From contig JAAFIG010000001.1 of assembly GCA_013298595.1 (NCBI GenBank), forward strand, positions 1-64,000: a stretch of DNA of 64,000 nucleotides, given 5' to 3'. The DNA is from Deinococcales bacterium. GTDB taxonomy: Bacteria; Deinococcota; Deinococci; Deinococcales; JAAFIG01. The stretch's first letter is position 1; each line of letters opens with the position of its first letter. The position numbers and the translations under genes were made by a program. Below are positions 1 through 64,000 of this stretch, piece by piece. The notes beneath the pieces are model-generated. The model ran no database searches, was not told the origin of the DNA, and saw nothing but the letters and a program-made list of their open reading frames with translations.

Positions 1-1083
1 CCAAAGCGGTAAACTCGAGCCTAAATTTGCCAGTACCAATGTGTTAATGAGGCTACCAATATGGTCAAAACCAACGCTCATCCCGCTCGAGTACAGTTTT
101 TGCCAAGTTAGATTGGGGTTAATGTTTGATAATTCGCGCACCACAGCCGCTTGTGCCACAGTGCTATCTACCAGGGCACCAAGTGCGCCAATCAAAATAC
201 CTGCAATAATTAAGGCTCGTAAATCTACGGTAACGCCTGCGGCTTGTCCCATTTGCAAAATAAATACACCTTCTTCTGAACCAAGTCCGGTTAAATGGGT
301 TAAAGCCGCAAAGACATTGGCAAGCAACAACGTCAAAATAGCAGCAATCACTGTTGCCAGTAAACTCGAGTGAGCTGTCCAGTTAATACCATGAACAAAG
401 TAAACACTGGCTGCCAGAATGGCGCTCGAGCCAACAATTGCTACCAGCACAGGGTTCCAACCATTAGCAATACCTGGCACAATAGCAAGTAAAATAATGG
501 CTAAGGAAACAGCCATCGCCATTACTGCTCGGATGCCTTTGCCACGTCCAATAGCTGCTGCAACTGCAACAAACAAAATAGCCAACCATAACAATGGTGC
601 ACGGCGCACATAATCGCTGGCATATAACAATAATTCGTTTTCTGGTCCTAGGGTTGGAAAAACTTCGATGGTATCCGAAACGTTATAACGCCGCGAATCA
701 TCTTGAATGGTGACAACTTTACCTGTCACCAGTTTCACCTCGAGTAAACGCGGTTCTTGGGGATTGGTTGGTGTTTTGAGGATTCTTAAAATTCGTCCTT
801 CGATATACTCGGCGTTATCACCTGGTGATAAACGATAAATGATTGCACCATCGGCAAGGGTTTGTTTAACCACTTCGATCTTCGCCCCAAGTTTACCAAC
901 ACCTAATTCATCAACAACATTGACAACACTTTTATCCTCGAGTCGGACTTCAAAGTCTGTGCCACTACCTGGTGCCGCAGGGCGTTCGATTACACCTGGA
1001 ACGCCTGCGGGTGGTTCGTTGGTTTCTTGGGCAAAACCGATAGTTTGGCAACACAGCAGTATCAGCAAGAACCGCCAAATCAT
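1..1083 (-). CDS. YibE/F family membrane protein, 3' part cut off by the window edge
   Basis: Reverse-strand frame open from an ATG at 1083 to the window edge, about 361 codons seen. It starts with a hydrophobic signal or membrane segment (residues 1-20), followed by a soluble region to about residue 145 and then several membrane helices. Near residue 295-320 it has the motif GALGALVDSTVAQAAVV, like the conserved G-A-(I/L)-G-A-x-x-D block of the YibE/F family (PF07907). The family is of unknown molecular function; in Gram-positive bacteria members occur as a fused or paired membrane protein. The ATG overlaps the stop of the Fur-type gene by 4 bases (ATGA), so the two are probably translationally coupled and co-regulated by metal. 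The C-terminus is not in the window. Confidence 0.8.
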   Translation of the reverse strand, partial: MIWRFLLILLCCQTIGFAQETNEPPAGVPGVIERPAAPGSGTDFEVRLEDKSVVNVVDELGVGKLGAKIEVVKQTLADGAIIYRLSPGDNAEYIEGRILRILKTPTNPQEPRLLEVKLVTGKVVTIQDDSRRYNVSDTIEVFPTLGPENELLLYASDYVRRAPLLWLAILFVAVAAAIGRGKGIRAVMAMAVSLAIILLAIVPGIANGWNPVLVAIVGSSAILAASVYFVHGINWTAHSSLLATVIAAILTLLLANVFAALTHLTGLGSEEGVFILQMGQAAGVTVDLRALIIAGILIGALGALVDSTVAQAAVVRELSNINPNLTWQKLYSSGMSVGFDHIGSLINTLVLANLGSSLPLW

Positions 1084-1469
1084 GCCATACTCGTTTCGCA
1101 AACGTTACAAACACCATATAAAGTTAAATGATGCTCGAGTACCTGAAAACCATTGGCTAAGCGAGTACCACTGGGAATTTGCACTGGGCAAAAATTTAAT
1201 TCAAAGACTTTGTTGCATTTTTGGCATTGAAAATGATGATGGTGGTGATTGCGCTTAACTTCATAACGGGCTTCTTCGCCGGGCAATTCAACCTCGAGAA
1301 TATCGTTGTCGTTACGTAAACGATTGACAGCGCGATACACTGTAGCTAAGCCAAGCGAGGCGATGTTTTCTTTGGCTCGAGCGTGAATATCCGAGATACC
1401 AAGTGGTCCTTCGGCATTGCGTAAAACTGCCAGAATGGTTTCGCCTTGACGTGTATTACGACGATTCAT
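1080..1469 (-). CDS. Fur/Zur/PerR-family metal-dependent repressor
   Basis: 129 residues, the usual length of the Fur superfamily. The N-terminal winged helix includes 'LGLATVYRAVNRL' (about residues 39-51), the recognition-helix region of Fur proteins. A histidine run (75-79), His113-His114 and two CxxC pairs (Cys82/85 and Cys121/124) form the regulatory and structural metal sites; the two CxxC pairs match the structural zinc site. It is divergent from a zinc/manganese-type solute-binding protein and overlaps the YibE/F gene downstream. That context suggests Zur, but Mur or Fur cannot be excluded from sequence alone. The palindrome at 1523-1538 in the shared spacer is the likely operator. 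Confidence 0.88.
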   Translation of the reverse strand: MNRRNTRQGETILAVLRNAEGPLGISDIHARAKENIASLGLATVYRAVNRLRNDNDILEVELPGEEARYEVKRNHHHHHFQCQKCNKVFELNFCPVQIPSGTRLANGFQVLEHHLTLYGVCNVCETSMA

Positions 1470-1522
1470 ATTTTTAGTTTACCTCGAGTCAATGAAGAAC
1501 AAGTAGGACTCACTTCTCTAAT

Positions 1523-1538
1523 TGAGAATACATTATCA
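1523..1538. promoter_or_regulatory. Predicted Fur-family operator overlapping the -10 box of the metal-binding protein gene
   Basis: TGAGAAT-AC-ATTATCA is a 7-2-7 inverted repeat with one mismatch, close to the 7-1-7 Fur-type consensus. It overlaps TATCAT (1534-1539), which lies 6 bases before the ATG at 1546 and looks like a leaderless -10 box, so repressor binding would block that promoter directly. Confidence 0.6.
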
Positions 1539-1545
1539 TTAAGCA

Positions 1546-2412
1546 ATGAGATTTTATATCCCAATACTGCTTTTTCTACTTTCGAGTTTTGCCTCTGCAC
1601 AAAGCCTGCAAGTGGCTACCAGTTTTTCAATTCTCGAGGATTTAGTCAAAAATGTTGGTGGCAACAGAGTAAAAATTAAAAACTTTGTTCCCCGCAACGG
1701 CGACACCCATAGTTATCAAGCCAGTGCCCAAGATATTAAAACTCTCAATACCAGCAAATTGGTTTTTATCAACGGCTTAGGACTTGAGGCATGGTTCTCA
1801 AAGCTTCTCCAAAATGCCAATCGTAATACAACCATTATCGAACTAAGCAAAAACTTAACCAGCCGCGAACTCGCCCAGAACGAACCAGACCCACACATGT
1901 GGTGGAATCCAAACAAAACCATCCAGTACGTTAAACAAATCCAAGATGCCTTAATCAAAGCCGATAACCAAGGGAAAGACCTATACACAAGCAACGCCAA
2001 AAAATACATTCAACAACTCAAAGATTTAGACACATGGGCAAAACTTGAAATTCAAAAAATTCCAACCTCAAGCCGCAAAATCGTAACCAACCACGATGCA
2101 CTTGGTTACTTAGCAGACCATTATGGTTTCAAAGTTATTGGCACAGTCATACCCGGTGGCAGCACCGAACGCGCCCCAAGTGCCAAAGAAACTGCAAAAC
2201 TGATCGAATTGATCCGTCGTGAAAAAGTCAAAGCTATTTTTACTGAAAATACGGTCAACACCAAACTCGCTCAAACCATCGCTCGAGAAACCAATGCCAA
2301 AATCGCCCCAGCTTTATACACAGATTCCCTAGGGGTTCTTGGCTCGAGTGGCGATACCTACCTAAAAGCTTTTCGCTATAACATCAACACCATTGTCATA
2401 GCTTTACAATAA
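1546..2412 (+). CDS. Metal ABC transporter solute-binding protein (ZnuA/MntC-type, cluster A-I)
   Basis: 288 residues with a signal peptide (residues 1-19, cleavage near SFASAQ). The ligand set typical of cluster A-I proteins is visible: His55 (DTHSY), His117 (DPHMWW), His183 (TNHDALGY) and Asp260 (LYTDSLG). These bind Zn(II) or Mn(II) in the periplasm for delivery to an ABC permease. The acidic His-rich loop of typical ZnuA is absent, so the metal is uncertain. No permease or ATPase gene follows: the next gene is convergent, so the partner proteins must be elsewhere. The ATG has no Shine-Dalgarno sequence and follows TATCAT by 6 bases, suggesting a leaderless transcript under the Fur-type operator. 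Confidence 0.9.
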   Translation: MRFYIPILLFLLSSFASAQSLQVATSFSILEDLVKNVGGNRVKIKNFVPRNGDTHSYQASAQDIKTLNTSKLVFINGLGLEAWFSKLLQNANRNTTIIELSKNLTSRELAQNEPDPHMWWNPNKTIQYVKQIQDALIKADNQGKDLYTSNAKKYIQQLKDLDTWAKLEIQKIPTSSRKIVTNHDALGYLADHYGFKVIGTVIPGGSTERAPSAKETAKLIELIRREKVKAIFTENTVNTKLAQTIARETNAKIAPALYTDSLGVLGSSGDTYLKAFRYNINTIVIALQ

Positions 2413-2457
2413 TCTAATAGTTCAAAAAAATTTTAATTTACTGTTTCTGTGACGTGT

Positions 2458-2503
2458 TTGAGCTTTGTAAAGGCACACAGAGGTTTGCCTTTACAAAGCT
2501 CAA
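2458..2503. repeat. Perfect 18-bp inverted repeat
   Basis: Arms 2458-2475 and 2486-2503 are perfectly complementary (TTGAGCTTTGTAAAGGCA and its complement) with a 10-base loop. There is no U-run after it, so it is not a standard intrinsic terminator. It lies between convergent genes and may be a transcript 3'-end protector or a small palindromic repeat. Confidence 0.6.
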
Positions 2504-2557
2504 TCTAGATTTTGCTAAGAAACGTTCCGAATCCTTGAATAATCTCGAGGCAATAAA

Positions 2558-2587
2558 TAAGGGTCAAAGCAAGAACTTTGACCCTTA
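2558..2587. terminator. Hairpin between convergent genes, possible bidirectional terminator
   Basis: Arms TAAGGGTCAAAG (2558-2569) and 2576-2587 pair perfectly over 12 bp around a 6-base loop. On the reverse strand it is followed by TTATTTATTG, a modest U-rich tail that could end transcription of the gene at 2604-3374. Confidence 0.55.
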
Positions 2588-2603
2588 CCTGAAACCTCGA
2601 ACC

Positions 2604-3374
2604 TTATTTTATCAAAGCGCCGAGTAAACCAGTTAACACACTGCCTGTGCTGGTTGCACCTGCATCGCGTCTGCCATCGGCATGGGTCACTTGTGCACCT
2701 TGGGTAACAGCGCCAAGCAAGGCACCAAGCGGATTACCGCCACCAAGTAAACCACCAAGCATATCGCCGAGTCCGCCGCCTTGTTGTTGCGGCTGTTGTT
2801 GCTGACCACCTGCGAGAATTCCGCTGAGCATGCCACCTAAACCACCACCTTGCTGTTGTCCACCACCCAGTAAACCACCGAGCATACCAGCAAGACCACC
2901 AGCGCCACCGCCACCCATCAGCATACCAGCAATATTACCAAGATCTAAACCACCACCTTGTCCGCCACCACCCAGCATACCCAGTAACGGTGCAAGTGCA
3001 CCGAGCGGACCAGCAGCATTTGTACCTCGAGTATCGTGTTTAGCAAAACCATTGGTGAGCATGCCAAGAATTGGACCTAGGTCGTTGGCACTCAGTTGAT
3101 TAGTACGCCCAGAAAAAGCTTGTGTCCCATGAGCAAAAGCATCGCCGTAAGCTTTACCCGTAAAACCACCTGTGCCACCCATCGCCTGTGCAACCTGACC
3201 AAATACCTGACCTAAATCAGCATCAGGATCAGCCGAAGCTGCTGCTTGGGCAGTCTTAAATTTCTCGAGCAATTCTGAACCATGATTTGGATTAGTTGGA
3301 TCGGCACCATTAATATCGTGCTGATCATTTTGCAATTGATTAACAACCGAGCCAAGCAATTCATTTAATGTCAT
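2604..3374 (-). CDS. Gly/Leu/Gln-rich low-complexity protein of unknown function
   Basis: 256 residues. The first about 120 residues are a normal helical-looking domain beginning MTLNELLGSVVNQLQ; from about residue 120 the protein is made of degenerate blocks such as LGGMLGGLLGGGQQQ, ending in a short serine/threonine-rich tail. No signal peptide is evident. A strong ribosome site (AGGAGG, about 8 bases before the ATG) shows that it is meant to be well translated. Gly/Met/Leu repeats with poly-Gln recall self-assembling or YidB/DUF937-like proteins, but I cannot assign a family. It stands alone between two hairpins and glpD. Confidence 0.75.
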   Translation of the reverse strand: MTLNELLGSVVNQLQNDQHDINGADPTNPNHGSELLEKFKTAQAAASADPDADLGQVFGQVAQAMGGTGGFTGKAYGDAFAHGTQAFSGRTNQLSANDLGPILGMLTNGFAKHDTRGTNAAGPLGALAPLLGMLGGGGQGGGLDLGNIAGMLMGGGGAGGLAGMLGGLLGGGQQQGGGLGGMLSGILAGGQQQQPQQQGGGLGDMLGGLLGGGNPLGALLGAVTQGAQVTHADGRRDAGATSTGSVLTGLLGALIK

Positions 3375-3471
3375 ATATATTCCTCCTGTATGTGATACTT
3401 ATCAACGGTAGCATAAACCAAACGCGGATATGCAAATCTAAGGAATAGTGATGACTTTAACAATTGTTTAA

Positions 3472-5013
3472 TTACTTGAGCATATACCCTTGGCAAATTT
3501 GCTTGTACGACTCGAGTTGTGCAGTAACAACATCACTTGAGTAACCTAATTCTTCTTGTAAAATAGCTGCCACTCGAGGGGCTATTTTCAAACTTTCAGC
3601 CGCATCAAGCAGTAAGGCTCGAGTTCGTCTCGAGAGGACATCTTCGACATTACGAGCCAATTCGTGTTTGGCTGCATAACGCACTTGTGCTTCGGTGAGT
3701 GCAAATTTTGTGGACATGGCAACATCAGCGCCTTGCATGGCTTTAACGGCATTTGCATCCGAACCATAAACTTGCCAAGGTTCAGGTAACTGCTCGAGTG
3801 AATGCCCACGTAATTTTAGCGTTTCGGTACTCGAAGCAACGGCTGGTAATTGTCCAACTTCGAGCGCACGGTTAATTACATCGGCACCCATATGACGATA
3901 GGTTGTCCATTTACCGCCCGTGATGGTAATTAAACCCGAAGCTGAAATACGAATGGCATGATCTCGAGAAAGTGTTTTGGTACTCCCAGCCCCTTCAGCT
4001 TTGACCAGTGGGCGCAAACCTGCATACGCAGCGCGAACATCATCTCGAGTCGGAGCTTTGGCTAAGTACTGCCCCGCCGTATGCAAAATAAAATCAATTT
4101 CGTTATCCAATGGACGCGGCTCGAGGCTGATATTTTCTACCGAGCCATCAGTTGTGCCAAGAATCACTTTGTCGTGCCACGGAACACCAAATAAGACACG
4201 TCCATCATCGGTTTTTGGAATCATTAACGCATCGTTGCCGGGCAAGAATTCTTTATCAACAATTAAATGAGCACCTTGACTTGGCGAAACCATTTTCGCT
4301 GCCGTGCTGTCATCCATAGTTCGCACCGCATCCACAAAAACACCTGTGGCATTAATCACCACTTTGCCATGCAATTCCAAGGCTTCGCTCGTCTCGAGGT
4401 CTTTGGCAGCCACACCCGAAATTTTGCCATTGGTTTTGAGTAAACCAGTGACAGGTGCATAGTTGAGTGCCACACCACCTAAATCAAGCAAAGTACGCAC
4501 CAGTGTCACAGCCAATCTCGAGTCGTCAAATTGGGCATCGTGATAGAGCACACCACCAACCAAACCATCTTCTTTGACCGTTGCCAATTTGGTTTTAACT
4601 TCCGATTTGGACAAGATTTTCGAGGTGGCTAAATTCAATTTACCAGCTAGCACATCGTAAACTTTCATACCAATACCATAAAACGGCACTCCCCACCACG
4701 AATAACTCGGAATCACAAAACCAAGGGTTCGCACCAAATGTGGCGCGTTTTGCCGCATCAAACCACGTTCATGCAAAGCATGTTGCACCAAAGAAATATT
4801 GCCCTGCGCCAAGTACCGCACACCACCATGCACCAATTTCGTGGCTCGAGAAGAAGTCCCTTTGGCAAAATCGTAAGACTCGAGCAACAAGGTTTTATAC
4901 CCGCGTTGAGCAGCATCCACAGCCGCCCCTAAACCCGTGGCACCACCACCAATCACGATCACATCCCACGTTTGGGTCTGCCGAATTTTTTGCAATAACT
5001 CGGCGCGATTCAT
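3472..5013 (-). CDS. glpD: Aerobic glycerol-3-phosphate dehydrogenase
   Basis: 513 residues, normal for GlpD. It oxidises sn-glycerol 3-phosphate to dihydroxyacetone phosphate and passes electrons to quinone at the membrane. The FAD-binding dinucleotide fold is visible at residues 17-45 (VIVIGGGATGLGAAVDA), followed by GTSSRATKLVHGGVRYL, a GlpD hallmark that contacts FAD and substrate, and by ITGGKWTTYRHMGADV near residue 365. A GAGGT ribosome site precedes the ATG. It is divergent from a SorC-family regulator with a tandem operator in the spacer, which suggests regulation by glycerol 3-phosphate or a related sugar phosphate. No glpK or glpF lies nearby. Confidence 0.95.
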   Translation of the reverse strand: MNRAELLQKIRQTQTWDVIVIGGGATGLGAAVDAAQRGYKTLLLESYDFAKGTSSRATKLVHGGVRYLAQGNISLVQHALHERGLMRQNAPHLVRTLGFVIPSYSWWGVPFYGIGMKVYDVLAGKLNLATSKILSKSEVKTKLATVKEDGLVGGVLYHDAQFDDSRLAVTLVRTLLDLGGVALNYAPVTGLLKTNGKISGVAAKDLETSEALELHGKVVINATGVFVDAVRTMDDSTAAKMVSPSQGAHLIVDKEFLPGNDALMIPKTDDGRVLFGVPWHDKVILGTTDGSVENISLEPRPLDNEIDFILHTAGQYLAKAPTRDDVRAAYAGLRPLVKAEGAGSTKTLSRDHAIRISASGLITITGGKWTTYRHMGADVINRALEVGQLPAVASSTETLKLRGHSLEQLPEPWQVYGSDANAVKAMQGADVAMSTKFALTEAQVRYAAKHELARNVEDVLSRRTRALLLDAAESLKIAPRVAAILQEELGYSSDVVTAQLESYKQICQGYMLK

Positions 5014-5038
5014 GCGGATACCTCGAGCAAAACAGCAC

Positions 5039-5073
5039 TGAACAAATGTTTAAGGATAGTGAACATATGTGCA
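5039..5073. promoter_or_regulatory. Tandem operator for the SorC-type regulator
   Basis: Two copies of a 14-base imperfect palindrome, TGAACAAATGTTTA (5039-5052) and TGAACATATGTGCA (5060-5073), start 21 bases apart, that is two helical turns. They lie in the spacer between glpD and the divergent regulator. SorC/DeoR-type regulators are tetramers that bind such paired half-sites. Confidence 0.6.
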
Positions 5074-5157
5074 GTTTACTATAAAAACGCAAAAACAAGC
5101 AACAGGTGACAAGCCCCCAAGCCAAGCCGTAAACTCGAGCCATGAACGGTGCAAGAG

Positions 5158-6105
5158 ATGGATAACCAAGAACACATCCTCGCCTTACGAGTCGCAAAAC
5201 TCTACTACTACCAAGGACTGACCACCGAAGATATCGCCCAAGAACTCGGCTTATCCCGACCAAAAATTTCTAGACTACTGAGCTTTGCCAAAAACCAAGG
5301 TATTGTCCAAATTCGCGTCATAGACCCACTCGAGGACAACCGCAGCCTATCCAAAGCCATCAAAGACAAATACCACCTCAAAGCCGTCCACACCGTACCC
5401 GTACCCGACATCGCCAGCGAAGCCGAAGCCCTCGAGCGAGTCGCCACCTTTGTCGGCGCTCACCTCAACACCTTAGTCCAATCCAACACTGTACTCGGCT
5501 TAGCATGGGGTACCACCCTCGCCGCCATCTCCAGACACCTACTACCCAAACCCACACCCAACCTCGAGATTGTGCAACTCAATGGCAGCGGTAACACAGG
5601 CAGCATGAGCGACCGCTACATCACCGATGTGATCCAACAATTCGGACATAACTTTGAAGCTCGAGTGCACCTTTTTCCCGTACCCGCTTTTTTTGATTAC
5701 GCCGAAACCAAACAAGCCCTCTGGAAAGAACGCAGCGTCAAACGCATCGTCGAACTCCAAAAACGCGCCTCGGTACTGCTATACAGCATCGGCGCAATCC
5801 ATGCCAGCGTACCCAGTTACGTCTACGAAGCTGGCTACCTCGACCACAAAGACCGCAAACAACTCGAGAAACAAAAAGTTGTCGGCGACATCGCTACCGT
5901 CTTTTTTCAAGAAGACGGTAGCTTCAACGACATCCCACTCAACGCTCGAGCCAGCGGACCCGACCTCAACGTTATACGCAACGCCGACCACGCCGTCTGC
6001 GTTATCGCAGGACGCAGCAAAATTCGAGCACTCGAGGGAGCGCTCAATGGCGGGCTACTGAATGAATTAATTATTGACGAACCAAGCGCTCGATTGCTGA
6101 TTTAA
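5158..6105 (+). CDS. SorC/DeoR-family sugar-phosphate-responsive transcriptional regulator
   Basis: 315 residues from the ATG at 5158; a GTG at 5149 is an alternative. The N-terminal helix-turn-helix spans residues 21-42 (LTTEDIAQELGLSRPKISRLL). The rest is the SorC sugar-binding domain (PF04198), with VLGLAWGTTLAAI, QLNGSGNT and SIGAIHAS, and the final NGGLLNELIIDEPSARLLI typical of the family. These proteins are tetrameric repressors or activators that sense a phosphorylated sugar. The divergent glpD and the paired operator at 5039-5073 make it the likely glpD regulator. It is not the GlpR type, so the glycerol link is inferred from context only. Confidence 0.9.
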   Translation: MDNQEHILALRVAKLYYYQGLTTEDIAQELGLSRPKISRLLSFAKNQGIVQIRVIDPLEDNRSLSKAIKDKYHLKAVHTVPVPDIASEAEALERVATFVGAHLNTLVQSNTVLGLAWGTTLAAISRHLLPKPTPNLEIVQLNGSGNTGSMSDRYITDVIQQFGHNFEARVHLFPVPAFFDYAETKQALWKERSVKRIVELQKRASVLLYSIGAIHASVPSYVYEAGYLDHKDRKQLEKQKVVGDIATVFFQEDGSFNDIPLNARASGPDLNVIRNADHAVCVIAGRSKIRALEGALNGGLLNELIIDEPSARLLI

Positions 6106-6147
6106 GCTGGTCTCGAGACCAAAAGTTGGTAAAATTTCTCAGCATAA

Positions 6148-6191
6148 ATCCAGATTATGTCGTCCTAGAGAGCGAACACAAGGTTCGCCCC
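6148..6191. repeat. Intergenic palindromic repeat, copy 1
   Basis: This 44-base segment matches the reverse complement of 26196-26239 at about 40 of 44 positions. The centre is the inverted repeat GCGAAC-ACAAG-GTTCGC. Weaker similarity appears to continue about 40 bases further. It gives rise to a spurious open frame at 6126-6353 that resembles the spurious frame at the other copy. Confidence 0.75.
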
Positions 6192-6247
6192 ACAGCCATC
6201 AACGCAAGAGCAAAACCTTTCAGTACGCACAGAATCGCAGTCAGTCA

Positions 6248-6308
6248 GCCCTCTCCCGCGCTTTTTGGCGGGATGAGGGTAACGAGCCTAGGCGAGTTGG
6301 GAGAGGGC
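6248..6308. repeat. Inverted repeat in spacer
   Basis: GCCCTCTCCC (6248-6257) is complementary to 6299-6308, enclosing a 41-base segment with a smaller imperfect stem (CCCGC/GCGGG). It resembles the purine-rich dyad repeats (GGGAGAGGGC) dispersed in many bacterial genomes. The spacer 6106-6436 holds only this and the two neighbouring repeats; I see no gene in it. Confidence 0.55.
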
Positions 6309-6349
6309 ATGTACCACGTTTTGGATAATTTAATTCTCGAGATATGTTT

Positions 6350-6377
6350 GTAGGGGCGAGGCATGCCTCGCCCCTAC
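6350..6377. repeat. Perfect 28-bp palindrome, GGCATGCC element
   Basis: GTAGGGGCGAGGCA is followed directly by its reverse complement (6364-6377), a perfect palindrome centred on GGCATGCC. Degenerate relatives occur at 16306, 44719 and 52232. The outer GTAGGGGCGA is shared with the repeat at 26193, so these elements may be related. Confidence 0.75.
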
Positions 6378-6436
6378 GGTTGCGTTCCAGATAATGTTTT
6401 TACGGACTATTCTAAAGTTCACTAATTTCTCAAGGA

Positions 6437-9088
6437 TTACTTTGCGATGCTGATATCCTCGAGTGCGGGTAATCCCAATCCCTCGAGTTGTGGTAGCACA
6501 GTTTTCTTATCGCCAACCAAAACCCAAATGGCTTTGTCGAGTTGAATCGCGTTTTTGGCAATAGCATTGACGCTGGCAGTGTTGATTTTGGCAATGCTGG
6601 CACTTTCGGTCATCAAGTTGGTAAAGTTGCGACCTTCGCTTTGTAAGGCAGTTGCAGATGCGGCAATGTTCTCTGGGGTGGAGACTGCCTCGAGTACACT
6701 CGAGAGTTGGCTTTGCGTAGCTTTTTGGGTTTCTTCGTCGGTGATGCCTTTGTCGGTCATGAGCTTGAATTCTTTGAGGATTTCTTTGATCGATTCTCCT
6801 GTGACACTGCTTTCAACGGCTGTTCGGGTATTGAGAATGCTGTACGTTGGTTGAAAAATAAAACTCGAGCCAATGCCGTAGGTGTACCCTTTGTCTTCGC
6901 GTAAATTGGACATCAGACGGCTGGTGAATGTTCCACCTAGAACCGTGCCAAGCGTGGCGTACTCGAGGTAATTGTTGCTGTTATAGCCAACACTGGGCAT
7001 AAAGACTCGGACAAAGGTTTGTGGTGATTCTGGGCGGTCTATAAACAGTAATCGTGCTTTGCTGGCAACTGGGGCTGGCATTGGCAAGACCGCTTTGGCG
7101 GTTCCTGCTGATTTCCAAGTGCCAAGGGTTTTCTCGAGTGTCGCTTTGACCGCAGCCACAGGTAAATCGCCTGCCATAAAAACATTGATATTGGCTGGAA
7201 TCATCACTTCGTTATAACGGGTTTTGATTTGCTCGAGTTTCAGGGCTTTCACTTGGCTCGGGCTGACAAATCGTCCCATTGGATGGGTTGCTCCATGAAA
7301 AGCATTCATCGCAATCTCGAGTGATAAACTTCTTGGATCGTCTGGCAGTGCTTCGCGGTCAAAGTTGAGATTGGCTTGTTCGTTCTCAAATTCTTCTTTG
7401 CCTAGTAACGGGCTGCTGAGTGCTTCAGTGATGAGTGTCATGCTTGGCTCGAGATTGCGTGATAAGGTTTTAGCAGTCACAGAAGTTTGTTTGACACTGG
7501 CATCCACACTCATTTCTGCGCCAAGTGTACTCAGTGCTCGAGTAAAATTCTTGGTTTTGCTGCCTTTATCGAGCAGTGCTGCCAGCAATTGCGTAGTACC
7601 GATAACACTTTCTGAACCTGTACCTTGGTTACTCGAGATGCCCATGTAGGTTAATGGGAATTGCCCAGATTGCCAATACGAAACACTGACACCGTTTGAT
7701 AACTTAAATTCGGTATTGGTTGGGAAGCTAAAACTTGCACTAGCAGCATCGGCGGGGCGGGTATCTCGATCGGCAGCATCGGCTGGTCTTGAAGCTGGTA
7801 AAACAGTTTGAATCAGACGATCATCGAATTTTAGTTGTGCTCGAGCCGTAGCAGTGATGGCTTCTGGAGCAAATTTCGCGTAAGACTCGAGGCTTTTTAA
7901 GGTGTAATTGGCGTTGTTGTAATAATACGAGTCGATGTTCATGGTTTGACCACGACCCACCAAATCTTGCATGCCACTAAGCACGGTTTTTTCGGTGGCT
8001 GCCACAACGGTTTTTAATTCAGCAGCACTGATACCTGTTTTGAAAAAATCGGTTAATAAACCATCCATTTTTTGCTCGAGGGTGGCTAAACTGACATCAT
8101 CGCCCGGAAAAGCAGTGAAATAGACTTGCGACTCGAGAATGCCACCTTGGATGTAGGTGTACGCATCTGAGGCAATACCCTCGTCGATTAAAGTTTCATT
8201 GATTCGGCTTTGTAAAGCAGTCGTGATGATATCAAGTTTAATGTAATCATCGGAACCAATTTTTGGTACTCGCCAGACCATATTGATCCGTGGTTGCGAA
8301 ACCCGATCGACGAACGTGGCTCGTTTAACACCCATGCCAACTCGAGCAGGCACACTTTTACGTAACGTGTCGTTTTTGCGAGCAATGCCAGCAAAGAGTT
8401 TTTCGATTTGCGGTTTGACTTCACTGCTCTTAAAGTTACCAGCCACCAACAGTGAAATATTATTTGGCACATAATACGTGGCAAAAAAGGCTTTAACATC
8501 GGCTAAACTGGCAGCATTTAGATCGGCTGGTGAACCAATGGTGCCACGATGATATGGATGATTTTCTGGGTAAATCAATTGATTGATGGCTTCGTCAGCT
8601 TCGCCATACGGTGTGTTCTCAGTGGTTTGCCGACGTTCATTCAGCACTACAGCCCGTTGTAAATCAAGTTTTTTCTGGTCGATATTCTCGCCCAATGCCT
8701 CGAGTCTATCTGCCTCGAGCCAAAGCAGGGTTGGCAGGGCTTTAGCTGGGGCGCTCGAGTAATACAAGGTCATGTCGGGTGCGGTAAAAGCATTGTTATC
8801 GCCGCCATAGGATTCGATTATTTTATCGTACTGCCCTTGGGGTACGCGCTTTGTACCCATGAACATCAGATGCTCGAACAAATGGGCAAAGCCGCTGCGT
8901 TTGTCGAGTTCGTCTTTTGAACCGACTTTGACTAGGAAATTAACGGTCACTTTTGGCGTGCGAGTATCCTCGTGCAGAATAACTGTCAACCCATTCTTGA
9001 GGGTATACGACTCGGTTTTAAGCTCGAGCGCCGAAGCCGAAGGCAATAATGCCATGCCGACAAGCAATCCAATCCAAAGTTTTTTCAC
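6437..9088 (-). CDS. M16-family zinc metallopeptidase (insulinase/pitrilysin-like), exported
   Basis: 883 residues from a GTG at 9088, which gives a clean signal peptide (MKKLWIGLLVGMALLPSASA) and lies 7 bases after TAAAAT, a leaderless -10 box. An in-frame ATG at 9154 would add 22 residues. The inverted zinc motif HLFEH is at residues 69-73, with the downstream glutamate region NERRQTTENTPYGE; a second, inactive M16 domain fills the C-terminal half, ending in the glycine/tyrosine-rich LREDKGYTYGIGSSF block typical of M16. Such proteins degrade peptides in the periplasm or process envelope proteins. Only 69 bases separate this start from the stop of the winged-helix regulator upstream, on the same strand. 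Confidence 0.92.
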   Translation of the reverse strand: MKKLWIGLLVGMALLPSASALELKTESYTLKNGLTVILHEDTRTPKVTVNFLVKVGSKDELDKRSGFAHLFEHLMFMGTKRVPQGQYDKIIESYGGDNNAFTAPDMTLYYSSAPAKALPTLLWLEADRLEALGENIDQKKLDLQRAVVLNERRQTTENTPYGEADEAINQLIYPENHPYHRGTIGSPADLNAASLADVKAFFATYYVPNNISLLVAGNFKSSEVKPQIEKLFAGIARKNDTLRKSVPARVGMGVKRATFVDRVSQPRINMVWRVPKIGSDDYIKLDIITTALQSRINETLIDEGIASDAYTYIQGGILESQVYFTAFPGDDVSLATLEQKMDGLLTDFFKTGISAAELKTVVAATEKTVLSGMQDLVGRGQTMNIDSYYYNNANYTLKSLESYAKFAPEAITATARAQLKFDDRLIQTVLPASRPADAADRDTRPADAASASFSFPTNTEFKLSNGVSVSYWQSGQFPLTYMGISSNQGTGSESVIGTTQLLAALLDKGSKTKNFTRALSTLGAEMSVDASVKQTSVTAKTLSRNLEPSMTLITEALSSPLLGKEEFENEQANLNFDREALPDDPRSLSLEIAMNAFHGATHPMGRFVSPSQVKALKLEQIKTRYNEVMIPANINVFMAGDLPVAAVKATLEKTLGTWKSAGTAKAVLPMPAPVASKARLLFIDRPESPQTFVRVFMPSVGYNSNNYLEYATLGTVLGGTFTSRLMSNLREDKGYTYGIGSSFIFQPTYSILNTRTAVESSVTGESIKEILKEFKLMTDKGITDEETQKATQSQLSSVLEAVSTPENIAASATALQSEGRNFTNLMTESASIAKINTASVNAIAKNAIQLDKAIWVLVGDKKTVLPQLEGLGLPALEDISIAK

Positions 9089-9157
9089 GCTTTTAATTTT
9101 ACGGCTGACACTACTAGCAATGCTGTGAAATAATGAAAGTAATTCATTAAACACACA

Positions 9158-9799
9158 TTATTCAAGGATAACAGGAGTCATTGCCAAATGTACCAAGTAT
9201 TTTTGAGACCCAGCTTTGGCAGCATATTTCGCGGATAACGCAAAAAGTTCGCGTTGTAATTCTTTGGCATCTTCAAAATCAAATTGAAAAGTATGCCACA
9301 TGCCGTAAGTCGCTGCCATAGCTAAAGACTGCGGCTCGAGATACGTATCCACATCTTGTACTTGCACACAACGCACAGCCCCCGTTGATTCACACCAAAT
9401 TTGAATACCACATGTCTCGGAAAGATCGCCCCAACTGGCATGTACCAAATTTTTCACCAGCATAGTTTCAAAAGCCGAATTGACTTTGCTCAGTGTTTCT
9501 TGAAGCGGCAAAAGCGTATTGGCAATAAAAAACTTTTCTGCCACAGCAGCGTAAAACAAAACAGCTTTACCATTGCGTTTTTGTTTTTCGACCACATGAA
9601 TAATACCCATTTGCTCGAGCCGTTTAATCAGGGTATAGGTTTTATGAAATGCCAAACCCAATAATTGACTGGCTTGACCAACACTGACAGCTTGGCGCAA
9701 AAAAATTGCCACTTGTTCGTGATGCAAAGGCTCGACAAGATAACGTGCCACCTCGAGATTTTCGATGCGCTTAACACTATTTACAAATTTCGGTTTCAT
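9158..9799 (-). CDS. Winged-helix (ArsR-like) transcriptional regulator
   Basis: 213 residues. The winged helix lies around residues 20-85 (VEPLHHEQVAIFLRQA, VGQASQLLGLAFHKTYTLIKRLEQMGIIHV), of ArsR/helix_turn_helix_5 type; the C-terminal 120 residues have no family I recognise and may bind a ligand. It sits directly upstream of the M16 peptidase gene on the same strand and divergent from a beta-lactamase-fold hydrolase. The ATG follows TAAGCT (9807-9812, reverse strand) by 7 bases, so the message may be leaderless. An inverted repeat, TTCTAA (9799-9804) and TTAGAA (9821-9826), flanks that box and could be its own operator. Confidence 0.75.
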   Translation of the reverse strand: MKPKFVNSVKRIENLEVARYLVEPLHHEQVAIFLRQAVSVGQASQLLGLAFHKTYTLIKRLEQMGIIHVVEKQKRNGKAVLFYAAVAEKFFIANTLLPLQETLSKVNSAFETMLVKNLVHASWGDLSETCGIQIWCESTGAVRCVQVQDVDTYLEPQSLAMAATYGMWHTFQFDFEDAKELQRELFALSAKYAAKAGSQKYLVHLAMTPVILE

Positions 9800-9875
9800 T
9801 CTAAATAGCTTAACGTCATATTAGAAACAGTGTCATGCACCTTTTGATACAGAACTCGAGTTTAGGAGCAAAATC

Positions 9876-11753
9876 ATGAAGAAAAAACCATTGGTCAGTA
9901 CACTCTTATTTGTCTTTTCGGCACTGGTACCAACCGCTGCTGCCCAAACCCTAAATACCAGCGATATTGACACGTTAATCAAAAGTCAAATGCAACGCTA
10001 TGCCATACCTGGGGTCGGACTGGCTTTGGTAAAGGATGGCAAAGTGGTTTACACCCAAGGCTACGGCGTGCGCGATATCAAAACCAATACACCAGTCAAC
10101 ACCGAAACCTTATTTGCCATCGGTTCGGTCAGTAAATCATTTACCAGCTTAGCGATTATGCAGCAAGTGAATGCAGGCAAAATCAATTTGGATACACCTG
10201 TGCAAACCTATCTGCCCAACTTGCAATTCTCGGATGCCAGCATTGGCAAAAAAGTGACTGTGCGGCAACTCTTATCCATGACCAGCGGCATGGATCGCTT
10301 TGACAGTTGGGCTTTTGATAAAACCATTGACACTCGACAAAAAATGCTCGAGACCATCAGTCAAATACCTTTTAACAAAACCCCAGGTACTTACTTCCAG
10401 TATTGCAATCAAAATTATGTGGCAGCCAGCGCCATTCTCGAGCAACTCAGTAAACAGAGCTGGGAGGTCTACACCAAAACCAACATCCTTACGCCATTAA
10501 GCATGCAACGCACCAAACTCAATTACCTCGAGGCAGTAAAAGATGGCAATTATGCCGCTGGACATAACCTGAGCGTTCAGGGAACTGTGGCGATGCCCGC
10601 CTTTGATCGTTTTCCGATTATTGCACCAGCTGGTTCGATTCACTCGAGTGTCAACGATATGGCAAAGTACCTGATCTTACAGATGAGCAATGGCAATAAC
10701 GTTATTTCCAAAAAACTCTTAACCGAAATGCAAACACCACAAATCGCCATTGGCAATGCGTATTCCGATAACATCGCAGGTGTGACAGCCACAGGCTACG
10801 GCTTAGGCTGGTTTAGCGAAGAATACCGAGGTGTCAAAATTATTGAACACGGCGGCAATATCAATGGTTTTAGTGCTCAAGTGCAAATGCTGCCCGAACA
10901 AGGTTGGGGAATGGTGATCTTAACCAATCGCAACAATGCCAACAGTTTCTTAAATCTGGTTCGATTCAGCATCACCGAGCAACTGCTCAATATCCGTCGT
11001 CGCAACGATTTTACCAACCCTCCAGCCCTCGCCGAAAAAGCCTTACTCGAGCAAGCCAGAACATTCCAAGCCAAACCGGAAATCTTAAAAGCCATCGAAG
11101 GAAAATACGCTTTAATCGAAGATGGTGGTACGTTCAAACTCAGCCTCGAGGATGGCAAATTATTTGGTGAACAAGGCGGAACGCGTTTACCGATTCTTGC
11201 AGCCTCAGATACAAATTACATCGCAGATTTTGAAGGCAATTATATTTTCCTCGAGTTTAAACCGAGCGCAGATGGTTTGGTCTGGATGTACCAAGATAAA
11301 CAAGTGGTTGGCGTAAAAATTCCCACTACCACAAGTGCTGCTAAAACTCTGACAGACGCAAAGAATCGTTTTAGTACAGTGTTACCAAACAACGTAGAAG
11401 TTGTGCAAACCACACCCAATTTTATTGTTGCCCAATCCGAAAAACCAGCTGGTACATTCTTATTTAATGTCAGTGAAGCCAAAACAACCCTCGAGGAAAC
11501 CGCCCTAGGCTTTATTAAAACCCTCGACCCAAGTTTTAATATCAAACCCAGCCAGAGCAGCAAGTTACCCGCCATCAATGGCGTGGTTTGGACGCAAATT
11601 TTATATACATTGCCACAAAATCAAACTTTTGCTGTTTTTGCCACGCAAAAAGGCTCGAGTGTTTACATGGTCGCAGTGCAAGCTGAAACCAAGGATTTAC
11701 CAGCTTTAACACCCGCTATAGAACAAATTCTTTCGAGTTATAAAATACTGTAA
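9876..11753 (+). CDS. Serine hydrolase of the class C beta-lactamase/penicillin-binding fold, exported
   Basis: 625 residues, signal peptide residues 1-23 (cleavage after AAAQ region). The beta-lactamase domain (PF00144) spans about 25-360 with the SxxK motif Ser84-Val-Ser-Lys87, a tyrosine motif Tyr176-Cys-Asn178 and HGG at 325-327. Residues 380-625 are an extra C-terminal part of beta strands, as in family members with a DUF3471-like or PsbP-like tail. Such proteins act as D-aminopeptidases, esterases or peptidoglycan carboxypeptidases; the substrate cannot be told. AGGAG precedes the ATG. It is convergent with the P450 gene, with the two stop codons directly adjacent. Confidence 0.88.
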   Translation: MKKKPLVSTLLFVFSALVPTAAAQTLNTSDIDTLIKSQMQRYAIPGVGLALVKDGKVVYTQGYGVRDIKTNTPVNTETLFAIGSVSKSFTSLAIMQQVNAGKINLDTPVQTYLPNLQFSDASIGKKVTVRQLLSMTSGMDRFDSWAFDKTIDTRQKMLETISQIPFNKTPGTYFQYCNQNYVAASAILEQLSKQSWEVYTKTNILTPLSMQRTKLNYLEAVKDGNYAAGHNLSVQGTVAMPAFDRFPIIAPAGSIHSSVNDMAKYLILQMSNGNNVISKKLLTEMQTPQIAIGNAYSDNIAGVTATGYGLGWFSEEYRGVKIIEHGGNINGFSAQVQMLPEQGWGMVILTNRNNANSFLNLVRFSITEQLLNIRRRNDFTNPPALAEKALLEQARTFQAKPEILKAIEGKYALIEDGGTFKLSLEDGKLFGEQGGTRLPILAASDTNYIADFEGNYIFLEFKPSADGLVWMYQDKQVVGVKIPTTTSAAKTLTDAKNRFSTVLPNNVEVVQTTPNFIVAQSEKPAGTFLFNVSEAKTTLEETALGFIKTLDPSFNIKPSQSSKLPAINGVVWTQILYTLPQNQTFAVFATQKGSSVYMVAVQAETKDLPALTPAIEQILSSYKIL

Positions 11754-13103
11754 TCAGCGTTTCTCAAGACGAACCCGCAACCCACCTTTGGCTCTGAGTG
11801 TGATGGACTGCTCAAGCTGCATGGTGGGTTGCTCGAGAATAATGTTGTATTTTTGGGCAATTTGTGCCAGCAGTAACTGCCCTTCCATCAATGCCAGATT
11901 GTTACCAATACACTTTCTTGCTCCAGCGCCAAATGGCATAAACTCGAGACGGTGTTTTTCCTGCCGATTTTGGAAACGCTCTGGGCGAAATTCGTTTGGG
12001 TTATCCCAAAATTCGCTGTGATGCTGAATGTTGTAGATATTGACACTGATTAACGCACCTTTGGGCACTGCGTATCCACCTAGCGTTGTATTCTCGAGCG
12101 CAAGTCGTGGCGTGGTACTTGGAGCAGTTGGGTAATGCCGCATGGTTTCTTCAAAAATTTGTTTGGTGTACTCGAGTTTGGCTAAATCATCTATTGTTGG
12201 TGCTCGCCCTGCCAAGACAGTATCAAGTTCTTGATGTAATTTCTCGAGGATTTGCGGGTGCTTGGCTAAGGCGTACCAAGCAAAAGTTAAGGTGTGGGCG
12301 GTGGTCTCATGACCCGCTCCAAAAATTGTGATCACTTCATCAAGCAATTGCTGATCGGTCATACCTTCGCCCGTGTCGGCATCTCGAGCCTCGAGCAGCA
12401 TATCGAGTAAATCATCTTTGGGTTGGGTACTACGGCGCTCGTTAATGACTGACATAATCAGGTTATCGAGCGCTGCTTTATTAGCACGGTATTTTTCGTG
12501 GGTTGGAATTTTCCACTCGAGTGGCAATTGAATTGGTGATTGAATGCGTTGTTGTAAAAAATGCAAAGCATCGCCAAGGGTATGTCCGAGTTTGCTGGCT
12601 TCGGCGCGTAAATCGCTGGAGAACATGGTTTGTGTAATGATATCAAGCGTCACTTGCATCATTTCAAAATCGAGGTCAAACATTGTTTGATCTTTTTCCT
12701 GCCAACGCTCGAGTAAGCTCTCCCCTGCTTTGACCATTTTGTCACCCATTGCGTTTAGGCGTTGCCGATGAAACATGGGTTGCATCATGCGGCGCTGAGT
12801 TAACCAACTGGTATGGTCAGTGTTGGTGACTAATCCATCGCCCAGAATTAAGCGCAGAATTGCTTGGGCTTTGGGAAATTCTGCTGCCCGATCAATCAGC
12901 ACTTCTTGGGCAAGGGCTGGGTGTGACACCACAAAAACATGGCGTTTACCAATCTTTAGTTGAAAGACATCGCCATACATTTGATGCCCGCGCTGCATTG
13001 CCTCGAGCACCCCTTGGCGAAACTCGAGGGCATTGCCAATAATTGGTAATGGCGTTGGTCCTGGAGCGGTTTTTATGGGTTGGTTTAAGCTGACTGTGGT
13101 CAT
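11754..13103 (-). CDS. Cytochrome P450
   Basis: 449 residues, soluble bacterial type without membrane anchor. Visible signatures: I-helix AGHETT (263-268) for oxygen activation, K-helix E319-T-M-R322, and the haem loop FGAGARKCIG with the ligand Cys398. The overall pattern, with LLDMLLEARD and RFPKA-type segments, is closest to the CYP102/CYP4-like branch used for fatty acid or terpenoid hydroxylation; the substrate is not known. Redox partners are not adjacent, though a ferredoxin is encoded at 31544. It is divergent from a TetR regulator and the shared spacer contains a perfect inverted repeat, so transcription is probably repressed by that protein. Confidence 0.95.
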   Translation of the reverse strand: MTTVSLNQPIKTAPGPTPLPIIGNALEFRQGVLEAMQRGHQMYGDVFQLKIGKRHVFVVSHPALAQEVLIDRAAEFPKAQAILRLILGDGLVTNTDHTSWLTQRRMMQPMFHRQRLNAMGDKMVKAGESLLERWQEKDQTMFDLDFEMMQVTLDIITQTMFSSDLRAEASKLGHTLGDALHFLQQRIQSPIQLPLEWKIPTHEKYRANKAALDNLIMSVINERRSTQPKDDLLDMLLEARDADTGEGMTDQQLLDEVITIFGAGHETTAHTLTFAWYALAKHPQILEKLHQELDTVLAGRAPTIDDLAKLEYTKQIFEETMRHYPTAPSTTPRLALENTTLGGYAVPKGALISVNIYNIQHHSEFWDNPNEFRPERFQNRQEKHRLEFMPFGAGARKCIGNNLALMEGQLLLAQIAQKYNIILEQPTMQLEQSITLRAKGGLRVRLEKR

Positions 13104-13120
13104 GATTTCACCTCGAGAAG

Positions 13121-13146
13121 ATTAACTAACCAAATAGTTAGTTAAT
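13121..13146. promoter_or_regulatory. Palindromic operator between P450 and TetR genes
   Basis: ATTAACTAAC (13121-13130) and its perfect complement GTTAGTTAAT (13137-13146) flank a 6-base spacer. The position between divergent genes and the symmetry fit a TetR dimer site controlling both. Confidence 0.75.
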
Positions 13147-13176
13147 GATGCACCGAAAATACGTTAAAGTCAAGTC

Positions 13177-13812
13177 ATGCCCAAAACTCCTCGTCCTCGA
13201 GATGCCAACACCAGCCGCCAAGCCATCCTCGATGCCGCCGAAAATGAATTTGCCGCTCACGGCTTTGGTGGCGCACGCATAGACAACATCGCCAAAGCAA
13301 GCGGCTACAACAAAAGCCTGATTTTTCAATACTTCACTGATAAAAGTAACTTATACAGTGCTGTTATCAACCGCATCCGTGAAAAACTCGATGCCGACTT
13401 CCTCGAGCAATTCGGCAATACACTCGAGCAACCACTCAACGCCAAACGTGCTCAAGCATTAATTGCCGAATCCATACGTTTAATTTTCAATCAACTGTTG
13501 CGATTACCCAATGCCCGTAGACTTTTTGCATGGAGTGCCGCTGAGGGCTGGAACCGCTACAACCTACGCCTTGGCACCACCGAGCCATCCCTCGAGTTTG
13601 GCAGACAATTCTTAACCCACGCTCAAAGTAACGGCTGGATACGCCAAGATATTCAAATCGAAACCATCGTCATGATGAGCCTGACCATGCCACAAGCCAT
13701 GATTAGCGCCATGCCAAGATTCACAGGCAACCTCGAGCAACCAAACCCACAAGACCTCGAGCAATTACGTGAGCAACTGGTGAAGATATTACTTTACGCA
13801 ATTACTCCTTGA
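13177..13812 (+). CDS. TetR-family transcriptional repressor
   Basis: 211 residues. The N-terminal TetR helix-turn-helix is clear at residues 15-62 (ILDAAENEFAAHGFGGARIDNIAKASGYNKSLIFQYF). The ligand domain is divergent, as usual. It is divergent from the P450 gene and very probably controls it through the palindrome at 13121-13146; the inducer may be the P450 substrate. TAAAGT (13165-13170) lies 6 bases before the ATG and there is no ribosome site, so the transcript looks leaderless. Confidence 0.92.
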   Translation: MPKTPRPRDANTSRQAILDAAENEFAAHGFGGARIDNIAKASGYNKSLIFQYFTDKSNLYSAVINRIREKLDADFLEQFGNTLEQPLNAKRAQALIAESIRLIFNQLLRLPNARRLFAWSAAEGWNRYNLRLGTTEPSLEFGRQFLTHAQSNGWIRQDIQIETIVMMSLTMPQAMISAMPRFTGNLEQPNPQDLEQLREQLVKILLYAITP

Positions 13813-13950
13813 AAATCGAGCTTTTAGGATATCTAAATTAAGTGCAGTTTTCCAATAGTCACCTGAGACAAAAAACTTTGCAGTAGCTGAAAATCTATAA
13901 GTTTATGGCAAATAAATGGCTCGTGATAGCATTTAGATTAAGGAGCTGCC

Positions 13951-14508
13951 ATGAAAAACATTCGAGTAGCCTTTTTGTGTCTTGTTTTAGCGATTGGTTT
14001 AAGCAGTTGTCAACTTTTTAATATGGATTGCTGCATGGGTATTAACCAAATCACCATAAGTTCACCCACTACACAGTTACGCGTTGGAGAAACCATTTCA
14101 ATTTCAGTTAGCACACCCGAAACCAATCTAAAACCCTATCTTGGACCAACATGGGCAGCAGAAGCCTTTATCTACTCTCCTATTTCAAATAGTTCAGATC
14201 TGGCACCGTATGCACCGCTTTCTTCAGGTGGTTTTAGTGCTGCTTCCGACCCAACCAATTTTCCAGTGCAAAATACTATCGAGATTACATCACCAATTAC
14301 TGGAGCTAATAATGTCCCTCCTCGAGTAGCCGCAACCTTTGGCAATAGTAAAGGCTCAGCAACTTTTACCATTCGCGGTAAAGCTGTTGGAACTGTTCTT
14401 TTGAAAGCTGGCTTTGTACTTACTCGAGCCGAAGTTCCTAATAATTTTGGTCGTTTCCCTAGTATAGTCAGTGCAGAAGGAACGATTACATTACAAGTTA
14501 TTCTTTAG
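13951..14508 (+). CDS. Putative lipoprotein of unknown function
   Basis: 185 residues. The signal peptide ends in a lipobox LSSC with Cys20 as the likely lipidated residue, so the mature protein would be membrane-anchored. The rest is rich in Ser, Thr, Pro and beta-forming residues (ITISSPTTQLRVGETISISV), resembling an immunoglobulin-like or invasin-type fold, but I recognise no named family. AGGAG lies before the ATG. It stands alone, downstream of the TetR gene after a 138-base spacer in which I see no other feature. Confidence 0.75.
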   Translation: MKNIRVAFLCLVLAIGLSSCQLFNMDCCMGINQITISSPTTQLRVGETISISVSTPETNLKPYLGPTWAAEAFIYSPISNSSDLAPYAPLSSGGFSAASDPTNFPVQNTIEITSPITGANNVPPRVAATFGNSKGSATFTIRGKAVGTVLLKAGFVLTRAEVPNNFGRFPSIVSAEGTITLQVIL

Positions 14509-14540
14509 TCTGAAAGAAGTACTTCCTGCAGTAGCACCCT

Positions 14541-14942
14541 CTACGCAACCTCACCTTGAAACTCGAGGATACTGGCTCGAGTTTCATCTGGTATTCGTAA
14601 ACTGATTTTCGCGTGGTGATCGTACCAAACCAGCACTGTCTCGAGCGTCGCGCAGAGTTTATTATTAGCGATGACTTCGTGTTTCATGGTTAAACTTTTA
14701 TTACCAAGATTTGAAACCCATGTTGTGATTTGCAGATCATCGCCGTAATGCACTGCGTGAACATGATTCGCCACCACTCGAGCCAATATGCAGCTTGGAA
14801 AAGACCGATTGGTAATACCTAAATGCGCGAAAAACTCGAGCCGAGCAAATTCTGTGTAGGTAAAAAAAACTGCATTATTCACATGCCCGAGCATGTCTAA
14901 ATCGCCAAACCGAACAACCATTGGAATGATAAATTTGTTCAT
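14541..14942 (-). CDS. Acyl-CoA thioesterase, 4HBT hotdog fold (YbgC/FadM-like)
   Basis: 133 residues from the ATG at 14942; a longer open frame upstream runs through the 3' end of glgC and is not the real start. The 4HBT signature is visible: RFGDLDMLGHVNNAVFFTYTEFAR, with the catalytic Asp in GDLDMLGHVNN. The family hydrolyses short to medium acyl-CoA or aromatic acyl-CoA esters. It follows glgC on the same strand after a 61-base spacer holding a hairpin. It has no clear ribosome site. Confidence 0.88.
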   Translation of the reverse strand: MNKFIIPMVVRFGDLDMLGHVNNAVFFTYTEFARLEFFAHLGITNRSFPSCILARVVANHVHAVHYGDDLQITTWVSNLGNKSLTMKHEVIANNKLCATLETVLVWYDHHAKISLRIPDETRASILEFQGEVA

Positions 14943-14949
14943 GTTAAAA

Positions 14950-14982
14950 GAGGAAAGAGTTGATGTAAAAGTCTCTTTCCTC
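14950..14982. repeat. Inverted repeat between glgC and the thioesterase gene
   Basis: GAGGAAAGAG (14950-14959) pairs perfectly with CTCTTTCCTC (14973-14982) around a 13-base loop, just upstream of the thioesterase start. There is no U-run in the direction of transcription. It may modulate downstream expression or mark the glgC message end. Confidence 0.45.
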
Positions 14983-15003
14983 CTGCCTCTTTTCTCTTCA
15001 CTG

Positions 15004-16248
15004 CTACTCAAATCGGTACCCTTTTGGTACCACAACCACACCTTTATCTGTAACCTTGAACCCTCGAGCACGGTCTTCCTCGAGATTGACTCCAATTTTC
15101 GTTCCGGGTGGCACGATGACATCTTTGTCGAGAATGGCATTGCGAATAATGCTGTTACGCCCAATTTCAACTTCGTCAAATAACACACTGCGTTCAACTA
15201 AAGCATAACTGTTCACTCGAGCACGGCGAAATAACACCGAATCGCGGACTGTGCCGCCAGAAATAATCACACCACCTGCAATTAGGCTATTTAAGGAGCG
15301 TCCTGTGCGTTCGCCTGCTTCGTGCACAAACTTGGCTGGTGGACTGTCGGCATTGACAGTGCGCAGGGGCCATTCTGGGTTATATAAATCGAACTCTGGG
15401 TTAATCGAAATCAGTTCCATACTGGCTTCGTGGTAGGCATCCAAAGTTCCAACATCTTTCCAGTACGTATTGGGGCGGTCTGCGCCAGGAATAGGATTTT
15501 TGAAAAAATCGTACGCATGTAAATGATAACCATCTCGTAAGGCTCTTGGCAGCACGTCCTTACCAAAGTCTTTGCTCGAGTTATCATCTCTGGCATCTAA
15601 ATCAAGTAAATCCTCGAGGGCTTTACGACTAAAAATATAATTTCCCATGCTGGCGAGTGCCATATCCGGTTTGCCTGGCATCGGAAATGGGGTTTTGGGT
15701 TTTTCTTGAAATTCGGTGATTCGGCTGCGATCATCGACGCCGAGCACACCAAAACGACTGGCTTCCTCGAGTGGTACTGGAAAGGCAGCAATTGAAACAT
15801 CAGCTCTCGAGTCCAAATGTTCTTGGATCATGTGGTCTACGTTCATTTTGTAAATATGGTCACCACTAAAAATGGCGATGCAATCAGCTTTATGATTTTC
15901 GATTAAGTGCATGTTCTGCCAAATGGCATCGGCAGTACCACGGTACCAAACCGCTCCTAGTTCTTCAAAACGGTATTGCTGGGCTGGGACAAGGGTAATA
16001 AAGTAATCTGATAAAAACGAACCGAACCGCCAACCACGTTGAATATGCTCGGTTAAACTCTGGGCTTTGTATTGTGTTAAAACATAAATACTGTAAATTT
16101 CTGAGTTAATAAAATTGTTAATTGCAAAGTCAATAATGCGGTACTTGGCACCAAATGGAACAGCTGGTTTGGAGCGTTTAGAAGTTAAAGGAGAAAGCCT
16201 CGAGCCTTGCCCACCAGCGAGAATCATGCCTAATGTGCGAATCGCCAT
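15004..16248 (-). CDS. glgC: Glucose-1-phosphate adenylyltransferase (ADP-glucose pyrophosphorylase)
   Basis: 414 residues, the normal length. It makes ADP-glucose from ATP and glucose 1-phosphate, the committed step of glycogen synthesis. The nucleotide motif [16 protein letters not shown] (7-22) is followed by the allosteric/substrate motif [15 protein letters not shown], and later by [10 protein letters not shown] (catalytic Asp) and FQEKP. The C-terminal third is a left-handed beta helix ([22 protein letters not shown]). GGAGG lies before the ATG. Other glycogen genes are not adjacent; a divergent esterase gene lies upstream. Confidence 0.96.
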
Positions 16249-16305
16249 AAATTAGTACCTCCGGATACGTAGAAGTATAACAGCAATTTGGAGACTCGAG
16301 CTTCT

Positions 16306-16375
16306 GAACGAGGCAAGCCCCGCCGCTACAGTTTTGCCTTCGTCCTTCATCTTTCCTCCTTCCTCTCCTTTGCTG
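16306..16375. repeat. Degenerate GGCATGCC-type element plus pyrimidine tract
   Basis: GAACGAGGCAAGCCCCGCCG followed by CTACAG and a long C/T tract (TTTCCTCCTTCCTCTCC, 16351-16367). The same order, palindromic core then CTACGGTTTT-like link then pyrimidine tract, appears at 44719 and 52232, each time just upstream of a forward-strand gene. Confidence 0.5.
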
Positions 16376-16391
16376 TGTTACTGTTCCATTC

Positions 16392-17261
16392 ATGAGTTGG
16401 ATTGCTTATGAGCGTGCGTACCCCAGTCAAAATGGGCATTCGGTAGTAGGAAATATCCGTGTCAAACGCAATGTCGGTGGAGGACGTGTCGCAGCTCGAG
16501 ATATTATTGTGTATTTACCACCGAGTTATTCAAGGTTAAAAACGGCTCATTTTCCTGTGCTTTACATGCACGATGGGCAAAATTGTTTTGATAATGCAAC
16601 GTCTTATTCGGGTGAGTGGGGAGCCGATGAAACCGCTGAGCGATTAGCCAAGCGTGGCTTAGAGTGCATTATTGTAGCTGTGCCTAATGCAGGTGTGGCA
16701 CGAATTGATGAATATGGTCCTTGGTTTGAACCAAAAGTGAAGTTGCCTGGTATTAACAATGGCGCGGGTGGTAAAGCCCACGAGTACTTAGATTATTTGC
16801 TCGAGGTGGTCAAACCTTTGGTAGATTCGAGTTTTCGCACTTTATATGATGCCAAGCACACTGGTATTGCAGGCAGTAGCATGGGTGGTGTTATCAGTTT
16901 GTATGCTTTACTCGAGGCTTCGGATGTCTTTGGTTTTGCGGGGTGTTTCTCAAGTGCTTTTTGGGTTGGACGCAAAGGATTATTTGAGTATGTGCAAAGT
17001 CATATTGCACCTCATACGCGGATTTATATGGATTGTGGGCATCTCGAAGGTGGGCAATCTCGGGAATCTAAAGCGTATCTCGAGGATAATCGAAAAGTGG
17101 CTGGTATGCTGGTTTCTCAAGGGTGTTACGATTTGGTGTTTCTCGAGGATGAAAAAGGAGTTCATGCCGAGCATGAGTGGCGTAAGCGTTTCCCTGCAAT
17201 GCTTGAATGGTTCTTAAATCCGCGTCGTAAACCTAGTGTGGCAGCTTGGACAAAATCATGA
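16392..17261 (+). CDS. Esterase of the enterochelin-esterase/antigen 85 type (PF00756)
   Basis: 289 residues with no signal peptide. The alpha/beta hydrolase features are FPVLYMHDGQNCFDN (55-69), the nucleophile elbow G161-S-S163-M-G, and a C-terminal catalytic His in a region GVHAEHEWRKRFP. Members cleave esters of siderophores, glycerol-linked sugars or carbohydrates. It overlaps the MFS gene by 4 bases (ATGA), so the pair is probably an operon handling one substrate. TACTGT (16379-16384) lies 7 bases before the ATG, as in leaderless genes. Confidence 0.88.
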   Translation: MSWIAYERAYPSQNGHSVVGNIRVKRNVGGGRVAARDIIVYLPPSYSRLKTAHFPVLYMHDGQNCFDNATSYSGEWGADETAERLAKRGLECIIVAVPNAGVARIDEYGPWFEPKVKLPGINNGAGGKAHEYLDYLLEVVKPLVDSSFRTLYDAKHTGIAGSSMGGVISLYALLEASDVFGFAGCFSSAFWVGRKGLFEYVQSHIAPHTRIYMDCGHLEGGQSRESKAYLEDNRKVAGMLVSQGCYDLVFLEDEKGVHAEHEWRKRFPAMLEWFLNPRRKPSVAAWTKS

Positions 17262-18397
17262 TTGAACGTAATCTCTCTTTAACAACCACCATTACAGTGG
17301 CAACGTATGCTGTCATGATAAGCATCGGTGCAATGAATGCCAGTTATGGCACAGTCCTGCCCTTTCTCGAGGGGCGCTTTGCAGTGGATAGCAGCGTGAT
17401 TGGTTTATTAGGCACAGCCCAAACTGTTGGCGGGGTGCTGGGCAACCTTAGTACTGCTTTTCTCGAGGGGCGTTTTACCGCTGGTCAGCGGACTTTGTTT
17501 GGTGGGGCTGGTTTTGCGATTGGGGCTATGGCTTTTGCCCTGGCGATTTTCTTTCATTTGCATTTTGCTTTGGCATTACTCGCACTTTTCCTCATGGGTT
17601 TTGGCGTGGGTTTATTTCAAGTCAATTATGCCAATTTATTCTCGAGGGGTTTTGGTGCGCGTTCTGGTGCAGTGATGTCCATCATGAGCACTGCTTTTGC
17701 TGTTGGTAGCATCATTGGTCCGATTTTAGCGGCTTGGTTAGCGCAAACGTATGCGTGGTTGCCAGCTATTTTTGGGGCTTTAACCTTAGGGTTTGCAATG
17801 CTGATACGTCCTGCTCGAGATATGCCGAAAAGCGCAGATCACAAAGAAACGGGTGGTTTAACGACAGAGACTTGGTTATTTGCTGCGATGGTGGCATTTT
17901 ATGTGATTGCCGAGCAAGGAGCAGGGTTTTGGGGCGTGACTCATTTGGTGGCGATTGGTTGGAAAGAAACTGATGCTGCTTGGGTTTTCTCGAGTTTTTG
18001 GACAGTGTTGTTGGTTGGGCGTTTAATGGGGGCAGGTCTAGCTGTGCGTTTTTCTGATGAACTGATTTTATTGGTTGGTGCGCTTGGATCAACAATTGCG
18101 TTTTTACTGGCAAACATTGCTGTTATTGCTGCACCTGCGTATTTGGTTGCAGGTTTTTTCTTTGCACCAACCTTTCCGATTGGTTTAACTTGGATGGCTC
18201 GACGTAACCCTGCCAGTATTGCCACCACCACATATTTGATAGCTGGCAGTGCTGGTGCAGCCGTTGGTATTCCACTAATTGGATTGTGTAAAACCATGTT
18301 TGGAGCAACAGCGATTCCCGCTGCTATTGCCATTGCAAACTTTGTTTGTTTTGCTTTAGTTCTTGTGTTGCGTGCACAGCAAACCAAACGCCTCTAA
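17258..18397 (+). CDS. Major facilitator superfamily transporter
   Basis: 379 residues from the ATG at 17258, which overlaps the esterase stop; a TTG at 17246 is an unlikely alternative. About 12 hydrophobic segments are visible with Gly-rich helices (GTAQTVGGVLGNLSTAF, GFGVGLFQVNYANLF). The layout is like FucP/YihP-type sugar or drug transporters, but no substrate motif is recognisable. Translational coupling to the esterase suggests that the esterase acts on the imported compound, or that the transporter exports the product. Confidence 0.88.
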   Translation: MIERNLSLTTTITVATYAVMISIGAMNASYGTVLPFLEGRFAVDSSVIGLLGTAQTVGGVLGNLSTAFLEGRFTAGQRTLFGGAGFAIGAMAFALAIFFHLHFALALLALFLMGFGVGLFQVNYANLFSRGFGARSGAVMSIMSTAFAVGSIIGPILAAWLAQTYAWLPAIFGALTLGFAMLIRPARDMPKSADHKETGGLTTETWLFAAMVAFYVIAEQGAGFWGVTHLVAIGWKETDAAWVFSSFWTVLLVGRLMGAGLAVRFSDELILLVGALGSTIAFLLANIAVIAAPAYLVAGFFFAPTFPIGLTWMARRNPASIATTTYLIAGSAGAAVGIPLIGLCKTMFGATAIPAAIAIANFVCFALVLVLRAQQTKRL

Positions 18398-18415
18398 ATC
18401 CCGTACACTCGAGTG

Positions 18416-19156
18416 ATGAAAAGATTTATTGATGCTATTCCCGAGAATGCTGTGTTGATTGATACTCGAGCTAAAAAAGAGTATCTCACAGGTCATATGC
18501 AAGGTGCTCGGCACGCAGAATTTCTCGAAAAATTTATTATCCGTAATGCCGAACAACTCGAGTTTTTTAATTTGTCCCTTGAAGCTTGGATACAAAATTT
18601 GGGTTTAACAGGCTCTGAGCACATTGTGGTTTACGATGCTGGACGGGATACTCGAGCCAGCCGTGCAGCTTGGGCACTGGCGTATGCTGGTTTTCAGGTG
18701 CAAGTGCTACGCCAAGGCGTACAAGGCGACCTCGAGACAGCTATACCTGCCTACCGCAAAAGCCAATTTAAGTTGCAGCCAAATGCAGCTTTGCTGGCAA
18801 CCGCCGAAGACATTCTCGAGCACAAAGCTTTAGTGATTGATACTCGAGATGCTGATGAATTCGCAGGGCGTAAAATTCCACCAGGAGCAACTCGAGGTGG
18901 GCATATTCCTAACGCCCAGCATTTGGATTGGCAGACTTTAACCACTGACAATGGCATCAAAACTGAATCAGAAATTGATGCCATTGTCAGTGGCATTGCC
19001 AAAGACCAAGAAATCATTGTGCATTGTCAATCTGGTGCTCGCTCAAGCGTGGTTTTTCATGCGCTCAAGGAACGTGGTTATCGGGTAAGAAATTACCTTG
19101 GCAGCATGAATGAATGGCTCAACGACCCAAGTTTACCCATCGAAACTAATGCCTGA
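18416..19156 (+). CDS. Two-domain rhodanese (sulfurtransferase)
   Basis: 246 residues from ATG 18416, or 247 from the adjacent GTG. Two rhodanese domains: the first (about 1-110) has VVYDAGRDTRAS with Asp74 where the active cysteine would be, so it is inactive; the second carries the loop HCQSGARSS with catalytic Cys204. The family moves sulfane sulfur from thiosulfate or 3-mercaptopyruvate to an acceptor. TACACT (18404-18409) lies 6 bases before the ATG. The 3' end overlaps by 11 bases with a convergent class V aminotransferase, also of a sulfur-handling fold, which may or may not be meaningful. Confidence 0.92.
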   Translation: MKRFIDAIPENAVLIDTRAKKEYLTGHMQGARHAEFLEKFIIRNAEQLEFFNLSLEAWIQNLGLTGSEHIVVYDAGRDTRASRAAWALAYAGFQVQVLRQGVQGDLETAIPAYRKSQFKLQPNAALLATAEDILEHKALVIDTRDADEFAGRKIPPGATRGGHIPNAQHLDWQTLTTDNGIKTESEIDAIVSGIAKDQEIIVHCQSGARSSVVFHALKERGYRVRNYLGSMNEWLNDPSLPIETNA

Positions 19157-20756
19157 AAAAGACCAGTTCTTTGGGTACGCCAAGCGGAATTTCACGGTCA
19201 GCTCGGGTCTCGAGCTGCATAGCAACAGCCAGTGCTTGCTCGAGGTATTGGTTGTATGGCACAGGTGAATCATCTGTTGGTGCTGGGTTGGTAAAGTCAA
19301 ATAACGAAGCAGCTCGGCTTACGTCTGTATGATGTTTCCAAGCGCCTGTATGCCAATTAAAATTGTATAGCGCCACAAAACGTTCGCCGTACATAGCAAC
19401 AAATTCAATCGCTGCCAGTAAAAACTCGTATTCTTCTTGGCTGATAAAATAATTAAAATTCAGGCGTGTCCAACCGGGTTTAATACCTTCGTAGCCAGCA
19501 CTGACACTGGCTCGGTAGGCACTCGAGGTACTGGAATCAATGTCCAGTAAGCGATGCCCGTAAGGTCCAGCGCAAGCACAACCGCCTCGGGATTGAATAC
19601 CAAATAAGTCGTTGAGCAGTTTAACCACAAAACGCGGATGCAAATAACTCGAGTCGCTTTTAACCATAAAAGACAGTACTGCTAAACGTGGCATTTCGAG
19701 ATTACCCAGTATCTCGAGGTTTGGTTGCTGACGCAAGCGTGTAATGGCGTTACGAATAAAATCACGCTCGAGTTTTTCGATTTTGTCTGTGCCAATTTGG
19801 GCTTTGATCCAAAAACCCAAAGCTGCCCGCATTTTTTGCAAAATAGCTGGTGTGCCCGCGTCTTCTCTAGCTTCGATATCATCGGTAAAATCGTGATCGC
19901 TACTCGAGACATAGGTGACAGTGCCACCACCAGCGGTACTTGGTGTGGCTAAGGTATACAGACTTGGGTTAAAGACCAGAATACCTGGGCTGCCAATGCC
20001 ACCAATCATTTTGTGTGGGCTGATAAAAATTGCATCATAACCATCTGGTTTACCTGGACGCATATCAATTTTTTGGTATGGTGCACTGGCAGCAAAATCA
20101 AAGAACGCATAGGCACCTTGGGCATGGAGTAATCGTGCAATGCTACGGGTATCCGAGAGTAAGCCTGTCACATTACTGGCTGCCGAGAACGAACCAATTT
20201 TTGGACGACCCGCAAAACGTGGGTCTTTGAGGGCATCTCGTAGCGCATCTAAATCGATTAAACCTTTTGGGCAAAGCGGAATCTCGACCACTTCGGCAAG
20301 ACTTTCCCGCCAAGAAACCTCATTGCTATGGTGTTCGTAAGGACCAACAAAAACCACGGGTCGCTCGGCGGGTTGCAGTATCTCGAGTAAGCGTGTTCGT
20401 AAGGAACTTGGGGCGGCTAATCCCAAAATTTCTTGGATTCGTTTAATAGCGGCGGTACTACCTGAGCCACAAAAAATAATTTTATACTCGAGAGCATTTA
20501 ATTGCGCCTTGATGTATTCACCTGCTTCATAGGCAAAATGGGTACTGCTTGCCCCAGTAAAACTATCCTCGGTGTGGGTATTGGCATACCAAGGCAGCAC
20601 ACTGCGCTGCAAATGCTGTTCGACAAACTCGAGCGCCCGTCCAGAAGCAATATAATCGGCATACGTCACACGCCGCAAACCAAAAGGAGTCGCAATACTC
20701 GAGGTTGAACCAATCACATTGGCACGAATCCACGCTGTGCTGATCTCTGGAAGCAT
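19146..20756 (-). CDS. Class V aminotransferase, cysteine desulfurase-like
   Basis: 536 residues from ATG 20756; a TTG 12 codons further upstream is less likely because TACACT (20762-20767, reverse strand) lies 5 bases before this ATG. The PLP lysine is Lys249 in ISPHKMIGGIGSPG, with TAAI and SGSTAAIKR binding the cofactor phosphate. The loop RGGCACAGPYGH near residue 430 carries cysteines where cysteine desulfurases have the persulfide Cys. At 536 residues it is about 120 longer than SufS/IscS, with an extra C-terminal domain (EEYEFLLAAIEFVAMYGERFVALYNFNWHTG). I cannot tell whether it is a desulfurase, a selenocysteine lyase or another lyase. Confidence 0.9.
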   Translation of the reverse strand: MLPEISTAWIRANVIGSTSSIATPFGLRRVTYADYIASGRALEFVEQHLQRSVLPWYANTHTEDSFTGASSTHFAYEAGEYIKAQLNALEYKIIFCGSGSTAAIKRIQEILGLAAPSSLRTRLLEILQPAERPVVFVGPYEHHSNEVSWRESLAEVVEIPLCPKGLIDLDALRDALKDPRFAGRPKIGSFSAASNVTGLLSDTRSIARLLHAQGAYAFFDFAASAPYQKIDMRPGKPDGYDAIFISPHKMIGGIGSPGILVFNPSLYTLATPSTAGGGTVTYVSSSDHDFTDDIEAREDAGTPAILQKMRAALGFWIKAQIGTDKIEKLERDFIRNAITRLRQQPNLEILGNLEMPRLAVLSFMVKSDSSYLHPRFVVKLLNDLFGIQSRGGCACAGPYGHRLLDIDSSTSSAYRASVSAGYEGIKPGWTRLNFNYFISQEEYEFLLAAIEFVAMYGERFVALYNFNWHTGAWKHHTDVSRAASLFDFTNPAPTDDSPVPYNQYLEQALAVAMQLETRADREIPLGVPKELVFFRH

Positions 20757-20806
20757 GGTGCAGTGTACTCCAAACAAGAAAACCTGATACAATCCCCAAG
20801 TTTTCT

Positions 20807-21121
20807 ATGACTGCCTTACTGACCCGAATTCTCGCTGTTCTCCTTGCCTTACAACCCTGGGCATTAGGCGCATTTGCTGCTCCACGCAGTAAAAACAACA
20901 GCACTTCGAGTCTGAGCAGCCCCGCCCGAGATCAAACCAGCTTAGAAAACGCCAAGCCAAGTAGTCAATTGCCCACCTCAGCTCGAGAAGCTGCTGTGGC
21001 AGCCACAAGCACATACCTGCCTAAAACCCCCAATTATAGTGTTATCTCCTCGAGTTTCCGAACCGCGCCTGAAGCCATTAAAATTGGTATTTTAGCGTGG
21101 TACAGCAGGTGGCTCGAGTAA
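20807..21121 (+). CDS. Small exported protein directly upstream of secDF, possible secretion monitor
   Basis: 104 residues with a clear signal peptide (MTALLTRILAVLLALQPWAL, cleavage near AFAA) and a Ser/Ala/Thr-rich mature part without recognisable domain. It ends 87 bases before the secDF start on the same strand, and a hairpin (21144-21169) lies between. TACAAT (20787-20792) lies 14 bases before the ATG. Small exported proteins upstream of sec genes (SecM of secA, VemP of secDF2) can be arrest peptides that sense export. The C-terminus (FRTAPEAIKIGILAWYSRW) has no exact known arrest motif. The frame contains CTCGAG copies as real genes do, but it has no homologue I know. Confidence 0.55.
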   Translation: MTALLTRILAVLLALQPWALGAFAAPRSKNNSTSSLSSPARDQTSLENAKPSSQLPTSAREAAVAATSTYLPKTPNYSVISSSFRTAPEAIKIGILAWYSRWLE

Positions 21122-21143
21122 AATAAAACTTATTTGCCTAAGA

Positions 21144-21169
21144 CTGCTGGGGTGCAAAAACCCGAGCAG
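21144..21169. promoter_or_regulatory. Hairpin in the leader of secDF
   Basis: CTGCTGGGGT (21144-21153) pairs with ACCCGAGCAG (21160-21169), 9 of 10 base pairs, around a 6-base loop. It lies between the small exported gene and the secDF ribosome site (AAGGA at 21198-21202). It has no U-run and could be a translational control element rather than a terminator. Confidence 0.45.
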
Positions 21170-21208
21170 CCAATCAACCCTGTCAAGCCAAACCAAAAAG
21201 GATTTCTT

Positions 21209-23758
21209 ATGTCAATGAAAAATCGTAGTGCCAGCGCGCAAAACCTTGCGCGACAAGCTCGGGAACGTGCCGAGAAAAATAATCGCAATCCCAACCGTAA
21301 CCCGCAACAAGAAAGCTGGCTCACCAGCCACTTACTCACAGGTTTACTAATGCTGGCAATTGTACTTGGTAGCATTTTTGCCTTGTGGAAACCATTTGCC
21401 CCTCGCACAGAATCGCTTTTGATTACCCCAAAAAATAAAATAACCGCTGCTGAAGTAACCAAAAAACTTGGCGAAACAGGCGCATTACCAAACATTGATG
21501 CTGTTAAAGTTGAACCACTTGGCGCACAATTTACTGTCATCAATGCCGATGCTAAAAACCCACTCGAGACCAAAACATGGCAAGCACTCGAGAAAACCTT
21601 GCCTTTAAAACTCAAGGACAGCACTGTTAAATACCTTGCAGTTGCCCCAGAACCCATTAACCGTGGTTTAGATTTACGTGGTGGTTTGCGGGTACTCCTC
21701 GAGGCTGATACCAGTAAAGTGGCTTCGTTTACTGCCGAAGATTTAAACCAAGTCCGTAACGTCATCGAAAACCGTGTCAATCAAACTGGTACGGCTGAAC
21801 CATTGGTACAAATCCAAGGTGATAAACGCATTGTTGTTGAGTTACCTGGCTTAAATCAAGCCGACCAAAACCGCGCCATTGCTTTGATTGGTAAAACCGC
21901 AAAACTCGAGTTTCGATTATTAAAACCCGAAGCCCAAGAAAAAAATGATAGTGCCCTTGTACCTGCAACTGATCTCGAGCCAACAGCTTTGGATGGTAAA
22001 GCCATCGCTAGTGCTCAAACTGCATTCGGACAATTTGGTGAACCAACAGTCAATTTTGAGCTAACCCCTGCTGGTGGTGCAAAATTCTCGGAAATCACCC
22101 GAAACAACACTGGTAAACGCTTTGCCATTGTTTTAGATGATGTTGTCCAAAGTGCCCCACGTATTAACGGTGTGATCGGAACCAATGGTCAAATCACAGG
22201 GCAATTCAGTCTCGAGCAAGCCAATGACCTTTCCTTGGTGTTGCGTTCAGGTGCTTTAAATACCCCAGTTAAAATTGTTGAAACTCGAGCCATTGGTCCA
22301 ACACTTGGTGCAGATGCCATCCGTCAGGGTTTAACAGCCGCTTTAATTGGTTTTGCAGCAATTTTTATTCTGGTATATGCCTACTACGGTTTATTCTTTG
22401 GTACTGTAGCGGCTTTGGGCTTGCTGTTCTCGGCTTTGGCTATTTTCGGCATGATGGCAGGCTTGGGTGCTGTCTTAACCCTACCTGGTATCGCAGGTTT
22501 AGTTTTAACCATTGGTAGCGCCGTGGATGGCAACGTCATTTCCTTCGAGCGTATCAAAGAAGAAATGCGTGATGGTTTATCATTGAAATCCGCCATCAAA
22601 GGTGGTTTCGGACATAGCTTCCAAACAATTTTTGATGTGAACTTCTCGCACCTTATTTCAGCTGCGGCACTTTACAATTACGCCACAGGTCCAGTCAAAG
22701 GTTTCGCTGTTACGTTGGCTGTGGGTATCATTGCCAGTACTTTCTCGAACTTATTTTTCAGTAAGTGGTTTTTGGATATTCTTGCCGAACGCTTCAAGTT
22801 CCGTGCTCGAGATTGGTTTGCAACTCCTAAAGTGGATTTCATGGCACTGAGTAAATTTATTACCACAGCCAGCGGTATTCTTGCAGTGCTTGGTTTGGTT
22901 GCTATTCTCACTAAAGGCTTTATTTTTGGTGTTGATTTCACAGCTGGCACCAGCTTAATTGTCAAAGCCCCAACCACAGTTACCTCAGAGCAAATGCGCG
23001 CGGTCATGGATACAACAGGTCTTGAGGGAGTATCTGGTGGTAGCTCGAGTATCGTTGAAAGCCTGACCCCCGGTGAGAATCTCAAAGATTTCAGTGTTCG
23101 TACTCGTACATTGGATACTGGTGCAACTGGTGGTAAAAACGAGGTGAAAATTGTTTCGGATGCTATTGCCTCCGTTCAGGGTGCAAAGGTAGATACGGTT
23201 GAAACAGTAGGTGCTGCCGTTGGTAACGAGTTAACCACTAAAACCATTTTGGCTGTATTGGTTGCTCTTGGTTTAACACTTGTTTATGTGGCATTCCGTT
23301 TCGACTGGGTACTTGGTGTTGGCAGTATTTTTGCTGTAGCTCACGATGTCTTTATTTGCTTTGGTCTTTATTCGTTGCTTGGACGCGAATTTACAATCAC
23401 CACTGTTGCCGCTATTCTGACTCTCATTGGGTATAGCTTGAACGACAGTATTATTGTTTCGGATCGTATTCGTGAAAACCTCAAAGTCATGCGCGGACAA
23501 CCTTATGCCCATATCGTTAATGTCAGTATCAATCAAACACTTTCTCGTACTCTCATGACCAGTATCGCCACAATGTTGCCACTGGTTGCATTGCTGATTC
23601 TTGGCGGACCTGTGCTGCGTGATTTCAGCTTTATTCTGGTAATTGGTATCATCGTTGGAACGTACTCGAGTATTTACATTGTTGCGCCAATGGCTGTGTT
23701 CTTTAAGGAATGGCAAGATAATCGTAAAAAAGCTGCTCGAGCTATAGCAAAAGCTTAA
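21209..23758 (+). CDS. secDF: Fused protein-export membrane protein SecDF
   Basis: 849 residues from ATG 21209, preceded by AAAGGA; an upstream in-frame start at 21134 lacks a ribosome site and is rejected. The first half is SecD: one helix near 40-60, periplasmic P1 domain, the RGLDLRGGLRVLLE motif, then helices with the D-x-N-V-I-S-F-E-R-I motif (SAVDGNVISFERIKEE). The second half is SecF with GVDFTAGTSL and the second conserved motif SLNDSIIVSDRIREN. It uses the proton gradient to pull proteins through SecYEG. SecD and SecF are fused as in several Deinococcota and Bacillota. A strong terminator follows. Confidence 0.97.
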   Translation: MSMKNRSASAQNLARQARERAEKNNRNPNRNPQQESWLTSHLLTGLLMLAIVLGSIFALWKPFAPRTESLLITPKNKITAAEVTKKLGETGALPNIDAVKVEPLGAQFTVINADAKNPLETKTWQALEKTLPLKLKDSTVKYLAVAPEPINRGLDLRGGLRVLLEADTSKVASFTAEDLNQVRNVIENRVNQTGTAEPLVQIQGDKRIVVELPGLNQADQNRAIALIGKTAKLEFRLLKPEAQEKNDSALVPATDLEPTALDGKAIASAQTAFGQFGEPTVNFELTPAGGAKFSEITRNNTGKRFAIVLDDVVQSAPRINGVIGTNGQITGQFSLEQANDLSLVLRSGALNTPVKIVETRAIGPTLGADAIRQGLTAALIGFAAIFILVYAYYGLFFGTVAALGLLFSALAIFGMMAGLGAVLTLPGIAGLVLTIGSAVDGNVISFERIKEEMRDGLSLKSAIKGGFGHSFQTIFDVNFSHLISAAALYNYATGPVKGFAVTLAVGIIASTFSNLFFSKWFLDILAERFKFRARDWFATPKVDFMALSKFITTASGILAVLGLVAILTKGFIFGVDFTAGTSLIVKAPTTVTSEQMRAVMDTTGLEGVSGGSSSIVESLTPGENLKDFSVRTRTLDTGATGGKNEVKIVSDAIASVQGAKVDTVETVGAAVGNELTTKTILAVLVALGLTLVYVAFRFDWVLGVGSIFAVAHDVFICFGLYSLLGREFTITTVAAILTLIGYSLNDSIIVSDRIRENLKVMRGQPYAHIVNVSINQTLSRTLMTSIATMLPLVALLILGGPVLRDFSFILVIGIIVGTYSSIYIVAPMAVFFKEWQDNRKKAARAIAKA

Positions 23759-23773
23759 ACGACGTTGTGTAAT

Positions 23774-23803
23774 AAAAAGGCGATTCTAGGAATCGCCTTT
23801 TTT
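23774..23803. terminator. Intrinsic terminator after secDF
   Basis: GGCGATTC (23779-23786) and GAATCGCC (23790-23797) with a 3-base loop, flanked by AAAAA on the left and a run of T on the right, so it can act in both directions for secDF and the convergent gene. Confidence 0.92.
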
Positions 23804-23812
23804 ATTTCGAGA

Positions 23813-24667
23813 TTAAGCGCGTACTGGTTGTGGGTTGCGTTCAAAGCTGGTTAGTATTTTAGCAATGCGTTTGTCACGGCTCTCGAGTGGGCAAGTTAAA
23901 CACTTTTCATTATTGTTGGTGCGGTAGCGTAAGCAGCAAGCACCTCGCTCGAGAAAAAGTGCGGTTTGTCCATGCGGCTCGAGTTTCATAACACTGCTGC
24001 GTCCGAGTAATGGAGCGCTCGAGACTAAGGCTTTGGCGATGCGTTCAGTGTCGTCTGGATGCCATCCTTGGGTTGTACCAATTCGTAAAACACTGGTGAT
24101 GATGCTATCAGCAATAATTGCCCAGATCGTGCGGGTATTCAGGCTCGAGCGTTGGGTGAGGTTTTGGATTATTGGGGTAAAATGGTTTTGTATTTGTTCA
24201 GAGAACTTGCTTTGCAATTGACTGTGTTGCTCGAGGATTTTTGCACCGTACATCTGGGCAGCCGCATCTGTGGCTAAACAGTAAAAAGTTGCACCTTGAA
24301 TGTAAACACTGGCAGTACCATGCGGTGTTCCATGCTGAGCAGTAGCGATGGCAAGGCTACGAAATGGTAATTCAAGTACCCGATTCTCGAGTAAAAAAGC
24401 CGCTGTTGCTAAAGCTGTAATAGGTAAAACGTATGTTGCAAAGGCTGCCATACAAAGTACATTGGGGTCGCTTGTGGCAAATTGGTTTTGTAATCTCGAG
24501 AGTTGGCTTTCTAAGCCAATATGACCAAATAAATCAGCTGCTTCAAGCATGTTTGGTTCTTTTTGCAATACCAACTTCACCCCTAAGCGGCTTTGCTCGA
24601 GGATGGTAGCAGTGCTGGTCAGTGGGTGCATCACAGCTTTAGTGTACGCTGGCTCGAGGTGGGACAT
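23813..24667 (-). CDS. FhuF-like siderophore-iron reductase
   Basis: 284 residues. The C-terminus carries Cys244-Cys245, then ten residues, Cys256-x2-Cys259 (GACCLRYRTNNNEKCLTCP), the C-C-x10-C-x2-C [2Fe-2S] site of FhuF ferric siderophore reductases (FhuF_C). The N-terminal 230 residues are helical, as in FhuF and IucA-linked relatives. The protein would reduce ferric siderophore in the cytoplasm and release Fe(II). There is no siderophore transporter next to it: it lies alone between secDF and a TetR gene. I see no Fur box in its short upstream spacer. Confidence 0.85.
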   Translation of the reverse strand: MSHLEPAYTKAVMHPLTSTATILEQSRLGVKLVLQKEPNMLEAADLFGHIGLESQLSRLQNQFATSDPNVLCMAAFATYVLPITALATAAFLLENRVLELPFRSLAIATAQHGTPHGTASVYIQGATFYCLATDAAAQMYGAKILEQHSQLQSKFSEQIQNHFTPIIQNLTQRSSLNTRTIWAIIADSIITSVLRIGTTQGWHPDDTERIAKALVSSAPLLGRSSVMKLEPHGQTALFLERGACCLRYRTNNNEKCLTCPLESRDKRIAKILTSFERNPQPVRA

Positions 24668-24699
24668 TGTTATGTGGCTGGCGAAGTGACATCCATTGT

Positions 24700-25287
24700 T
24701 TATTCTGATTTGGTTTCAAGTTGTGCAACAATTAAAACTCGAGCCGCTTCAAGCACGTGTTTGGCATGGCTGCCAGGACCAAACATCCGTGCAGCTCCCC
24801 ATGCACCATCCATCAGCAGCATCAGTCCTGCACCGAGCATTTCGGGGTCTCGAGCGTTGATTTGACTCGAGAGGGCTGTGAGTTTGGCAAGCACATCTTG
24901 TTTGTATCGCAAGGCAACCGCATGGGCTGGGTGTTCGAGGTCTGGGAATTCAAGTGCGGCTGCCATAAAGGTGCAGCCTAAACAAGCGGGGTGAATGGCA
25001 CGGTTGGCAACGTTACCAAAGATCAGTTCGAGTTGTTTTTGTGGGTTGGGTTCGTCTTTGGTGATACTCTCGAGCCACTTGAAGAAGTTGTCAGCGGAGC
25101 GTTGTAGGTAGGCAGCAATCAGGTCGTCTTTGCTGGGGAAGTGTTTGTAAAAGGTCATTTTGGCAACGCCACTGTCGGCGATCAGGCGGTCTACGCCAAT
25201 GGCTCGGTAGCCTTGGGCGTAAAAGAGTGTGGCAGCCGTCTCGAGGATGCGTTCGCGTGGTTTGGGGAGTTCGATGGCAGTTTCCAT
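24700..25287 (-). CDS. TetR-family transcriptional repressor
   Basis: 195 residues with the N-terminal TetR domain (ILETAATLFYAQGYRAIGVDRLIADSGVAKMTFYKHF, 14-50) and a C-terminal domain of the TetR_C type with ACLGCTFMAAALEF, common in the subgroup that controls oxidoreductase genes. It is divergent from the reductase gene at 25411. The spacer contains two near-identical palindromes (25301-25350). TACAAT (25295-25300, reverse strand) lies 7 bases before the ATG and abuts the first operator, so the protein probably represses its own leaderless promoter. Confidence 0.93.
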   Translation of the reverse strand: METAIELPKPRERILETAATLFYAQGYRAIGVDRLIADSGVAKMTFYKHFPSKDDLIAAYLQRSADNFFKWLESITKDEPNPQKQLELIFGNVANRAIHPACLGCTFMAAALEFPDLEHPAHAVALRYKQDVLAKLTALSSQINARDPEMLGAGLMLLMDGAWGAARMFGPGSHAKHVLEAARVLIVAQLETKSE

Positions 25288-25300
25288 ACTGATTATTGTA

Positions 25301-25350
25301 CAGACAGACCTGTCTGATTTTGTATCTTAGGAAACATACAGACCTGTCTA
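25301..25350. promoter_or_regulatory. Two TetR operators
   Basis: The core ACAGACCTGTCT occurs at 25304-25315 and 25338-25349, each within an imperfect palindrome (CAGACAGACCTGTCTG and TACAGACCTGTCTA), 34 bases apart. One copy overlaps the TetR promoter, the other faces the gene at 25411. Confidence 0.75.
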
Positions 25351-25410
25351 CCCTAGTTTATAGTCTGTGCATCGCTCGAGAGACACTCGAGGAAAATTAG
25401 GAGGAACACT

Positions 25411-26097
25411 ATGAACATCGGTATTTTTGGAACAGGCATGGTTGGACAACAAATCGCAGCAGCCCTCACCGCACAAGGTCACAGCGTCATGATCGGCACT
25501 CGAGACGTGAGCAAAAGCCTTGCCAACACTGAAACAACTGCCATGGGTATGCCCGGATTTGGCGCATGGCACAAAGACCACCAAAACATCCAGATTGGCA
25601 CATTCGCCCAAGCTGCCACTCACGGCGAAATTCTGGTCAACGCCACCAGCGGCGCAGTCAGCATCGAAGCCCTGACCAGTGCGGGCGCAAACAACCTCGG
25701 CAGCAAAATCCTAATTGACATCGCCAACGATCTCGACTTTTCCAAAGGCATGCCACCTGTCACCAAAACCACTGACAGCACAGGCTCGAGTGTTGGCGAA
25801 AAAATTCAAGCTGCTTTCCCAAACCTAAAAGTTGTTAAAACACTGAACACCATGAATGCTTTTATCATGGTCAATGCCAACCTCGTGGAAAACGGCAACA
25901 GCACAGTGTTTATTAACGGTAACGACAGCGAAGCGAAAAAAACCGTGACTGGCATCCTCGAGTCGTTTGGTTGGAAAGACATCATGGATCTCGGCGACAT
26001 CACTGCCAGCCGCAGCGTCGAATTGCTGCTACCGATCTGGTTGCGAGCTTGGAGCGTGATTGGCAACACCCCATTCAACTTCAAAATTGTGCGTTAA
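25411..26097 (+). CDS. NADPH-dependent F420 reductase-like oxidoreductase
   Basis: 228 residues. A Rossmann motif NIGIFGTGMVGQQIAAAL opens the protein, followed by GTRD at 31-34, the phosphate-binding segment of NADP(H)-specific enzymes of the F420_oxidored/NADP family (PF03807). The C-terminus has DLGDITASRSVELLLPIWLRAW, typical of this small-reductase family. A strong AGGAGG precedes the ATG. It is divergent from a TetR gene with two operators between, so it is probably induced by a small molecule. These proteins rarely use F420 outside actinobacteria and archaea; the true substrate is not known. Confidence 0.88.
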   Translation: MNIGIFGTGMVGQQIAAALTAQGHSVMIGTRDVSKSLANTETTAMGMPGFGAWHKDHQNIQIGTFAQAATHGEILVNATSGAVSIEALTSAGANNLGSKILIDIANDLDFSKGMPPVTKTTDSTGSSVGEKIQAAFPNLKVVKTLNTMNAFIMVNANLVENGNSTVFINGNDSEAKKTVTGILESFGWKDIMDLGDITASRSVELLLPIWLRAWSVIGNTPFNFKIVR

Positions 26098-26195
26098 AGA
26101 TTGCTCATTAACACCTCGAGTTTACACCAACTTGAAACACAATAGTTCAGAAAGTTTTGGATTTTTTCGCGCCTGCGACGCGTTTGAGTTCCGTA

Positions 26196-26239
26196 GGGGC
26201 GAACCTTGTGTTCGCCCTTTAGGACAACATAATTTGGAT
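26196..26239. repeat. Intergenic palindromic repeat, copy 2
   Basis: Reverse complement of the segment 6148-6191 (about 40/44 identical). It includes the perfect stem GGGCGAAC (26197-26204) and GTTCGCCC (26210-26217) with loop CTTGT. It lies in the 236-base spacer 26098-26333, in which I see nothing else apart from the ribosome site of the next gene. Confidence 0.75.
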
Positions 26240-26333
26240 TTGTCCTTGGAAATATTCCGAACCATTGAAACACAAACAGACCGAATTTGATCAAATGCCA
26301 TTCACCTAAACCGTGCTTACACAGGAGGAGATT

Positions 26334-26843
26334 ATGAAAAAGCAAATAACTTGGATTGCCATTGGTTTGACCATCGCCACCGCCAGCAGCTTTGGCTTTG
26401 GATTCGCCCAAAGCACCGCGCTCGAGAGTACGCTGCGAGCCGAAATTGATGCGATTTACAAAGGCGATTACCGCGCTGCTTTTGTCGACAAAAAACCCGA
26501 ATTGTTCTTAAAGTACATCCCCGATGATTTTATTTCCGAAAGCATCGAAGGACAAAAATTTAACGCCGCTGGACTGCGCCAATTCTTCCCAAGCCAATTT
26601 CCGAACATGGTAAAAACTATCGAACACAATGTCAGTTTTGAAGATGTTGATGTCATCTCGGCAACCAAGTTAAGCGCTGTTGTCACCCTGAACACCTTAA
26701 TCGAATACAAAGGTGCAGCAGGCAATTACTTGGTCAACACCATCGGCACGTACCGCGACGTATGGGAAAAACGCAACGGTAAATGGTTTGAAATCGAAGG
26801 CAATCAACTACGAAACCAAACCACCAGTTACCGCCGCCCCTAA
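26334..26843 (+). CDS. Exported NTF2-like (SnoaL/DUF4440-type) protein
   Basis: 169 residues from ATG 26334, which follows AGGAGGAG closely; a longer frame from 26313 is rejected. Signal peptide residues 1-26 (cleavage after FGFAQ). The mature part is a cone-shaped NTF2-like fold: LRAEIDAIYKGDYRAAF, then KYIPDDFISESIEG, then VVTLNTLIEYKG and YRDVWEKRNGKWFEIEGNQL, the last being the usual end of SnoaL-like domains. Catalytic role unknown. Neighbours are reductase, SDR and P450 genes, so it may belong to one oxidative pathway. Confidence 0.78.
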   Translation: MKKQITWIAIGLTIATASSFGFGFAQSTALESTLRAEIDAIYKGDYRAAFVDKKPELFLKYIPDDFISESIEGQKFNAAGLRQFFPSQFPNMVKTIEHNVSFEDVDVISATKLSAVVTLNTLIEYKGAAGNYLVNTIGTYRDVWEKRNGKWFEIEGNQLRNQTTSYRRP

Positions 26844-26899
26844 AAAAATCACAACTCGAGGAGTGCAAAGCTTCTCGAGTTCATAAAGCGAGACACACA

Positions 26900-27766
26900 A
26901 TGACTCAACTTACAATGGCTGGAAAAACCGTTCTGATTACTGGTGCCACAAACGGCATTGGTCTGGAAACCGCCCTCGAACTTGCCAGTCAAGGCGCAAG
27001 CATCGCCTTGACTGCTCGCAACCGCAACAAAGGCGAAGCCACCCTCGAGCAACTACGGCAGATCAATGCCAATGGCAAGCACGAGCTGTACTTAGGCGAC
27101 TTATCGCTGATGGCAGATGTGCGCCGCATCGCACAAGAATTCAAAAGTAAGCACAACACACTCGACGTGCTGATTAACAACGCAGGCGGAACCTTTGACA
27201 GACGCCAAACCACCAGCGAAGGTCTCGAGTACACCTTTGCCCTCAATCATCTTTCGTACTTTTTGCTCAGTCACTTGCTGTTAGACACATTAAAAGCCAC
27301 AGCCAACGCCCGTATAATCAATGTTTCCTCGAGCGCCCAAGCCTACGGAAAAATCAACTGGGACGATCTGCAATACGCACGCAGTTACAGTGGCATGGGT
27401 GCGTACTTTCAATCCAAACTGATGAATGTGCTGTTCAGCAACGCACTCGCCCGACGATTACAAGGCTCGAGCATCACCGTCAACGCCCTGCATCCCGGTG
27501 TGGTCAACACGGGATTCGGTGACAACTCGGCAAGCCCATTGTTGCGAATTGTTTACTCTTTAGGGAAACGTTTTGCTGCCATCAGTTCAAGCGACGGTGC
27601 CAAAACCAGTATTTACCTCGCCTCAAGCGCCGATGCGGCAGGGATCAGTGGGAAATACTTTGAAAAACAAAAAGTCAAAGCAAACAACCCCATTGCTAAC
27701 GACCTCGAGGCGCAAGAACGCCTCTGGGCACTAAGTTTACAAATCGCTGGGTTGAACGCAAAATAA
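26900..27766 (+). CDS. Short-chain dehydrogenase/reductase
   Basis: 288 residues. The cofactor motif TGATNGIG is at residues 14-21, NNAG at 93-96, the catalytic Ser in NVSSSAQA (141-148), and Tyr169-x3-Lys173. The layout (YSGMGAYFQSKLMNVLFSNALARRL) is like retinol dehydrogenase/WW-domain oxidoreductase-type SDRs, often acting on hydrophobic alcohols. It is in the same direction as the gene at 26334 with a 56-base gap, so the two may be co-transcribed. The ribosome site is weak. Confidence 0.92.
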   Translation: MTQLTMAGKTVLITGATNGIGLETALELASQGASIALTARNRNKGEATLEQLRQINANGKHELYLGDLSLMADVRRIAQEFKSKHNTLDVLINNAGGTFDRRQTTSEGLEYTFALNHLSYFLLSHLLLDTLKATANARIINVSSSAQAYGKINWDDLQYARSYSGMGAYFQSKLMNVLFSNALARRLQGSSITVNALHPGVVNTGFGDNSASPLLRIVYSLGKRFAAISSSDGAKTSIYLASSADAAGISGKYFEKQKVKANNPIANDLEAQERLWALSLQIAGLNAK

Positions 27767-27790
27767 GCATTCAGTGTGTTTTTGCAAACC

Positions 27791-28396
27791 TCAAAGCTCG
27801 TTGTAAAACTCGAGCCGTGAAGATAAATCCCAAGTCCAACCTGCAATCTGGGCTGCTGACGGCGGTACTTCTTGTTCGAGCCACCATTTGACAATGCCAA
27901 CAAATTCGGCGGCATAAGCTCGAGTTCGCATTCCGAGCGGAGCACCATTGGCTGGTAAAATCGTGGCAAATAAGTCTGAACGACGCTCGAGGAACTGAAT
28001 GACTTGTGATTCTATATCGTTAGCAATGCTACTCAGTCCTTGTCGTCCCAGCATCAGCCGGTAGTACGAGGCGTGCACAGCAATGTGTTCAAAAATTGAG
28101 ATAACCACTGCGGGTAGGTACTCATCCGAGCCTGCATTGACCCGTGGATCCTCGAGCGAAATCGCTCCTGAGTCCAGTAATGCCCCAACTTCTCGAGTCC
28201 AGCTTCGCAGTAAATCACGTTTACTGCGGTAATGACGGTAAAATGTGGCTCGGTTAACACCAGCTTGTTCGATGATTTCGCTCACCCGTACCATTTCAAA
28301 TCCGTGCTCAAGCACAAGTTCGAGAAATGCGTCGCGCAGCATTTTTTGGGTGCGGCGCACACGTGGGTCGGGTTTAGAGGCAGGTTTTTGCGACAT
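27791..28396 (-). CDS. TetR-family transcriptional repressor
   Basis: 201 residues from the internal ATG at 28396 (MSQKPASKPDPRVRR); an upstream ATG at 28453 would add 19 residues including three cysteines and cannot be excluded. The TetR helix-turn-helix is RTQKMLRDAFLELVLEHGFEMVRVSEIIEQAGVNRATFYRHY. The C-terminal domain is of the TetR_C_7/AcrR type. It is divergent from the second P450 gene with an 81-base spacer and is its probable regulator. I see no strong palindrome in the spacer beyond a short CGAC/GTCG pair. Confidence 0.88.
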   Translation of the reverse strand: MSQKPASKPDPRVRRTQKMLRDAFLELVLEHGFEMVRVSEIIEQAGVNRATFYRHYRSKRDLLRSWTREVGALLDSGAISLEDPRVNAGSDEYLPAVVISIFEHIAVHASYYRLMLGRQGLSSIANDIESQVIQFLERRSDLFATILPANGAPLGMRTRAYAAEFVGIVKWWLEQEVPPSAAQIAGWTWDLSSRLEFYNEL

Positions 28397-28477
28397 TTTC
28401 GACTCGGTGTCGCATAAGCAACAGTCTGAGGATTTTATCGGTTGTTTCGCCATTTAGCAACCCGTATTCTGCGGGTC

Positions 28478-29632
28478 ATGACACACCCTACCTTGACCGC
28501 CGACGATGTGCTCGACACCCTTAACGACTCCGAATTCTTGCTTGACCCACAAGCATTCTATGCTCGGATGCGCCACGAAATGCCACTGATTTATATTCCA
28601 GAAACACAATCCTGGATGGTCTTTCGTTACGACGATGTGCAACGAATCCTGACCGATTTCAACACGTTTTCTTCAAAAGTAAAATTCCCAGCCGAGCAAA
28701 AAGATTTCACACAAAGTATGAATTTCATGGATCCACCGCGTCACAAATCGGTTCGGGCACTCGCCCAGCAATCGTTCACTTTGAAACGCGTCGAAGCGAT
28801 GGCACCGCGTATCGAAGCCCTCGCCAAAGAGCTACTGAGCAAAGCACTCGAGCAACCCAATTTCGATTTTATTCTCGAGTATGCCAATCCGCTACCAGTG
28901 ATTGTGATTGCCGAGATCATGGGTGTGCCAACCGAGGGTCACGCCCATTTCACCGACCTCTCGAACCGCGTTGTGACCATGGATCAGAGCGCGATTGCCG
29001 AAATGGCAGCATATTTTCGCACACTGATCGAGCATCGCCAACAAAACCCGAGCGATGACTTGGTGAGTGCCCTTGTGCAAGCATATGAACAAGATAACGA
29101 CCGACTCAGCGAACAGGAGTTGGTGGATTTTTGCATTGTGCTGCTGGTGGCAGGCAACGAAACCACCGCCAAGTTGATTGGCAATTCGATGTTGTGCCTG
29201 CGCGACTTCCCAGCAATCCGTGCCGAGTTGATCGCGCATCCCGAAAAAATCGATGACTTTATCGAAGAAGTCTTGCGCCTGCGAGCACCCGTACAAAACA
29301 TTGTTCGGATTGTCAAAGTCGAAACCGAACTGCATGGACAGACCTTACGCGTTGGCGATACCGTCGAAATCTTTATGGGATCGGCGAACCTCGACGAAAC
29401 GCAGTTTGAAGACCCGCAACAAATCAAATTCGGGCGCAAAGGTCGGCACTTGGCATTCGGCAATGGTATTCACTTCTGCCTTGGAGCGCCACTGGCTCGG
29501 CTCGAGGCGGTGATTGCCATTCGGCATATGCTTGGGCGCGTTCCAAACTTACGAATTCAGGATGATGCCGATCTGATGCCTGTACCTTCGTATGCTTTTC
29601 ACGGCTTGGTATCACTACCTGTTACCTACTGA
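28478..29632 (+). CDS. Cytochrome P450
   Basis: 384 residues, a typical soluble bacterial P450 of the CYP107/CYP109-like branch. Signatures: AGNETT (225-230), E264-V-L-R267, and the haem loop FGNGIHFCLG with Cys334. The start at 28478 (MTHPTLTADD) follows TATTCT (28465-28470) by 7 bases; the longer upstream frame is not used. Substrates of this branch are steroids, macrolides, terpenoids and fatty acids. The SCP2-type protein encoded next suggests a lipid or sterol-like substrate. Electron donors are not adjacent. Confidence 0.94.
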   Translation: MTHPTLTADDVLDTLNDSEFLLDPQAFYARMRHEMPLIYIPETQSWMVFRYDDVQRILTDFNTFSSKVKFPAEQKDFTQSMNFMDPPRHKSVRALAQQSFTLKRVEAMAPRIEALAKELLSKALEQPNFDFILEYANPLPVIVIAEIMGVPTEGHAHFTDLSNRVVTMDQSAIAEMAAYFRTLIEHRQQNPSDDLVSALVQAYEQDNDRLSEQELVDFCIVLLVAGNETTAKLIGNSMLCLRDFPAIRAELIAHPEKIDDFIEEVLRLRAPVQNIVRIVKVETELHGQTLRVGDTVEIFMGSANLDETQFEDPQQIKFGRKGRHLAFGNGIHFCLGAPLARLEAVIAIRHMLGRVPNLRIQDDADLMPVPSYAFHGLVSLPVTY

Positions 29633-29681
29633 TTCTGCACGACTTAACAACAAAAACTTACGCTCTCAAAAGGACACAACC

Positions 29682-30017
29682 ATGACCATCACCTTTGAAC
29701 ACACCGACGCAACCATTCGCAGTCTCGAGCAAAAATTTGTTCCTGAACGTGCCAAAGGTGCAAAACCTGCCGTAATCGGAATTACCCTCTCTGGCAAGGG
29801 CGGAGGCGACTGGCACTTAGCGATTGCCGACGGCACAGCCCAAGTACACACTGGGATTGCCGAAAAACCAGGCGCAACCATCAAAGCCTCCGCATCGGAC
29901 TTTCTTGCCATGCTAAACGGCGAATTAGATGGCACTCGAGCCTTCATGACTGGCAAGGTTCGTGCCTCAGGCAACTTACGCTTGCTGACACAGTTCGGCG
30001 AGTGGTTCGCACTCTGA
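29682..30017 (+). CDS. SCP2 (sterol carrier protein 2) domain protein
   Basis: 111 residues from ATG 29682, preceded by AAAGGA; an upstream frame from 29592 overlaps the P450 end and is rejected. The SCP2 fold shows as TLSGKGGGDWHLAIADGTAQVHTG, then GATIKASASDFLAMLNGELDGTRAFMTGKVRASGNLRLLTQFGEWF, the highly conserved C-terminal half. The domain binds hydrophobic molecules such as sterols, fatty acyl chains or isoprenoids. It lies 49 bases behind the P450 and probably delivers or shields its substrate. Confidence 0.9.
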   Translation: MTITFEHTDATIRSLEQKFVPERAKGAKPAVIGITLSGKGGGDWHLAIADGTAQVHTGIAEKPGATIKASASDFLAMLNGELDGTRAFMTGKVRASGNLRLLTQFGEWFAL

Positions 30018-30131
30018 ATATCCTGAGGTTATGCCTTCTGCTATCCAAAGAAATAGACTCAAACAAGGTCAGGCAAATATTTTTAACTCGTTCCTAATGT
30101 CTTTATTTTTATTCGTGTTACTTTAGAGTTG

Positions 30132-31463
30132 ATGTTAGACAGTCCAGATCTGAAACGCGGTAGGCAAACTTCAATGCTTTTGGCGTTAGTGGTGTTTTTT
30201 GTTGTCATTATTTTCTTTCTTGTTTTACGCCAAGCCCTGAGTAGTACTCGGTCTGAGCAAATACAATTGCAAACTCGAGTGGATTTAGGTATTGCCCGTT
30301 CTCAACTGGAGAATGTCTTAAACGAGAACTTGTTTTTGGTCAATGGGCTAGAAGCTTACTTGGCTGTTAGTAGCAATAAGGATTTAACAAACCCTGCTGT
30401 ACAAAATGATATTCGGGTTTACTCTGAGCGTCTTGGACTTTTTTCCAAAGCCGTTTTAGCCATTACAGTCGTTGGTGTGGATGCTTTTACTCAGCAACGT
30501 ATCTCGAGTTTTGGTTTTGATTTTTCTAATAACACAGGTTTATGGCGCTCAGTCTTAAAGATTCCTGAACTCGAGCAACAAGCCGCTAAGATCAAAGGAC
30601 TAAGTGTTGTGGTGCGTTCAGAGAATCAGGATTTATTATTTGTGGCTAAACCAATCATTTGCGAGCAATTGTACTGCGGTATGGTTTTTGCAACTTTAGC
30701 GTTAAAGCAAATGGTTGCAGCTGCAAAACTACAATTTGATCATGCAAATTACACCACTGTCTTATCTGTGCCTGGTGCTTCGGAAAACACTTTTGGTAAA
30801 ATCCCACAATCTGAAACACCTATTTTAGATACCCAAGTACAAGTTGCCAATCAGACTTGGCAGTTGTTTGCCATTCCTAAAAACGCCTGGCAGAACCCTT
30901 TTATTCCGTGGTTTGCTGCTGTTCCTGCAGTGTTATTTTTAGCTTTTGCTTTCTCGAGTTTAGTATTTTTATTTAGTCAAGAACGCTTTAAGAATCAGTA
31001 TGTGGCACTTTACGACCCATTAACAGGCTTAGGTAATCGGCGCTTATTCGAGCAGCACTTACAAAGCGAAATTAAACGTACTGCCAATGGTGGTAGTGGT
31101 TCAGTATTGGTGTTTAGTATTGATAATTTCCGAGCTATTAACGAAAAATATGGGTTTACCACTGGCGATCATGTTTTACTCGAGGTTGCAACTCGGATTC
31201 AAAGTGTTTTAGGGCATAAAGATATTGCAGCCCGTTTTCGAGCCGATGAATTTGTGATTCTTTGTCCTGACACACCACGTAATCAAAAAATTAGTGTGGC
31301 TGGTTGGATTCAACGACAAATGGCTGAACCACTGCTGATTCAGACTCGAGCCATTCATTTAATTACTTCTATTGGTGTGAGTGTTTATCCAGATCAGGGT
31401 GTGGAGTTAAATGTTTTAATCGAAAATGCTGATAATTCTTGGGATCGCAGTACTGTGATGTAA
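30132..31463 (+). CDS. Membrane protein with CHASE-like sensor and degenerate GGDEF domain
   Basis: 443 residues. One membrane helix near 17-36, a periplasmic region (about 40-255) with CHASE-like features (LENVLNENLFLVNGLEAYLAV), a second helix near 258-280, and a GGDEF domain from about 290 (YDPLTGLGNRRLFEQHLQ). The signature is Arg370-Ala-Asp-Glu-Phe374 in place of GGDEF, and the domain ends early (IENADNSWDRSTVM) where active enzymes have ADxALYxAK. It is therefore probably not a working diguanylate cyclase and may bind GTP or c-di-GMP. TACTTT (30119-30124) lies 7 bases before the ATG. Confidence 0.88.
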   Translation: MLDSPDLKRGRQTSMLLALVVFFVVIIFFLVLRQALSSTRSEQIQLQTRVDLGIARSQLENVLNENLFLVNGLEAYLAVSSNKDLTNPAVQNDIRVYSERLGLFSKAVLAITVVGVDAFTQQRISSFGFDFSNNTGLWRSVLKIPELEQQAAKIKGLSVVVRSENQDLLFVAKPIICEQLYCGMVFATLALKQMVAAAKLQFDHANYTTVLSVPGASENTFGKIPQSETPILDTQVQVANQTWQLFAIPKNAWQNPFIPWFAAVPAVLFLAFAFSSLVFLFSQERFKNQYVALYDPLTGLGNRRLFEQHLQSEIKRTANGGSGSVLVFSIDNFRAINEKYGFTTGDHVLLEVATRIQSVLGHKDIAARFRADEFVILCPDTPRNQKISVAGWIQRQMAEPLLIQTRAIHLITSIGVSVYPDQGVELNVLIENADNSWDRSTVM

Positions 31464-31505
31464 TGCAGTAACAGTACTGTTGTGTAATGAAATCGCAACC
31501 ATAAA

Positions 31506-31531
31506 AAAACGCCCCATTAGTGGGGCGTTTT
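31506..31531. terminator. Bidirectional intrinsic terminator
   Basis: AAAACGCCCCA (31506-31516) and TGGGGCGTTTT (31521-31531) form a perfect 11-bp stem with loop TTAG, with A and T runs on both sides. It serves the GGDEF gene and the convergent ferredoxin gene. Confidence 0.9.
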
Positions 31532-31543
31532 GCTGAACAAGAA

Positions 31544-31780
31544 TTACAGTCCGAAGTGGGTACGGTTTTTAGCAATAAAGCTGGTTTGGTCGGCTGGGAC
31601 ATCTTCTTCTGGGAAGATTGCGCTGACTGGGCACGCTGGGACACAAGCGCCACAGTCAATACACTCGTCTGGGTGGATGTAGAATTGGTCGTCGCCTTCG
31701 TAGATGCACTCTACTGGGCAAACTTCGACGCAAGCGCTGTCTTTGGTACCGATACAAGGTTGTGCAATGATATGAGCCAT
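31544..31780 (-). CDS. Seven-iron ferredoxin ([3Fe-4S][4Fe-4S])
   Basis: 78 residues from ATG 31780, which has AGGAGG in front; a longer upstream frame is rejected. Cysteines are at 9, 17, 21, 25, 40, 43, 46 and 50 in the order CIGTKDSACVEVCPVECI and CIDCGACVPACP, the pattern of the Thermus-type 7Fe ferredoxin, where Cys9, Cys17 and Cys50 bind [3Fe-4S] and Cys21, Cys40, Cys43, Cys46 bind [4Fe-4S]. Length and the segment EGDDQFYIHPDECIDCGACV match that protein closely. A likely electron carrier for the cell, perhaps also for P450s. Confidence 0.96.
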   Translation of the reverse strand: MAHIIAQPCIGTKDSACVEVCPVECIYEGDDQFYIHPDECIDCGACVPACPVSAIFPEEDVPADQTSFIAKNRTHFGL

Positions 31781-31829
31781 GATGATTCCTCCTTGGAATT
31801 TTGAGTGTGTTGACACTCTGAATAAGGTA

Positions 31830-31858
31830 GTTGTATCAGATAAGGTTTATCTCGTCAA
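31830..31858 (-). promoter_or_regulatory. Sigma-A type promoter of the ferredoxin gene
   Basis: On the reverse strand, TTGACG (31858-31853), 17 bases, then TACAAC (31835-31830). The message would carry a short 5' leader that includes the inverted repeat GAGTGT/ACACTC (31803-31818) before the AGGAGG ribosome site. Confidence 0.6.
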
Positions 31859-32083
31859 GCACAAGAAACTCGAGTGAATTAGTCGGAATTGATTTTTTGG
31901 TAGTTTGAGCACCTTAATTTTGTGGTTAAAGCCCTTAAAAAAGCACTTTTGGTACTTATACAGCTTGAACTCGAGACAAAGTTCGCAATCAGTTCATTTC
32001 GGCAAAATAGCGATTCTCACGAGATTTCTAGGCTCGAGCTTAAAACTTTAAACCAAAAAAGTGAATCGTTCTATACTGTGTCT

Positions 32084-32878
32084 ATGTTTAACCCAGTTGC
32101 TGAAGACCAAAGTTTTGACAATGCCTTTCCACCCAGTAATCAGAGTGTGCGAATTGGTGAGATGAACGGTTTACTGTTTCATGCTGGTGGCTCGAGTCCT
32201 CGTCCTGCGGTGTTGTTATTGCATGGTTTCCCTGGCTGGGAGCGTAATTTTGATTTAGCCCATGTGTACCGCCGAGCTGGTTTCCATACCCTGATTGTGC
32301 ATTACCGAGGGGCTTGGGGTAGCAGTGGCACATTTTCGTTCAGCAATGCCCTCAAGGATGCCCAGACTGCCCTCGAGTGGTTACGACAACAACCTATGGT
32401 CAATCCAACTCGAGTTGGCTTAGTGGGGCATAGCATGGGTGGCTGGATTGCTTTAGCAACAGCCGTTACCGAGCAAATCCCTGTGATTGCTATTGCACCT
32501 GCTAATTTTGGCAAGTTTGCTCCGAGCCTCAAGGACATAACTGCTCGAGCGGCTTGGATTGCGTGGTGCGAACCAAATATCACACCTTTAAAGGCAGATG
32601 CTGAACTATTAACCGATGAATTGATTGCCCATGCTGCTGAATGGAATCTCGAGGTACTTGCACCGCAACTCGACTTGCCAATCATGTTGTTTGGTGCTGA
32701 ACGCGATGCTGTGGCAAGTTGCACCATCGAATTTGCCCAACAACCGCTGTTAGCACTGCTACCACGCAAAGCCAATGTGCAAAATTTGAATACTGACCAT
32801 AGCTTTTCAACGCATCGTATTGCCCTGGCTCGAGAAACCCTGATTTTTTTACAAAAACACCTTGAGACTTTTTTTTAA
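32084..32878 (+). CDS. Alpha/beta hydrolase
   Basis: 264 residues from ATG 32084, which follows TATACT (32072-32077) by 6 bases; an in-frame extension to 31922 is not supported. Signatures are LLLHGFPGWERN (oxyanion loop, 44-55), VGHSMGGW with the nucleophile Ser117, and a C-terminal DHSFSTHR that carries the catalytic His. The dipeptidyl/BAAT-like segment RRAGFHTLIVHYRGAWGSSG suggests a serine peptidase or esterase of the COG1506/COG2945 sort; no substrate can be named. It is followed 39 bases later by the small TIM-barrel gene, which has its own leaderless promoter. Confidence 0.85.
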   Translation: MFNPVAEDQSFDNAFPPSNQSVRIGEMNGLLFHAGGSSPRPAVLLLHGFPGWERNFDLAHVYRRAGFHTLIVHYRGAWGSSGTFSFSNALKDAQTALEWLRQQPMVNPTRVGLVGHSMGGWIALATAVTEQIPVIAIAPANFGKFAPSLKDITARAAWIAWCEPNITPLKADAELLTDELIAHAAEWNLEVLAPQLDLPIMLFGAERDAVASCTIEFAQQPLLALLPRKANVQNLNTDHSFSTHRIALARETLIFLQKHLETFF

Positions 32879-32917
32879 ATCAGCAAGGCTGTACCTTTCT
32901 CGCCTATACTCTAAAAC

Positions 32918-33637
32918 ATGTATGCCAAAGACCTCCGCGCTTTAGATGCCCTCGAGTTACTGCCTCGAGTGATCCATGATGCTGATGAAGTCAACCCAAG
33001 TTTTTCGGCATTGGGCGCAGAATTAGCAGGTCCACTTTGGGCAGAAGCGCCTGCCAATTGGTTAGGTAGAGTCACTTCTCGCAGCGAAGATGCCCTTGGG
33101 AGCATTTACCTGGCTCCTCCCTACAAAATGAAACGCCTCATGCCATTAATGAGGCAAATGCAGGATTTCTCGGTAATCGCCGCTGGTATCGATTTTGCCC
33201 TGCTCGAGAGTGCAGCCGACACCCGCCCACGCAGTGCCAGCGAACTCAGCGAACTGAAATCGGCTGCGGGTGTGCCCTTTGTGATTGCTGGTATCCTCGA
33301 CCCCAGAGATGCCGAACTTGCTGCTGAAGCAGGCGCAGATGCCATTATCGCCTGCTCAAGCCTCAGTAGTGTGATTGGCGGACCTAGCCTACCTAGCCTT
33401 GTTGCCGATATCCGCGACGCTGTTGGCGATACCTTATTGATTGCTCGAGGTGGATTGCGTAGTGGCTCAGATGTCCTGCGTTACCTTGCTTTGGGCGCAG
33501 ATGCTGTGGTTGTCCCAGGCAACCTCAACCCACACCGTATCCTCGAGGAATTTGTTCAAGGCATGCGTTGGAGTGGTTGCTCGAGCCTCGCCGAAATCAA
33601 TTACGATTTAATCTTTGAACCAACTTTTACAGACTAG
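32918..33637 (+). CDS. Small TIM-barrel protein, possibly FMN-dependent (hydroxy-acid dehydrogenase/IDI-2-like)
   Basis: 239 residues. The second half reads like the C-terminal half of an FMN-binding alpha/beta barrel: GVPFVIAGILDPRDAELAAEAGADAIIA, then LLIARGGLRSGSDVLRYLALGADAVVVPG, the phosphate-binding end. The middle has APPYKMKRLMPLMRQMQDFSVIAAGIDFALLES. It is about 100 residues shorter than lactate/glycolate oxidases and lacks their catalytic S-N-H-G-G-R-Q, so the function is not that of the classical enzymes. TATACT (32905-32910) lies 7 bases before the ATG. It may be a degenerate or divergent oxidoreductase. Confidence 0.7.
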   Translation: MYAKDLRALDALELLPRVIHDADEVNPSFSALGAELAGPLWAEAPANWLGRVTSRSEDALGSIYLAPPYKMKRLMPLMRQMQDFSVIAAGIDFALLESAADTRPRSASELSELKSAAGVPFVIAGILDPRDAELAAEAGADAIIACSSLSSVIGGPSLPSLVADIRDAVGDTLLIARGGLRSGSDVLRYLALGADAVVVPGNLNPHRILEEFVQGMRWSGCSSLAEINYDLIFEPTFTD

Positions 33638-33768
33638 CTTCGCTAGTACGGTTGTTATCATTTGTCTTCACCCATCCTCTTTCCCCTTACCCCCTCGAGC
33701 GGGTTACAATGCACTCCTATTCTTTTCGGGGTTGTACTGGCATATTCATTCTCTCGTGGAGGTTGTTT

Positions 33769-34935
33769 GTGAATGTCATTTTTTTATCACCACATTTTCC
33801 CCCGAATTTTAGGCATTTTGTGCGAGGCTTACGGGATGCAGGGGCAACCGTACTGGGTTTAGGAGATGAGCCATTTGACAATTTACACTCGGATTTACGA
33901 GGTAAATTCCACGAGTACTACCGTGTCAGCAACATGGAAAGTTACGATGAGTTAACTCGAGCCATGGGGCATTTGACATTTAAATGGGGCAAGTTACATC
34001 ATTTAGATAGCCTTAATGAACACTGGCTCGAGACCGAAGCAGCCTTACGAACCGATTTTAATATCGCAGGCATTCAACTTGATTGGATTGAGAACATCAA
34101 ACGCAAATCTCGGATGAAACAATTATTCAAAGATGCTGGTGTGGCAGTGGCTCGAGGGCGGGTGTGTATCACCCCCGAAGAAACCAAAGCCTTTGTCGCC
34201 GAGGTTGGTTATCCGATTGTGGCAAAACCAGATATTGGGGTAGGAGCAGCCAAAACCTATAAAATTACCGATGATTTTGAACTCGATTTTTATTTGCGCG
34301 ACAAACTTCCTGTGGAGTACATTCTCGAGGAATTCATCAAAGGCGATATTGTCACCTTTGATGGTTTAACCGATAAAACAGGCAAAATTTTATTTCTAGC
34401 GAGTCATCGTTACTCGAGAGGTGTAATGGAAACCGTCAACGAAGATGGTGACATTTACTATCATTCTGAACGGGTTATTCCAGAGGCTCTGATGCAAGCC
34501 GGAACTGCCAGCCTCAAAGCCTTTGATGTCCGAGAACGCTTTTTTCATCTCGAGTTCTTTGATTTAAATGGTAAGATTATGGCTTTAGAAGCCAATATCC
34601 GCCCACCTGGTGGTTTAACCGTGGACATGTTTAATTATGCCAACGATATGGATGTTTATCAGCAGTGGGCAAATGTAATTGTCAAAAACGAATTCACTGC
34701 CAAAGCCGACCGACCATATCACACTGTTTATGTTGGTCGTAAAAACCATTTGCATTACACCTTAGAGCACACAACTATACTCGAGCAGTACAAGGACATG
34801 CTCTGCCACCACGAAAGCATCATGAGTGTGTTCTCTCGAGCCATTGGCAATTATGGGTATATTTTACGCCACACCGAACTCGAGCCGTTATTGGCAGCAG
34901 CCGAACATATTATTGAAAAAGCTTCTAGCCACTAG
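33769..34935 (+). CDS. ATP-grasp family enzyme of unknown substrate
   Basis: 388 residues from a GTG at 33769 that has GGAGGTT seven bases in front and gives the usual start NVIFLSPHFPPNFRHFVRGL; longer frames upstream are rejected. ATP-grasp features: KSRMKQLFKDAGVAVARG (110-130), VGYPIVAKPDIGVGAAKTYKI (ATP-binding Lys), EEFIKGDIVTFDG, and the Mg-binding end RFFHLEFFDLNGKIMALEANIRPPGG. Such enzymes join a carboxylate to an amine or thiol using ATP. It is next to an esterase and a histidine phosphatase. I recall similar ATP-grasp/esterase pairs in other bacteria, all of unknown role. Confidence 0.85.
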   Translation: MNVIFLSPHFPPNFRHFVRGLRDAGATVLGLGDEPFDNLHSDLRGKFHEYYRVSNMESYDELTRAMGHLTFKWGKLHHLDSLNEHWLETEAALRTDFNIAGIQLDWIENIKRKSRMKQLFKDAGVAVARGRVCITPEETKAFVAEVGYPIVAKPDIGVGAAKTYKITDDFELDFYLRDKLPVEYILEEFIKGDIVTFDGLTDKTGKILFLASHRYSRGVMETVNEDGDIYYHSERVIPEALMQAGTASLKAFDVRERFFHLEFFDLNGKIMALEANIRPPGGLTVDMFNYANDMDVYQQWANVIVKNEFTAKADRPYHTVYVGRKNHLHYTLEHTTILEQYKDMLCHHESIMSVFSRAIGNYGYILRHTELEPLLAAAEHIIEKASSH

Positions 34936-34981
34936 TTAATGGCTTAAACCACACGATTTAATTCTTTTCATTGGGTTTCGA

Positions 34982-35002
34982 TAGCTTGTACATAACAAGC
35001 TA
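34982..35002. promoter_or_regulatory. Hairpin between ATP-grasp and esterase genes
   Basis: TAGCTTGT (34982-34989) and ACAAGCTA (34995-35002) pair perfectly around the loop ACATA. There is no U-run, so it may stabilise or process the message rather than end it. Confidence 0.4.
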
Positions 35003-35032
35003 AAAACCAGAAACCAACAGCTAGGAGCTACT

Positions 35033-35767
35033 ATGCACATCGAACATCATCATTGGTTCTCGAGCCATCTCGGTCATGAAATGCACTTTAAAGTCTACGG
35101 ACATTACGGGCAACCTATTCTGGTTTTTCCTGCTCAAGATGGACGTTACCACGATTACGAAGGTTTTAAAATGATCGAAGCCTGCTCGAGTTTTATCGAA
35201 GCTGGACGAGTCAAATTTATTTGTGTGGACAGCATAGATTGGCAAACTTGGACAAACCAAGGTTCACACCCAGCAGATCGAGCACGCCGTCATAGCGATT
35301 ACGAAAAATACATCATCAACGAAATACTCCCTTGGCTAAAACAAAGCACCAGCCTCGAGACAACTTGGGCAACAGGTTGTAGCATGGGTGCACTACACGC
35401 CGCCAATTTCTTTTTTAAACGCCCAGATATTTTTGATGGTTTAATCGCCATTTCTGGTTTGTACAGTATCCAAAGTTTTATTGGTAATTATGGCGATGAC
35501 AACACTTTTTATAACAGTCCATTACAATACTTACCAAACTTAACCGACCCTTGGCATTTAGATCATTACCGCCGCGCCAAAATTTTATTTGCTGTCGGAC
35601 AAGGTAACTGGGAAGAAGAAGCCATTGCCGACACTCGAGCTATGCAACACATTTTAGAAAGTAAAAACATTCCCGCTTGGTTTGATTACTGGGGAACCGA
35701 TGTCGCCCACGATTGGGTATGGTGGCGACAAATGATGCCATTCTTTCTCGAGAAAATTTTGCCTTAA
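35033..35767 (+). CDS. Esterase family protein (PF00756), partner of the ATP-grasp enzyme
   Basis: 244 residues. The start MHIEHHHWFSSHLGHEMHFKVYGHYGQPILVFP is typical of one uncharacterised esterase group. The nucleophile elbow is GCSMGA with Ser117; the catalytic His is probably in DVAHDWVWWRQ near the C-terminus. AGGAG precedes the ATG. It lies 97 bases after the ATP-grasp gene and 21 bases before the histidine phosphatase gene, so the three are probably one functional group. The substrate is unknown; no signal peptide, so it is a cytoplasmic protein. Confidence 0.85.
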   Translation: MHIEHHHWFSSHLGHEMHFKVYGHYGQPILVFPAQDGRYHDYEGFKMIEACSSFIEAGRVKFICVDSIDWQTWTNQGSHPADRARRHSDYEKYIINEILPWLKQSTSLETTWATGCSMGALHAANFFFKRPDIFDGLIAISGLYSIQSFIGNYGDDNTFYNSPLQYLPNLTDPWHLDHYRRAKILFAVGQGNWEEEAIADTRAMQHILESKNIPAWFDYWGTDVAHDWVWWRQMMPFFLEKILP

Positions 35768-35788
35768 CCTGATAAACTATCCACCGCT

Positions 35789-36415
35789 ATGGCATCTAAC
35801 CTATACATTGTTCGGCATGGTCAAACGACCTTCAACGCAGGTGGCACCAAAACCTTCACAGGTTGGGTGGACGTAGACATCTCCGAAGTCGGCGTAACAC
35901 AAGCCACTGCTATCTCAGAGACCCTCTCGAGCATCCGCTTCGATGTTGCCTACACCAGCCGCTTATTACGCTGCCGCCACACCTTAGATATTCTCTTAAA
36001 ACCACACACATACGGCGTACCAACCATTGTAGATGACCGCATTATCGAACGCAGCTACGGCGACCTTAGCGGTAAACTACACGCCGACATCCAAACTCAA
36101 TACCCAGACATGTACAAAATCTGGCACCGCAGCTACGATGTGCCACCACCCAACGGCGAAAGCGTCAAAATGGTCGAAATGCGCGTCTACCCATTTATTC
36201 ACGAACTCTTACGCACAGCAGGAGACAACAAAAACATTTTAATCTCCGCACATGGCAACAGCATCAGATGCTTACGCGCCTACCTCGAGAATATGACTGT
36301 AGAACAAGAAATGAGTCTCGAGGTACCACAAAACGATTACTTGCACTACTCGTTTGAAGGGGATATGAAGCACTTATTTGGCGGGGTAGTGACAAAAATT
36401 CATCCAAGCAAATAA
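35789..36415 (+). CDS. Histidine phosphatase/phosphoglycerate mutase family protein
   Basis: 208 residues. The phospho-acceptor motif is Arg9-His10-Gly11 (YIVRHGQTTFNAGG); the second His is His155 in ISAHGNSIR and Glu87 in IIERSYGDLSG is the general acid. The pattern TSRLLRCRHTLDILL and PNGESVKMVEMRVYPF is that of cofactor-dependent phosphoglycerate mutase (GpmA), so glycolytic mutase is likely, although 208 residues is shorter than GpmA (about 230-250) and a different phosphatase is possible. It follows the esterase gene by 21 bases and ends in a strong terminator. Confidence 0.85.
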   Translation: MASNLYIVRHGQTTFNAGGTKTFTGWVDVDISEVGVTQATAISETLSSIRFDVAYTSRLLRCRHTLDILLKPHTYGVPTIVDDRIIERSYGDLSGKLHADIQTQYPDMYKIWHRSYDVPPPNGESVKMVEMRVYPFIHELLRTAGDNKNILISAHGNSIRCLRAYLENMTVEQEMSLEVPQNDYLHYSFEGDMKHLFGGVVTKIHPSK

Positions 36416-36430
36416 GCATTTTAATGATTC

Positions 36431-36465
36431 ATAGCTCGAGGCTAGTTTAGCCTCGAGCTATTTTT
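36431..36465 (+). terminator. Intrinsic terminator built around CTCGAG
   Basis: ATAGCTCGAGGCT (36431-36443) pairs perfectly with 36449-36461 around loop AGTTT and is followed by TTTTT. Each arm contains one CTCGAG, so the palindrome is part of the stem. Confidence 0.9.
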
Positions 36466-36544
36466 GTCTCGAGACCTCACTTCCCCCGCTGTGGGGTTCT
36501 TACCTAAATACTTGAACACGTAGAATAGACTTATTAGGAGTTAT

Positions 36545-39500
36545 ATGCAGAAATCATATTCTAGAAAACACAAGTTGGTTCATCAACACGGAATCGCAGT
36601 AGTCACAGTTCTGGTTTTAATTTTAGTACTTTTTAGTATTGTAACAATCTCGAGCTTATTGGCATTAGGTAATCGACGTTCAAGTGCTGATAATGTAGTG
36701 ACAGTGAAAGCACAGTATGCAGCTGAAGCTGGTATCGAACGAGCCATGTACCAAATTTTTTACAAAGCAAAAGAAAACTGGCAAGCATCAGCAGATTCTG
36801 CCTTTACTGTGAATGGGCGAAGTGCCGAATTCGATACTTGTGCTTTCAAAAAATGGTTGACAGGTAAATGGCAAACAAGCGACAATGCCAACCGTGGCAT
36901 TACGAAAAATAATAACTTAACTTGTCAGTATTACACAAGTGCTGCAGTAGCCAATGCCGCCGTGCCTAATTTATATAATGATCAAGTACCTGTAACCATA
37001 ACTGGAACAACGGATACCAATGTTCAATTCTCTGTTACTGTTACCCGCCAGGATGATCCAACCTCAAACCGAATTGTCATCACTATGAATTCACTTGGAA
37101 GAGTGACTGATGGTGCAAATGAACTCGCTGCACGGCAACTAAATCGTTCGGTGGATATTTCGACTGAACCTTTCGCTGGTGATCGTTTTGCTGTTCTTAC
37201 CAAAGCAGTAAATTGCTCATTGTGTCACCTTCACGTGGATAGCATGCCTCGAGCTTATGCAGATCCAGCCAGTGCAAATACGTTTAATCGAGTTCGTATG
37301 GCGGTACTGGACGAAGATGTCAACCTTGACCCTGCACATAATGGTGATACATTTATTGGCGGCACACTTTATGTCAGAAAGAATGTGTATAGCACAAGTG
37401 CAAATGAAATTTATTCTGCTAAATGGGCAACAGGTACAAATAATAAGGTGAACGCAGGTGCTGTTGCGGCTATTGTTGGTAAACCGTTTGGACAATCTGA
37501 TACTGATCCACTTATTGATGCTACTTTAATTGATACACCATCTAATCCTACCAAAGCAAATGGGAAAGTTTATCAAAAATATCCAACTTCAGCTGAAGTT
37601 GGTCCTGGTAAAACCTATGCTGCTTGGCCAGATGAACCTGTCCCTGACAATTTTCCTACTATCGTCCCTGATATCAATAACGATGATTTTATTTCAGATT
37701 CCGAATGGTCTAACTATATTGCTGGTGCCCCATCTGGCACTTTAGTTGTACCATCAGGTAGTAGTGGTAAAATTTTTGGAGTCCGTCGCCCCAGTTCTGC
37801 CTCAACTGTTGTAGCTCCTATTAGTTACGACCCCACACTTGTCAATACCTCGTTAAGTGGAACAACTCCTGGCGGAAATGCTGCAGTTAACTCAGCAAAT
37901 ATTAATACAGCCATTTCTGGTGCTGGTGGTTTAACGGCTGGGTATAGAGCACCAGCCGGACCTGGTGCAGCAGCTACTGTTACTCTCACAACAAACTTTA
38001 TTAATAACTATCGTGGTTGGCTCATCCAAGAAGCACTTGCCAGCCCAAATAACCGTGACTATGAACCTGGAACAAATAATGGAATCTTAGCTGGTGCTCT
38101 ATTTACAGCTACACTAAACCCAAATGGTTCAACCCAGAACAATTTTTGGGTGCGCTATGATGCCCCAAATCAAAGGCTTCAATTATTGTTCCGATATGCA
38201 GCTAATATCAACACACCTCACACTTGTCCAGCAGTGCCACCGACTAATGTCAATTTTGTTGGTGCCAATTGCGGCATTTTAAATATTCCATTAACTGACA
38301 GCGATATTTACCCTAGTGCCAGCAACAGCGCTGCAACAACTCTTTCCTCCAGTTCCGTTTGGGATGGCAATCTGATTATTGATGCTGGTCGAATTAATTC
38401 AACAAACCGTATGGTAGATCTAGATGGCACAATTAACATCAATGGCGATGTTGTTATCCGTGGGCAGATTCGTGGTAAAGGACGTATTGTTGCTCGAGGT
38501 AATATCTATATTGTTGGTGATTTTGTTTATGGTTGTGGAACAACTGCTTGTAAAATTGTTGATGGCGCTAATGCAAGTTACCGTAACCCAGAAAATTTAC
38601 CACTTGTTGGTTTGTTAGCAGGTGGGGTTATTGCCGCTGGAGATTATGATTTCCCCGATTACCGTGCTAGTAATGGCAATACTGCTTGGGGTGCAAATTC
38701 TTACCGTTATGGCGGTGGTTCCTTTGATTTGGTCAATGACCAGGTTGGACGTTTTGTTCAAGGTAATTTCATAACCGATGCCGCTGGAAATATCACTGGA
38801 CAAAACGGTTCAACCTTGCCCACCCCATTACCGTATTACAACATTCCTGGTTCAACAGGCACAAACAGCTCACGCAACAACTGTTGGGGCGATATGGGCT
38901 TTGTACCCATGACAGCTGCAAACGCCAATAATCGTGCTAAAGATGCTGTAGACAGTAGCGGCAACCCCGCCAGTAGTAGGCGTTACTTTAAGTCCATGCC
39001 GTTTGGTTTAATGACCGCTCGTGATGGTTTTTGTAGTTATGAACAGGGTGGTACGGAATTAGATAATGGCAATACTGCTACGGTCATATCTTTGTACCCA
39101 AGTAACGGTCCAATGCGGACAGGCAGTAGGTTCACCAGTGGTTTCTCTGTATCACCAGCAGGTGGCACAACTCAGTTGGTCAATAATTTAGCTTGTGCAA
39201 CTGCAAATGGTAACAATTTTAGGTTAAATGCAAATCGCTTTAACACTGGTGCGGCTGCTTTAAATACAGGTTTTTGGTGTACACCAGCAAGTCTTACTGG
39301 TGTTGGTTATCATCGCAAATGGAATCATACTGGCGATACAAATAATACAAATCCTGCTGGTGACAGTAGTAGTTGGGTGCTTCAAAGTGCACAAAACCTA
39401 GCCGCAGATGGTGGTATTGGTATGACAACAGGCTGGTTAGGTGGTGTCATCGATGGTCGTACAAGTGCTGGCAACACAGTCTTTAACCGCTTAGGAGACA

Positions 39501-39952
39501 TTAGTCAGACTAGAATACTCAAGCTCATGTGGTTAAGCTCCATGGAATCTGGACGCGATATGGACTCAGCAACAAGTGGTGATCAAAAAGGACCTCTGCG
39601 TACAGATGGCATTTTCTATTCAACTCACGGTATTTTTACCTTAGCCCGCTCTTACCAAAATACTTGGCAAAATGCACGTTCAGCAAACGAAGGACGTTGG
39701 ACACACAATGGTTCTGTAATAGCTGCCGAACTTGGCTTTTTGGTCACAGGAGACTACACTGGTGGTGTGGATGCCCGATTTACTAATAACAATGCCCAAG
39801 CTATCAACTTTGCAGCTTCTCCAAGTACTGGTAATGCCGGTCCAGCAATGGGTATTTTCTTTGATGAGCGTGCTATTGGTTTCTTACAAGTTCAAACTGG
39901 AACTGCCGTTCGTATTCGACGTATTGGTGCATTTACTCAAGCGAATCGTTAG
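36545..39952 (+). CDS. Very large PilX-like type IV pilus-associated protein with a CXXCH motif
   Basis: 1135 residues. The N-terminus has a short basic leader and the hydrophobic helix GIAVVTVLVLILVLFSIVTI followed by QYAAEAGIERAMYQI, the PilX_N pattern of pilus assembly proteins. The remainder is a large Asn/Thr/Gly-rich region with beta-strand repeats. At residues 224-228 it has CSLCH (AVNCSLCHLHVD), a covalent haem c-type motif that is unusual in a pilin-like protein. It opens a four-gene pilin-like operon (to 42130) with AGGAG before the ATG. Only three CTCGAG copies lie in 3.4 kb, unlike neighbouring genes. Adhesive tip role is possible but inferred. Confidence 0.82.
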   Translation: MQKSYSRKHKLVHQHGIAVVTVLVLILVLFSIVTISSLLALGNRRSSADNVVTVKAQYAAEAGIERAMYQIFYKAKENWQASADSAFTVNGRSAEFDTCAFKKWLTGKWQTSDNANRGITKNNNLTCQYYTSAAVANAAVPNLYNDQVPVTITGTTDTNVQFSVTVTRQDDPTSNRIVITMNSLGRVTDGANELAARQLNRSVDISTEPFAGDRFAVLTKAVNCSLCHLHVDSMPRAYADPASANTFNRVRMAVLDEDVNLDPAHNGDTFIGGTLYVRKNVYSTSANEIYSAKWATGTNNKVNAGAVAAIVGKPFGQSDTDPLIDATLIDTPSNPTKANGKVYQKYPTSAEVGPGKTYAAWPDEPVPDNFPTIVPDINNDDFISDSEWSNYIAGAPSGTLVVPSGSSGKIFGVRRPSSASTVVAPISYDPTLVNTSLSGTTPGGNAAVNSANINTAISGAGGLTAGYRAPAGPGAAATVTLTTNFINNYRGWLIQEALASPNNRDYEPGTNNGILAGALFTATLNPNGSTQNNFWVRYDAPNQRLQLLFRYAANINTPHTCPAVPPTNVNFVGANCGILNIPLTDSDIYPSASNSAATTLSSSSVWDGNLIIDAGRINSTNRMVDLDGTININGDVVIRGQIRGKGRIVARGNIYIVGDFVYGCGTTACKIVDGANASYRNPENLPLVGLLAGGVIAAGDYDFPDYRASNGNTAWGANSYRYGGGSFDLVNDQVGRFVQGNFITDAAGNITGQNGSTLPTPLPYYNIPGSTGTNSSRNNCWGDMGFVPMTAANANNRAKDAVDSSGNPASSRRYFKSMPFGLMTARDGFCSYEQGGTELDNGNTATVISLYPSNGPMRTGSRFTSGFSVSPAGGTTQLVNNLACATANGNNFRLNANRFNTGAAALNTGFWCTPASLTGVGYHRKWNHTGDTNNTNPAGDSSSWVLQSAQNLAADGGIGMTTGWLGGVIDGRTSAGNTVFNRLGDISQTRILKLMWLSSMESGRDMDSATSGDQKGPLRTDGIFYSTHGIFTLARSYQNTWQNARSANEGRWTHNGSVIAAELGFLVTGDYTGGVDARFTNNNAQAINFAASPSTGNAGPAMGIFFDERAIGFLQVQTGTAVRIRRIGAFTQANR

Positions 39953-39963
39953 GATTGATGAAT

Positions 39964-40494
39964 ATGTCTACTTATCCTCCAAACACCTCAAATTCATATC
40001 TGCGCGGTTTCACCTTGATTGAATTGTTGGTCTTACTTTCGGTCTTTGGCATTCTCTTTGCCCTCGGGGTTAGCATATTTGCCAGAAGTCGTCAAACCCA
40101 AGCTTTACTTGCTGCACAAGCTCAGTTAAGTACTGACATCGAACGTGCTCGTTCCTTTTCTCGGCGGTATAGTTATAATTACCGGGTTACATTAACAATT
40201 AGTACACGTAGTTATGTGATTGAACCTATTACAGGGACACCGCCAGCTGCAGTAACAGTTGTAGCTGGGTATCCCAAGATTACTGCAACTTTACCAAGTA
40301 ATATTCAAGTAATCTCTACAGTACCTTCTGCTGCAACAGCGCTTGTATTTATTTATACAGGTCCATACGGTAGGCTAAATGCATCAAATTATTCAATGCG
40401 AATAGGTTATGGTAATGGTGCAAATGACCTCAAAACCGATGTGGATCTGGTTGGAGTAACAGGACAGGTGATTCGACGTGGTATCTTCCAATAA
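39964..40494 (+). CDS. Type IV prepilin-like protein (GspH/FimT type)
   Basis: 176 residues from ATG 39964, chosen because AGGA lies 9 bases in front; two other starts lie 6 and 9 bases upstream. It has the type III prepilin site RG/FTLIELLVLLSVFGILFALG with Glu at +5 of the mature protein, so it is cut and N-methylated by the prepilin peptidase. The C-terminal globular part is short and beta-rich, as in pseudopilins. It lies 11 bases after the large gene and overlaps the next gene by 17 bases. Confidence 0.88.
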   Translation: MSTYPPNTSNSYLRGFTLIELLVLLSVFGILFALGVSIFARSRQTQALLAAQAQLSTDIERARSFSRRYSYNYRVTLTISTRSYVIEPITGTPPAAVTVVAGYPKITATLPSNIQVISTVPSAATALVFIYTGPYGRLNASNYSMRIGYGNGANDLKTDVDLVGVTGQVIRRGIFQ

Positions 40495-40927
40495 AAATAC
40501 TCAAAACGCAGCTACCTGCGGGTTTTCACTGATTGAAGTTCTGATTGCAATTTTGTTATTAAGTTCAGTTATTTTGATTGCAACGGGCTTTATTTTGCCC
40601 TTGAAAGTTACCAAAGTTAGTGCTGAACAAACAGCTGCGGCAACATACGCTCGATCTTATATTGAATTATTAAAAGTTCGATGGTCAGATACAACCAATT
40701 ATACTGCTCCAACAACAGGTTCACCAACCATCTCAAGCAATGGTTCAAGTGCCGATATTGAAATGCCAACAGGTTGGGATTTAACCACAAATAGTACAAC
40801 TTGGACAACAGCTGATAACATTCGGACAGTCACAGTCACAGTGAAACCACCACAAAAATCTGGTGAGTCCACAGTTGTATGGCAATCACGCTGGCTTGTT
40901 TTAAGTGTTTTGATAACACGCCCCTAA
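40478..40927 (+). CDS. Type IV prepilin-like protein (PilV type)
   Basis: 149 residues from a GTG at 40478, inside the end of the preceding gene and with AGGTGA about 7 bases in front. The prepilin site is CG/FSLIEVLIAILLLSSVILIA with Glu+5. The rest is small and Thr/Ser-rich, as in PilV minor pilins. The 17-base overlap indicates translational coupling in the operon. Confidence 0.85.
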   Translation: MVSSNKNTQNAATCGFSLIEVLIAILLLSSVILIATGFILPLKVTKVSAEQTAAATYARSYIELLKVRWSDTTNYTAPTTGSPTISSNGSSADIEMPTGWDLTTNSTTWTTADNIRTVTVTVKPPQKSGESTVVWQSRWLVLSVLITRP

Positions 40928-40951
40928 AACCCCAACCCTTGGAGATAGATT

Positions 40952-42130
40952 ATGTCTAACTTACACTATAATGATTCATCAACACCACGAAAGCAGCAAT
41001 CCCAAGGGTTTACATTGGTTGAGATGTTAGCTGCAATGGCAGTGTTTTCACTTGTGATGCTAGGCGCATTGAACTTACAACAAAACAGTTCGCAAGTTTC
41101 TCGAGTTATTGTCAACACAAATCAAATGCAAGAAGAATTACGTAATGCTGCTGCAATCATTACTGATGAAGTTCAACGAGCTTTATATGTTTTTCCACCT
41201 TGCGGCGTTTACACTTCAACTGGAGTTTACACCACCACTTTTGCAGCTGCTACTTGTCCAACTTCAGCATTTCCATCAGGCTATGTTATTAACAAACTCA
41301 ATGTAACCTTTTCGAGTTTTACTCTTGCTGCGAGCGGTTCAACGACTCAACGACCAGATACGTCTTCCAGAACTTGGGAGGTTGGTCAAACAAGCGCTCC
41401 AATTCTTGCCATGATTGTTGCGCCTCGTAGACCAGCTTCAAGTACCGTATCTGGGGCTTGTAATGCAAGTACATCTGAAGAGAAAAGTCGCTCCTGTTAC
41501 CAATTTGTAGCTTACTACCCCGTGTTACGATCCAATGTAACACGGGCATCTGTAAGTGATACCAGTACAGATAAACTGGATATTGATTCCGAAAATACAA
41601 ACCGGTGGGTATTGATGGAATTCCGAGAAAATTTAGACGATATTATCGCTGCAAGTTCAGTCAATATTACTGGCATTGGAGTTGTAAATATTCCCGCAGT
41701 GCGTTGGGATCAAGTAGGTTGTAATAGCGTCGGTTATGATTGTAGTGTGGCTTCAGGTGGCATTGGTGCTGTGCCGACTCCAGATCCTACACCCTCTATT
41801 CAAACTCGAGATTTTGCTATCCCTGCATTGGAACGAGGTACCACTGACAGTCGTATCTTAGCCAGTTTTGTCTCAAGAATGTATCAAACTCGTAGTGCTG
41901 TTGGTGCTGGAGCAAACCCAGGACAAGCTAATATTCTAATGGTAGGAATTCGACCGATAACAGGCTTCCAAATCGAATACCCACTAGGCTCTGTAGATGC
42001 TCGGGGTGCAACAGAAGTCCGTATTCGTATGCAGTCACAAGTTTTTCGTAATGGAAAAGAGTTTAGAGTCCCCAACAATGATGTCTTAGAAGTTTATGCT
42101 TCTCCAAGAAACCTACCACCTAGTAACTGA
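40952..42130 (+). CDS. Type IV prepilin-like protein (PilW type)
   Basis: 392 residues, long for a minor pilin as PilW proteins are. It begins with a 19-residue leader and QG/FTLVEMLAAMAVFSLVMLGAL, the prepilin cleavage site with Glu+5. The large C-terminal domain contains cysteine pairs (FPPCGVYTSTG and VGCNSVGYDCSVASG) likely to form disulfides. GGAG precedes the ATG. Together with the three preceding genes it is predicted to form the minor-pilin initiation complex or tip. No pilus motor genes are in the window. Confidence 0.88.
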   Translation: MSNLHYNDSSTPRKQQSQGFTLVEMLAAMAVFSLVMLGALNLQQNSSQVSRVIVNTNQMQEELRNAAAIITDEVQRALYVFPPCGVYTSTGVYTTTFAAATCPTSAFPSGYVINKLNVTFSSFTLAASGSTTQRPDTSSRTWEVGQTSAPILAMIVAPRRPASSTVSGACNASTSEEKSRSCYQFVAYYPVLRSNVTRASVSDTSTDKLDIDSENTNRWVLMEFRENLDDIIAASSVNITGIGVVNIPAVRWDQVGCNSVGYDCSVASGGIGAVPTPDPTPSIQTRDFAIPALERGTTDSRILASFVSRMYQTRSAVGAGANPGQANILMVGIRPITGFQIEYPLGSVDARGATEVRIRMQSQVFRNGKEFRVPNNDVLEVYASPRNLPPSN

Positions 42131-42150
42131 TTCGCGTTAAACTTCAAAGC

Positions 42151-42411
42151 ATGACCCGTATCGAACTTTGCTTAGACCACATCTCCCCTACCAAAAGGGA
42201 AGATTTGCTCGAGATCATTTACGAAGAACTCCGTATTTCCCCTGGTGAAATCACAGCCGATGGTAACTTCGAGTTGGATTTAACCAATCATGACCCTGAA
42301 ACAGCAGACTCTGAAAACGCGCCTTTTGTGCGGATTAATGGTCTGCTGTTTGCTCGAGTCTCGCCGCAACGGATGCGTGAGTTGATTAATGGTCGTAAGC
42401 GTGGGGTTTAA
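42151..42411 (+). CDS. Small acidic protein of unknown function
   Basis: 86 residues starting MTRIELCLDHISPTKREDLLEI and ending in the basic RVSPQRMRELINGRKRGV. The centre is acidic (DLTNHDPETADSE). I recognise no family. TAAACT (42138-42143) lies 7 bases before the ATG, so it is a leaderless gene of its own rather than the tail of the pilin operon. The last 4 bases overlap the end of the convergent glnS. Confidence 0.65.
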   Translation: MTRIELCLDHISPTKREDLLEIIYEELRISPGEITADGNFELDLTNHDPETADSENAPFVRINGLLFARVSPQRMRELINGRKRGV

Positions 42412-44678
42412 TTCTCAAGTTGTTTTTTAATGAGTTCTTGGACGATTTGTGGGTTGGCTTTGCCGCCTGATTGTTTAATGGTTTCGCCAACGAAGAAACC
42501 GATTAAGCCTGTGCGTCCATTTTTATAGGCGGTGACTTTGTCTGGGTTGGCTGTAATAACAGCTTGGATGATTGGCTCGAGGCTGCTGGTGTCGTTATTT
42601 TGCTCGAGTCCTCGGGATTGGATAAGTTCTAGCGGATTAAGGTGTGTGGTCATGGCTTCTTCGAGGATATCTTTTGCCATGTTGCGGGATAATTTGTTGC
42701 TCAAGACGAGTTCGACGACGGCAATTAAGTGGTTTGGCTCGAGTTGCGTGGTATCACGTAAGCCGAGTTGGATGACCCAACTAGATAATTGTGGGTTCTT
42801 GGTTTGTTTGAGGTAGCTGCGTAAACCTGAGTCTCGAGCCAGCACTATAGCTTCGGCTTGGCTGATATTTTGAGCAGTCAGTTGTTCAAGGTATGTTTTT
42901 TCTTCGGGGCTTAGCTCGAGTTTATGTTGGATTTGTGGTTTGAGATTTTTTTCTTTGCCAACTTCGGGTTTAGCTGTTGTCCAGTTGTCTTTTAAGCCTA
43001 TGATACGGTTGAACACCAAAGCATTAGTGCTTGAGTCTATTGGGTCTTGCCAGAAGTAACCATTGCGTTCAAATTGGTAGCGGGTGATGCTGGGTTGCTC
43101 AAGAATGCTGGGTTCGATGATGCCTTTGAGAATCTCGAGGCTGTGCGGGTTGAGGTACATGAGAAAGTCAGCATCATCTTCCTCGAGTTTAGCTTCTTGC
43201 TCAGGGTTTGGCACCGTGAACAAGCGGTCATAAAGTCTGGCTTCAAAAGGAATACCTGTTTGGGCATTAACCCAATGAATCACACCAGCGGCTTTGCCTT
43301 CGGGTTGGATGGTACAGCGCAACTCGAGGATTTCGCCTGCATCATTTTTGATGGCTTGGTGGCATTCGATGATACCAGCGCCACGCAAACGCACTTTTCC
43401 GCCAATGGTTAAGCGTTTGAAACCAGCTGTTGGGGTCTCGAGGAAATCGTCTTGTTCAATAAAAATTTCTTTGCCAAGCTGCACAACTCGAGTGGCTTGT
43501 TCTGGGGGTACTCGAGTGCCGTTAGGATGGAGCACAAGCCCATCTGAGGAAACATTGATAACATCTGGGGGATAATAGGATAGCTTGAGGTTTTGTGGGG
43601 CTTCTAAGTTCTCGAGAATCACTTTGAAGGGTTTCAGTACCGCCATAACTCGAGGGCTGCGGGTATTCAGGTCATCTCGAACAGCGAACTCGAGTGCGCC
43701 AATATCCACAGTGCGATTGGTTCGGCTCACACCAATCCCCTTAGCAAAACTGCGAATGGCTTCTGGGGTGATTCCACGGCGGCGTTGAGCAGCAATGGTT
43801 GGCATTCTTGGATCATCCCAACCTGCGACGCTATCCGATTCAATTAGTTTACGTAATTTTCGCTTAGAAACAACAGTGTACTCGAGGGAACGCCGCCCAA
43901 ATTCGTATTGGTACGGACGAGATTTCAAGGCAGGGTGCTCTACATGCTCGAGAACCCAATCGTAGATGGCTTTATTATCTATAAACTCGAGACTACACAG
44001 GCTATGGGTGACACCGTTTATCGCATCATTTATCGCTTGAGCATAATCGTAAAGCGGATAAATACACCATTGTTTACCTTGGCGGTAATGCTCGGCGTGC
44101 AAAATTCGGTACAACGCAGGGTCACGGAGCTTCATATTGGGACTGGTTAAATCTATTTTGGCTCGTAGTAAATGCTTGCCATTTAAGAATTCACCACGGC
44201 GCATTCGCTTAAATAAATCCAGATTCTCCGCGACACTACGATCTCGGAATGGGCTAGACTGACCCGACTTATCCACTGTGCCACGCAGTTTTGCCATTTC
44301 CTCAGCCGAAACACTTTCGACATAGGCTAAGCCTTTTTCGATCAACTGCACCGCGCAATCATGCATGATCTGAAAATCATCGGAAGCAAATTGCACTTGG
44401 GTTTTCCAACCCATCCACTCGAGATCATGAACAATGGCATTGACATACTCGAGTTTCTCGGTTTCGGGATTGGTATCATCCATCCGCAACACCCAAACAC
44501 CGTTGTAATCCGCCGCCAAGGAATAATTTAAGTTACAAGCAAAGGTATGCCCAAGATGTGCAAAACCATTTGGTTCAGGTGGAAAACGAGTGACTATTTG
44601 TTGCACACGACCAGACTCGAGGTCAGCTTCAATAATTTCGGTAATAAAATTTGGTGCGACAAGACGAGCATCAGGCAT
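42408..44678 (-). CDS. glnS: Glutaminyl-tRNA synthetase with C-terminal GatB/YqeY-type domain
   Basis: 756 residues, about 200 longer than E. coli GlnRS. The class I signatures are HLGH (41-44) and VVSKRKL near 270 (KMSKS equivalent). The anticodon-binding beta barrels follow to about 555. Residues from about 560 (LSPEEKTYLEQLTAQNISQAEAIVLARD) to the end (NPQIVQELIKKQL) are a YqeY/GatB-tail domain, the extension known from Deinococcus GlnRS, where it aids tRNA binding. It charges tRNA-Gln directly. TACACT (44686-44691, reverse strand) lies 7 bases before the ATG. Confidence 0.96.
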   Translation of the reverse strand: MPDARLVAPNFITEIIEADLESGRVQQIVTRFPPEPNGFAHLGHTFACNLNYSLAADYNGVWVLRMDDTNPETEKLEYVNAIVHDLEWMGWKTQVQFASDDFQIMHDCAVQLIEKGLAYVESVSAEEMAKLRGTVDKSGQSSPFRDRSVAENLDLFKRMRRGEFLNGKHLLRAKIDLTSPNMKLRDPALYRILHAEHYRQGKQWCIYPLYDYAQAINDAINGVTHSLCSLEFIDNKAIYDWVLEHVEHPALKSRPYQYEFGRRSLEYTVVSKRKLRKLIESDSVAGWDDPRMPTIAAQRRRGITPEAIRSFAKGIGVSRTNRTVDIGALEFAVRDDLNTRSPRVMAVLKPFKVILENLEAPQNLKLSYYPPDVINVSSDGLVLHPNGTRVPPEQATRVVQLGKEIFIEQDDFLETPTAGFKRLTIGGKVRLRGAGIIECHQAIKNDAGEILELRCTIQPEGKAAGVIHWVNAQTGIPFEARLYDRLFTVPNPEQEAKLEEDDADFLMYLNPHSLEILKGIIEPSILEQPSITRYQFERNGYFWQDPIDSSTNALVFNRIIGLKDNWTTAKPEVGKEKNLKPQIQHKLELSPEEKTYLEQLTAQNISQAEAIVLARDSGLRSYLKQTKNPQLSSWVIQLGLRDTTQLEPNHLIAVVELVLSNKLSRNMAKDILEEAMTTHLNPLELIQSRGLEQNNDTSSLEPIIQAVITANPDKVTAYKNGRTGLIGFFVGETIKQSGGKANPQIVQELIKKQLEN

Positions 44679-44718
44679 AGTGGGCAGTGTACCTTAGCTT
44701 TTGGCTTCTAGCCAAATT

Positions 44719-44785
44719 GGGCGAGGCATGCCTTCTCGATTCTAAAACGTAACTAACGGGTAGAATCACTCGCACCCTATGGTGC
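44719..44785. repeat. GGCATGCC-type element split by an insert with inverted ends
   Basis: GGGCGAGGCATGCCT (44719-44733) and TCGCACCCTATGG (44770-44782) together match the undivided element at 52232. Between them lie 36 bases whose interior has the inverted repeat GATTCTA (44738-44744) and TAGAATC (44761-44767). A pyrimidine tract (CTTTCCTCTTTCCTCC) follows. The spacer 44679-44936 holds nothing else that I can see apart from promoters at both ends. Confidence 0.5.
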
Positions 44786-44936
44786 CATTTTTGCTTTCCT
44801 CTTTCCTCCTTCATCGTCTGAACTTTCATCTCAGTTCTATCTTTCTCGCCTTCGCCTCATTAGGTAGCCATGCAAATAACATGCTCCTCAGGGGTTTATT
44901 TGCTGGGTCACATTTGTCTGTTTTAAGCTCGAGGTC

Positions 44937-45464
44937 ATGCGAATAATTTGGGTTTTGGTATTGGCGGCTTGTGTGGCGTGTGCTCCAAGTTTTAAACAAA
45001 CAGGAAACGAGCTTAAAACTGGTGATGCTATACCTGTGGTTCGGCTCGAGAATTTGCGTGGTGAGGCAGTTTCACTCGAGGATTTACGCGGTAAACCTGT
45101 GCTGGTCAATGCTTGGGGGGTTTGGTGTGCACCTTGTGTGGCGGAGTTGCCTGTACTGCGTGATTTACAAGAAAAATTTCGAGCTGATGGTTTAGTCATT
45201 ATTGGTATTGATGTGAAAGATTCTCGAGCGAAGTTAACTGATTTTCTCGAGAAGAATCCGCTCAATTATGATGTTTGGGTACAGGGTGATAAAACCGATG
45301 ATGTGCTGAGTTTGCTGCGTCGTTGGCAGAGTTTTGAAGATAATGCTGCCAGTATTCCGTATTCTTTTGGTGTTGGGCGCGATGGTAAAATCAAGGGTGT
45401 GGTTGGTGGTTACGACGGTACTGGGCAGGGTTTACGCGATTTGGTTCGTGATTTACTCAAATAA
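44937..45464 (+). CDS. TlpA/ResA-like thioredoxin lipoprotein
   Basis: 175 residues. The N-terminal signal has a lipobox LAAC with Cys12 as the likely lipidated residue, anchoring the protein at the outer face of the membrane. The thioredoxin domain has the redox motif Trp63-Cys64-Ala-Pro-Cys67 (NAWGVWCAPCVAELPVL) and the cis-Pro region SIPYSFGV. Such proteins reduce disulfides during cytochrome c maturation or in the periplasm, which would suit the CXXCH proteins in this window. TAAGCT (44924-44929) lies 7 bases before the ATG. hisA starts 19 bases after it. Confidence 0.92.
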   Translation: MRIIWVLVLAACVACAPSFKQTGNELKTGDAIPVVRLENLRGEAVSLEDLRGKPVLVNAWGVWCAPCVAELPVLRDLQEKFRADGLVIIGIDVKDSRAKLTDFLEKNPLNYDVWVQGDKTDDVLSLLRRWQSFEDNAASIPYSFGVGRDGKIKGVVGGYDGTGQGLRDLVRDLLK

Positions 45465-45483
45465 TGGTAATCTCTGCGCCGAA

Positions 45484-46185
45484 ATGGTGAATGTGATTCC
45501 TTGTGTGGATATTCAACGTGGTCGGGCTGTGCGCTTGTACAAAGGCGATCCGTTGCAGGAAACGGTGTACTTTGAACGTCCCCGAGAAGCAGCTGAGCAT
45601 TGGGCAGAGTTGGGTGCAAAAATGGTGCATCTGGTAGATTTGGATGCTGCAACAGGTGCGGGCGAGAATCGAAATATTATTTTTGATATTGCCCAGTATT
45701 TGAATGTGCCTGTTGAAGTGGGTGGTGGCATTCGCAATCTCGAGACGGCAAGGGATTTACTAGCTGGTGGGGTGCAACGCATTATTATTGGTACGGCTGC
45801 CATTACCAATCCCGAGTTTGTGGCGGCAGCGGTGCAAGAATTTGGCGCGGAGCGTGTAGTGGTCAGCCTTGATGCCAAAGATGGTTTTGTGGCAGTCAAA
45901 GGTTGGGCGGAGACTAGCTCGAGTACAGCTGTAGATATTGCTGCTCAGGTTTGGGAAGCAGGTGTTCGTACCCTGATTTACACCGATATTGCTCGAGATG
46001 GCACGCTTGAAGGGTTGAATCCTGAGCCGTTAAAACCGATGCGAGCTGCATGGGCAGGCGAGTTGATTGCAGGTGGTGGTGTGCGTGATGTGGCAGATTT
46101 ACGGTTACTCGAGACGTTGCGTATTGAAGGTGTGATTGTTGGTCGAGCAATCTACGAGGGGACTTTGCAATTTGGTCAGTGGTGA
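45484..46185 (+). CDS. hisA: Phosphoribosyl-formimino-aminoimidazole carboxamide ribotide isomerase
   Basis: 233 residues from ATG 45484 (MVNVIPCVDIQRGRAVRLYKG); the frame extends upstream into tlpA but that is not the start. HisA catalyses the fourth step of histidine synthesis, an Amadori rearrangement. Catalytic residues are Asp9 and Asp130 (SLDAKDG), with phosphate loops VGGGIRNLETA and the C-terminal GVIVGRAIYEG. Half-barrel repeats are visible. Other his genes are absent here; it is probably co-transcribed with the thioredoxin-like gene only. Confidence 0.95.
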   Translation: MVNVIPCVDIQRGRAVRLYKGDPLQETVYFERPREAAEHWAELGAKMVHLVDLDAATGAGENRNIIFDIAQYLNVPVEVGGGIRNLETARDLLAGGVQRIIIGTAAITNPEFVAAAVQEFGAERVVVSLDAKDGFVAVKGWAETSSSTAVDIAAQVWEAGVRTLIYTDIARDGTLEGLNPEPLKPMRAAWAGELIAGGGVRDVADLRLLETLRIEGVIVGRAIYEGTLQFGQW

Positions 46186-46186
46186 T

Positions 46187-46915
46187 TTATTGCATATCGC
46201 GTCTCGAGAAATCCCATGCTCCTAAGGCTGTTACAACAATAAATACAACACTACTTAATCCGAGGGTTAAAGTTCCGTACTTGGCAATTAAGTCAGTAGA
46301 TGGGTATGCCCAAGGCACAAAAATCCAGATCAATCCGTCGGCATTGGCAGTAAACATGGCTGTTAGTGTGCCTGCAAAACCTAATCCCAGTGGCACAGCA
46401 AAGGATTTGAATCGGCTCGAGTACCAAACGTGTAATGCCATAAGTGGTAATGCTGTGAACCATGCGCGAATTGTGATGTCAAAAATGCCTGTCCAGTGTG
46501 GCGTAGCGAAATTGGTTTGTAGTAATCCCACAAGGGTTAATCCGAATAATAAAACCATTGATCCAAATAAGACTAAACCTGCAACAACTAAAATTTTGGC
46601 AAGGTAAATACTGACTCGAGATGGTGGCAATGTCAGCAGTGTTTTCCATTGATTTTCGGTGTGTTCGATGCCGACCACTAAACCTCCAAGAACGGCAATG
46701 CCCATTTGTAACATCAATGTATTCCATAAGAAATTACTGATACCAAGCAGTTGTTCCCAGAATTGAACTTCGGATAGATTGCGGTACGAGCCAGCAAAAT
46801 TAAACAACAATAAATACAATACACAAATCAAGAGTGGCACGCTGGCAGCTAATAACAAAGCTGGTGTTCGACGCAATTTATAACTTTCAGCCGAAATAGT
46901 TCTGGATAACATCAT
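46187..46915 (-). CDS. ABC-2 type transporter permease
   Basis: 242 residues with six predicted membrane helices, beginning with a cytoplasmic MMLSRTISAESYKLRRTPA and the first helix LLLAASVPLLICVLYLLL. It belongs to the ABC-2/BcrB-like group (HTENQWKTLLTLPPSRVSIYLAKI between helices 2 and 3 is typical). Its ATG overlaps the ATPase stop by 3 bases, so the two are made together. It is convergent with hisA with one base between the stops. Predicted to be an exporter for an antimicrobial peptide or lipid. Confidence 0.85.
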   Translation of the reverse strand: MMLSRTISAESYKLRRTPALLLAASVPLLICVLYLLLFNFAGSYRNLSEVQFWEQLLGISNFLWNTLMLQMGIAVLGGLVVGIEHTENQWKTLLTLPPSRVSIYLAKILVVAGLVLFGSMVLLFGLTLVGLLQTNFATPHWTGIFDITIRAWFTALPLMALHVWYSSRFKSFAVPLGLGFAGTLTAMFTANADGLIWIFVPWAYPSTDLIAKYGTLTLGLSSVVFIVVTALGAWDFSRRDMQ

Positions 46916-47829
46916 GATGGATTTTCCTTGGTGATCTCTAAAAAAATTTGTTCAAGCGATAGGCGCGTCAACTCGAGATGTGAGACTTCGATTTTTGCTT
47001 CGACCAATAATTGGTTGATACTGGCAATTTGTGGTTTTTCTGCGTTTAACTCGAGGATATTTGGTTCGATTTGGGCTGGGCTGAAGTGCTCGAGGATTTG
47101 CATTGCTTGCTTGGTATTGTTAACTTCTATACGTAACCGATTTTGAAAACGGGCACGCAGGGTTGCCAGTGCACCTTCAAATTGCATCGCTCCATTTGAG
47201 ATAATACCGATGGTGCTAGCAACTTGTTCGATTTCTGAAAGGATGTGACTCGAGACCATGACTGTCACACCTTGTTTGGGTAAGCTGCGTAGGAAATCGC
47301 GTATTTCTCGAATGCCTGATGGATCCAAACCATTGGTGGGTTCGTCAAGAATAAGTAATTCGGGTTCGCCTAATAATGCCGCTGCGATTGCCAAACGTCC
47401 TTTCATACCAAGGCTATATTCGCGCACAACTCGGTTAGCTGCGTCTTGTAAACCAACTTGACTTAAAACAGCATTGATACGGTTTTTTGGCACAGCAATT
47501 AAGCGACGTGTTAGCTCGAGATTTTCGTAGCCAGTCAGGTGTGTATATGCCGAGGGTGTTTCGACCAAAGCGCCAACTCGAGCTAACAGTTGTGCTCGGT
47601 GTGTTACTAATGATTGTCCAAACAAGCGGATTTCACCTTTGGAGGGTTTAATTAACCCCATAAGCATGCGTATGGTGGTGGTTTTACCTGCACCGTTTGC
47701 GCCTAAAAACCCGTAGATTTCTCCTTGTTTAATTTTCAGGGATACATCTCTAACTGCTTGGATTGTTCCGTACTGTTTTGACAGATTTTGAATCTCGAGG
47801 ATGGTTGTATTTTCTGGTGTTGTCTGCAT
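46912..47829 (-). CDS. ABC transporter ATP-binding protein (BcrA/lantibiotic-export type)
   Basis: 305 residues. Walker A is GANGAGKT (43-50), Walker B LLILDEPTNGLDP, and the signature is degenerate (YSLGMKGRLAIAAAL), as is normal for the BcrA/NatA subgroup. The switch His is in VSSHILSEIEQ. The 90-residue C-terminal tail is typical of these exporters. AAAGGA lies before the ATG. It pairs with the permease encoded directly after. The substrate is probably a toxic peptide or lipid. Confidence 0.93.
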   Translation of the reverse strand: MQTTPENTTILEIQNLSKQYGTIQAVRDVSLKIKQGEIYGFLGANGAGKTTTIRMLMGLIKPSKGEIRLFGQSLVTHRAQLLARVGALVETPSAYTHLTGYENLELTRRLIAVPKNRINAVLSQVGLQDAANRVVREYSLGMKGRLAIAAALLGEPELLILDEPTNGLDPSGIREIRDFLRSLPKQGVTVMVSSHILSEIEQVASTIGIISNGAMQFEGALATLRARFQNRLRIEVNNTKQAMQILEHFSPAQIEPNILELNAEKPQIASINQLLVEAKIEVSHLELTRLSLEQIFLEITKENPS

Positions 47830-47961
47830 AATTTCCTTTTATGAGCTTTCATTCTGGTTAGTAATTTATCGGCTTGTTTTCAAGGTTTTGCCAAGTTTTT
47901 CGCAAGTTTTCTTGTGTTCGTTTTGTAACTTTTACTTTAAAATTTATGTATTGCGGGCTAC

Positions 47962-48008
47962 TTGCAAATTGCTATTCTTTGCGCGTATACTTTGCAAACG
48001 ATTGCAAA
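47962..48008 (+). promoter_or_regulatory. Promoter and LacI-type operator of the sugar operon
   Basis: TTGCAA (47962-47967), 18 bases, TATACT (47986-47991), followed at once by the operator TTTGCAAACGATTGCAAA (47991-48008), a near-perfect palindrome of the LacI family type with a central CG. Binding would cover the -10 box and transcription start. Confidence 0.75.
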
Positions 48009-48074
48009 ACAAATCAAGTTTCACCGACTTCAAGGGCATAAATTGCTCGAGAACTGGTTTTTTTTCGCCGACTA

Positions 48075-48092
48075 ATTGCAATCGAATGCAGG
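48075..48092 (+). promoter_or_regulatory. Second, weaker LacI-type operator
   Basis: ATTGCAATCGAATGCAGG matches the left half (TTGCAA-N-CG) of the upstream operator and much of the right half. It lies 84 bases after the first, just before the LacI ribosome site (AGGA), so a looped repressor complex is possible. Confidence 0.5.
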
Positions 48093-48106
48093 AATAGGAT
48101 TATCTC

Positions 48107-49114
48107 ATGATTGATGTAGACCAAGTCGCAAATCTCGCCCAAGTCTCCCGAGCCACGGTCTCGAGAGCCTTTACGCGACCTGATTTGGTCAATCACAAAA
48201 CCCGTGAACGAGTCCTCGAGATTGCCAATCAACTTGGCTATCAACCCAATCAACTTGCCAGTGCATTACGGCGCGGTCAAAGCCAAAGTATTGGTTTGAT
48301 TATTTCCGATGTGCTCAACCCTGGTAATGCCATGCTGGTCAAAGGTGTACAAGATGCCGCCACCAAACACGATTACACCGTTTTTATGTTCAACACCGAT
48401 GAAGACAGCATCAAGGAACGCAAAGCGTTAGAAAGTTTACGCAGCCACATGCCTCAAGGTTTAATTATTATGCCAACCAGTGGTGCAGCCCAAAACCTCA
48501 AACTTGTTGGCACATTACCCGTTATCGAACTCGACCGAGCCAGTGGAATTAAAGGTGCTCATACCGTCATGGTGGACAATTTTGGTGGCTCGAGAACAGC
48601 TGTACACCACCTGATTCAACTCGGGCATAAACGCATCGGTATGATCGTAGGTAGCCTTGATATCAGCACCGCTCAAGAACGCCACAACGGGTACCAAACT
48701 GCGCTTGCCGAAGCTGGCATTGCTTACCAAGAAAACCTAGTACAAATTGGTAATCACCGCGAAGACGGCGGCAGATTAGCTGCTCACAAACTGCTTTCTC
48801 GAGCCGATGACGAACGCCCAACTGCGCTCTTTGTAGGCAATAACGAAATGACCATTGGCGCAATTTTTGCCACTCGAGACTTAGGCTTAGATATCCCCGC
48901 CGACCTTAGCATTGTTGGTTTTGATGATTCCCGCTGGGCAAAACTATTACAACCCGCCATTACTGTTGTTGCCCAACCTGCTTACGAACTGGCATACCTT
49001 GCTTGCGAAACCTTATTAGACCGTCTCGAGCGTGGCAAAACCCAAAAAGCCATCGAAATTCGTTTAGCCACTAACTTTATCACTCGAGCCAGTACCGCCG
49101 CTCCTAAGCAATAG
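48107..49114 (+). CDS. LacI-family transcriptional regulator of the sugar operon
   Basis: 335 residues. Helix-turn-helix and hinge: IDVDQVANLAQVSRATVSRAFTRPDLV (2-28) and LASALRRGQSQ, with the sugar-binding domain beginning IGLIISDVLNPGNAMLVKG. The effector pocket features VGFDDSRWAKLLQPAITVVAQPAYELA. It is encoded at the front of the transporter and kinase genes in the same direction, with two palindromes upstream. It probably represses itself and the operon and is released by the imported sugar. AGGA lies before the ATG. Confidence 0.93.
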   Translation: MIDVDQVANLAQVSRATVSRAFTRPDLVNHKTRERVLEIANQLGYQPNQLASALRRGQSQSIGLIISDVLNPGNAMLVKGVQDAATKHDYTVFMFNTDEDSIKERKALESLRSHMPQGLIIMPTSGAAQNLKLVGTLPVIELDRASGIKGAHTVMVDNFGGSRTAVHHLIQLGHKRIGMIVGSLDISTAQERHNGYQTALAEAGIAYQENLVQIGNHREDGGRLAAHKLLSRADDERPTALFVGNNEMTIGAIFATRDLGLDIPADLSIVGFDDSRWAKLLQPAITVVAQPAYELAYLACETLLDRLERGKTQKAIEIRLATNFITRASTAAPKQ

Positions 49115-49158
49115 CTAGTACTGCTGCCCTAGCTAGTACCACTGCCCCTAAACATTAA
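49089..49158. repeat. Imperfect triplication of the lacI-type gene 3' end
   Basis: Three adjacent units, CCAGTACCGCCGCTCC (49089), CTAGTACTGCTGCCC (49115) and CTAGTACCACTGCCCC (49133), differ at a few positions. The first encodes the last residues of the regulator (ASTAAPKQ, stop), the other two lie after it. This looks like a small tandem duplication of the gene end. The spacer to 49268 also has an orphan ribosome site (AAGGAGGA at 49195-49202) with no start codon at the right distance. Confidence 0.55.
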
Positions 49159-49268
49159 CTCAATCACTTTTTTATTGTTGCCTTTTTCTTTTACCAAGGA
49201 GGATTTACCGCTCAAAACCTTAGGCATTATCTCGGCTTTTCGCCCTCTCTCAATTTAGGAGAACTACC

Positions 49269-50258
49269 ATGCGTAAAATTGCTGTTTTAGCCGCTGTCGG
49301 AGCTGCCACTGTTTGCTTAGCACTTGCCCAAGGCAAAAGCCCAATCATTGGTTTAATCACCAAAACCGAATCCAACCCGTTCTTCGTTAAAATGAAAGAA
49401 GGTGCTTCTAAAGAAGCTGCTCGTTTGGGCGCTAAGTTTATCAGCGCTGCTGGTAAACAAGATGGCGATAATGCTGGGCAGGTTGCTGCTATCGAGAATA
49501 TGGTGGCTGCTGGTGCACAAACCATTTTGATTACCCCATCAGACAGCAAAGCCATTGTGCCAGCCATCAAAAAAGCCCAAGCCGCTGGTGTTCAAGTGAT
49601 TGCTTTAGATAGCCCAACCGAACCAGCCGATGCAGTCGACGCACTGTATGCCACCGATAACTTCAAAGCAGGTGTATTAATCGGTGAGTACGCTGCTGCA
49701 CAACTCAAAGGCAAAACCCTAAAAATTGCCATGCTCGATTTGTTCCCAGGTCATCCAGTTGGTATTGCTCGTCACAACGGCTTCTTGGCTGGTTTAGGCG
49801 CAGATAACATTGATGCCGATACCCCCGACCTTGCCAGCACCCCACAAGTTGTTTGTAGCCAAGATACTTTCGGCGACCAAGCCAAAGGGCAAACAGCTAT
49901 GGAAAACTGCTTACAGAAAAACCCAGATATCAATGTTGTTTACACCATCAACGAACCAGCCGCCGCAGGTGCATTCCAAGCCCTCAAAGCTGCTAAGAAA
50001 ACCGCTGCGATTTTCTCTGTAGATGGTGGTTGCGAAGGTGTACGTAACGTAGACAAAGGCGTTATTGTAGCAACCAGCCAACAATACCCGCTGAAGATGG
50101 CAGCCCTCGGTGTTGCCGCAGGTGTCAAATACGCTAAAACAGGTGTCAAAGCCAAAGGCTACGTAGACACAGGCGTAACCTTAATAGCTAAAAAAGCTCT
50201 GGCAGGTATTGGCAGCAAAGATGTCAAATTTGGACTTGCCAACTGCTGGGGTAACTAA
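49269..50258 (+). CDS. Sugar ABC transporter substrate-binding protein (RbsB/FrcB-like)
   Basis: 329 residues, signal peptide 1-21 (cleavage after LALAQ). It is a type I periplasmic binding fold of the Peripla_BP_4 group: GLITKTESNPFFVKMKEGASKEA, LITPSDSKAIVPAIKKAQAAGVQVIALDS, then TSQQYPLKMAALGV. The sequence, including VVCSQDTFGDQAKGQTAMENCL, is closest to fructose-binding FrcB as I recall it. AGGAG lies before the ATG. No CTCGAG site is visible in its 990 bases, unlike its neighbours, which suggests selection for codon choice in a strongly expressed gene or recent arrival. The permease and ATPase follow after a terminator-like hairpin. Confidence 0.92.
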   Translation: MRKIAVLAAVGAATVCLALAQGKSPIIGLITKTESNPFFVKMKEGASKEAARLGAKFISAAGKQDGDNAGQVAAIENMVAAGAQTILITPSDSKAIVPAIKKAQAAGVQVIALDSPTEPADAVDALYATDNFKAGVLIGEYAAAQLKGKTLKIAMLDLFPGHPVGIARHNGFLAGLGADNIDADTPDLASTPQVVCSQDTFGDQAKGQTAMENCLQKNPDINVVYTINEPAAAGAFQALKAAKKTAAIFSVDGGCEGVRNVDKGVIVATSQQYPLKMAALGVAAGVKYAKTGVKAKGYVDTGVTLIAKKALAGIGSKDVKFGLANCWGN

Positions 50259-50303
50259 GTCTTAACCACGACCTGAACACGGGAAAATAATTTCCCTACG
50301 CCT

Positions 50304-50374
50304 CTCGAGCAGTGCTAATCCTCCAAAAACACTGCTCGAGTCACCTCCCCACCCTCAGGAGCGGGGAGGTTTTT
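50304..50374 (+). terminator. Tandem hairpins between binding protein and permease genes
   Basis: Stem 1: CTCGAGCAGTG (50304-50314) with CACTGCTCGAG (50330-50340). Stem 2: ACCTCCCC (50343-50350) with GGGGAGGT (50363-50370), followed by TTTT, an intrinsic terminator. Placed after the binding-protein gene, it would let only part of transcription reach the permease, giving excess binding protein. Confidence 0.8.
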
Positions 50375-50397
50375 CTTCACAAAGGTCTAGTGTTTCT

Positions 50398-51399
50398 ATG
50401 TCAAATCCAACTGCGCGTTCTGAAACAAAAAATTGGCTCGAGAAACTACCCAGCGTCTCGGTACTTGGTCCGTTAATGGCATTGCTGTTGTCTATTGCTT
50501 TTTTTGCTACACAACATCCTAATTTTTTTACACTAACAAACTCAGCTTTGATTACTTCGCAAGTCATGGTTGTAGCGGTTCTGGCTATTGGGCAAACACT
50601 AATTATTTTGACTGCTGGAATTGATTTGTCATGTGGCATGGTGATGGCATTAAGTACCATGGTGATGACGAAAATGGCTGTGGATTTTGGTTTGCCTGCA
50701 CCACTGACATTGCTACTTGGCTTATTGGTCAGTACGGGTTTTGGTTTTTTAAACGGATTACTGATTACAGTTCTGAAGCTTCCACCTTTTATTGTTACAC
50801 TTGGTACATTAAATATTGCCTTTGCAATCATGCAAATTTATACACAAGCACAAACAATTACTGTCAGTGATGAAAACTCTATTTTACTCTTTTTTAAACA
50901 AGATATTTCTTTTGCAGGTATTACCATTGGTTATGGTGCGGGTATTGCTTTAACCCTTTTTTTATTCACCCTTGGTTCGTGGGCATTAAGCAATACTGCT
51001 CCTGGTAGGCATTTATATGCTGTTGGTAATAACCCCGAAGCTGCCCGTTTAACAGGTATTCCAACCCAAAGAGTGTTGTTACTTGTTTATACCTTAGCTG
51101 GTTTTATTTATGGCATTGCGGGTTGGTTATCCATCTCGAGATACGGCATTGGTAATCCCAATGCAGGTTCAACCGAAAATCTGGACACCATCACAGCTGT
51201 TGTACTGGGTGGTACCAGTTTATTTGGTGGTCGAGGTTTACTGATTGGCACCATTATAGGAGCTTTAATTAGTGGTGTTTTTCGGAGCGGATTAACACTG
51301 ATGGGTGCTCGAGCCGAAGTGCAAATTCTCATCACAGGTATTCTGGTCATTGTTGCTGTTGCTGTTGACCAACTTTCCAAAGGTAAAAACTCGAGGTAA
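50398..51399 (+). CDS. Sugar ABC transporter permease (RbsC/FrcC-like)
   Basis: 333 residues with about 9-10 membrane helices of the BPD_transp_2 family. The signature GRHLYAVGNNPEAARLTGIPTQRVLLLVYTLAGFIYGIAGWL, which contacts the ATPase, lies between residues 200 and 245, and GGTSLFGGRGLLIGTIIGALI near 275 is typical of the carbohydrate uptake CUT2 group. It overlaps no gene; the ATPase starts 2 bases after its stop. It transports one monosaccharide, probably a ketose or pentose by context. Confidence 0.94.
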   Translation: MSNPTARSETKNWLEKLPSVSVLGPLMALLLSIAFFATQHPNFFTLTNSALITSQVMVVAVLAIGQTLIILTAGIDLSCGMVMALSTMVMTKMAVDFGLPAPLTLLLGLLVSTGFGFLNGLLITVLKLPPFIVTLGTLNIAFAIMQIYTQAQTITVSDENSILLFFKQDISFAGITIGYGAGIALTLFLFTLGSWALSNTAPGRHLYAVGNNPEAARLTGIPTQRVLLLVYTLAGFIYGIAGWLSISRYGIGNPNAGSTENLDTITAVVLGGTSLFGGRGLLIGTIIGALISGVFRSGLTLMGARAEVQILITGILVIVAVAVDQLSKGKNSR

Positions 51400-51401
51400 T
51401 C

Positions 51402-52184
51402 ATGGAAAATATTATTTTTGAAGCTCGAGGTTTGGTTAAACGTTACGGACAAGTCACAGCTTTGGATGGCACAGATTTTTCATTGCGAGCAGGGGAAATT
51501 TTAGCAGTAATTGGCGATAACGGCGCTGGTAAAAGCAGTTTAATTAAGGCATTATCTGGTGCGACCATTCCTGATTCAGGCGATATTTTCTTAGACGGTA
51601 AACCCGTCAAATTTCGTAGTCCTATAGATGCCAGACACCATGGTATCGAAACAGTTTACCAAGATTTAGCCGTTGCCCCAGCCATGACCATTGCCGAGAA
51701 TTTATTTTTAGGACGCGAGATTTTGCGCCCTGGGTTACTAGCTAAACTCTTTCGGGTGATAGATCATAAAAAAATGCTCGAGGAAGCCACGCAGCATATG
51801 CAGGGTTTAAAAATTGGTATTCGTAGTATGAGCCAAGCTGTTGAAACCTTATCTGGTGGTCAACGTCAAGGTGTGGCTGTGGCTCGCAGTGCAGCTTTTG
51901 CTCAGCATGTGGTGATTATGGACGAACCAACCGCCGCTCTTGGTGTTAAAGAAGGCAATATGGTGCTGGATTTAATTCGTCGTGTCCGAGAAAACGGTTT
52001 ACCTGTTATTATTATCAGTCACAATATGCCGCATGTTTTTGAAATCGCTGATCGAATTCATATTCAACGCTTAGGTAAACGGGCTGCTGTGGTCGATCCA
52101 AAAAAACTCAGTATGTCTGACACTGTTGCCATCATGACCGGAGCCATGAGAACCGAAGATATTCCAACGGAGATGCTTGCGTGA
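51402..52184 (+). CDS. Sugar ABC transporter ATP-binding protein (FrcA-like)
   Basis: 260 residues, a single ATPase domain, unlike the double-domain RbsA/XylG; FrcA of the fructose system is also single. Walker A GDNGAGKSS (43-51), signature LSGGQRQGVAVARS, Walker B VVIMDEPTAALGV, switch ISHNMPHVFEIADRIHI. GAGGT lies before the ATG. It is translated directly after the permease and powers import of the sugar bound by the protein at 49269. Confidence 0.95.
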   Translation: MENIIFEARGLVKRYGQVTALDGTDFSLRAGEILAVIGDNGAGKSSLIKALSGATIPDSGDIFLDGKPVKFRSPIDARHHGIETVYQDLAVAPAMTIAENLFLGREILRPGLLAKLFRVIDHKKMLEEATQHMQGLKIGIRSMSQAVETLSGGQRQGVAVARSAAFAQHVVIMDEPTAALGVKEGNMVLDLIRRVRENGLPVIIISHNMPHVFEIADRIHIQRLGKRAAVVDPKKLSMSDTVAIMTGAMRTEDIPTEMLA

Positions 52185-52231
52185 AACAAATCTCTCTCGA
52201 GCATTTTTTATCTCGAGTCCTGAATAGTACA

Positions 52232-52310
52232 GTGCGAGGCATGCCTTGCACCCTACGGTTTTTATCTTTTCATCTTTGCCCTTCACTCTTTGCCTTCCCT
52301 GTCTCTTACC
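52232..52310. repeat. GGCATGCC-type palindrome plus pyrimidine tract inside the sugar operon
   Basis: GTGCGAGGCATGCCTTGCAC (52232-52251) is an imperfect palindrome, followed by CCTACGG and TTTTTATC, then a C/T-rich stretch to about 52310. It has the same order of parts as the elements at 16306 and 44719 and lies between the ATPase and kinase genes. Confidence 0.6.
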
Positions 52311-52319
52311 TCTGTCTTT

Positions 52320-53738
52320 ATGCTGCTCGGACTTGATCTCGGTACAGGCTCCTGCAAAGCCCTTTTACTCTCGACAGAAGGGGTTGTCATGGCTCAAGCC
52401 TCGAGAACCTATGCGGTGCACGCACCACAAAATGGGTGGGCAGAAAGTAATCCGCTCGAATGGTGGGATGCTATTGGGTTAGCTGCTCGAGAAGTGGTTG
52501 GTGTGTATGCTGCCGAAATTCGTGGTATTGGTTTATCTGGTCAGATGCACGGCACTGTGCTTTGTGATCAACAAGGGCAGGTAACTCGAGATGCCATTCT
52601 ATGGTCGGACACACGGAGTAGCACTGTACTCGAAGAGTTTCAGCAACTCGAGGCAAAACAACATAGGCGTTTAGCCAACCCAATTGTCACTGGTATGATG
52701 GCTTCAACGTTGTTGTGGTGCAAGAAATACTCGAGTTTAGCAGGTGTGCGTTATGCTTTATTGCCAAAGGATTGGTTGCGTTTTTGTTTGACTGGTGAAT
52801 TTGCTTCTGAACCATCCGATGCTTCTGCAACACTTTTATACGATCTGGAAAAAGATACTTGGGCACTTGATATTCTCGAGCAATTAGGTTTACCTCATCT
52901 CTTACCTGATCTGCAAGCCTCGAATGCGGTTGCTGGCACACTGACCAAAGCCGCAGCTGCTCATCTTGGTTTAACTGCTGGTATTCCTGTTGCCGCAGGT
53001 GGCGGCGACACCCCTTGTGCCATGCTTGGCAATGGTGTACTCGAGGTTGGCACGGCACAATTATCGGTGGGTACAGGTGCCCAAATTATTGCGCCAATGC
53101 AAACAGCTCATCATGGTATCAGCACCCATTGTTACCGCACTGTGCTTGCATCAAATGCCAAGTATTATGCGATGAGTGCTATGCAAAACGCTGGGCTTGC
53201 CCTCGAGCGAGTTCGTCAATGGTTGCGGCTCGAATGGGTGGAATTTCATCATCTAGCATTTGATGTACTCGATTCACAAGACCTGATTTTCTTACCGTAT
53301 TTATCTGGGGAACGCACCCCACACTTAAATGCCAAAGCTCGAGGTGCATTTCTTCATTTGGGCTTACAACACCGCACCGCACATTTAGCTCGAGCGGCGC
53401 TCGAAGGTGTTGCTTTTAGTATTGCCGATGGTTTAACTGCCTTAAAACAGCAAAACCTCGAGATTCCCGAGTTACAACTTGTTGGTGGTGGCACACTCGA
53501 ACCGCGTTGGCAACAATTACTCTGCGATGCCCTTGAGACTCCGTTATATACCAGTGGTACAAGCAACGCCAGTGCGCGTGGCGCAGCTCTGCTGGCAGGG
53601 CTGGCAATTGGCACCTATAAAAACACCCTTACGTTACCAAAAAATCCGCCAAGTCAACTGATTGCCACACCAAACAAAAATCTTGAGCAACTCCGTGAGA
53701 CTCGGGTAAAATTTCAAGCGGCATACGCTCGAGCCTGA
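52320..53738 (+). CDS. xylB: Xylulokinase (FGGY family)
   Basis: 472 residues from ATG 52320; a frame from 52290 is not needed. It phosphorylates D-xylulose to xylulose 5-phosphate for the pentose phosphate pathway. FGGY features are LLGLDLGTGSCKALLL (ATP), GLSGQMHGTVL with the substrate His, ILWSDTRSS, and the C-terminal signature VAFSIADGLTALKQ and VGGGTLEPRWQQLLCDAL. The substrate pattern GQMHG and WSD is typical of xylulokinase. It follows the transporter genes and precedes a D-lyxose isomerase gene, so it takes the isomerase product. Confidence 0.93.
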   Translation: MLLGLDLGTGSCKALLLSTEGVVMAQASRTYAVHAPQNGWAESNPLEWWDAIGLAAREVVGVYAAEIRGIGLSGQMHGTVLCDQQGQVTRDAILWSDTRSSTVLEEFQQLEAKQHRRLANPIVTGMMASTLLWCKKYSSLAGVRYALLPKDWLRFCLTGEFASEPSDASATLLYDLEKDTWALDILEQLGLPHLLPDLQASNAVAGTLTKAAAAHLGLTAGIPVAAGGGDTPCAMLGNGVLEVGTAQLSVGTGAQIIAPMQTAHHGISTHCYRTVLASNAKYYAMSAMQNAGLALERVRQWLRLEWVEFHHLAFDVLDSQDLIFLPYLSGERTPHLNAKARGAFLHLGLQHRTAHLARAALEGVAFSIADGLTALKQQNLEIPELQLVGGGTLEPRWQQLLCDALETPLYTSGTSNASARGAALLAGLAIGTYKNTLTLPKNPPSQLIATPNKNLEQLRETRVKFQAAYARA

Positions 53739-53767
53739 TTATTTTAATAAAAGCTGAGGAGCCATCT

Positions 53768-54430
53768 ATGAAACGCAGCGAAATTAATGCCATTCAAAAA
53801 CGCGCCGAGGCTTTCTTAGCATCGCAATGCTTTACTTTACCACCATTTTCTCGTTGGAGTCTCGAGCAATGGCAACGACCAGCTGCCATTGCATTATTGC
53901 AAGCTGGGCTTGGTTGGGCAATCACAGATTTTGGTTTTGGTGATTTCGCTCAACAAGGCGCAACAGTTTTTACGCTTCGCAACGCTGCTTTGGTGGGTTC
54001 GGTGTACAGCGAAAAAATTATTGTGCTCGAGTCTGGACAATACATTGGGCATCATTATCATGAAGAAAAAACTGAAGATGTGATCAACCGCGCTGGTGGT
54101 AGCCTCGAGATTCAATTGCATTCGTTAACCAACAACAATCAACTTGGCACAACACCTGTCCGTTTAGCCAGAGATGGGCTTTGGCAAGAAATACCAAGTG
54201 GTAGTTTTGTGCAATTACAAGCAGGCGAAAGCATCACATTACTGCCTCGAGTATCGCATTCGTTCCGAGCAACAGATACCATTGTTCTAATGGGTGAAAT
54301 CAGTAGTGTTAACAACGATGCAACCGATAATTATTTTGTCAATGGAACAAACCCCGAAGTAATTGAAGAAGATACTGCACCGTATCGCCTTTTAACTCGA
54401 GACGACCCCCTACATCTGGTGTCTTCGTAA
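53768..54430 (+). CDS. D-lyxose ketol-isomerase (cupin family)
   Basis: 220 residues of the D-lyxose isomerase cupin family (PF07385). It converts D-lyxose to D-xylulose, and D-mannose to D-fructose. Metal ligands appear as His96, His98 and Glu103 (HHYHEEKTEDVINRAGG) and His164 (RVSHSFRA); Mn(II) is usual. AGGAG precedes the ATG. It lies 29 bases after xylB. The order transporter, kinase, isomerase is a complete route from D-lyxose to xylulose 5-phosphate, which strongly supports the call. Confidence 0.92.
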   Translation: MKRSEINAIQKRAEAFLASQCFTLPPFSRWSLEQWQRPAAIALLQAGLGWAITDFGFGDFAQQGATVFTLRNAALVGSVYSEKIIVLESGQYIGHHYHEEKTEDVINRAGGSLEIQLHSLTNNNQLGTTPVRLARDGLWQEIPSGSFVQLQAGESITLLPRVSHSFRATDTIVLMGEISSVNNDATDNYFVNGTNPEVIEEDTAPYRLLTRDDPLHLVSS

Positions 54431-54484
54431 AACCTAGCCTCGAGATGGTGATATTCCTCATGGCTTTAGGGTAGACTTACTGTC

Positions 54485-56467
54485 ATGAAACCAAACTTGG
54501 TCTCGAGACTCTCAAAGGCACTCAGCATTGCAATGGCTGGGTTCGTTATCGGTTCTGCAGCAATGGCACAAGGCGGAGGTGCTCTGCCATTAGCCAATGT
54601 TAGCAATCAAAGTTGGGCTACCCCATTCGAGGAATTACGAATTATTGTGCCAAGTGGCACAGATGAACCACTGAGTCTCGAGGTATTTAGCCCAGGGCTT
54701 AATTTAAACGATTATGTCAACGGTCGAGCTTCTGCTGGCTATTATGGCGATGAAATCTATGGACGCAATTTGCCCTTCGAGACGGTCTATAGCGTACTTG
54801 CCCCAAATGGCAGCAAGTTATTTGAACGCAAATACAGCACCACCGATAAACACACGTGGGAGCGTTTAACCAGCCTTAGTGTTAAACCTGGGGTTTATAC
54901 GCTACGGGTTCGCAGTACAGGTAACGGCAAAAATGCTTTTGCTGTACGTGCAAATTCGCCGTACCAAGTGCAAGCCAGTCAATTCACTGTCAATGCTCGA
55001 GGTACTGTTAACACCGATTTACTCGCCGCTCGGATTCAAGTCTCGAGAGACTATGTAGGTAAGCGCTTTGAGTTAACCAATTACGATGCCGATGGTGCAG
55101 CCGAAGCCGAATTATATTTATTAACCCCAGATGGTCAACGCCGTAAATTAGCCACTTCAGAAAATGGTGGTCAAGCCACTGATAGTTTTGAAATCAGCAA
55201 TGCCTTAGTGGGTGAGTGGACTATTCTGATGCGGATTTTACCAACCACCAAGCAATACTCCAATGCGATTAACTTACGTACCCGCATCAACCAACAACCA
55301 GCTTACGCCGATATCCCCGCTTTTATTCCGCCAGCTGGTTTAAGTCTTGTCGAACCACCAACTGTTGAAGTTGTAGACCCACAAGGTCGCCCAATTCCTG
55401 GAGCTGGTTATAACCTCACCGAAAATGGTGATTACACCATGACCCCAAACTTGCCACAAGGCTGGATTCCTGTCAGTGCAAGTGTGCTCGAGGGACAGGG
55501 TACAGTACTCTCGCCGACGCAAGCTCAAACCAAACCAGGCGCGGCTCGAGTGCGTTTTGTCGCCCGACCAGTACAAGGGCAATTAATTGTCGAAACTGTG
55601 GCTCTGATTGGTAAAAACCGAGTGCCAATCACAGGGATTCCTTTCCGAGTAGCAGGTCAGAATCTGCGTTCACCTAGCACCATCACTGTCACACCAAACG
55701 AGTACCCTGTCACACCAACCCCTTTACCGGGTTCAACCGTCGAAGGTAAATCAGGTACTGTTGTAGATAACCAAACTACTCGTGTGGTACTCGAGTACCG
55801 TATTTCAGCAGCCCTTAAACTCGAGGTCGCACCAAACATTGTTGCCACTTGCCAACAAAGCTTACTGACTGCCACTGCCACAACAGATTTCCCATACCCG
55901 ATTCCTGTGACCATTGGCTTAAAACTGCCTAAGGACATTACCAGTGGTGCACCACTTGAATTTAACAGCGACATCAGTGGTGGCAAACCAGCTGTGTTGC
56001 AAATCCCCGCTCGAGTTTGTGCTCCTGGAACGGTTCGTGCTGAATTAGCACCATTTGATTTGGTCACAGAAGGCGCTGTGCGCGTACTCCCACCCGCTGG
56101 TGTCACAGTCTCGAGGGTGACAGATGTCCAAAAAGGTCCTGTGCGAATTGTCAAAACCTACTCACAAGATGCCCAAGGTTATGTGGTCACACTTTCCATT
56201 ACTGTTGAACGCACTGTGGAGAACTTACGGATCGTAGACCCATTACCACAAGGCGGCTCGAGTCCTGCTGTACGCCGACCAAATCCGTCTGTGACAGGTT
56301 TGATTAATAATCAAACTGTAGCAGTCAATTGGCGACTCGAGGGAAATTCTTTTAACATGGGGCGCTTAGTACCTGGGACATATTTAATTCAGTACGGTAT
56401 TTTCACAGACCTCCCAGCGGATGCAATCACAACTGCTCCCGATATTCTTTGGGATGAAACCCGCTAA
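54485..56467 (+). CDS. Large exported beta-rich protein of unknown function
   Basis: 660 residues, signal peptide to about residue 29 (SIAMAGFVIGSAAMAQ). The mature protein is a chain of beta-sandwich-like segments (LSLEVFSPGLNLND, SLSVKPGVYTLRVRST) and ends with a segment that resembles DUF11-type repeats (VERTVENLRIVDPLPQGGSSPAVRR). I recognise no named family; such proteins in Deinococcus are often envelope or S-layer associated. TAGACT (54472-54477) lies 7 bases before the ATG, so it is expressed from its own leaderless promoter, separate from the sugar operon. Confidence 0.75.
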   Translation: MKPNLVSRLSKALSIAMAGFVIGSAAMAQGGGALPLANVSNQSWATPFEELRIIVPSGTDEPLSLEVFSPGLNLNDYVNGRASAGYYGDEIYGRNLPFETVYSVLAPNGSKLFERKYSTTDKHTWERLTSLSVKPGVYTLRVRSTGNGKNAFAVRANSPYQVQASQFTVNARGTVNTDLLAARIQVSRDYVGKRFELTNYDADGAAEAELYLLTPDGQRRKLATSENGGQATDSFEISNALVGEWTILMRILPTTKQYSNAINLRTRINQQPAYADIPAFIPPAGLSLVEPPTVEVVDPQGRPIPGAGYNLTENGDYTMTPNLPQGWIPVSASVLEGQGTVLSPTQAQTKPGAARVRFVARPVQGQLIVETVALIGKNRVPITGIPFRVAGQNLRSPSTITVTPNEYPVTPTPLPGSTVEGKSGTVVDNQTTRVVLEYRISAALKLEVAPNIVATCQQSLLTATATTDFPYPIPVTIGLKLPKDITSGAPLEFNSDISGGKPAVLQIPARVCAPGTVRAELAPFDLVTEGAVRVLPPAGVTVSRVTDVQKGPVRIVKTYSQDAQGYVVTLSITVERTVENLRIVDPLPQGGSSPAVRRPNPSVTGLINNQTVAVNWRLEGNSFNMGRLVPGTYLIQYGIFTDLPADAITTAPDILWDETR

Positions 56468-56508
56468 GCATCCGACTAAAGTCCGATAACCAACGTCTAT
56501 CACAACCC

Positions 56509-56552
56509 AACCCCCTATACGCGTAAGCTAATTGCAAAGCGTACAGGGGGTT
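56509..56552 (+). promoter_or_regulatory. Long hairpin covering the ribosome site of the CXXCH protein gene
   Basis: AACCCCCTATACGC (56509-56522) pairs with GCGTACAGGGGGTT (56539-56552), 13 of 14 pairs, around a 16-base loop. The right arm contains the purine-rich AGGGGG that is the only ribosome site 7 bases before the ATG at 56558, so the folded form would block translation. It could also act as a terminator for the preceding gene, but has no U-run. Confidence 0.55.
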
Positions 56553-56557
56553 ACATT

Positions 56558-56989
56558 ATGAAAGCAATTCATGCATTAGCACTACTGGGTATTCTTGGCG
56601 CAGTGGCTGTACCACTGGCATCAGCTCGAGGTGGCTACCGAGTTCAGGCAATTGCACAGTTCAAGTTACCTGCCGATCAAGCTGGTAAACCAAGTATTAC
56701 TTGTCAGTATTGCCATCAAAATCCACAAGGTGGTGCCAGCTGGAATGCCTTTGGCGAAAATGTTCGCACTCAATTCTTTGGTGAAGCCAACAAAAACATT
56801 GCCGATGCCCTTTTCTTAGCCTTAAAAGCCCGTAAAGACTCCGATGGCGATGGTTATGACGATGTACTCGAGGTGGTTGCGTTCACCCAACCAGGTAATA
56901 AAGATTCAAAACCCAGTGTCAGTAAAGACACCCTCGAGGCAGAACTCAAAGCATGGGGCGGCGTGAACCGCTACAAAGCCAAAAAGTAA
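56558..56989 (+). CDS. Small exported CXXCH protein with a calcium-binding-like loop
   Basis: 143 residues, signal peptide to about residue 23. One haem c attachment motif, Cys49-Gln-Tyr-Cys52-His53, is followed by QNPQGGASWNAFGENVRTQFF. At 94-105 lies DSDGDGYDDVLE, a thrombospondin type 3/EF-hand-like acidic loop that binds calcium. This order (CXXCH, then DxDxDGxxD) is a small class of periplasmic proteins of unknown role. The family usually has one haem. Its translation may be controlled by the hairpin at 56509-56552. It may be an electron carrier or an envelope protein. Confidence 0.75.
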   Translation: MKAIHALALLGILGAVAVPLASARGGYRVQAIAQFKLPADQAGKPSITCQYCHQNPQGGASWNAFGENVRTQFFGEANKNIADALFLALKARKDSDGDGYDDVLEVVAFTQPGNKDSKPSVSKDTLEAELKAWGGVNRYKAKK

Positions 56990-57017
56990 TCAACACATTT
57001 GAACTTCACCTAACTTT

Positions 57018-57042
57018 TAGCCCCGTTCTACTAGCGGGGCTA
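57018..57042. terminator. GC-rich hairpin after the CXXCH protein gene
   Basis: TAGCCCCG (57018-57025) and CGGGGCTA (57035-57042) form a perfect 8-bp stem with a 9-base loop, 29 bases after the stop codon. No U-run follows, so termination would be weak. Confidence 0.5.
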
Positions 57043-57073
57043 CATTCATCTGCAAAATGCCATAATTCTTTGT

Positions 57074-58465
57074 ATGCAAGCCTTTAACTTAACAACCAAA
57101 TTTAGTATCAGCAGCTTCTTAGTGCTGGTATTTAGCGCTGTAGCAATTGGTTGGTGGCTCGGACAAGAAATCGAACGTGGTGTTATCCAACGCAGCGCAG
57201 CTACCACAGCCTTGTATATCAACAGTTTTCTCGAACCAAAATTACAAGAACTCAGCAGCCAAACCTTTTTAAAAACCGAGTGTCGTATAGCCTTAGATAC
57301 CTTAATCAAACAATCTTTGCTTGGAGAAGAAATTGTCCGAGTCAAAATCTGGGGACGTAAAGGATTACTGGTTTATCACAGTTCCAATCCAGAACTTATT
57401 GGTCAAACTTTCCCTGTCTCGAGTGGTTTAAAAGCAGGTTGGAAAGCAGGGCAAGTCAGTGCCGAAATCAGCGATCTAAGCGAACTTGAGAATCAAAAAG
57501 AAAGCAAACCTAGAAAGCATTTACTCGAGATTTACGCACCTGTGCGTTTACGTGGCTCGGGTAAGATATTAGCAATGGCAGAATTTTATAGTGTTACTGA
57601 TGCGCTTGAACGTGAAATTTCAGGAGCACAATGGCGCAGCTATGGCATTGTTGGCATCATGACTTTTGCAGTGTATTTGTTGCTGCTGGGTTTTGTTAAA
57701 CGAGGCAGTGATATCATTGGTAAGCAAGCCATCGCTTTACAAAGCAATATTAACAACCTCAACCAAGCGATTCTCGAGAATGCCAATCTATCTGAACGGG
57801 TGCGCCGAGCAGCCACAAAAACCGCTGAACTCAACGAGCAAATGCTGCATCAGATCAGTGCAGAACTGCACGACGGACCTGCCCAACACCTGAGTTTTGC
57901 ATTGCTAAAAATAGATGCAGCACGCCAACGCACGCAAAGCACTTGCGAAATCGAACGCAGCAAACTCGAGCAAGACTTAGAGCGTATCGAAAATTCTTTG
58001 CAAAACGCTGTTCAAGAAATTCGCAGTATTGCTCACGATTTGCGCTTACCTGAACTCGAGCATCTAACTTTATCTGAAACCCTGCAACGGGCAGTACGAG
58101 AACATGAAAACCGCAGTGAAACCCCTGTAGAACTCGAGATTCATCAGACACCGCCACCTGTTGCACTACCCATCAAAATAGCTTTTTATCGCGTCGCCCT
58201 CGAAGCCCTGAGCAATGCCACCAGACATGCTGCTGGACAAGGACAGCGCCTACAACTCGAGACTCACGCCCAAACAGTTCGTTTAACCATCACCGATACT
58301 GGTAATGGTTTTAACCCCGAACACAAAGCCAATCGGCTAGGCTTACACGGTATGCGCGAACGAATTGAAAGTCTAGGTGGCGAATTCAACCTCGAGAGTA
58401 TCGCTGGACGCGGCACAACCATCACTGCCACCCTACCCCTCGAGTTAGGCATCGCCCATGACTAA
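57074..58465 (+). CDS. Membrane sensor histidine kinase (NarX/LiaS type, HisKA_3)
   Basis: 463 residues. Helix near 12-30, extracytoplasmic region to about 188, second helix near 189-207, then a coiled linker, HisKA_3 with His266 in ELHDGPAQHLSFALLKIDAA, and an HATPase_c domain with N-box and VRLTITDTGNGF and GLHGMRERIESLGG. It senses an outside signal and phosphorylates the NarL-type regulator encoded next. CATAAT (57061-57066) lies 7 bases before the ATG. The stop overlaps the regulator start by 8 bases. Confidence 0.94.
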   Translation: MQAFNLTTKFSISSFLVLVFSAVAIGWWLGQEIERGVIQRSAATTALYINSFLEPKLQELSSQTFLKTECRIALDTLIKQSLLGEEIVRVKIWGRKGLLVYHSSNPELIGQTFPVSSGLKAGWKAGQVSAEISDLSELENQKESKPRKHLLEIYAPVRLRGSGKILAMAEFYSVTDALEREISGAQWRSYGIVGIMTFAVYLLLLGFVKRGSDIIGKQAIALQSNINNLNQAILENANLSERVRRAATKTAELNEQMLHQISAELHDGPAQHLSFALLKIDAARQRTQSTCEIERSKLEQDLERIENSLQNAVQEIRSIAHDLRLPELEHLTLSETLQRAVREHENRSETPVELEIHQTPPPVALPIKIAFYRVALEALSNATRHAAGQGQRLQLETHAQTVRLTITDTGNGFNPEHKANRLGLHGMRERIESLGGEFNLESIAGRGTTITATLPLELGIAHD

Positions 58466-59105
58466 CACCATCCACACACTGTTAATAGACGATCATCCAC
58501 TCTGGCGAGAAGGCGTGAATTCCACTCTCGAGAACAGCGAAATCGAAATCGTTGCCGAAGGTGGCAGCGCCTACGAAGCCCTTGCTTTAGCCCAAGAATT
58601 TTTACCCGACATTATGTTACTGGATATCAATATCCCGGGTGGTGGTTTTAACGCTGCTCAAGCTGTATCAAAAGCCTGCCCTGTGACCAAAATAATTATG
58701 CTGACCTTTTCCGAAGCCGAAGACGATGTGCTCGCCGCCCTCAAAGCAGGAGCCACAGGTTATATCCTCAAAGGTGTATCTGGCAGCGAATTGCGCCGCA
58801 TCATCCGAGCCGTACATGGTGGAGAAGTTTACGTCCCCCCTGCCCTTGCGGCTGCCATGCTACGCGACCTTGCTAGTGGCACCAATCGCCCAGTACCCCA
58901 CGATATTCTCGAGGAACTCACCCCACGCGAACGACAAATACTCGAGTTAGTGGCGCTTGCCCAAAGCAACAAAGAAATAGGCTTAAAACTTGGTATGACC
59001 GAAAAAACAGTCAAGCATCACATGACCAATATCTTGCAGAAATTACAAGTCAAAAATCGGGTCGAAGCGGCGTTGTTGGCACAAAAAAATCAGAACAACC
59101 ACTAG
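58458..59105 (+). CDS. NarL/FixJ-family response regulator
   Basis: 215 residues. Receiver domain with phospho-acceptor Asp56 (DIMLLDINIPGGGFNAA) and Lys near 106 (ILKGVSGSEL), followed by the LuxR-type helix-turn-helix LTPRERQILELVALAQSNKEIGLKLGMTEKTVKHHM. It works with the kinase just upstream, whose gene overlaps it. The target genes are unknown; the secreted-protein genes upstream and the SDR gene downstream are the nearest candidates. Confidence 0.95.
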   Translation: MTNTIHTLLIDDHPLWREGVNSTLENSEIEIVAEGGSAYEALALAQEFLPDIMLLDINIPGGGFNAAQAVSKACPVTKIIMLTFSEAEDDVLAALKAGATGYILKGVSGSELRRIIRAVHGGEVYVPPALAAAMLRDLASGTNRPVPHDILEELTPRERQILELVALAQSNKEIGLKLGMTEKTVKHHMTNILQKLQVKNRVEAALLAQKNQNNH

Positions 59106-59106
59106 A

Positions 59107-59871
59107 CTATTGTGCTGTCATACCACCATCAGCAGTAATGATCGAACCCGTGATAAACGAAGCTTCATCGCTGGCAAGAAACAATGCCAAATGCGCGATT
59201 TCTCGAGGTTCGCCTGGGCGACCAATCGGCTGAAAAACATCAATACTATCGTAGACTTTTTGCAAACCACCCAACATCTCGGCATGAGCATAATTGATCG
59301 GGGTATCCACCCAACCCGGACAAATACAATTACAACGAATCCCCCGTTTGGCATAATCCAAGGCAATGCCCTTGGTCAGCATCACCACCGCGCCTTTAGA
59401 AGCGCTATACACCGTTAAAAACGGCTCAGACACCAAACCATTGACACTCGAGATATTGACAATACTACCGCCGCCTTGCTCGAGCATATGCGGCAATACC
59501 GCTCGAGACGCATACATGGCACCTTTGACATTGACATTCAAAGTGCGATCAATCACTTCATCAGATACTTCGTGAAAAACCCCCGGCAGATTGACCCCAG
59601 CATTATTACAAAGCACATCGACCCGACCCCACAAGGTTACGCACCTCGAAACCAACGCCTTAACTTGAGTGGCACTGGCAATATCAGCCACAAAGCTTTC
59701 GGCAATAAAACCAAGTTGCTGAATCTCGAGCACCGTTGTCTGCACTGCCGCTTCGTTGATATCCACACACAATACTCGAGCATTCTCTTCGGCAAACCGC
59801 AAAGCAATTGCTTTGCCGATACCAGAACCTGTGCCTGTGACAATACAAACCTTGCCATCTAATCTGCCCAT
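59107..59871 (-). CDS. Short-chain dehydrogenase/reductase
   Basis: 254 residues from ATG 59871, preceded by AAGGAG; the longer frame from 59937 is rejected. TGTGSGIG (12-19) binds the cofactor; Asp37 in LCVDINEA suggests NAD rather than NADP; NNAG at 89-92; SSVNG at 141-145; Tyr155-x3-Lys159 (YSASKG) is catalytic. The sequence is typical of classical SDRs acting on secondary alcohols such as sugars or beta-hydroxy acids. It is convergent with the response regulator, one base between the stops. Confidence 0.94.
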   Translation of the reverse strand: MGRLDGKVCIVTGTGSGIGKAIALRFAEENARVLCVDINEAAVQTTVLEIQQLGFIAESFVADIASATQVKALVSRCVTLWGRVDVLCNNAGVNLPGVFHEVSDEVIDRTLNVNVKGAMYASRAVLPHMLEQGGGSIVNISSVNGLVSEPFLTVYSASKGAVVMLTKGIALDYAKRGIRCNCICPGWVDTPINYAHAEMLGGLQKVYDSIDVFQPIGRPGEPREIAHLALFLASDEASFITGSIITADGGMTAQ

Positions 59872-59987
59872 AAAACTCCTTGATTTGCTTTTAACCACAA
59901 ATATACTCCGAGCCTGAAGTGAAAAGTATGGCATCATCCGCTGAAAAGCTTTGACAAATTGTCATCCTGATTCCCAAACACTTGTTC

Positions 59988-60017
59988 TTGACGAGTCTCG
60001 AGGTTGCCGCTTATACT
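59988..60017 (+). promoter_or_regulatory. Promoter of the aspS leader
   Basis: TTGACG (59988-59993), 18 bases, TATACT (60012-60017), a good sigma-A promoter. The start would fall near 60024, giving a leader of about 117 bases before aspS and putting a short peptide ATG (60028) at the very 5' end. Confidence 0.75.
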
Positions 60018-60027
60018 CCACGAGCTT

Positions 60028-60069
60028 ATGAAATGCTTTTTTAACAATTCTGCCGACGACGATAATTAG
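60028..60069 (+). CDS. Predicted aspS leader peptide with Asp and Asn codons
   Basis: Thirteen codons and a TAG: MKCFFNNSADDDN. The codons GAC GAC GAT AAT at 60055-60066 give Asp-Asp-Asp-Asn and two further Asn codons (AAC AAT) lie earlier. The start codon lies a few bases from the predicted transcription start, so it would be leaderless. The Asp codons form the left arm of the first hairpin of the leader. A ribosome waiting for Asp-tRNA would cover this arm and let the antiterminator form. Too short for family comparison; the case rests on position, codons and RNA fold. Confidence 0.65.
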   Translation: MKCFFNNSADDDN

Positions 60070-60126
60070 TCGTCGGGGCTTTCGTTGTTTTTTAACGCCC
60101 CGCTCGAGACTCGAGTGGGGATTTTT
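60053..60126 (+). promoter_or_regulatory. Attenuator of aspS: three mutually exclusive stems and a terminator
   Basis: Stem 1:2 is CCGACGAC (60053-60060) with GTCGTCGG (60069-60076). Stem 2:3 is CGGGGC (60074-60079) with GCCCCG (60097-60102). Stem 3:4 is CCCCGCTCGAG (60098-60108) with CTCGAGTGGGG (60110-60120), 10 Watson-Crick pairs and one G-U with almost no loop as written, so the inner pairs must open; it is followed by TTTTT (60122-60126). Stems 1:2 and 3:4 can coexist; 2:3 excludes both. Ribosome stalling on the Asp codons would free arm 2, form 2:3 and prevent the terminator, so aspS is read when charged tRNA is scarce. Confidence 0.65.
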
Positions 60127-60140
60127 CTTTAAGGGGTTGT

Positions 60141-61421
60141 ATGTTGCGGACATTAACAAATGAATTACCAAATTGCATTGGACAAGCTGTCAAACTCGAG
60201 GGTTTTGTGCATTTTCGTCGAGATCTGGGTGGGGTGCAGTTTTTGGTCTTGCGTGATCGCACAGGAACAGCCCAATGTGTGCTTGGTAAAGGCGTGCATA
60301 TTCCTTTGCTCGAGTCGAGTGTACGGGTGCTTGGAACTGTTGTAGCAAATGCCAGAGCACCCCAAGGTTTAGAAGTGCAAGTGCAGAGTCTCGAGATGAT
60401 TAGTGTGGCGGTAGAACCTGCTCCTGTCGAGGTTTCTAAGGAAGAATGGAAAGCCAACCCCGAAACGTTGCTGGATTATCGGTATGTCAGTTTGCGTGGT
60501 TTAAAAGAACGGGCTGTGCTAAAAATTCAGGCGGTGCTAATTCAAGGTTTCCGTGAAGCGTTAATTGCCCAAGGGTTTACCGAGATTTTTACGCCAAAAA
60601 TTGTCAGCGCTGGTGCCGAAGGTGGTAGTAGCTTATTTGAAGTGCAGTATTTCGAGCAGAAAGCCTTTTTAGCCCAAAGCCCACAAGTCTATAAGCAGAT
60701 TATGGTTGGGGTCTACGAACGTGTTTTTGAAACCGCCTGTGTTTACCGCGCCGAGGAACACGCCACCAGTCGGCATTTAAACGAGTACATGAGTTTAGAT
60801 CTCGAGATGGGTTTTATTGAATCCGAAGAAGATGTTATGGATATGGAAAATTTGGTTCTCAAATACATGCTCGAGAAAGTTGCGACGGAATGCAAAACCG
60901 AACTTACCTTGTGTGGTGTTCCAGCCCCAACTGTTCCCGATAAAATTCCACGTATCCCACTTGCTGAAGCAAGGGCTTTATGTATCGAAAAGTATGGTTA
61001 CACCAATGGCGGCAAAGACCTCGACCCTGAAGGCGAAAGAATTATCAGTCGGCATTTCCTCGAGCATTTCGGTTCAGATTTTGTGTTTGTCACAAAGTAT
61101 CCGCGCAGTGCCCGACCTTTTTATGCTTACCCAAATATTGAAGATAACACCACCAAGAGTTTTGATTTGTTATTCCGTGGTATCGAAATTACCAGTGGTG
61201 GTCAACGCGTGCACGATTACCAAATGCTGCTCGAGAACATGGCATACTGCAATGTTGCCTCGGATGGATTTGGCGCATACCTCGAGGTCTTTAAGCACGG
61301 TATGCCGCCGCACGGTGGACTGGCAATCGGTGCGGAGCGTTTAACGGCTAAAATTCTCGAGATTAGCAATGTGCGTTATGCTCGGGCTTTCCCTCGTGAC
61401 CGTAATCGTTTGACACCGTAA
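60141..61421 (+). CDS. aspS: Aspartyl-tRNA synthetase, archaeal-type (AspRS2), probably non-discriminating
   Basis: 426 residues, the short AspRS2 form found in Deinococcus and Thermus beside the long bacterial enzyme; it lacks the bacterial insertion domain. The OB-fold anticodon domain is at the N-terminus (GQAVKLEGFVHFRRDLGGVQFLVLRDRTGTAQCV). Class II motifs: FTEIFTPKIVSAGAEGGSSLF, motif 2 ERVFETACVYRAEEHATSRHLNEY, and motif 3 GMPPHGGLAIGAERLT. AspRS2 of Thermus and Deinococcus also charges tRNA-Asn, which GatCAB then amidates. AAGGGG lies before the ATG. Expression is predicted to be controlled by the leader upstream. Confidence 0.95.
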   Translation: MLRTLTNELPNCIGQAVKLEGFVHFRRDLGGVQFLVLRDRTGTAQCVLGKGVHIPLLESSVRVLGTVVANARAPQGLEVQVQSLEMISVAVEPAPVEVSKEEWKANPETLLDYRYVSLRGLKERAVLKIQAVLIQGFREALIAQGFTEIFTPKIVSAGAEGGSSLFEVQYFEQKAFLAQSPQVYKQIMVGVYERVFETACVYRAEEHATSRHLNEYMSLDLEMGFIESEEDVMDMENLVLKYMLEKVATECKTELTLCGVPAPTVPDKIPRIPLAEARALCIEKYGYTNGGKDLDPEGERIISRHFLEHFGSDFVFVTKYPRSARPFYAYPNIEDNTTKSFDLLFRGIEITSGGQRVHDYQMLLENMAYCNVASDGFGAYLEVFKHGMPPHGGLAIGAERLTAKILEISNVRYARAFPRDRNRLTP

Positions 61422-61480
61422 GACACAAGCTTAATCTGCATTTTCTCACCGTTTCTCAGAAATTACGCTAAGCTAAATTC

Positions 61481-62959
61481 ATGGTTCAAAATACTGTGAT
61501 GTGGCTCGAGCGTTGGTTCTCGACTTGGTTCTCGCAACTGCTGCCATTGATCCCTTGGGTGCTTGGTGCCAGTGGGATATTTCTGGTATCAGGTATTGTG
61601 CTTTACGCCACTCGAGAGAACTTGTTTATGCAAACCCGAGATGTACTCTGGTCTCGAGCGGTCAAAGCAGGTGTGTGGTTGCCGCTTTTGGCGGCTTTAA
61701 GTCTAGCCAGTTTGGGTTTAACCGTGGCTCGAGAAGCTTTTATTTTACGATTTGCCAATCAACAAAACGCTCAATACTCGAAGCTCGAGGATCCATCTGG
61801 TGGGCAAACAGTGCAAGGTAGTCCAAGTGCCAGTTACGAAGTGGTGCAACGTTTTACCCGAACTTTTTCTTTACAACCCGATTTCGCTAAGCGGCTCGGC
61901 AACGATCCTGAAGCAACTTTACGTAATTACCTCAGTCAACAAACCTATTTTAATGGTGTGCTTAAAGATGTCCAAGATGGCATCAAGCGCGATAAAGGCA
62001 ATATCTTATTCACCCGTACTTACACTGTGATTGAAAACAAAACCGTTGCTTTAGACAATGCCAATGTCGAAGTGAATTTTGAATTTGGTGATACTGGTGC
62101 TGGGCGCTCGTATTATCGCACGGGTTTTGTTGGCAAATACACTTTGCAAAACCCATTAAACCAAGATGTCAATGTCAGTTTTAATTTTCCATTGCCCGCA
62201 AATTCTGGAACGTTATCGGATTTTGAATTAAACGCTGCTGGTAAAAAAGTGGAATCCGATGATTTGGCTTCTGGTTTTTACTCATGGCAAGGAAATATTG
62301 CTGCTAACGCCAAAATTGAATTTATTGTCAAATATAAAAATCAAGGCTCGAGCACATGGTCTTATGATTTTGGGCAACGCCGCGAACCAATTAAGAATTT
62401 TTCGTTAAAAGTTAATTCGCCTCGCAGTATCAAATTTTTGCGTGGCAGTTTATACCCAACCAATCAAGTTGGTCCGCTCGAGTGGAACTTAAAAAATATT
62501 ATCACCAGTCAGAATGTGGTACTGAGCTTCCCAGAATTATCATTGCGCGAAACCTTATTAAAACTGTTTCGTTTTGCTGATGCTGCACTGCTGTTAATGC
62601 TGGTCTGGGCAATTTTATACGGCATCAGCCGTAAACTCGATCTCGAGCCAAAGCGCTTTGCTTTAGCTGCTCTTGGCATGGCACTTGGCATTGGTGCTGC
62701 GGCTGTGCTGCTGGGTTACATTCCATCAACCATTGCCATGTGGATAGGCGCAATTATCGCTGCCATGCTTGGCATATTGGCACTCGGCACCAGTTTTGCC
62801 TTACCCGTTGCGCTCTCGAGTTTAGCGCCATTGGCATTCTTGTCGGGCGGTCATGCCGGATTGTGGTTGTTGCTGCTGGCATTGGTGGTTGTCTCGAGCT
62901 TACTGCCACGCGATTCGCTTCAAAGATTACAAGGCTTATTACCAAAAGGAAAGCCTTAA
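61481..62959 (+). CDS. Membrane protein with a large extracytoplasmic domain, unknown function
   Basis: 492 residues. Two N-terminal helices (LPLIPWVLGASGIFLVSGIV, 22-41, and WLPLLAALSLASLGLTVA, 65-82), then an extracytoplasmic beta-rich domain (about 90-355) with NVEVNFEFGDTGAGRSYYRTGF and NPLNQDVNVSFNFPLPANSG, and five C-terminal helices (365-475). The arrangement and the segment on symmetric beta strands recall CreD-like inner membrane proteins, but I cannot name a family with confidence. TAAGCT (61469-61474) lies 6 bases before the ATG. Its end overlaps the convergent Uma2 gene by 4 bases. Confidence 0.8.
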   Translation: MVQNTVMWLERWFSTWFSQLLPLIPWVLGASGIFLVSGIVLYATRENLFMQTRDVLWSRAVKAGVWLPLLAALSLASLGLTVAREAFILRFANQQNAQYSKLEDPSGGQTVQGSPSASYEVVQRFTRTFSLQPDFAKRLGNDPEATLRNYLSQQTYFNGVLKDVQDGIKRDKGNILFTRTYTVIENKTVALDNANVEVNFEFGDTGAGRSYYRTGFVGKYTLQNPLNQDVNVSFNFPLPANSGTLSDFELNAAGKKVESDDLASGFYSWQGNIAANAKIEFIVKYKNQGSSTWSYDFGQRREPIKNFSLKVNSPRSIKFLRGSLYPTNQVGPLEWNLKNIITSQNVVLSFPELSLRETLLKLFRFADAALLLMLVWAILYGISRKLDLEPKRFALAALGMALGIGAAAVLLGYIPSTIAMWIGAIIAAMLGILALGTSFALPVALSSLAPLAFLSGGHAGLWLLLLALVVVSSLLPRDSLQRLQGLLPKGKP

Positions 62960-63498
62960 AACTCGAGTCCGTTATAGATTTGCTCGAGAGTTAACGTCGC
63001 ACCGATACATGGAATATCTATTTCACCTATATCCTCGAGTGTTTCAAGTAACCACGTATTGTCACGGCGTTTGTAAACAACGACCAATCTCGAGTGTTGT
63101 TCGACCAAGATATACCGTTGCACACTTGGTATACGAGTGTATTCAAACAGTTTCTTATTGGTGTCGGTATCGGCTGTACTCGCCGAAACCACTTCGAGTA
63201 GAAAACATGGTGTTTCCTCAACTCGAGGATCATTGTTATCAAGGCAGTTAATCATGATGTCTGGATAACGGTAACGGGTGCTCGAGACTTCTAATTGAAT
63301 GGTTTTGGTTTGGAAACGACAACCTTTGGCTCGAGCAAGCAATGCCAATGCAAGGGTGATGTTCAGAACAATTTCCTCGTGGCGTTTACTCTCCCCTGCC
63401 ATTGCGTAGACTTTGCCATCCACGTACTCATGACGAATCTCGGCAATCATTTCTTGCTCGAGATATTCGGCTACACTCAGATTTGCCAGTTGCGTCAT
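62956..63498 (-). CDS. Uma2-family protein (DUF820, PD-(D/E)XK fold)
   Basis: 180 residues. The DUF820/Uma2 pattern is clear: LSVAEYLEQEMIAEIRHEYVDGKVYAMAGES at the N-terminus, YRYPDIMI with the active-site Asp, and CFLLEVVSASTADTDTNKKLFEYTRIPSVQRYILVE with Glu and the following lysines. The fold is that of restriction endonucleases; members are abundant in cyanobacteria, Chloroflexi and Deinococcus, and their role is unknown. TAAACT (63505-63510, reverse strand) lies 6 bases before the ATG. It shares the strand and a terminator boundary with the S1 gene but is not co-transcribed with it. Confidence 0.93.
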   Translation of the reverse strand: MTQLANLSVAEYLEQEMIAEIRHEYVDGKVYAMAGESKRHEEIVLNITLALALLARAKGCRFQTKTIQLEVSSTRYRYPDIMINCLDNNDPRVEETPCFLLEVVSASTADTDTNKKLFEYTRIPSVQRYILVEQHSRLVVVYKRRDNTWLLETLEDIGEIDIPCIGATLTLEQIYNGLEF

Positions 63499-63530
63499 TG
63501 GTCAAGTTTAGCAGAATTCTTAGGGCATAA

Positions 63531-63564
63531 AAAAGCGCGAAAGATTTTCTTTCGCGCTTTTTTT
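63531..63564. terminator. Intrinsic terminator after the S1 protein gene
   Basis: AAAAGCGCGAAAG (63531-63543) and CTTTCGCGCTTTT (63549-63561) form a perfect stem with a 5-base loop, with A and T runs at the ends, so it can stop transcription of rpsA on the reverse strand. Confidence 0.92.
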
Positions 63565-63573
63565 GTGGAAAAT

Positions 63574-64000
63574 TTACTCGCCTTGTTTATCGTCTTTTTT
63601 GCCACCCAAACCAAATTGGGCGAACAGATCAGCGTAAACATCACCAAGTTTAGTGGTAACTTTACCGCCACCTGCGTCGGCATTGGCAAGGTTGCTCGAG
63701 TTGCTCGAGTAATCGTAATCGAATTCGCGTTTCTTGCTGCCTCGAGCGCTACCAAAGTTTGGTTTGCGTTCGGCTGCTGGCACACCGCCAAGGGCGCGTT
63801 TGCGGCTGAGGCTGGCGCGTTGGTCAACTGGGTCTATGTTGAGCACAACAGCTTCGACTTCGTCACCTTTCTTGAATAACTCAGCGGCATTGGTGACGCG
63901 TTCGTTGGCAAGTTCGGAGATATGGATTAAGCCTTCGATACCATCTTCGATTTCAATGAAAACACCGAAATCGGTTAAGCCTGTGACTTTACCTTTGACT
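63574..64000 (-). CDS. rpsA: 30S ribosomal protein S1, 3' part (5' end beyond the window)
   Basis: Reverse-strand frame open to the window edge, about 142 codons seen. The visible part begins with an S1/OB-fold repeat ([20 protein letters not shown], then [35 protein letters not shown]) and ends with [11 protein letters not shown] and a hydrophilic tail of 75 residues rich in Ser, Gly, Asp and Lys. S1 binds mRNA on the small subunit and helps initiation. An internal ATG at 63846 is not a start. The low-complexity tail is usual for S1. In a genome with many leaderless messages, S1 dependence would be of interest. Confidence 0.88.

Follow-up and report, generated by a model that had tools for sequence, protein, structure and literature searches.

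The closest described counterparts of the leader analysed here are the ribosome-mediated attenuators of Proteobacteria and Actinobacteria (trp, his, thr, ilv, leu and pheST/pheM, as well as mycobacterial ilvB1), which share with it a short open reading frame containing cognate codons, an antiterminator that is hidden once a ribosome stands at the stop codon, and an intrinsic terminator before the structural gene. One of their targets, pheST, is itself an attenuated aminoacyl-tRNA synthetase gene and in this respect resembles aspS2, the gene concerned here. The protecting or pausing hairpin between regions 1 and 2 (1:2) is not universal among known attenuators. The trpS and leuS genes of Streptomyces are further synthetase genes targeted by attenuation (PMC1262725). 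According to a survey from 2010, leader peptides had been shown only in Proteobacteria and Actinobacteria, and the same survey reported one in Firmicutes (PMC2965389). The mycobacterial polycysteine attenuators (Canestrari et al. 2020) are similar in having, upstream of a related gene, a leaderless short frame in which the sensed codon forms a run; in these cys leaders no terminator hairpin was found to be conserved (PMC1262725), whereas a terminator/antiterminator pair is conserved before aspS2. In Clostridium acetobutylicum, the same AspRS2/GatCAB pathway is under a 5' leader of the T-box type that senses tRNA charging (Saad et al. 2012, 2013), and the title of the 2013 paper announces a two-codon sensor, as in the aspS2 leader. 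The T-box RNA binds tRNA directly and is unrelated in sequence, whereas a peptide would be translated from the aspS2 leader.

Unlike the attenuators of Proteobacteria and Actinobacteria, the aspS2 leader belongs to the phylum Deinococcota, carries Asp and Asn codons, precedes the gene for an archaeal-type AspRS2 and is predicted to be leaderless; in addition, most of its lineages are without the 1:2 pause hairpin of the trp type, and one family (f5) has the antiterminator strand in the last codons of the frame. Our search of the open-access literature, with subscription papers outside its range, found neither a description of an attenuator with Asp/Asn codons, for aspS2 or in Deinococcota, nor a paper on a leader-peptide attenuator of amino acid genes in Thermus, for which older work on trp or leu leader peptides may exist. 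This agrees with an earlier note on this DNA, whose author knew of no such aspS leader in the phylum. Measured against the open-access literature, ribosome-mediated attenuation as such is already known, and the new elements are the Asp/Asn codons, the aspS2 target and the phylum.

In the window, i.e., the whole stretch of 64,000 nucleotides that was analysed, all parts of the leader follow each other on the plus strand, from the promoter via the frame, three competing stems and a T-run to aspS2:

59107-59877, minus strand: SDR oxidoreductase gene, divergent neighbour upstream of aspS2
59988-60017, plus strand: promoter TTGACG, 18 nt, TATACT (10 of 12 matches)
60028-60069, plus strand: predicted leaderless leader-peptide frame MKCFFNNSADDDN with stop codon, 13 codons, ATG at most about 10 bases after the promoter
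60043-60048 and 60064-60066, plus strand: Asn codons of the leader frame
60055-60063, plus strand: Asp codons of the leader frame
60053-60076, plus strand: hairpin 1:2, arms 60053-60060 and 60069-60076, −15.4 kcal/mol
60074-60079, plus strand: 5' strand of the antiterminator (region 2), CGGGGC, directly after the leader stop codon
60097-60102, plus strand: 3' strand of the antiterminator (region 3), GCCCCG, overlapping the 5' arm of the terminator
60098-60127, plus strand: intrinsic terminator 3:4, CCCCGCTCGA gac TCGAGTGGGG, followed by the T-run ATTTTTC
60131-60136, plus strand: probable Shine-Dalgarno site of aspS2, AAGGGG (from the sequence)
60141-61421, plus strand: aspS2, archaeal-type non-discriminating aspartyl-tRNA synthetase, 426 aa (NCBIfam models)

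The promoter, the 13-codon frame (ATG AAA TGC TTT TTT AAC AAT TCT GCC GAC GAC GAT AAT TAG) and the 14 nt separating the T-run from the aspS2 ATG at 60141 were located exactly as the earlier note had described them, and the T-run provides the U-tract of an intrinsic terminator. Folding of the leader recovered all three stems named there: besides hairpin 1:2, these are the pairing 2:3 (60074-60079 with 60097-60102; −12.0 kcal/mol for the piece folded) and the terminator 3:4 with arms at 60098-60107 and 60111-60120 (−18.5 kcal/mol). The whole leader folds better than its dinucleotide shuffles (z = −4.4), none of 200 being as good. The Shine-Dalgarno site of aspS2 lies outside the terminator hairpin. 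Because the SDR oxidoreductase gene is divergent, the terminator can act solely on the transcript from the promoter at 59988-60017.

The product of aspS2 scores above the cut-offs of two NCBIfam models for aspartate--tRNA(Asn) ligases, NF003483 (545 bits, cut-off 353) and TIGR00458 (384 bits, cut-off 368), and belongs with the non-discriminating enzymes, which bears out the assignment to the AspRS2 type in the earlier note. The genome from which the window derives also encodes AsnRS and GatB as well as a 248-aa piece of a bacterial-type AspRS1 (best match PRK00476, below the full-length cut-off). No convincing AsnB was found in it, the sole match to PF00733 covering about 60 positions (E 8e-5), and the same holds for most of the genomes tested. 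Thermus thermophilus and Deinococcus radiodurans possess the same enzyme set, and their second AspRS and GatCAB make asparagine on tRNA-Asn (PMC4206432). Because of this publication and the lack of a convincing AsnB in most tested genomes, AspRS2 with GatCAB is likely to be the asparagine route here, and aspS2 probably has a double role, as a synthetase gene and as a gene of asparagine biosynthesis. One member of the window's family (G002) yielded no AspRS2 above 34% identity, the best match being AsnRS, and shows stronger AsnB-like matches (E 2e-34); this pattern is consistent with a replacement of the tRNA-dependent asparagine route.

The regions upstream of aspS2 were collected via the protein from 90 Deinococcota genomes; searches at the levels of order, class and phylum returned the same 111 genomes, among which the genus Deinococcus was not identified. 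The designations Thermus-like and Meiothermus-like are group labels inferred here from, among other things, sequence and group size. A leader was scored if a −35/−10 pair was followed after 3-14 nt by a start codon opening a frame of 4-40 codons that closes ahead of aspS2. This rule was positive in 87 of the 90 regions, representing 27 genera and five families, compared with 5 of 90 reverse complements and 3-8 of 90 dinucleotide shuffles as controls. The three regions without a detected leader comprise two on truncated contigs, one with DDDNRGLGA-stop still visible (G109) and one without a recognisable leader (G075), and a third on an intact contig with no leader upstream of aspS2 (G007). Examples of the peptides are MKFIFDNFSDDDS, MLRADNNL, MLRTDDNS, MRLPQGNDA, MRPRLLNNG, MRGLLNNDR and MTHLAFSDDNSGSGRLGA, and the leader stop codons precede the aspS2 match by 61-203 nt. 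In this comparison, the check proposed in the earlier note, the frame, the Asp/Asn run and the pairs 2:3 and 3:4 proved to be kept in 27 genera, an outcome that speaks strongly for the note's interpretation. A search with a Meiothermus-type core pattern, which is too strict for a survey, yielded five matches, four of them within aspS2 leaders (G033, G037, G040, G041); the remaining one (G028) precedes the aspS2 of its genome by about 90 bases. In a plasmid collection, no Deinococcota aspS2 was present among the 20 matches listed.

The start codon lies 7-11 nt past the −10 box in all 87 leaders. With a transcription start assumed 6-7 nt after the −10 box, promoter geometry predicts a 5' UTR of about 0-5 nt (start about 4-5 nt ahead of the ATG in the window) and consequently no room for a Shine-Dalgarno site ahead of the leader ATG. 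The leader transcripts are therefore predicted to be leaderless, a type that may account for up to about 60% of the genes in Deinococcus deserti (PMC9031893).

Adjacent Asp/Asn codons occur in the leader frame of 78 of the 87 leaders and in neither of the other two frames (0 and 0), with a maximum of 10 in 200 shuffles, and Asp/Asn codons make up 24% of the leader frame versus 1.1% and 1.7% of the two others. As in known attenuators, the short frame is enriched in codons of the amino acids handled downstream. Synonymous codons are used in a mixed manner (GAC 84, GAT 33, AAC 59, AAT 79), so it is the amino acid that selection maintains. Together with the conservation in 87 of 90 regions and the in-frame run, this mixed use is strong evidence, at the level of sequence, for translation of the frame and for the importance of its Asp/Asn residues. 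The two residues differ in constancy, with Asn in 86 and Asp in 66 of the 87 leaders, while 21 leaders, mostly Thermus-like and f3, are free of Asp and contain Asn only. The earlier proposal that both Asp and Asn codons are read fits these sequences, with the refinement that Asn is the more constant of the two. The first codon of the run is Asp in 41 of 45 leaders of the f1, f5 and Meiothermus-like groups and Asn in the Thermus-like and f3 leaders; judged from these codons, the product that the leader reads seems to have been exchanged between lineages.

In the relatives, a G-run occupies the place equivalent to strand 2 of the window and pairs with the 5' arm of the terminator. How far this G-run lies from the codon that opens the Asp/Asn run is lineage-specific and nearly fixed, mostly between 11 and 24 nt: the distance is 11 nt in 19 of 22 Thermus-like leaders, 12-14 nt in the Meiothermus-like group, 13 nt in 9 of 10 f3 leaders and 24 nt in 17 of 23 f5 leaders, and the values over most members are 11, 12-14, 13, 17-20 or 24 nt. 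Nearly always, it is about equal to or above the reach of a ribosome past its decoding site (about 10-12 nt). By this geometry, the G-run is covered by a ribosome at the stop codon and exposed by one stalled on the Asp/Asn run. The antiterminator strand is found either directly past the stop codon (f1, f3, f4) or inside the last leader codons, which mostly read Leu/Pro-Gly-Ala-stop (f5). When the RNA between the ribosome edge and the far side of strand 3 was folded with a ribosome front of 10 nt, the mean energies of the 87 leaders were −17.0 kcal/mol for a ribosome on the opening codon of the run, −12.2 kcal/mol on its last codon and −2.9 kcal/mol at the stop codon; between opening codon and stop, each of the 87 leaders showed a gap of 3 kcal/mol or more. 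A longer free RNA always folds more, so that this gap is not a proof by itself. With the same front, stalling in the window gave −15.1, −13.5 and −11.9 kcal/mol at the three Asp codons, −4.2 kcal/mol at the terminal Asn and −2.3 kcal/mol at the stop codon. At the terminal Asn, most of the G-run would still be covered and strand 2 would not be exposed. In this model, the three Asp codons (60055-60063) are likely the best-placed stall sites of the window.

The competing pairing CGGGGC/GCCCCG (2:3) described in the earlier note is present in the window and covaries across relatives. Pairing of strand 2 is better with the strand 3 of its own leader than with strands 3 from other genera (0 of 5000 permutations; 27 genera), and the same advantage was seen inside f5 (7 of 5000 permutations; 28 genomes); within f3 or f4, whose strands show hardly any variation, it did not reach significance. 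In the f5 antiterminator, 182 of 189 cells are standard pairs, and two-sided changes occur in three of the seven pairs. In two genomes, strands 2, 3 and 4 have changed together, to ATTGGGG/CCCCAAG/CTTGGGG (G073) and to CTTCGGG/CCCGAAG/CTTCGGG (G089), as expected of one strand with two alternative pairings. Shuffled spacers paired about equally well with strand 3; this control does not discriminate because shuffling retains the G-runs, and the support for 2:3 rests on position and covariation, as given by the permutations of cognate and non-cognate strands and the pair counts. The antiterminator and the terminator are mutually exclusive at the levels of both sequence and folding. When the full RNA is folded to equilibrium, 3:4 prevails in nearly all genomes, and the switch therefore requires 2:3 to form first. 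Hairpin 1:2, in which the earlier note had the Asp codons forming one arm, is present in the window but was seen in the window's family only: no equivalent turned up in the other families, and most lineages have the switch between 2:3 and 3:4 alone. The terminators end in a T-run of at least four T in 61 of 87 leaders; our script accepted no T-run in 16 Thermus-like hairpins and three others. Because of the T-run missing in these 16, plain intrinsic termination is doubtful for Thermus-like hairpins, which may stop the polymerase by a different route or have some other action. The Thermus-like leaders of G044-G070 contain a conserved, very strong hairpin with about seven consecutive G-C pairs, mostly without a U-tract.

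On the basis of the parts, of the way they are conserved, are spaced and covary, and of the codons chosen, we infer translation, stalling and read-through in the cell as follows. Transcription would start a few bases ahead of the leader ATG; a ribosome would load at the 5' end of the transcript and trail the RNA polymerase. With plentiful Asp-tRNA-Asp, and in many lineages also Asn-tRNA-Asn, this ribosome would reach the stop codon and cover strand 2, leaving strand 3 free to form the 3:4 terminator, and transcription would end before aspS2. With scarce charged tRNA, it would stall within the Asp/Asn run, in most cases 11-24 nt ahead of strand 2, which would permit 2:3 pairing, block the terminator and allow aspS2 to be made. 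In the window, stem 1:2 would set termination as the default if the leader is not translated. Because AspRS2 charges Asp onto both tRNA-Asp and tRNA-Asn, and GatCAB turns Asp-tRNA-Asn into Asn-tRNA-Asn, the loop would match the supply of AspRS2 to both charged tRNAs it feeds. We consider it highly probable, judging from the sequences, that aspS2 is under such a leaderless, ribosome-mediated transcription attenuation sensing the charging of Asp- and Asn-tRNA.

The conserved frame might instead affect translation, with stalling or termination altering access to the aspS2 ribosome-binding site or re-initiation and the hairpin serving as a structural spacer. The mostly missing T-runs of the Thermus-like hairpins would fit this explanation, as would the mycobacterial cysteine leaderless sORFs, to which control of operon expression is ascribed, in one paper by translation attenuation (PMC13236596). 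Nevertheless, we regard it as unlikely, since the leader stop codons, 61-203 nt before the aspS2 match, are beyond ordinary re-initiation, the window hairpin excludes the Shine-Dalgarno site and most lineages have a proper T-run. It is very unlikely that a T-box or another riboswitch-type RNA binds the tRNA or amino acid directly while the frame is incidental: even though the same pathway is under T-boxes in Firmicutes (Saad et al. 2012, 2013, cited in PMC4206432), the leader falls far short of T-box length, the constraint falls on the codons of one frame with third positions free, and Rfam, including the T-box covariance model, gave no match in the window or 12 relatives. Practically no weight remains for a terminator that merely insulates aspS2 from upstream transcription next to a chance frame. 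Simple terminators are indeed common, about one per kb being expected by chance with our scanner, but the upstream gene in the window is divergent, and the retention of promoter, frame and Asp/Asn run in 27 genera refutes this reading.

A narrower question is which charged tRNA is sensed. The leader may respond chiefly to Asn-tRNA-Asn and thereby to asparagine supply, with the Asp codons secondary or sensing a general block of AspRS2. The greater constancy of Asn, the 21 Asn-only leaders and the likely role of AspRS2 and GatCAB as asparagine route (reported for T. thermophilus and D. radiodurans, PMC4206432) in tested genomes mostly without convincing AsnB speak for this possibility, which we take seriously but tend to doubt, as Asp is first and best placed in the 41 of 45 runs of the f1, f5 and Meiothermus-like groups. 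Under the preferred reading, attenuation by the charging of both tRNAs, attenuation would be conserved over a thermophile-rich phylum, would operate without a Shine-Dalgarno site and would act on a gene whose product feeds two tRNAs, offering a testable answer to how Deinococcota adjust the indirect asparagine route. The leaders form a natural series (mainly Asn only, or Asp and Asn, mostly at 11 to 24 nt spacing) which allows one to measure the distance needed between a stalled ribosome and the antiterminator, and testing is practical because Thermus is a genetic and structural model.

The genome of the window was also scanned for a promoter-ATG layout like that of the aspS2 leader, which yielded two leaders ahead of biosynthetic genes and three further candidates:

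G000:C34:114829 (loci L143/L148), minus strand: leader MKNAPIIVVVVALSKGVAA with stop codon, Ile/Val codons, before ilvB (acetolactate synthase large subunit, TIGR00118)
G000:C49:15917 (loci L144/L149), minus strand: leader MKSVVSLFLALNPSRVAA with stop codon, Leu/Val codons, before leuA (2-isopropylmalate synthase, TIGR00973)
G000:C35:20475 (L131/L151), plus strand: candidate leaderless uORF MNDAQKKPNLGHSS with stop codon and terminator, before a PhzF-family gene
G000:C11:522 (L141/L150): candidate leaderless uORF MLLTARA with stop codon and terminator, before an aminotransferase-like gene
G000:C23:116179 (L125): candidate leaderless uORF MVNALSPFTRFA with stop codon and terminator, before a further gene

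The ilvB and leuA leaders share with that of aspS2 a similar promoter, its spacing to the ATG, cognate codons, an antiterminator strand where the frame ends and a terminator followed by a T-run; they differ in their Ile/Val and Leu/Val codons and in preceding biosynthetic genes instead of a synthetase gene. Because their amino acids fit the genes, they serve as an internal positive control for the design, and they suggest a general leaderless attenuation system. No conserved Asp/Asn leader was found upstream of asnS, aspS1 or lysS in the window's family, and no leader peptide was evident by eye upstream of gatB in G000. Two asnS candidates of G000, MNNSD and a 22-codon frame, were discarded as unconserved, being absent in G001-G003. 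We lean slightly towards a wider reading, in which a leaderless two-amino-acid attenuator extends over the phylum, with the Asp/Asn stall codon swapped among lineages, as part of a general amino-acid control system. If true, one leader peptide would read the charging of both tRNA-Asp and tRNA-Asn by one non-discriminating synthetase, and the aspS2 leader would be one of many leaderless attenuators in Deinococcota, among them those of ilvB and leuA.

As an observation on the window itself, the palindrome CTCGAG is present in 379 copies within the 64 kb, compared with about 13 expected from base composition and 49 for the next palindrome. Per kb, the window's family has about 7.4 copies, Meiothermus-like loci have 4.7 and Thermus-like loci 0.56, and this iteration resembles that of HIP1, the highly iterated palindrome of cyanobacteria.
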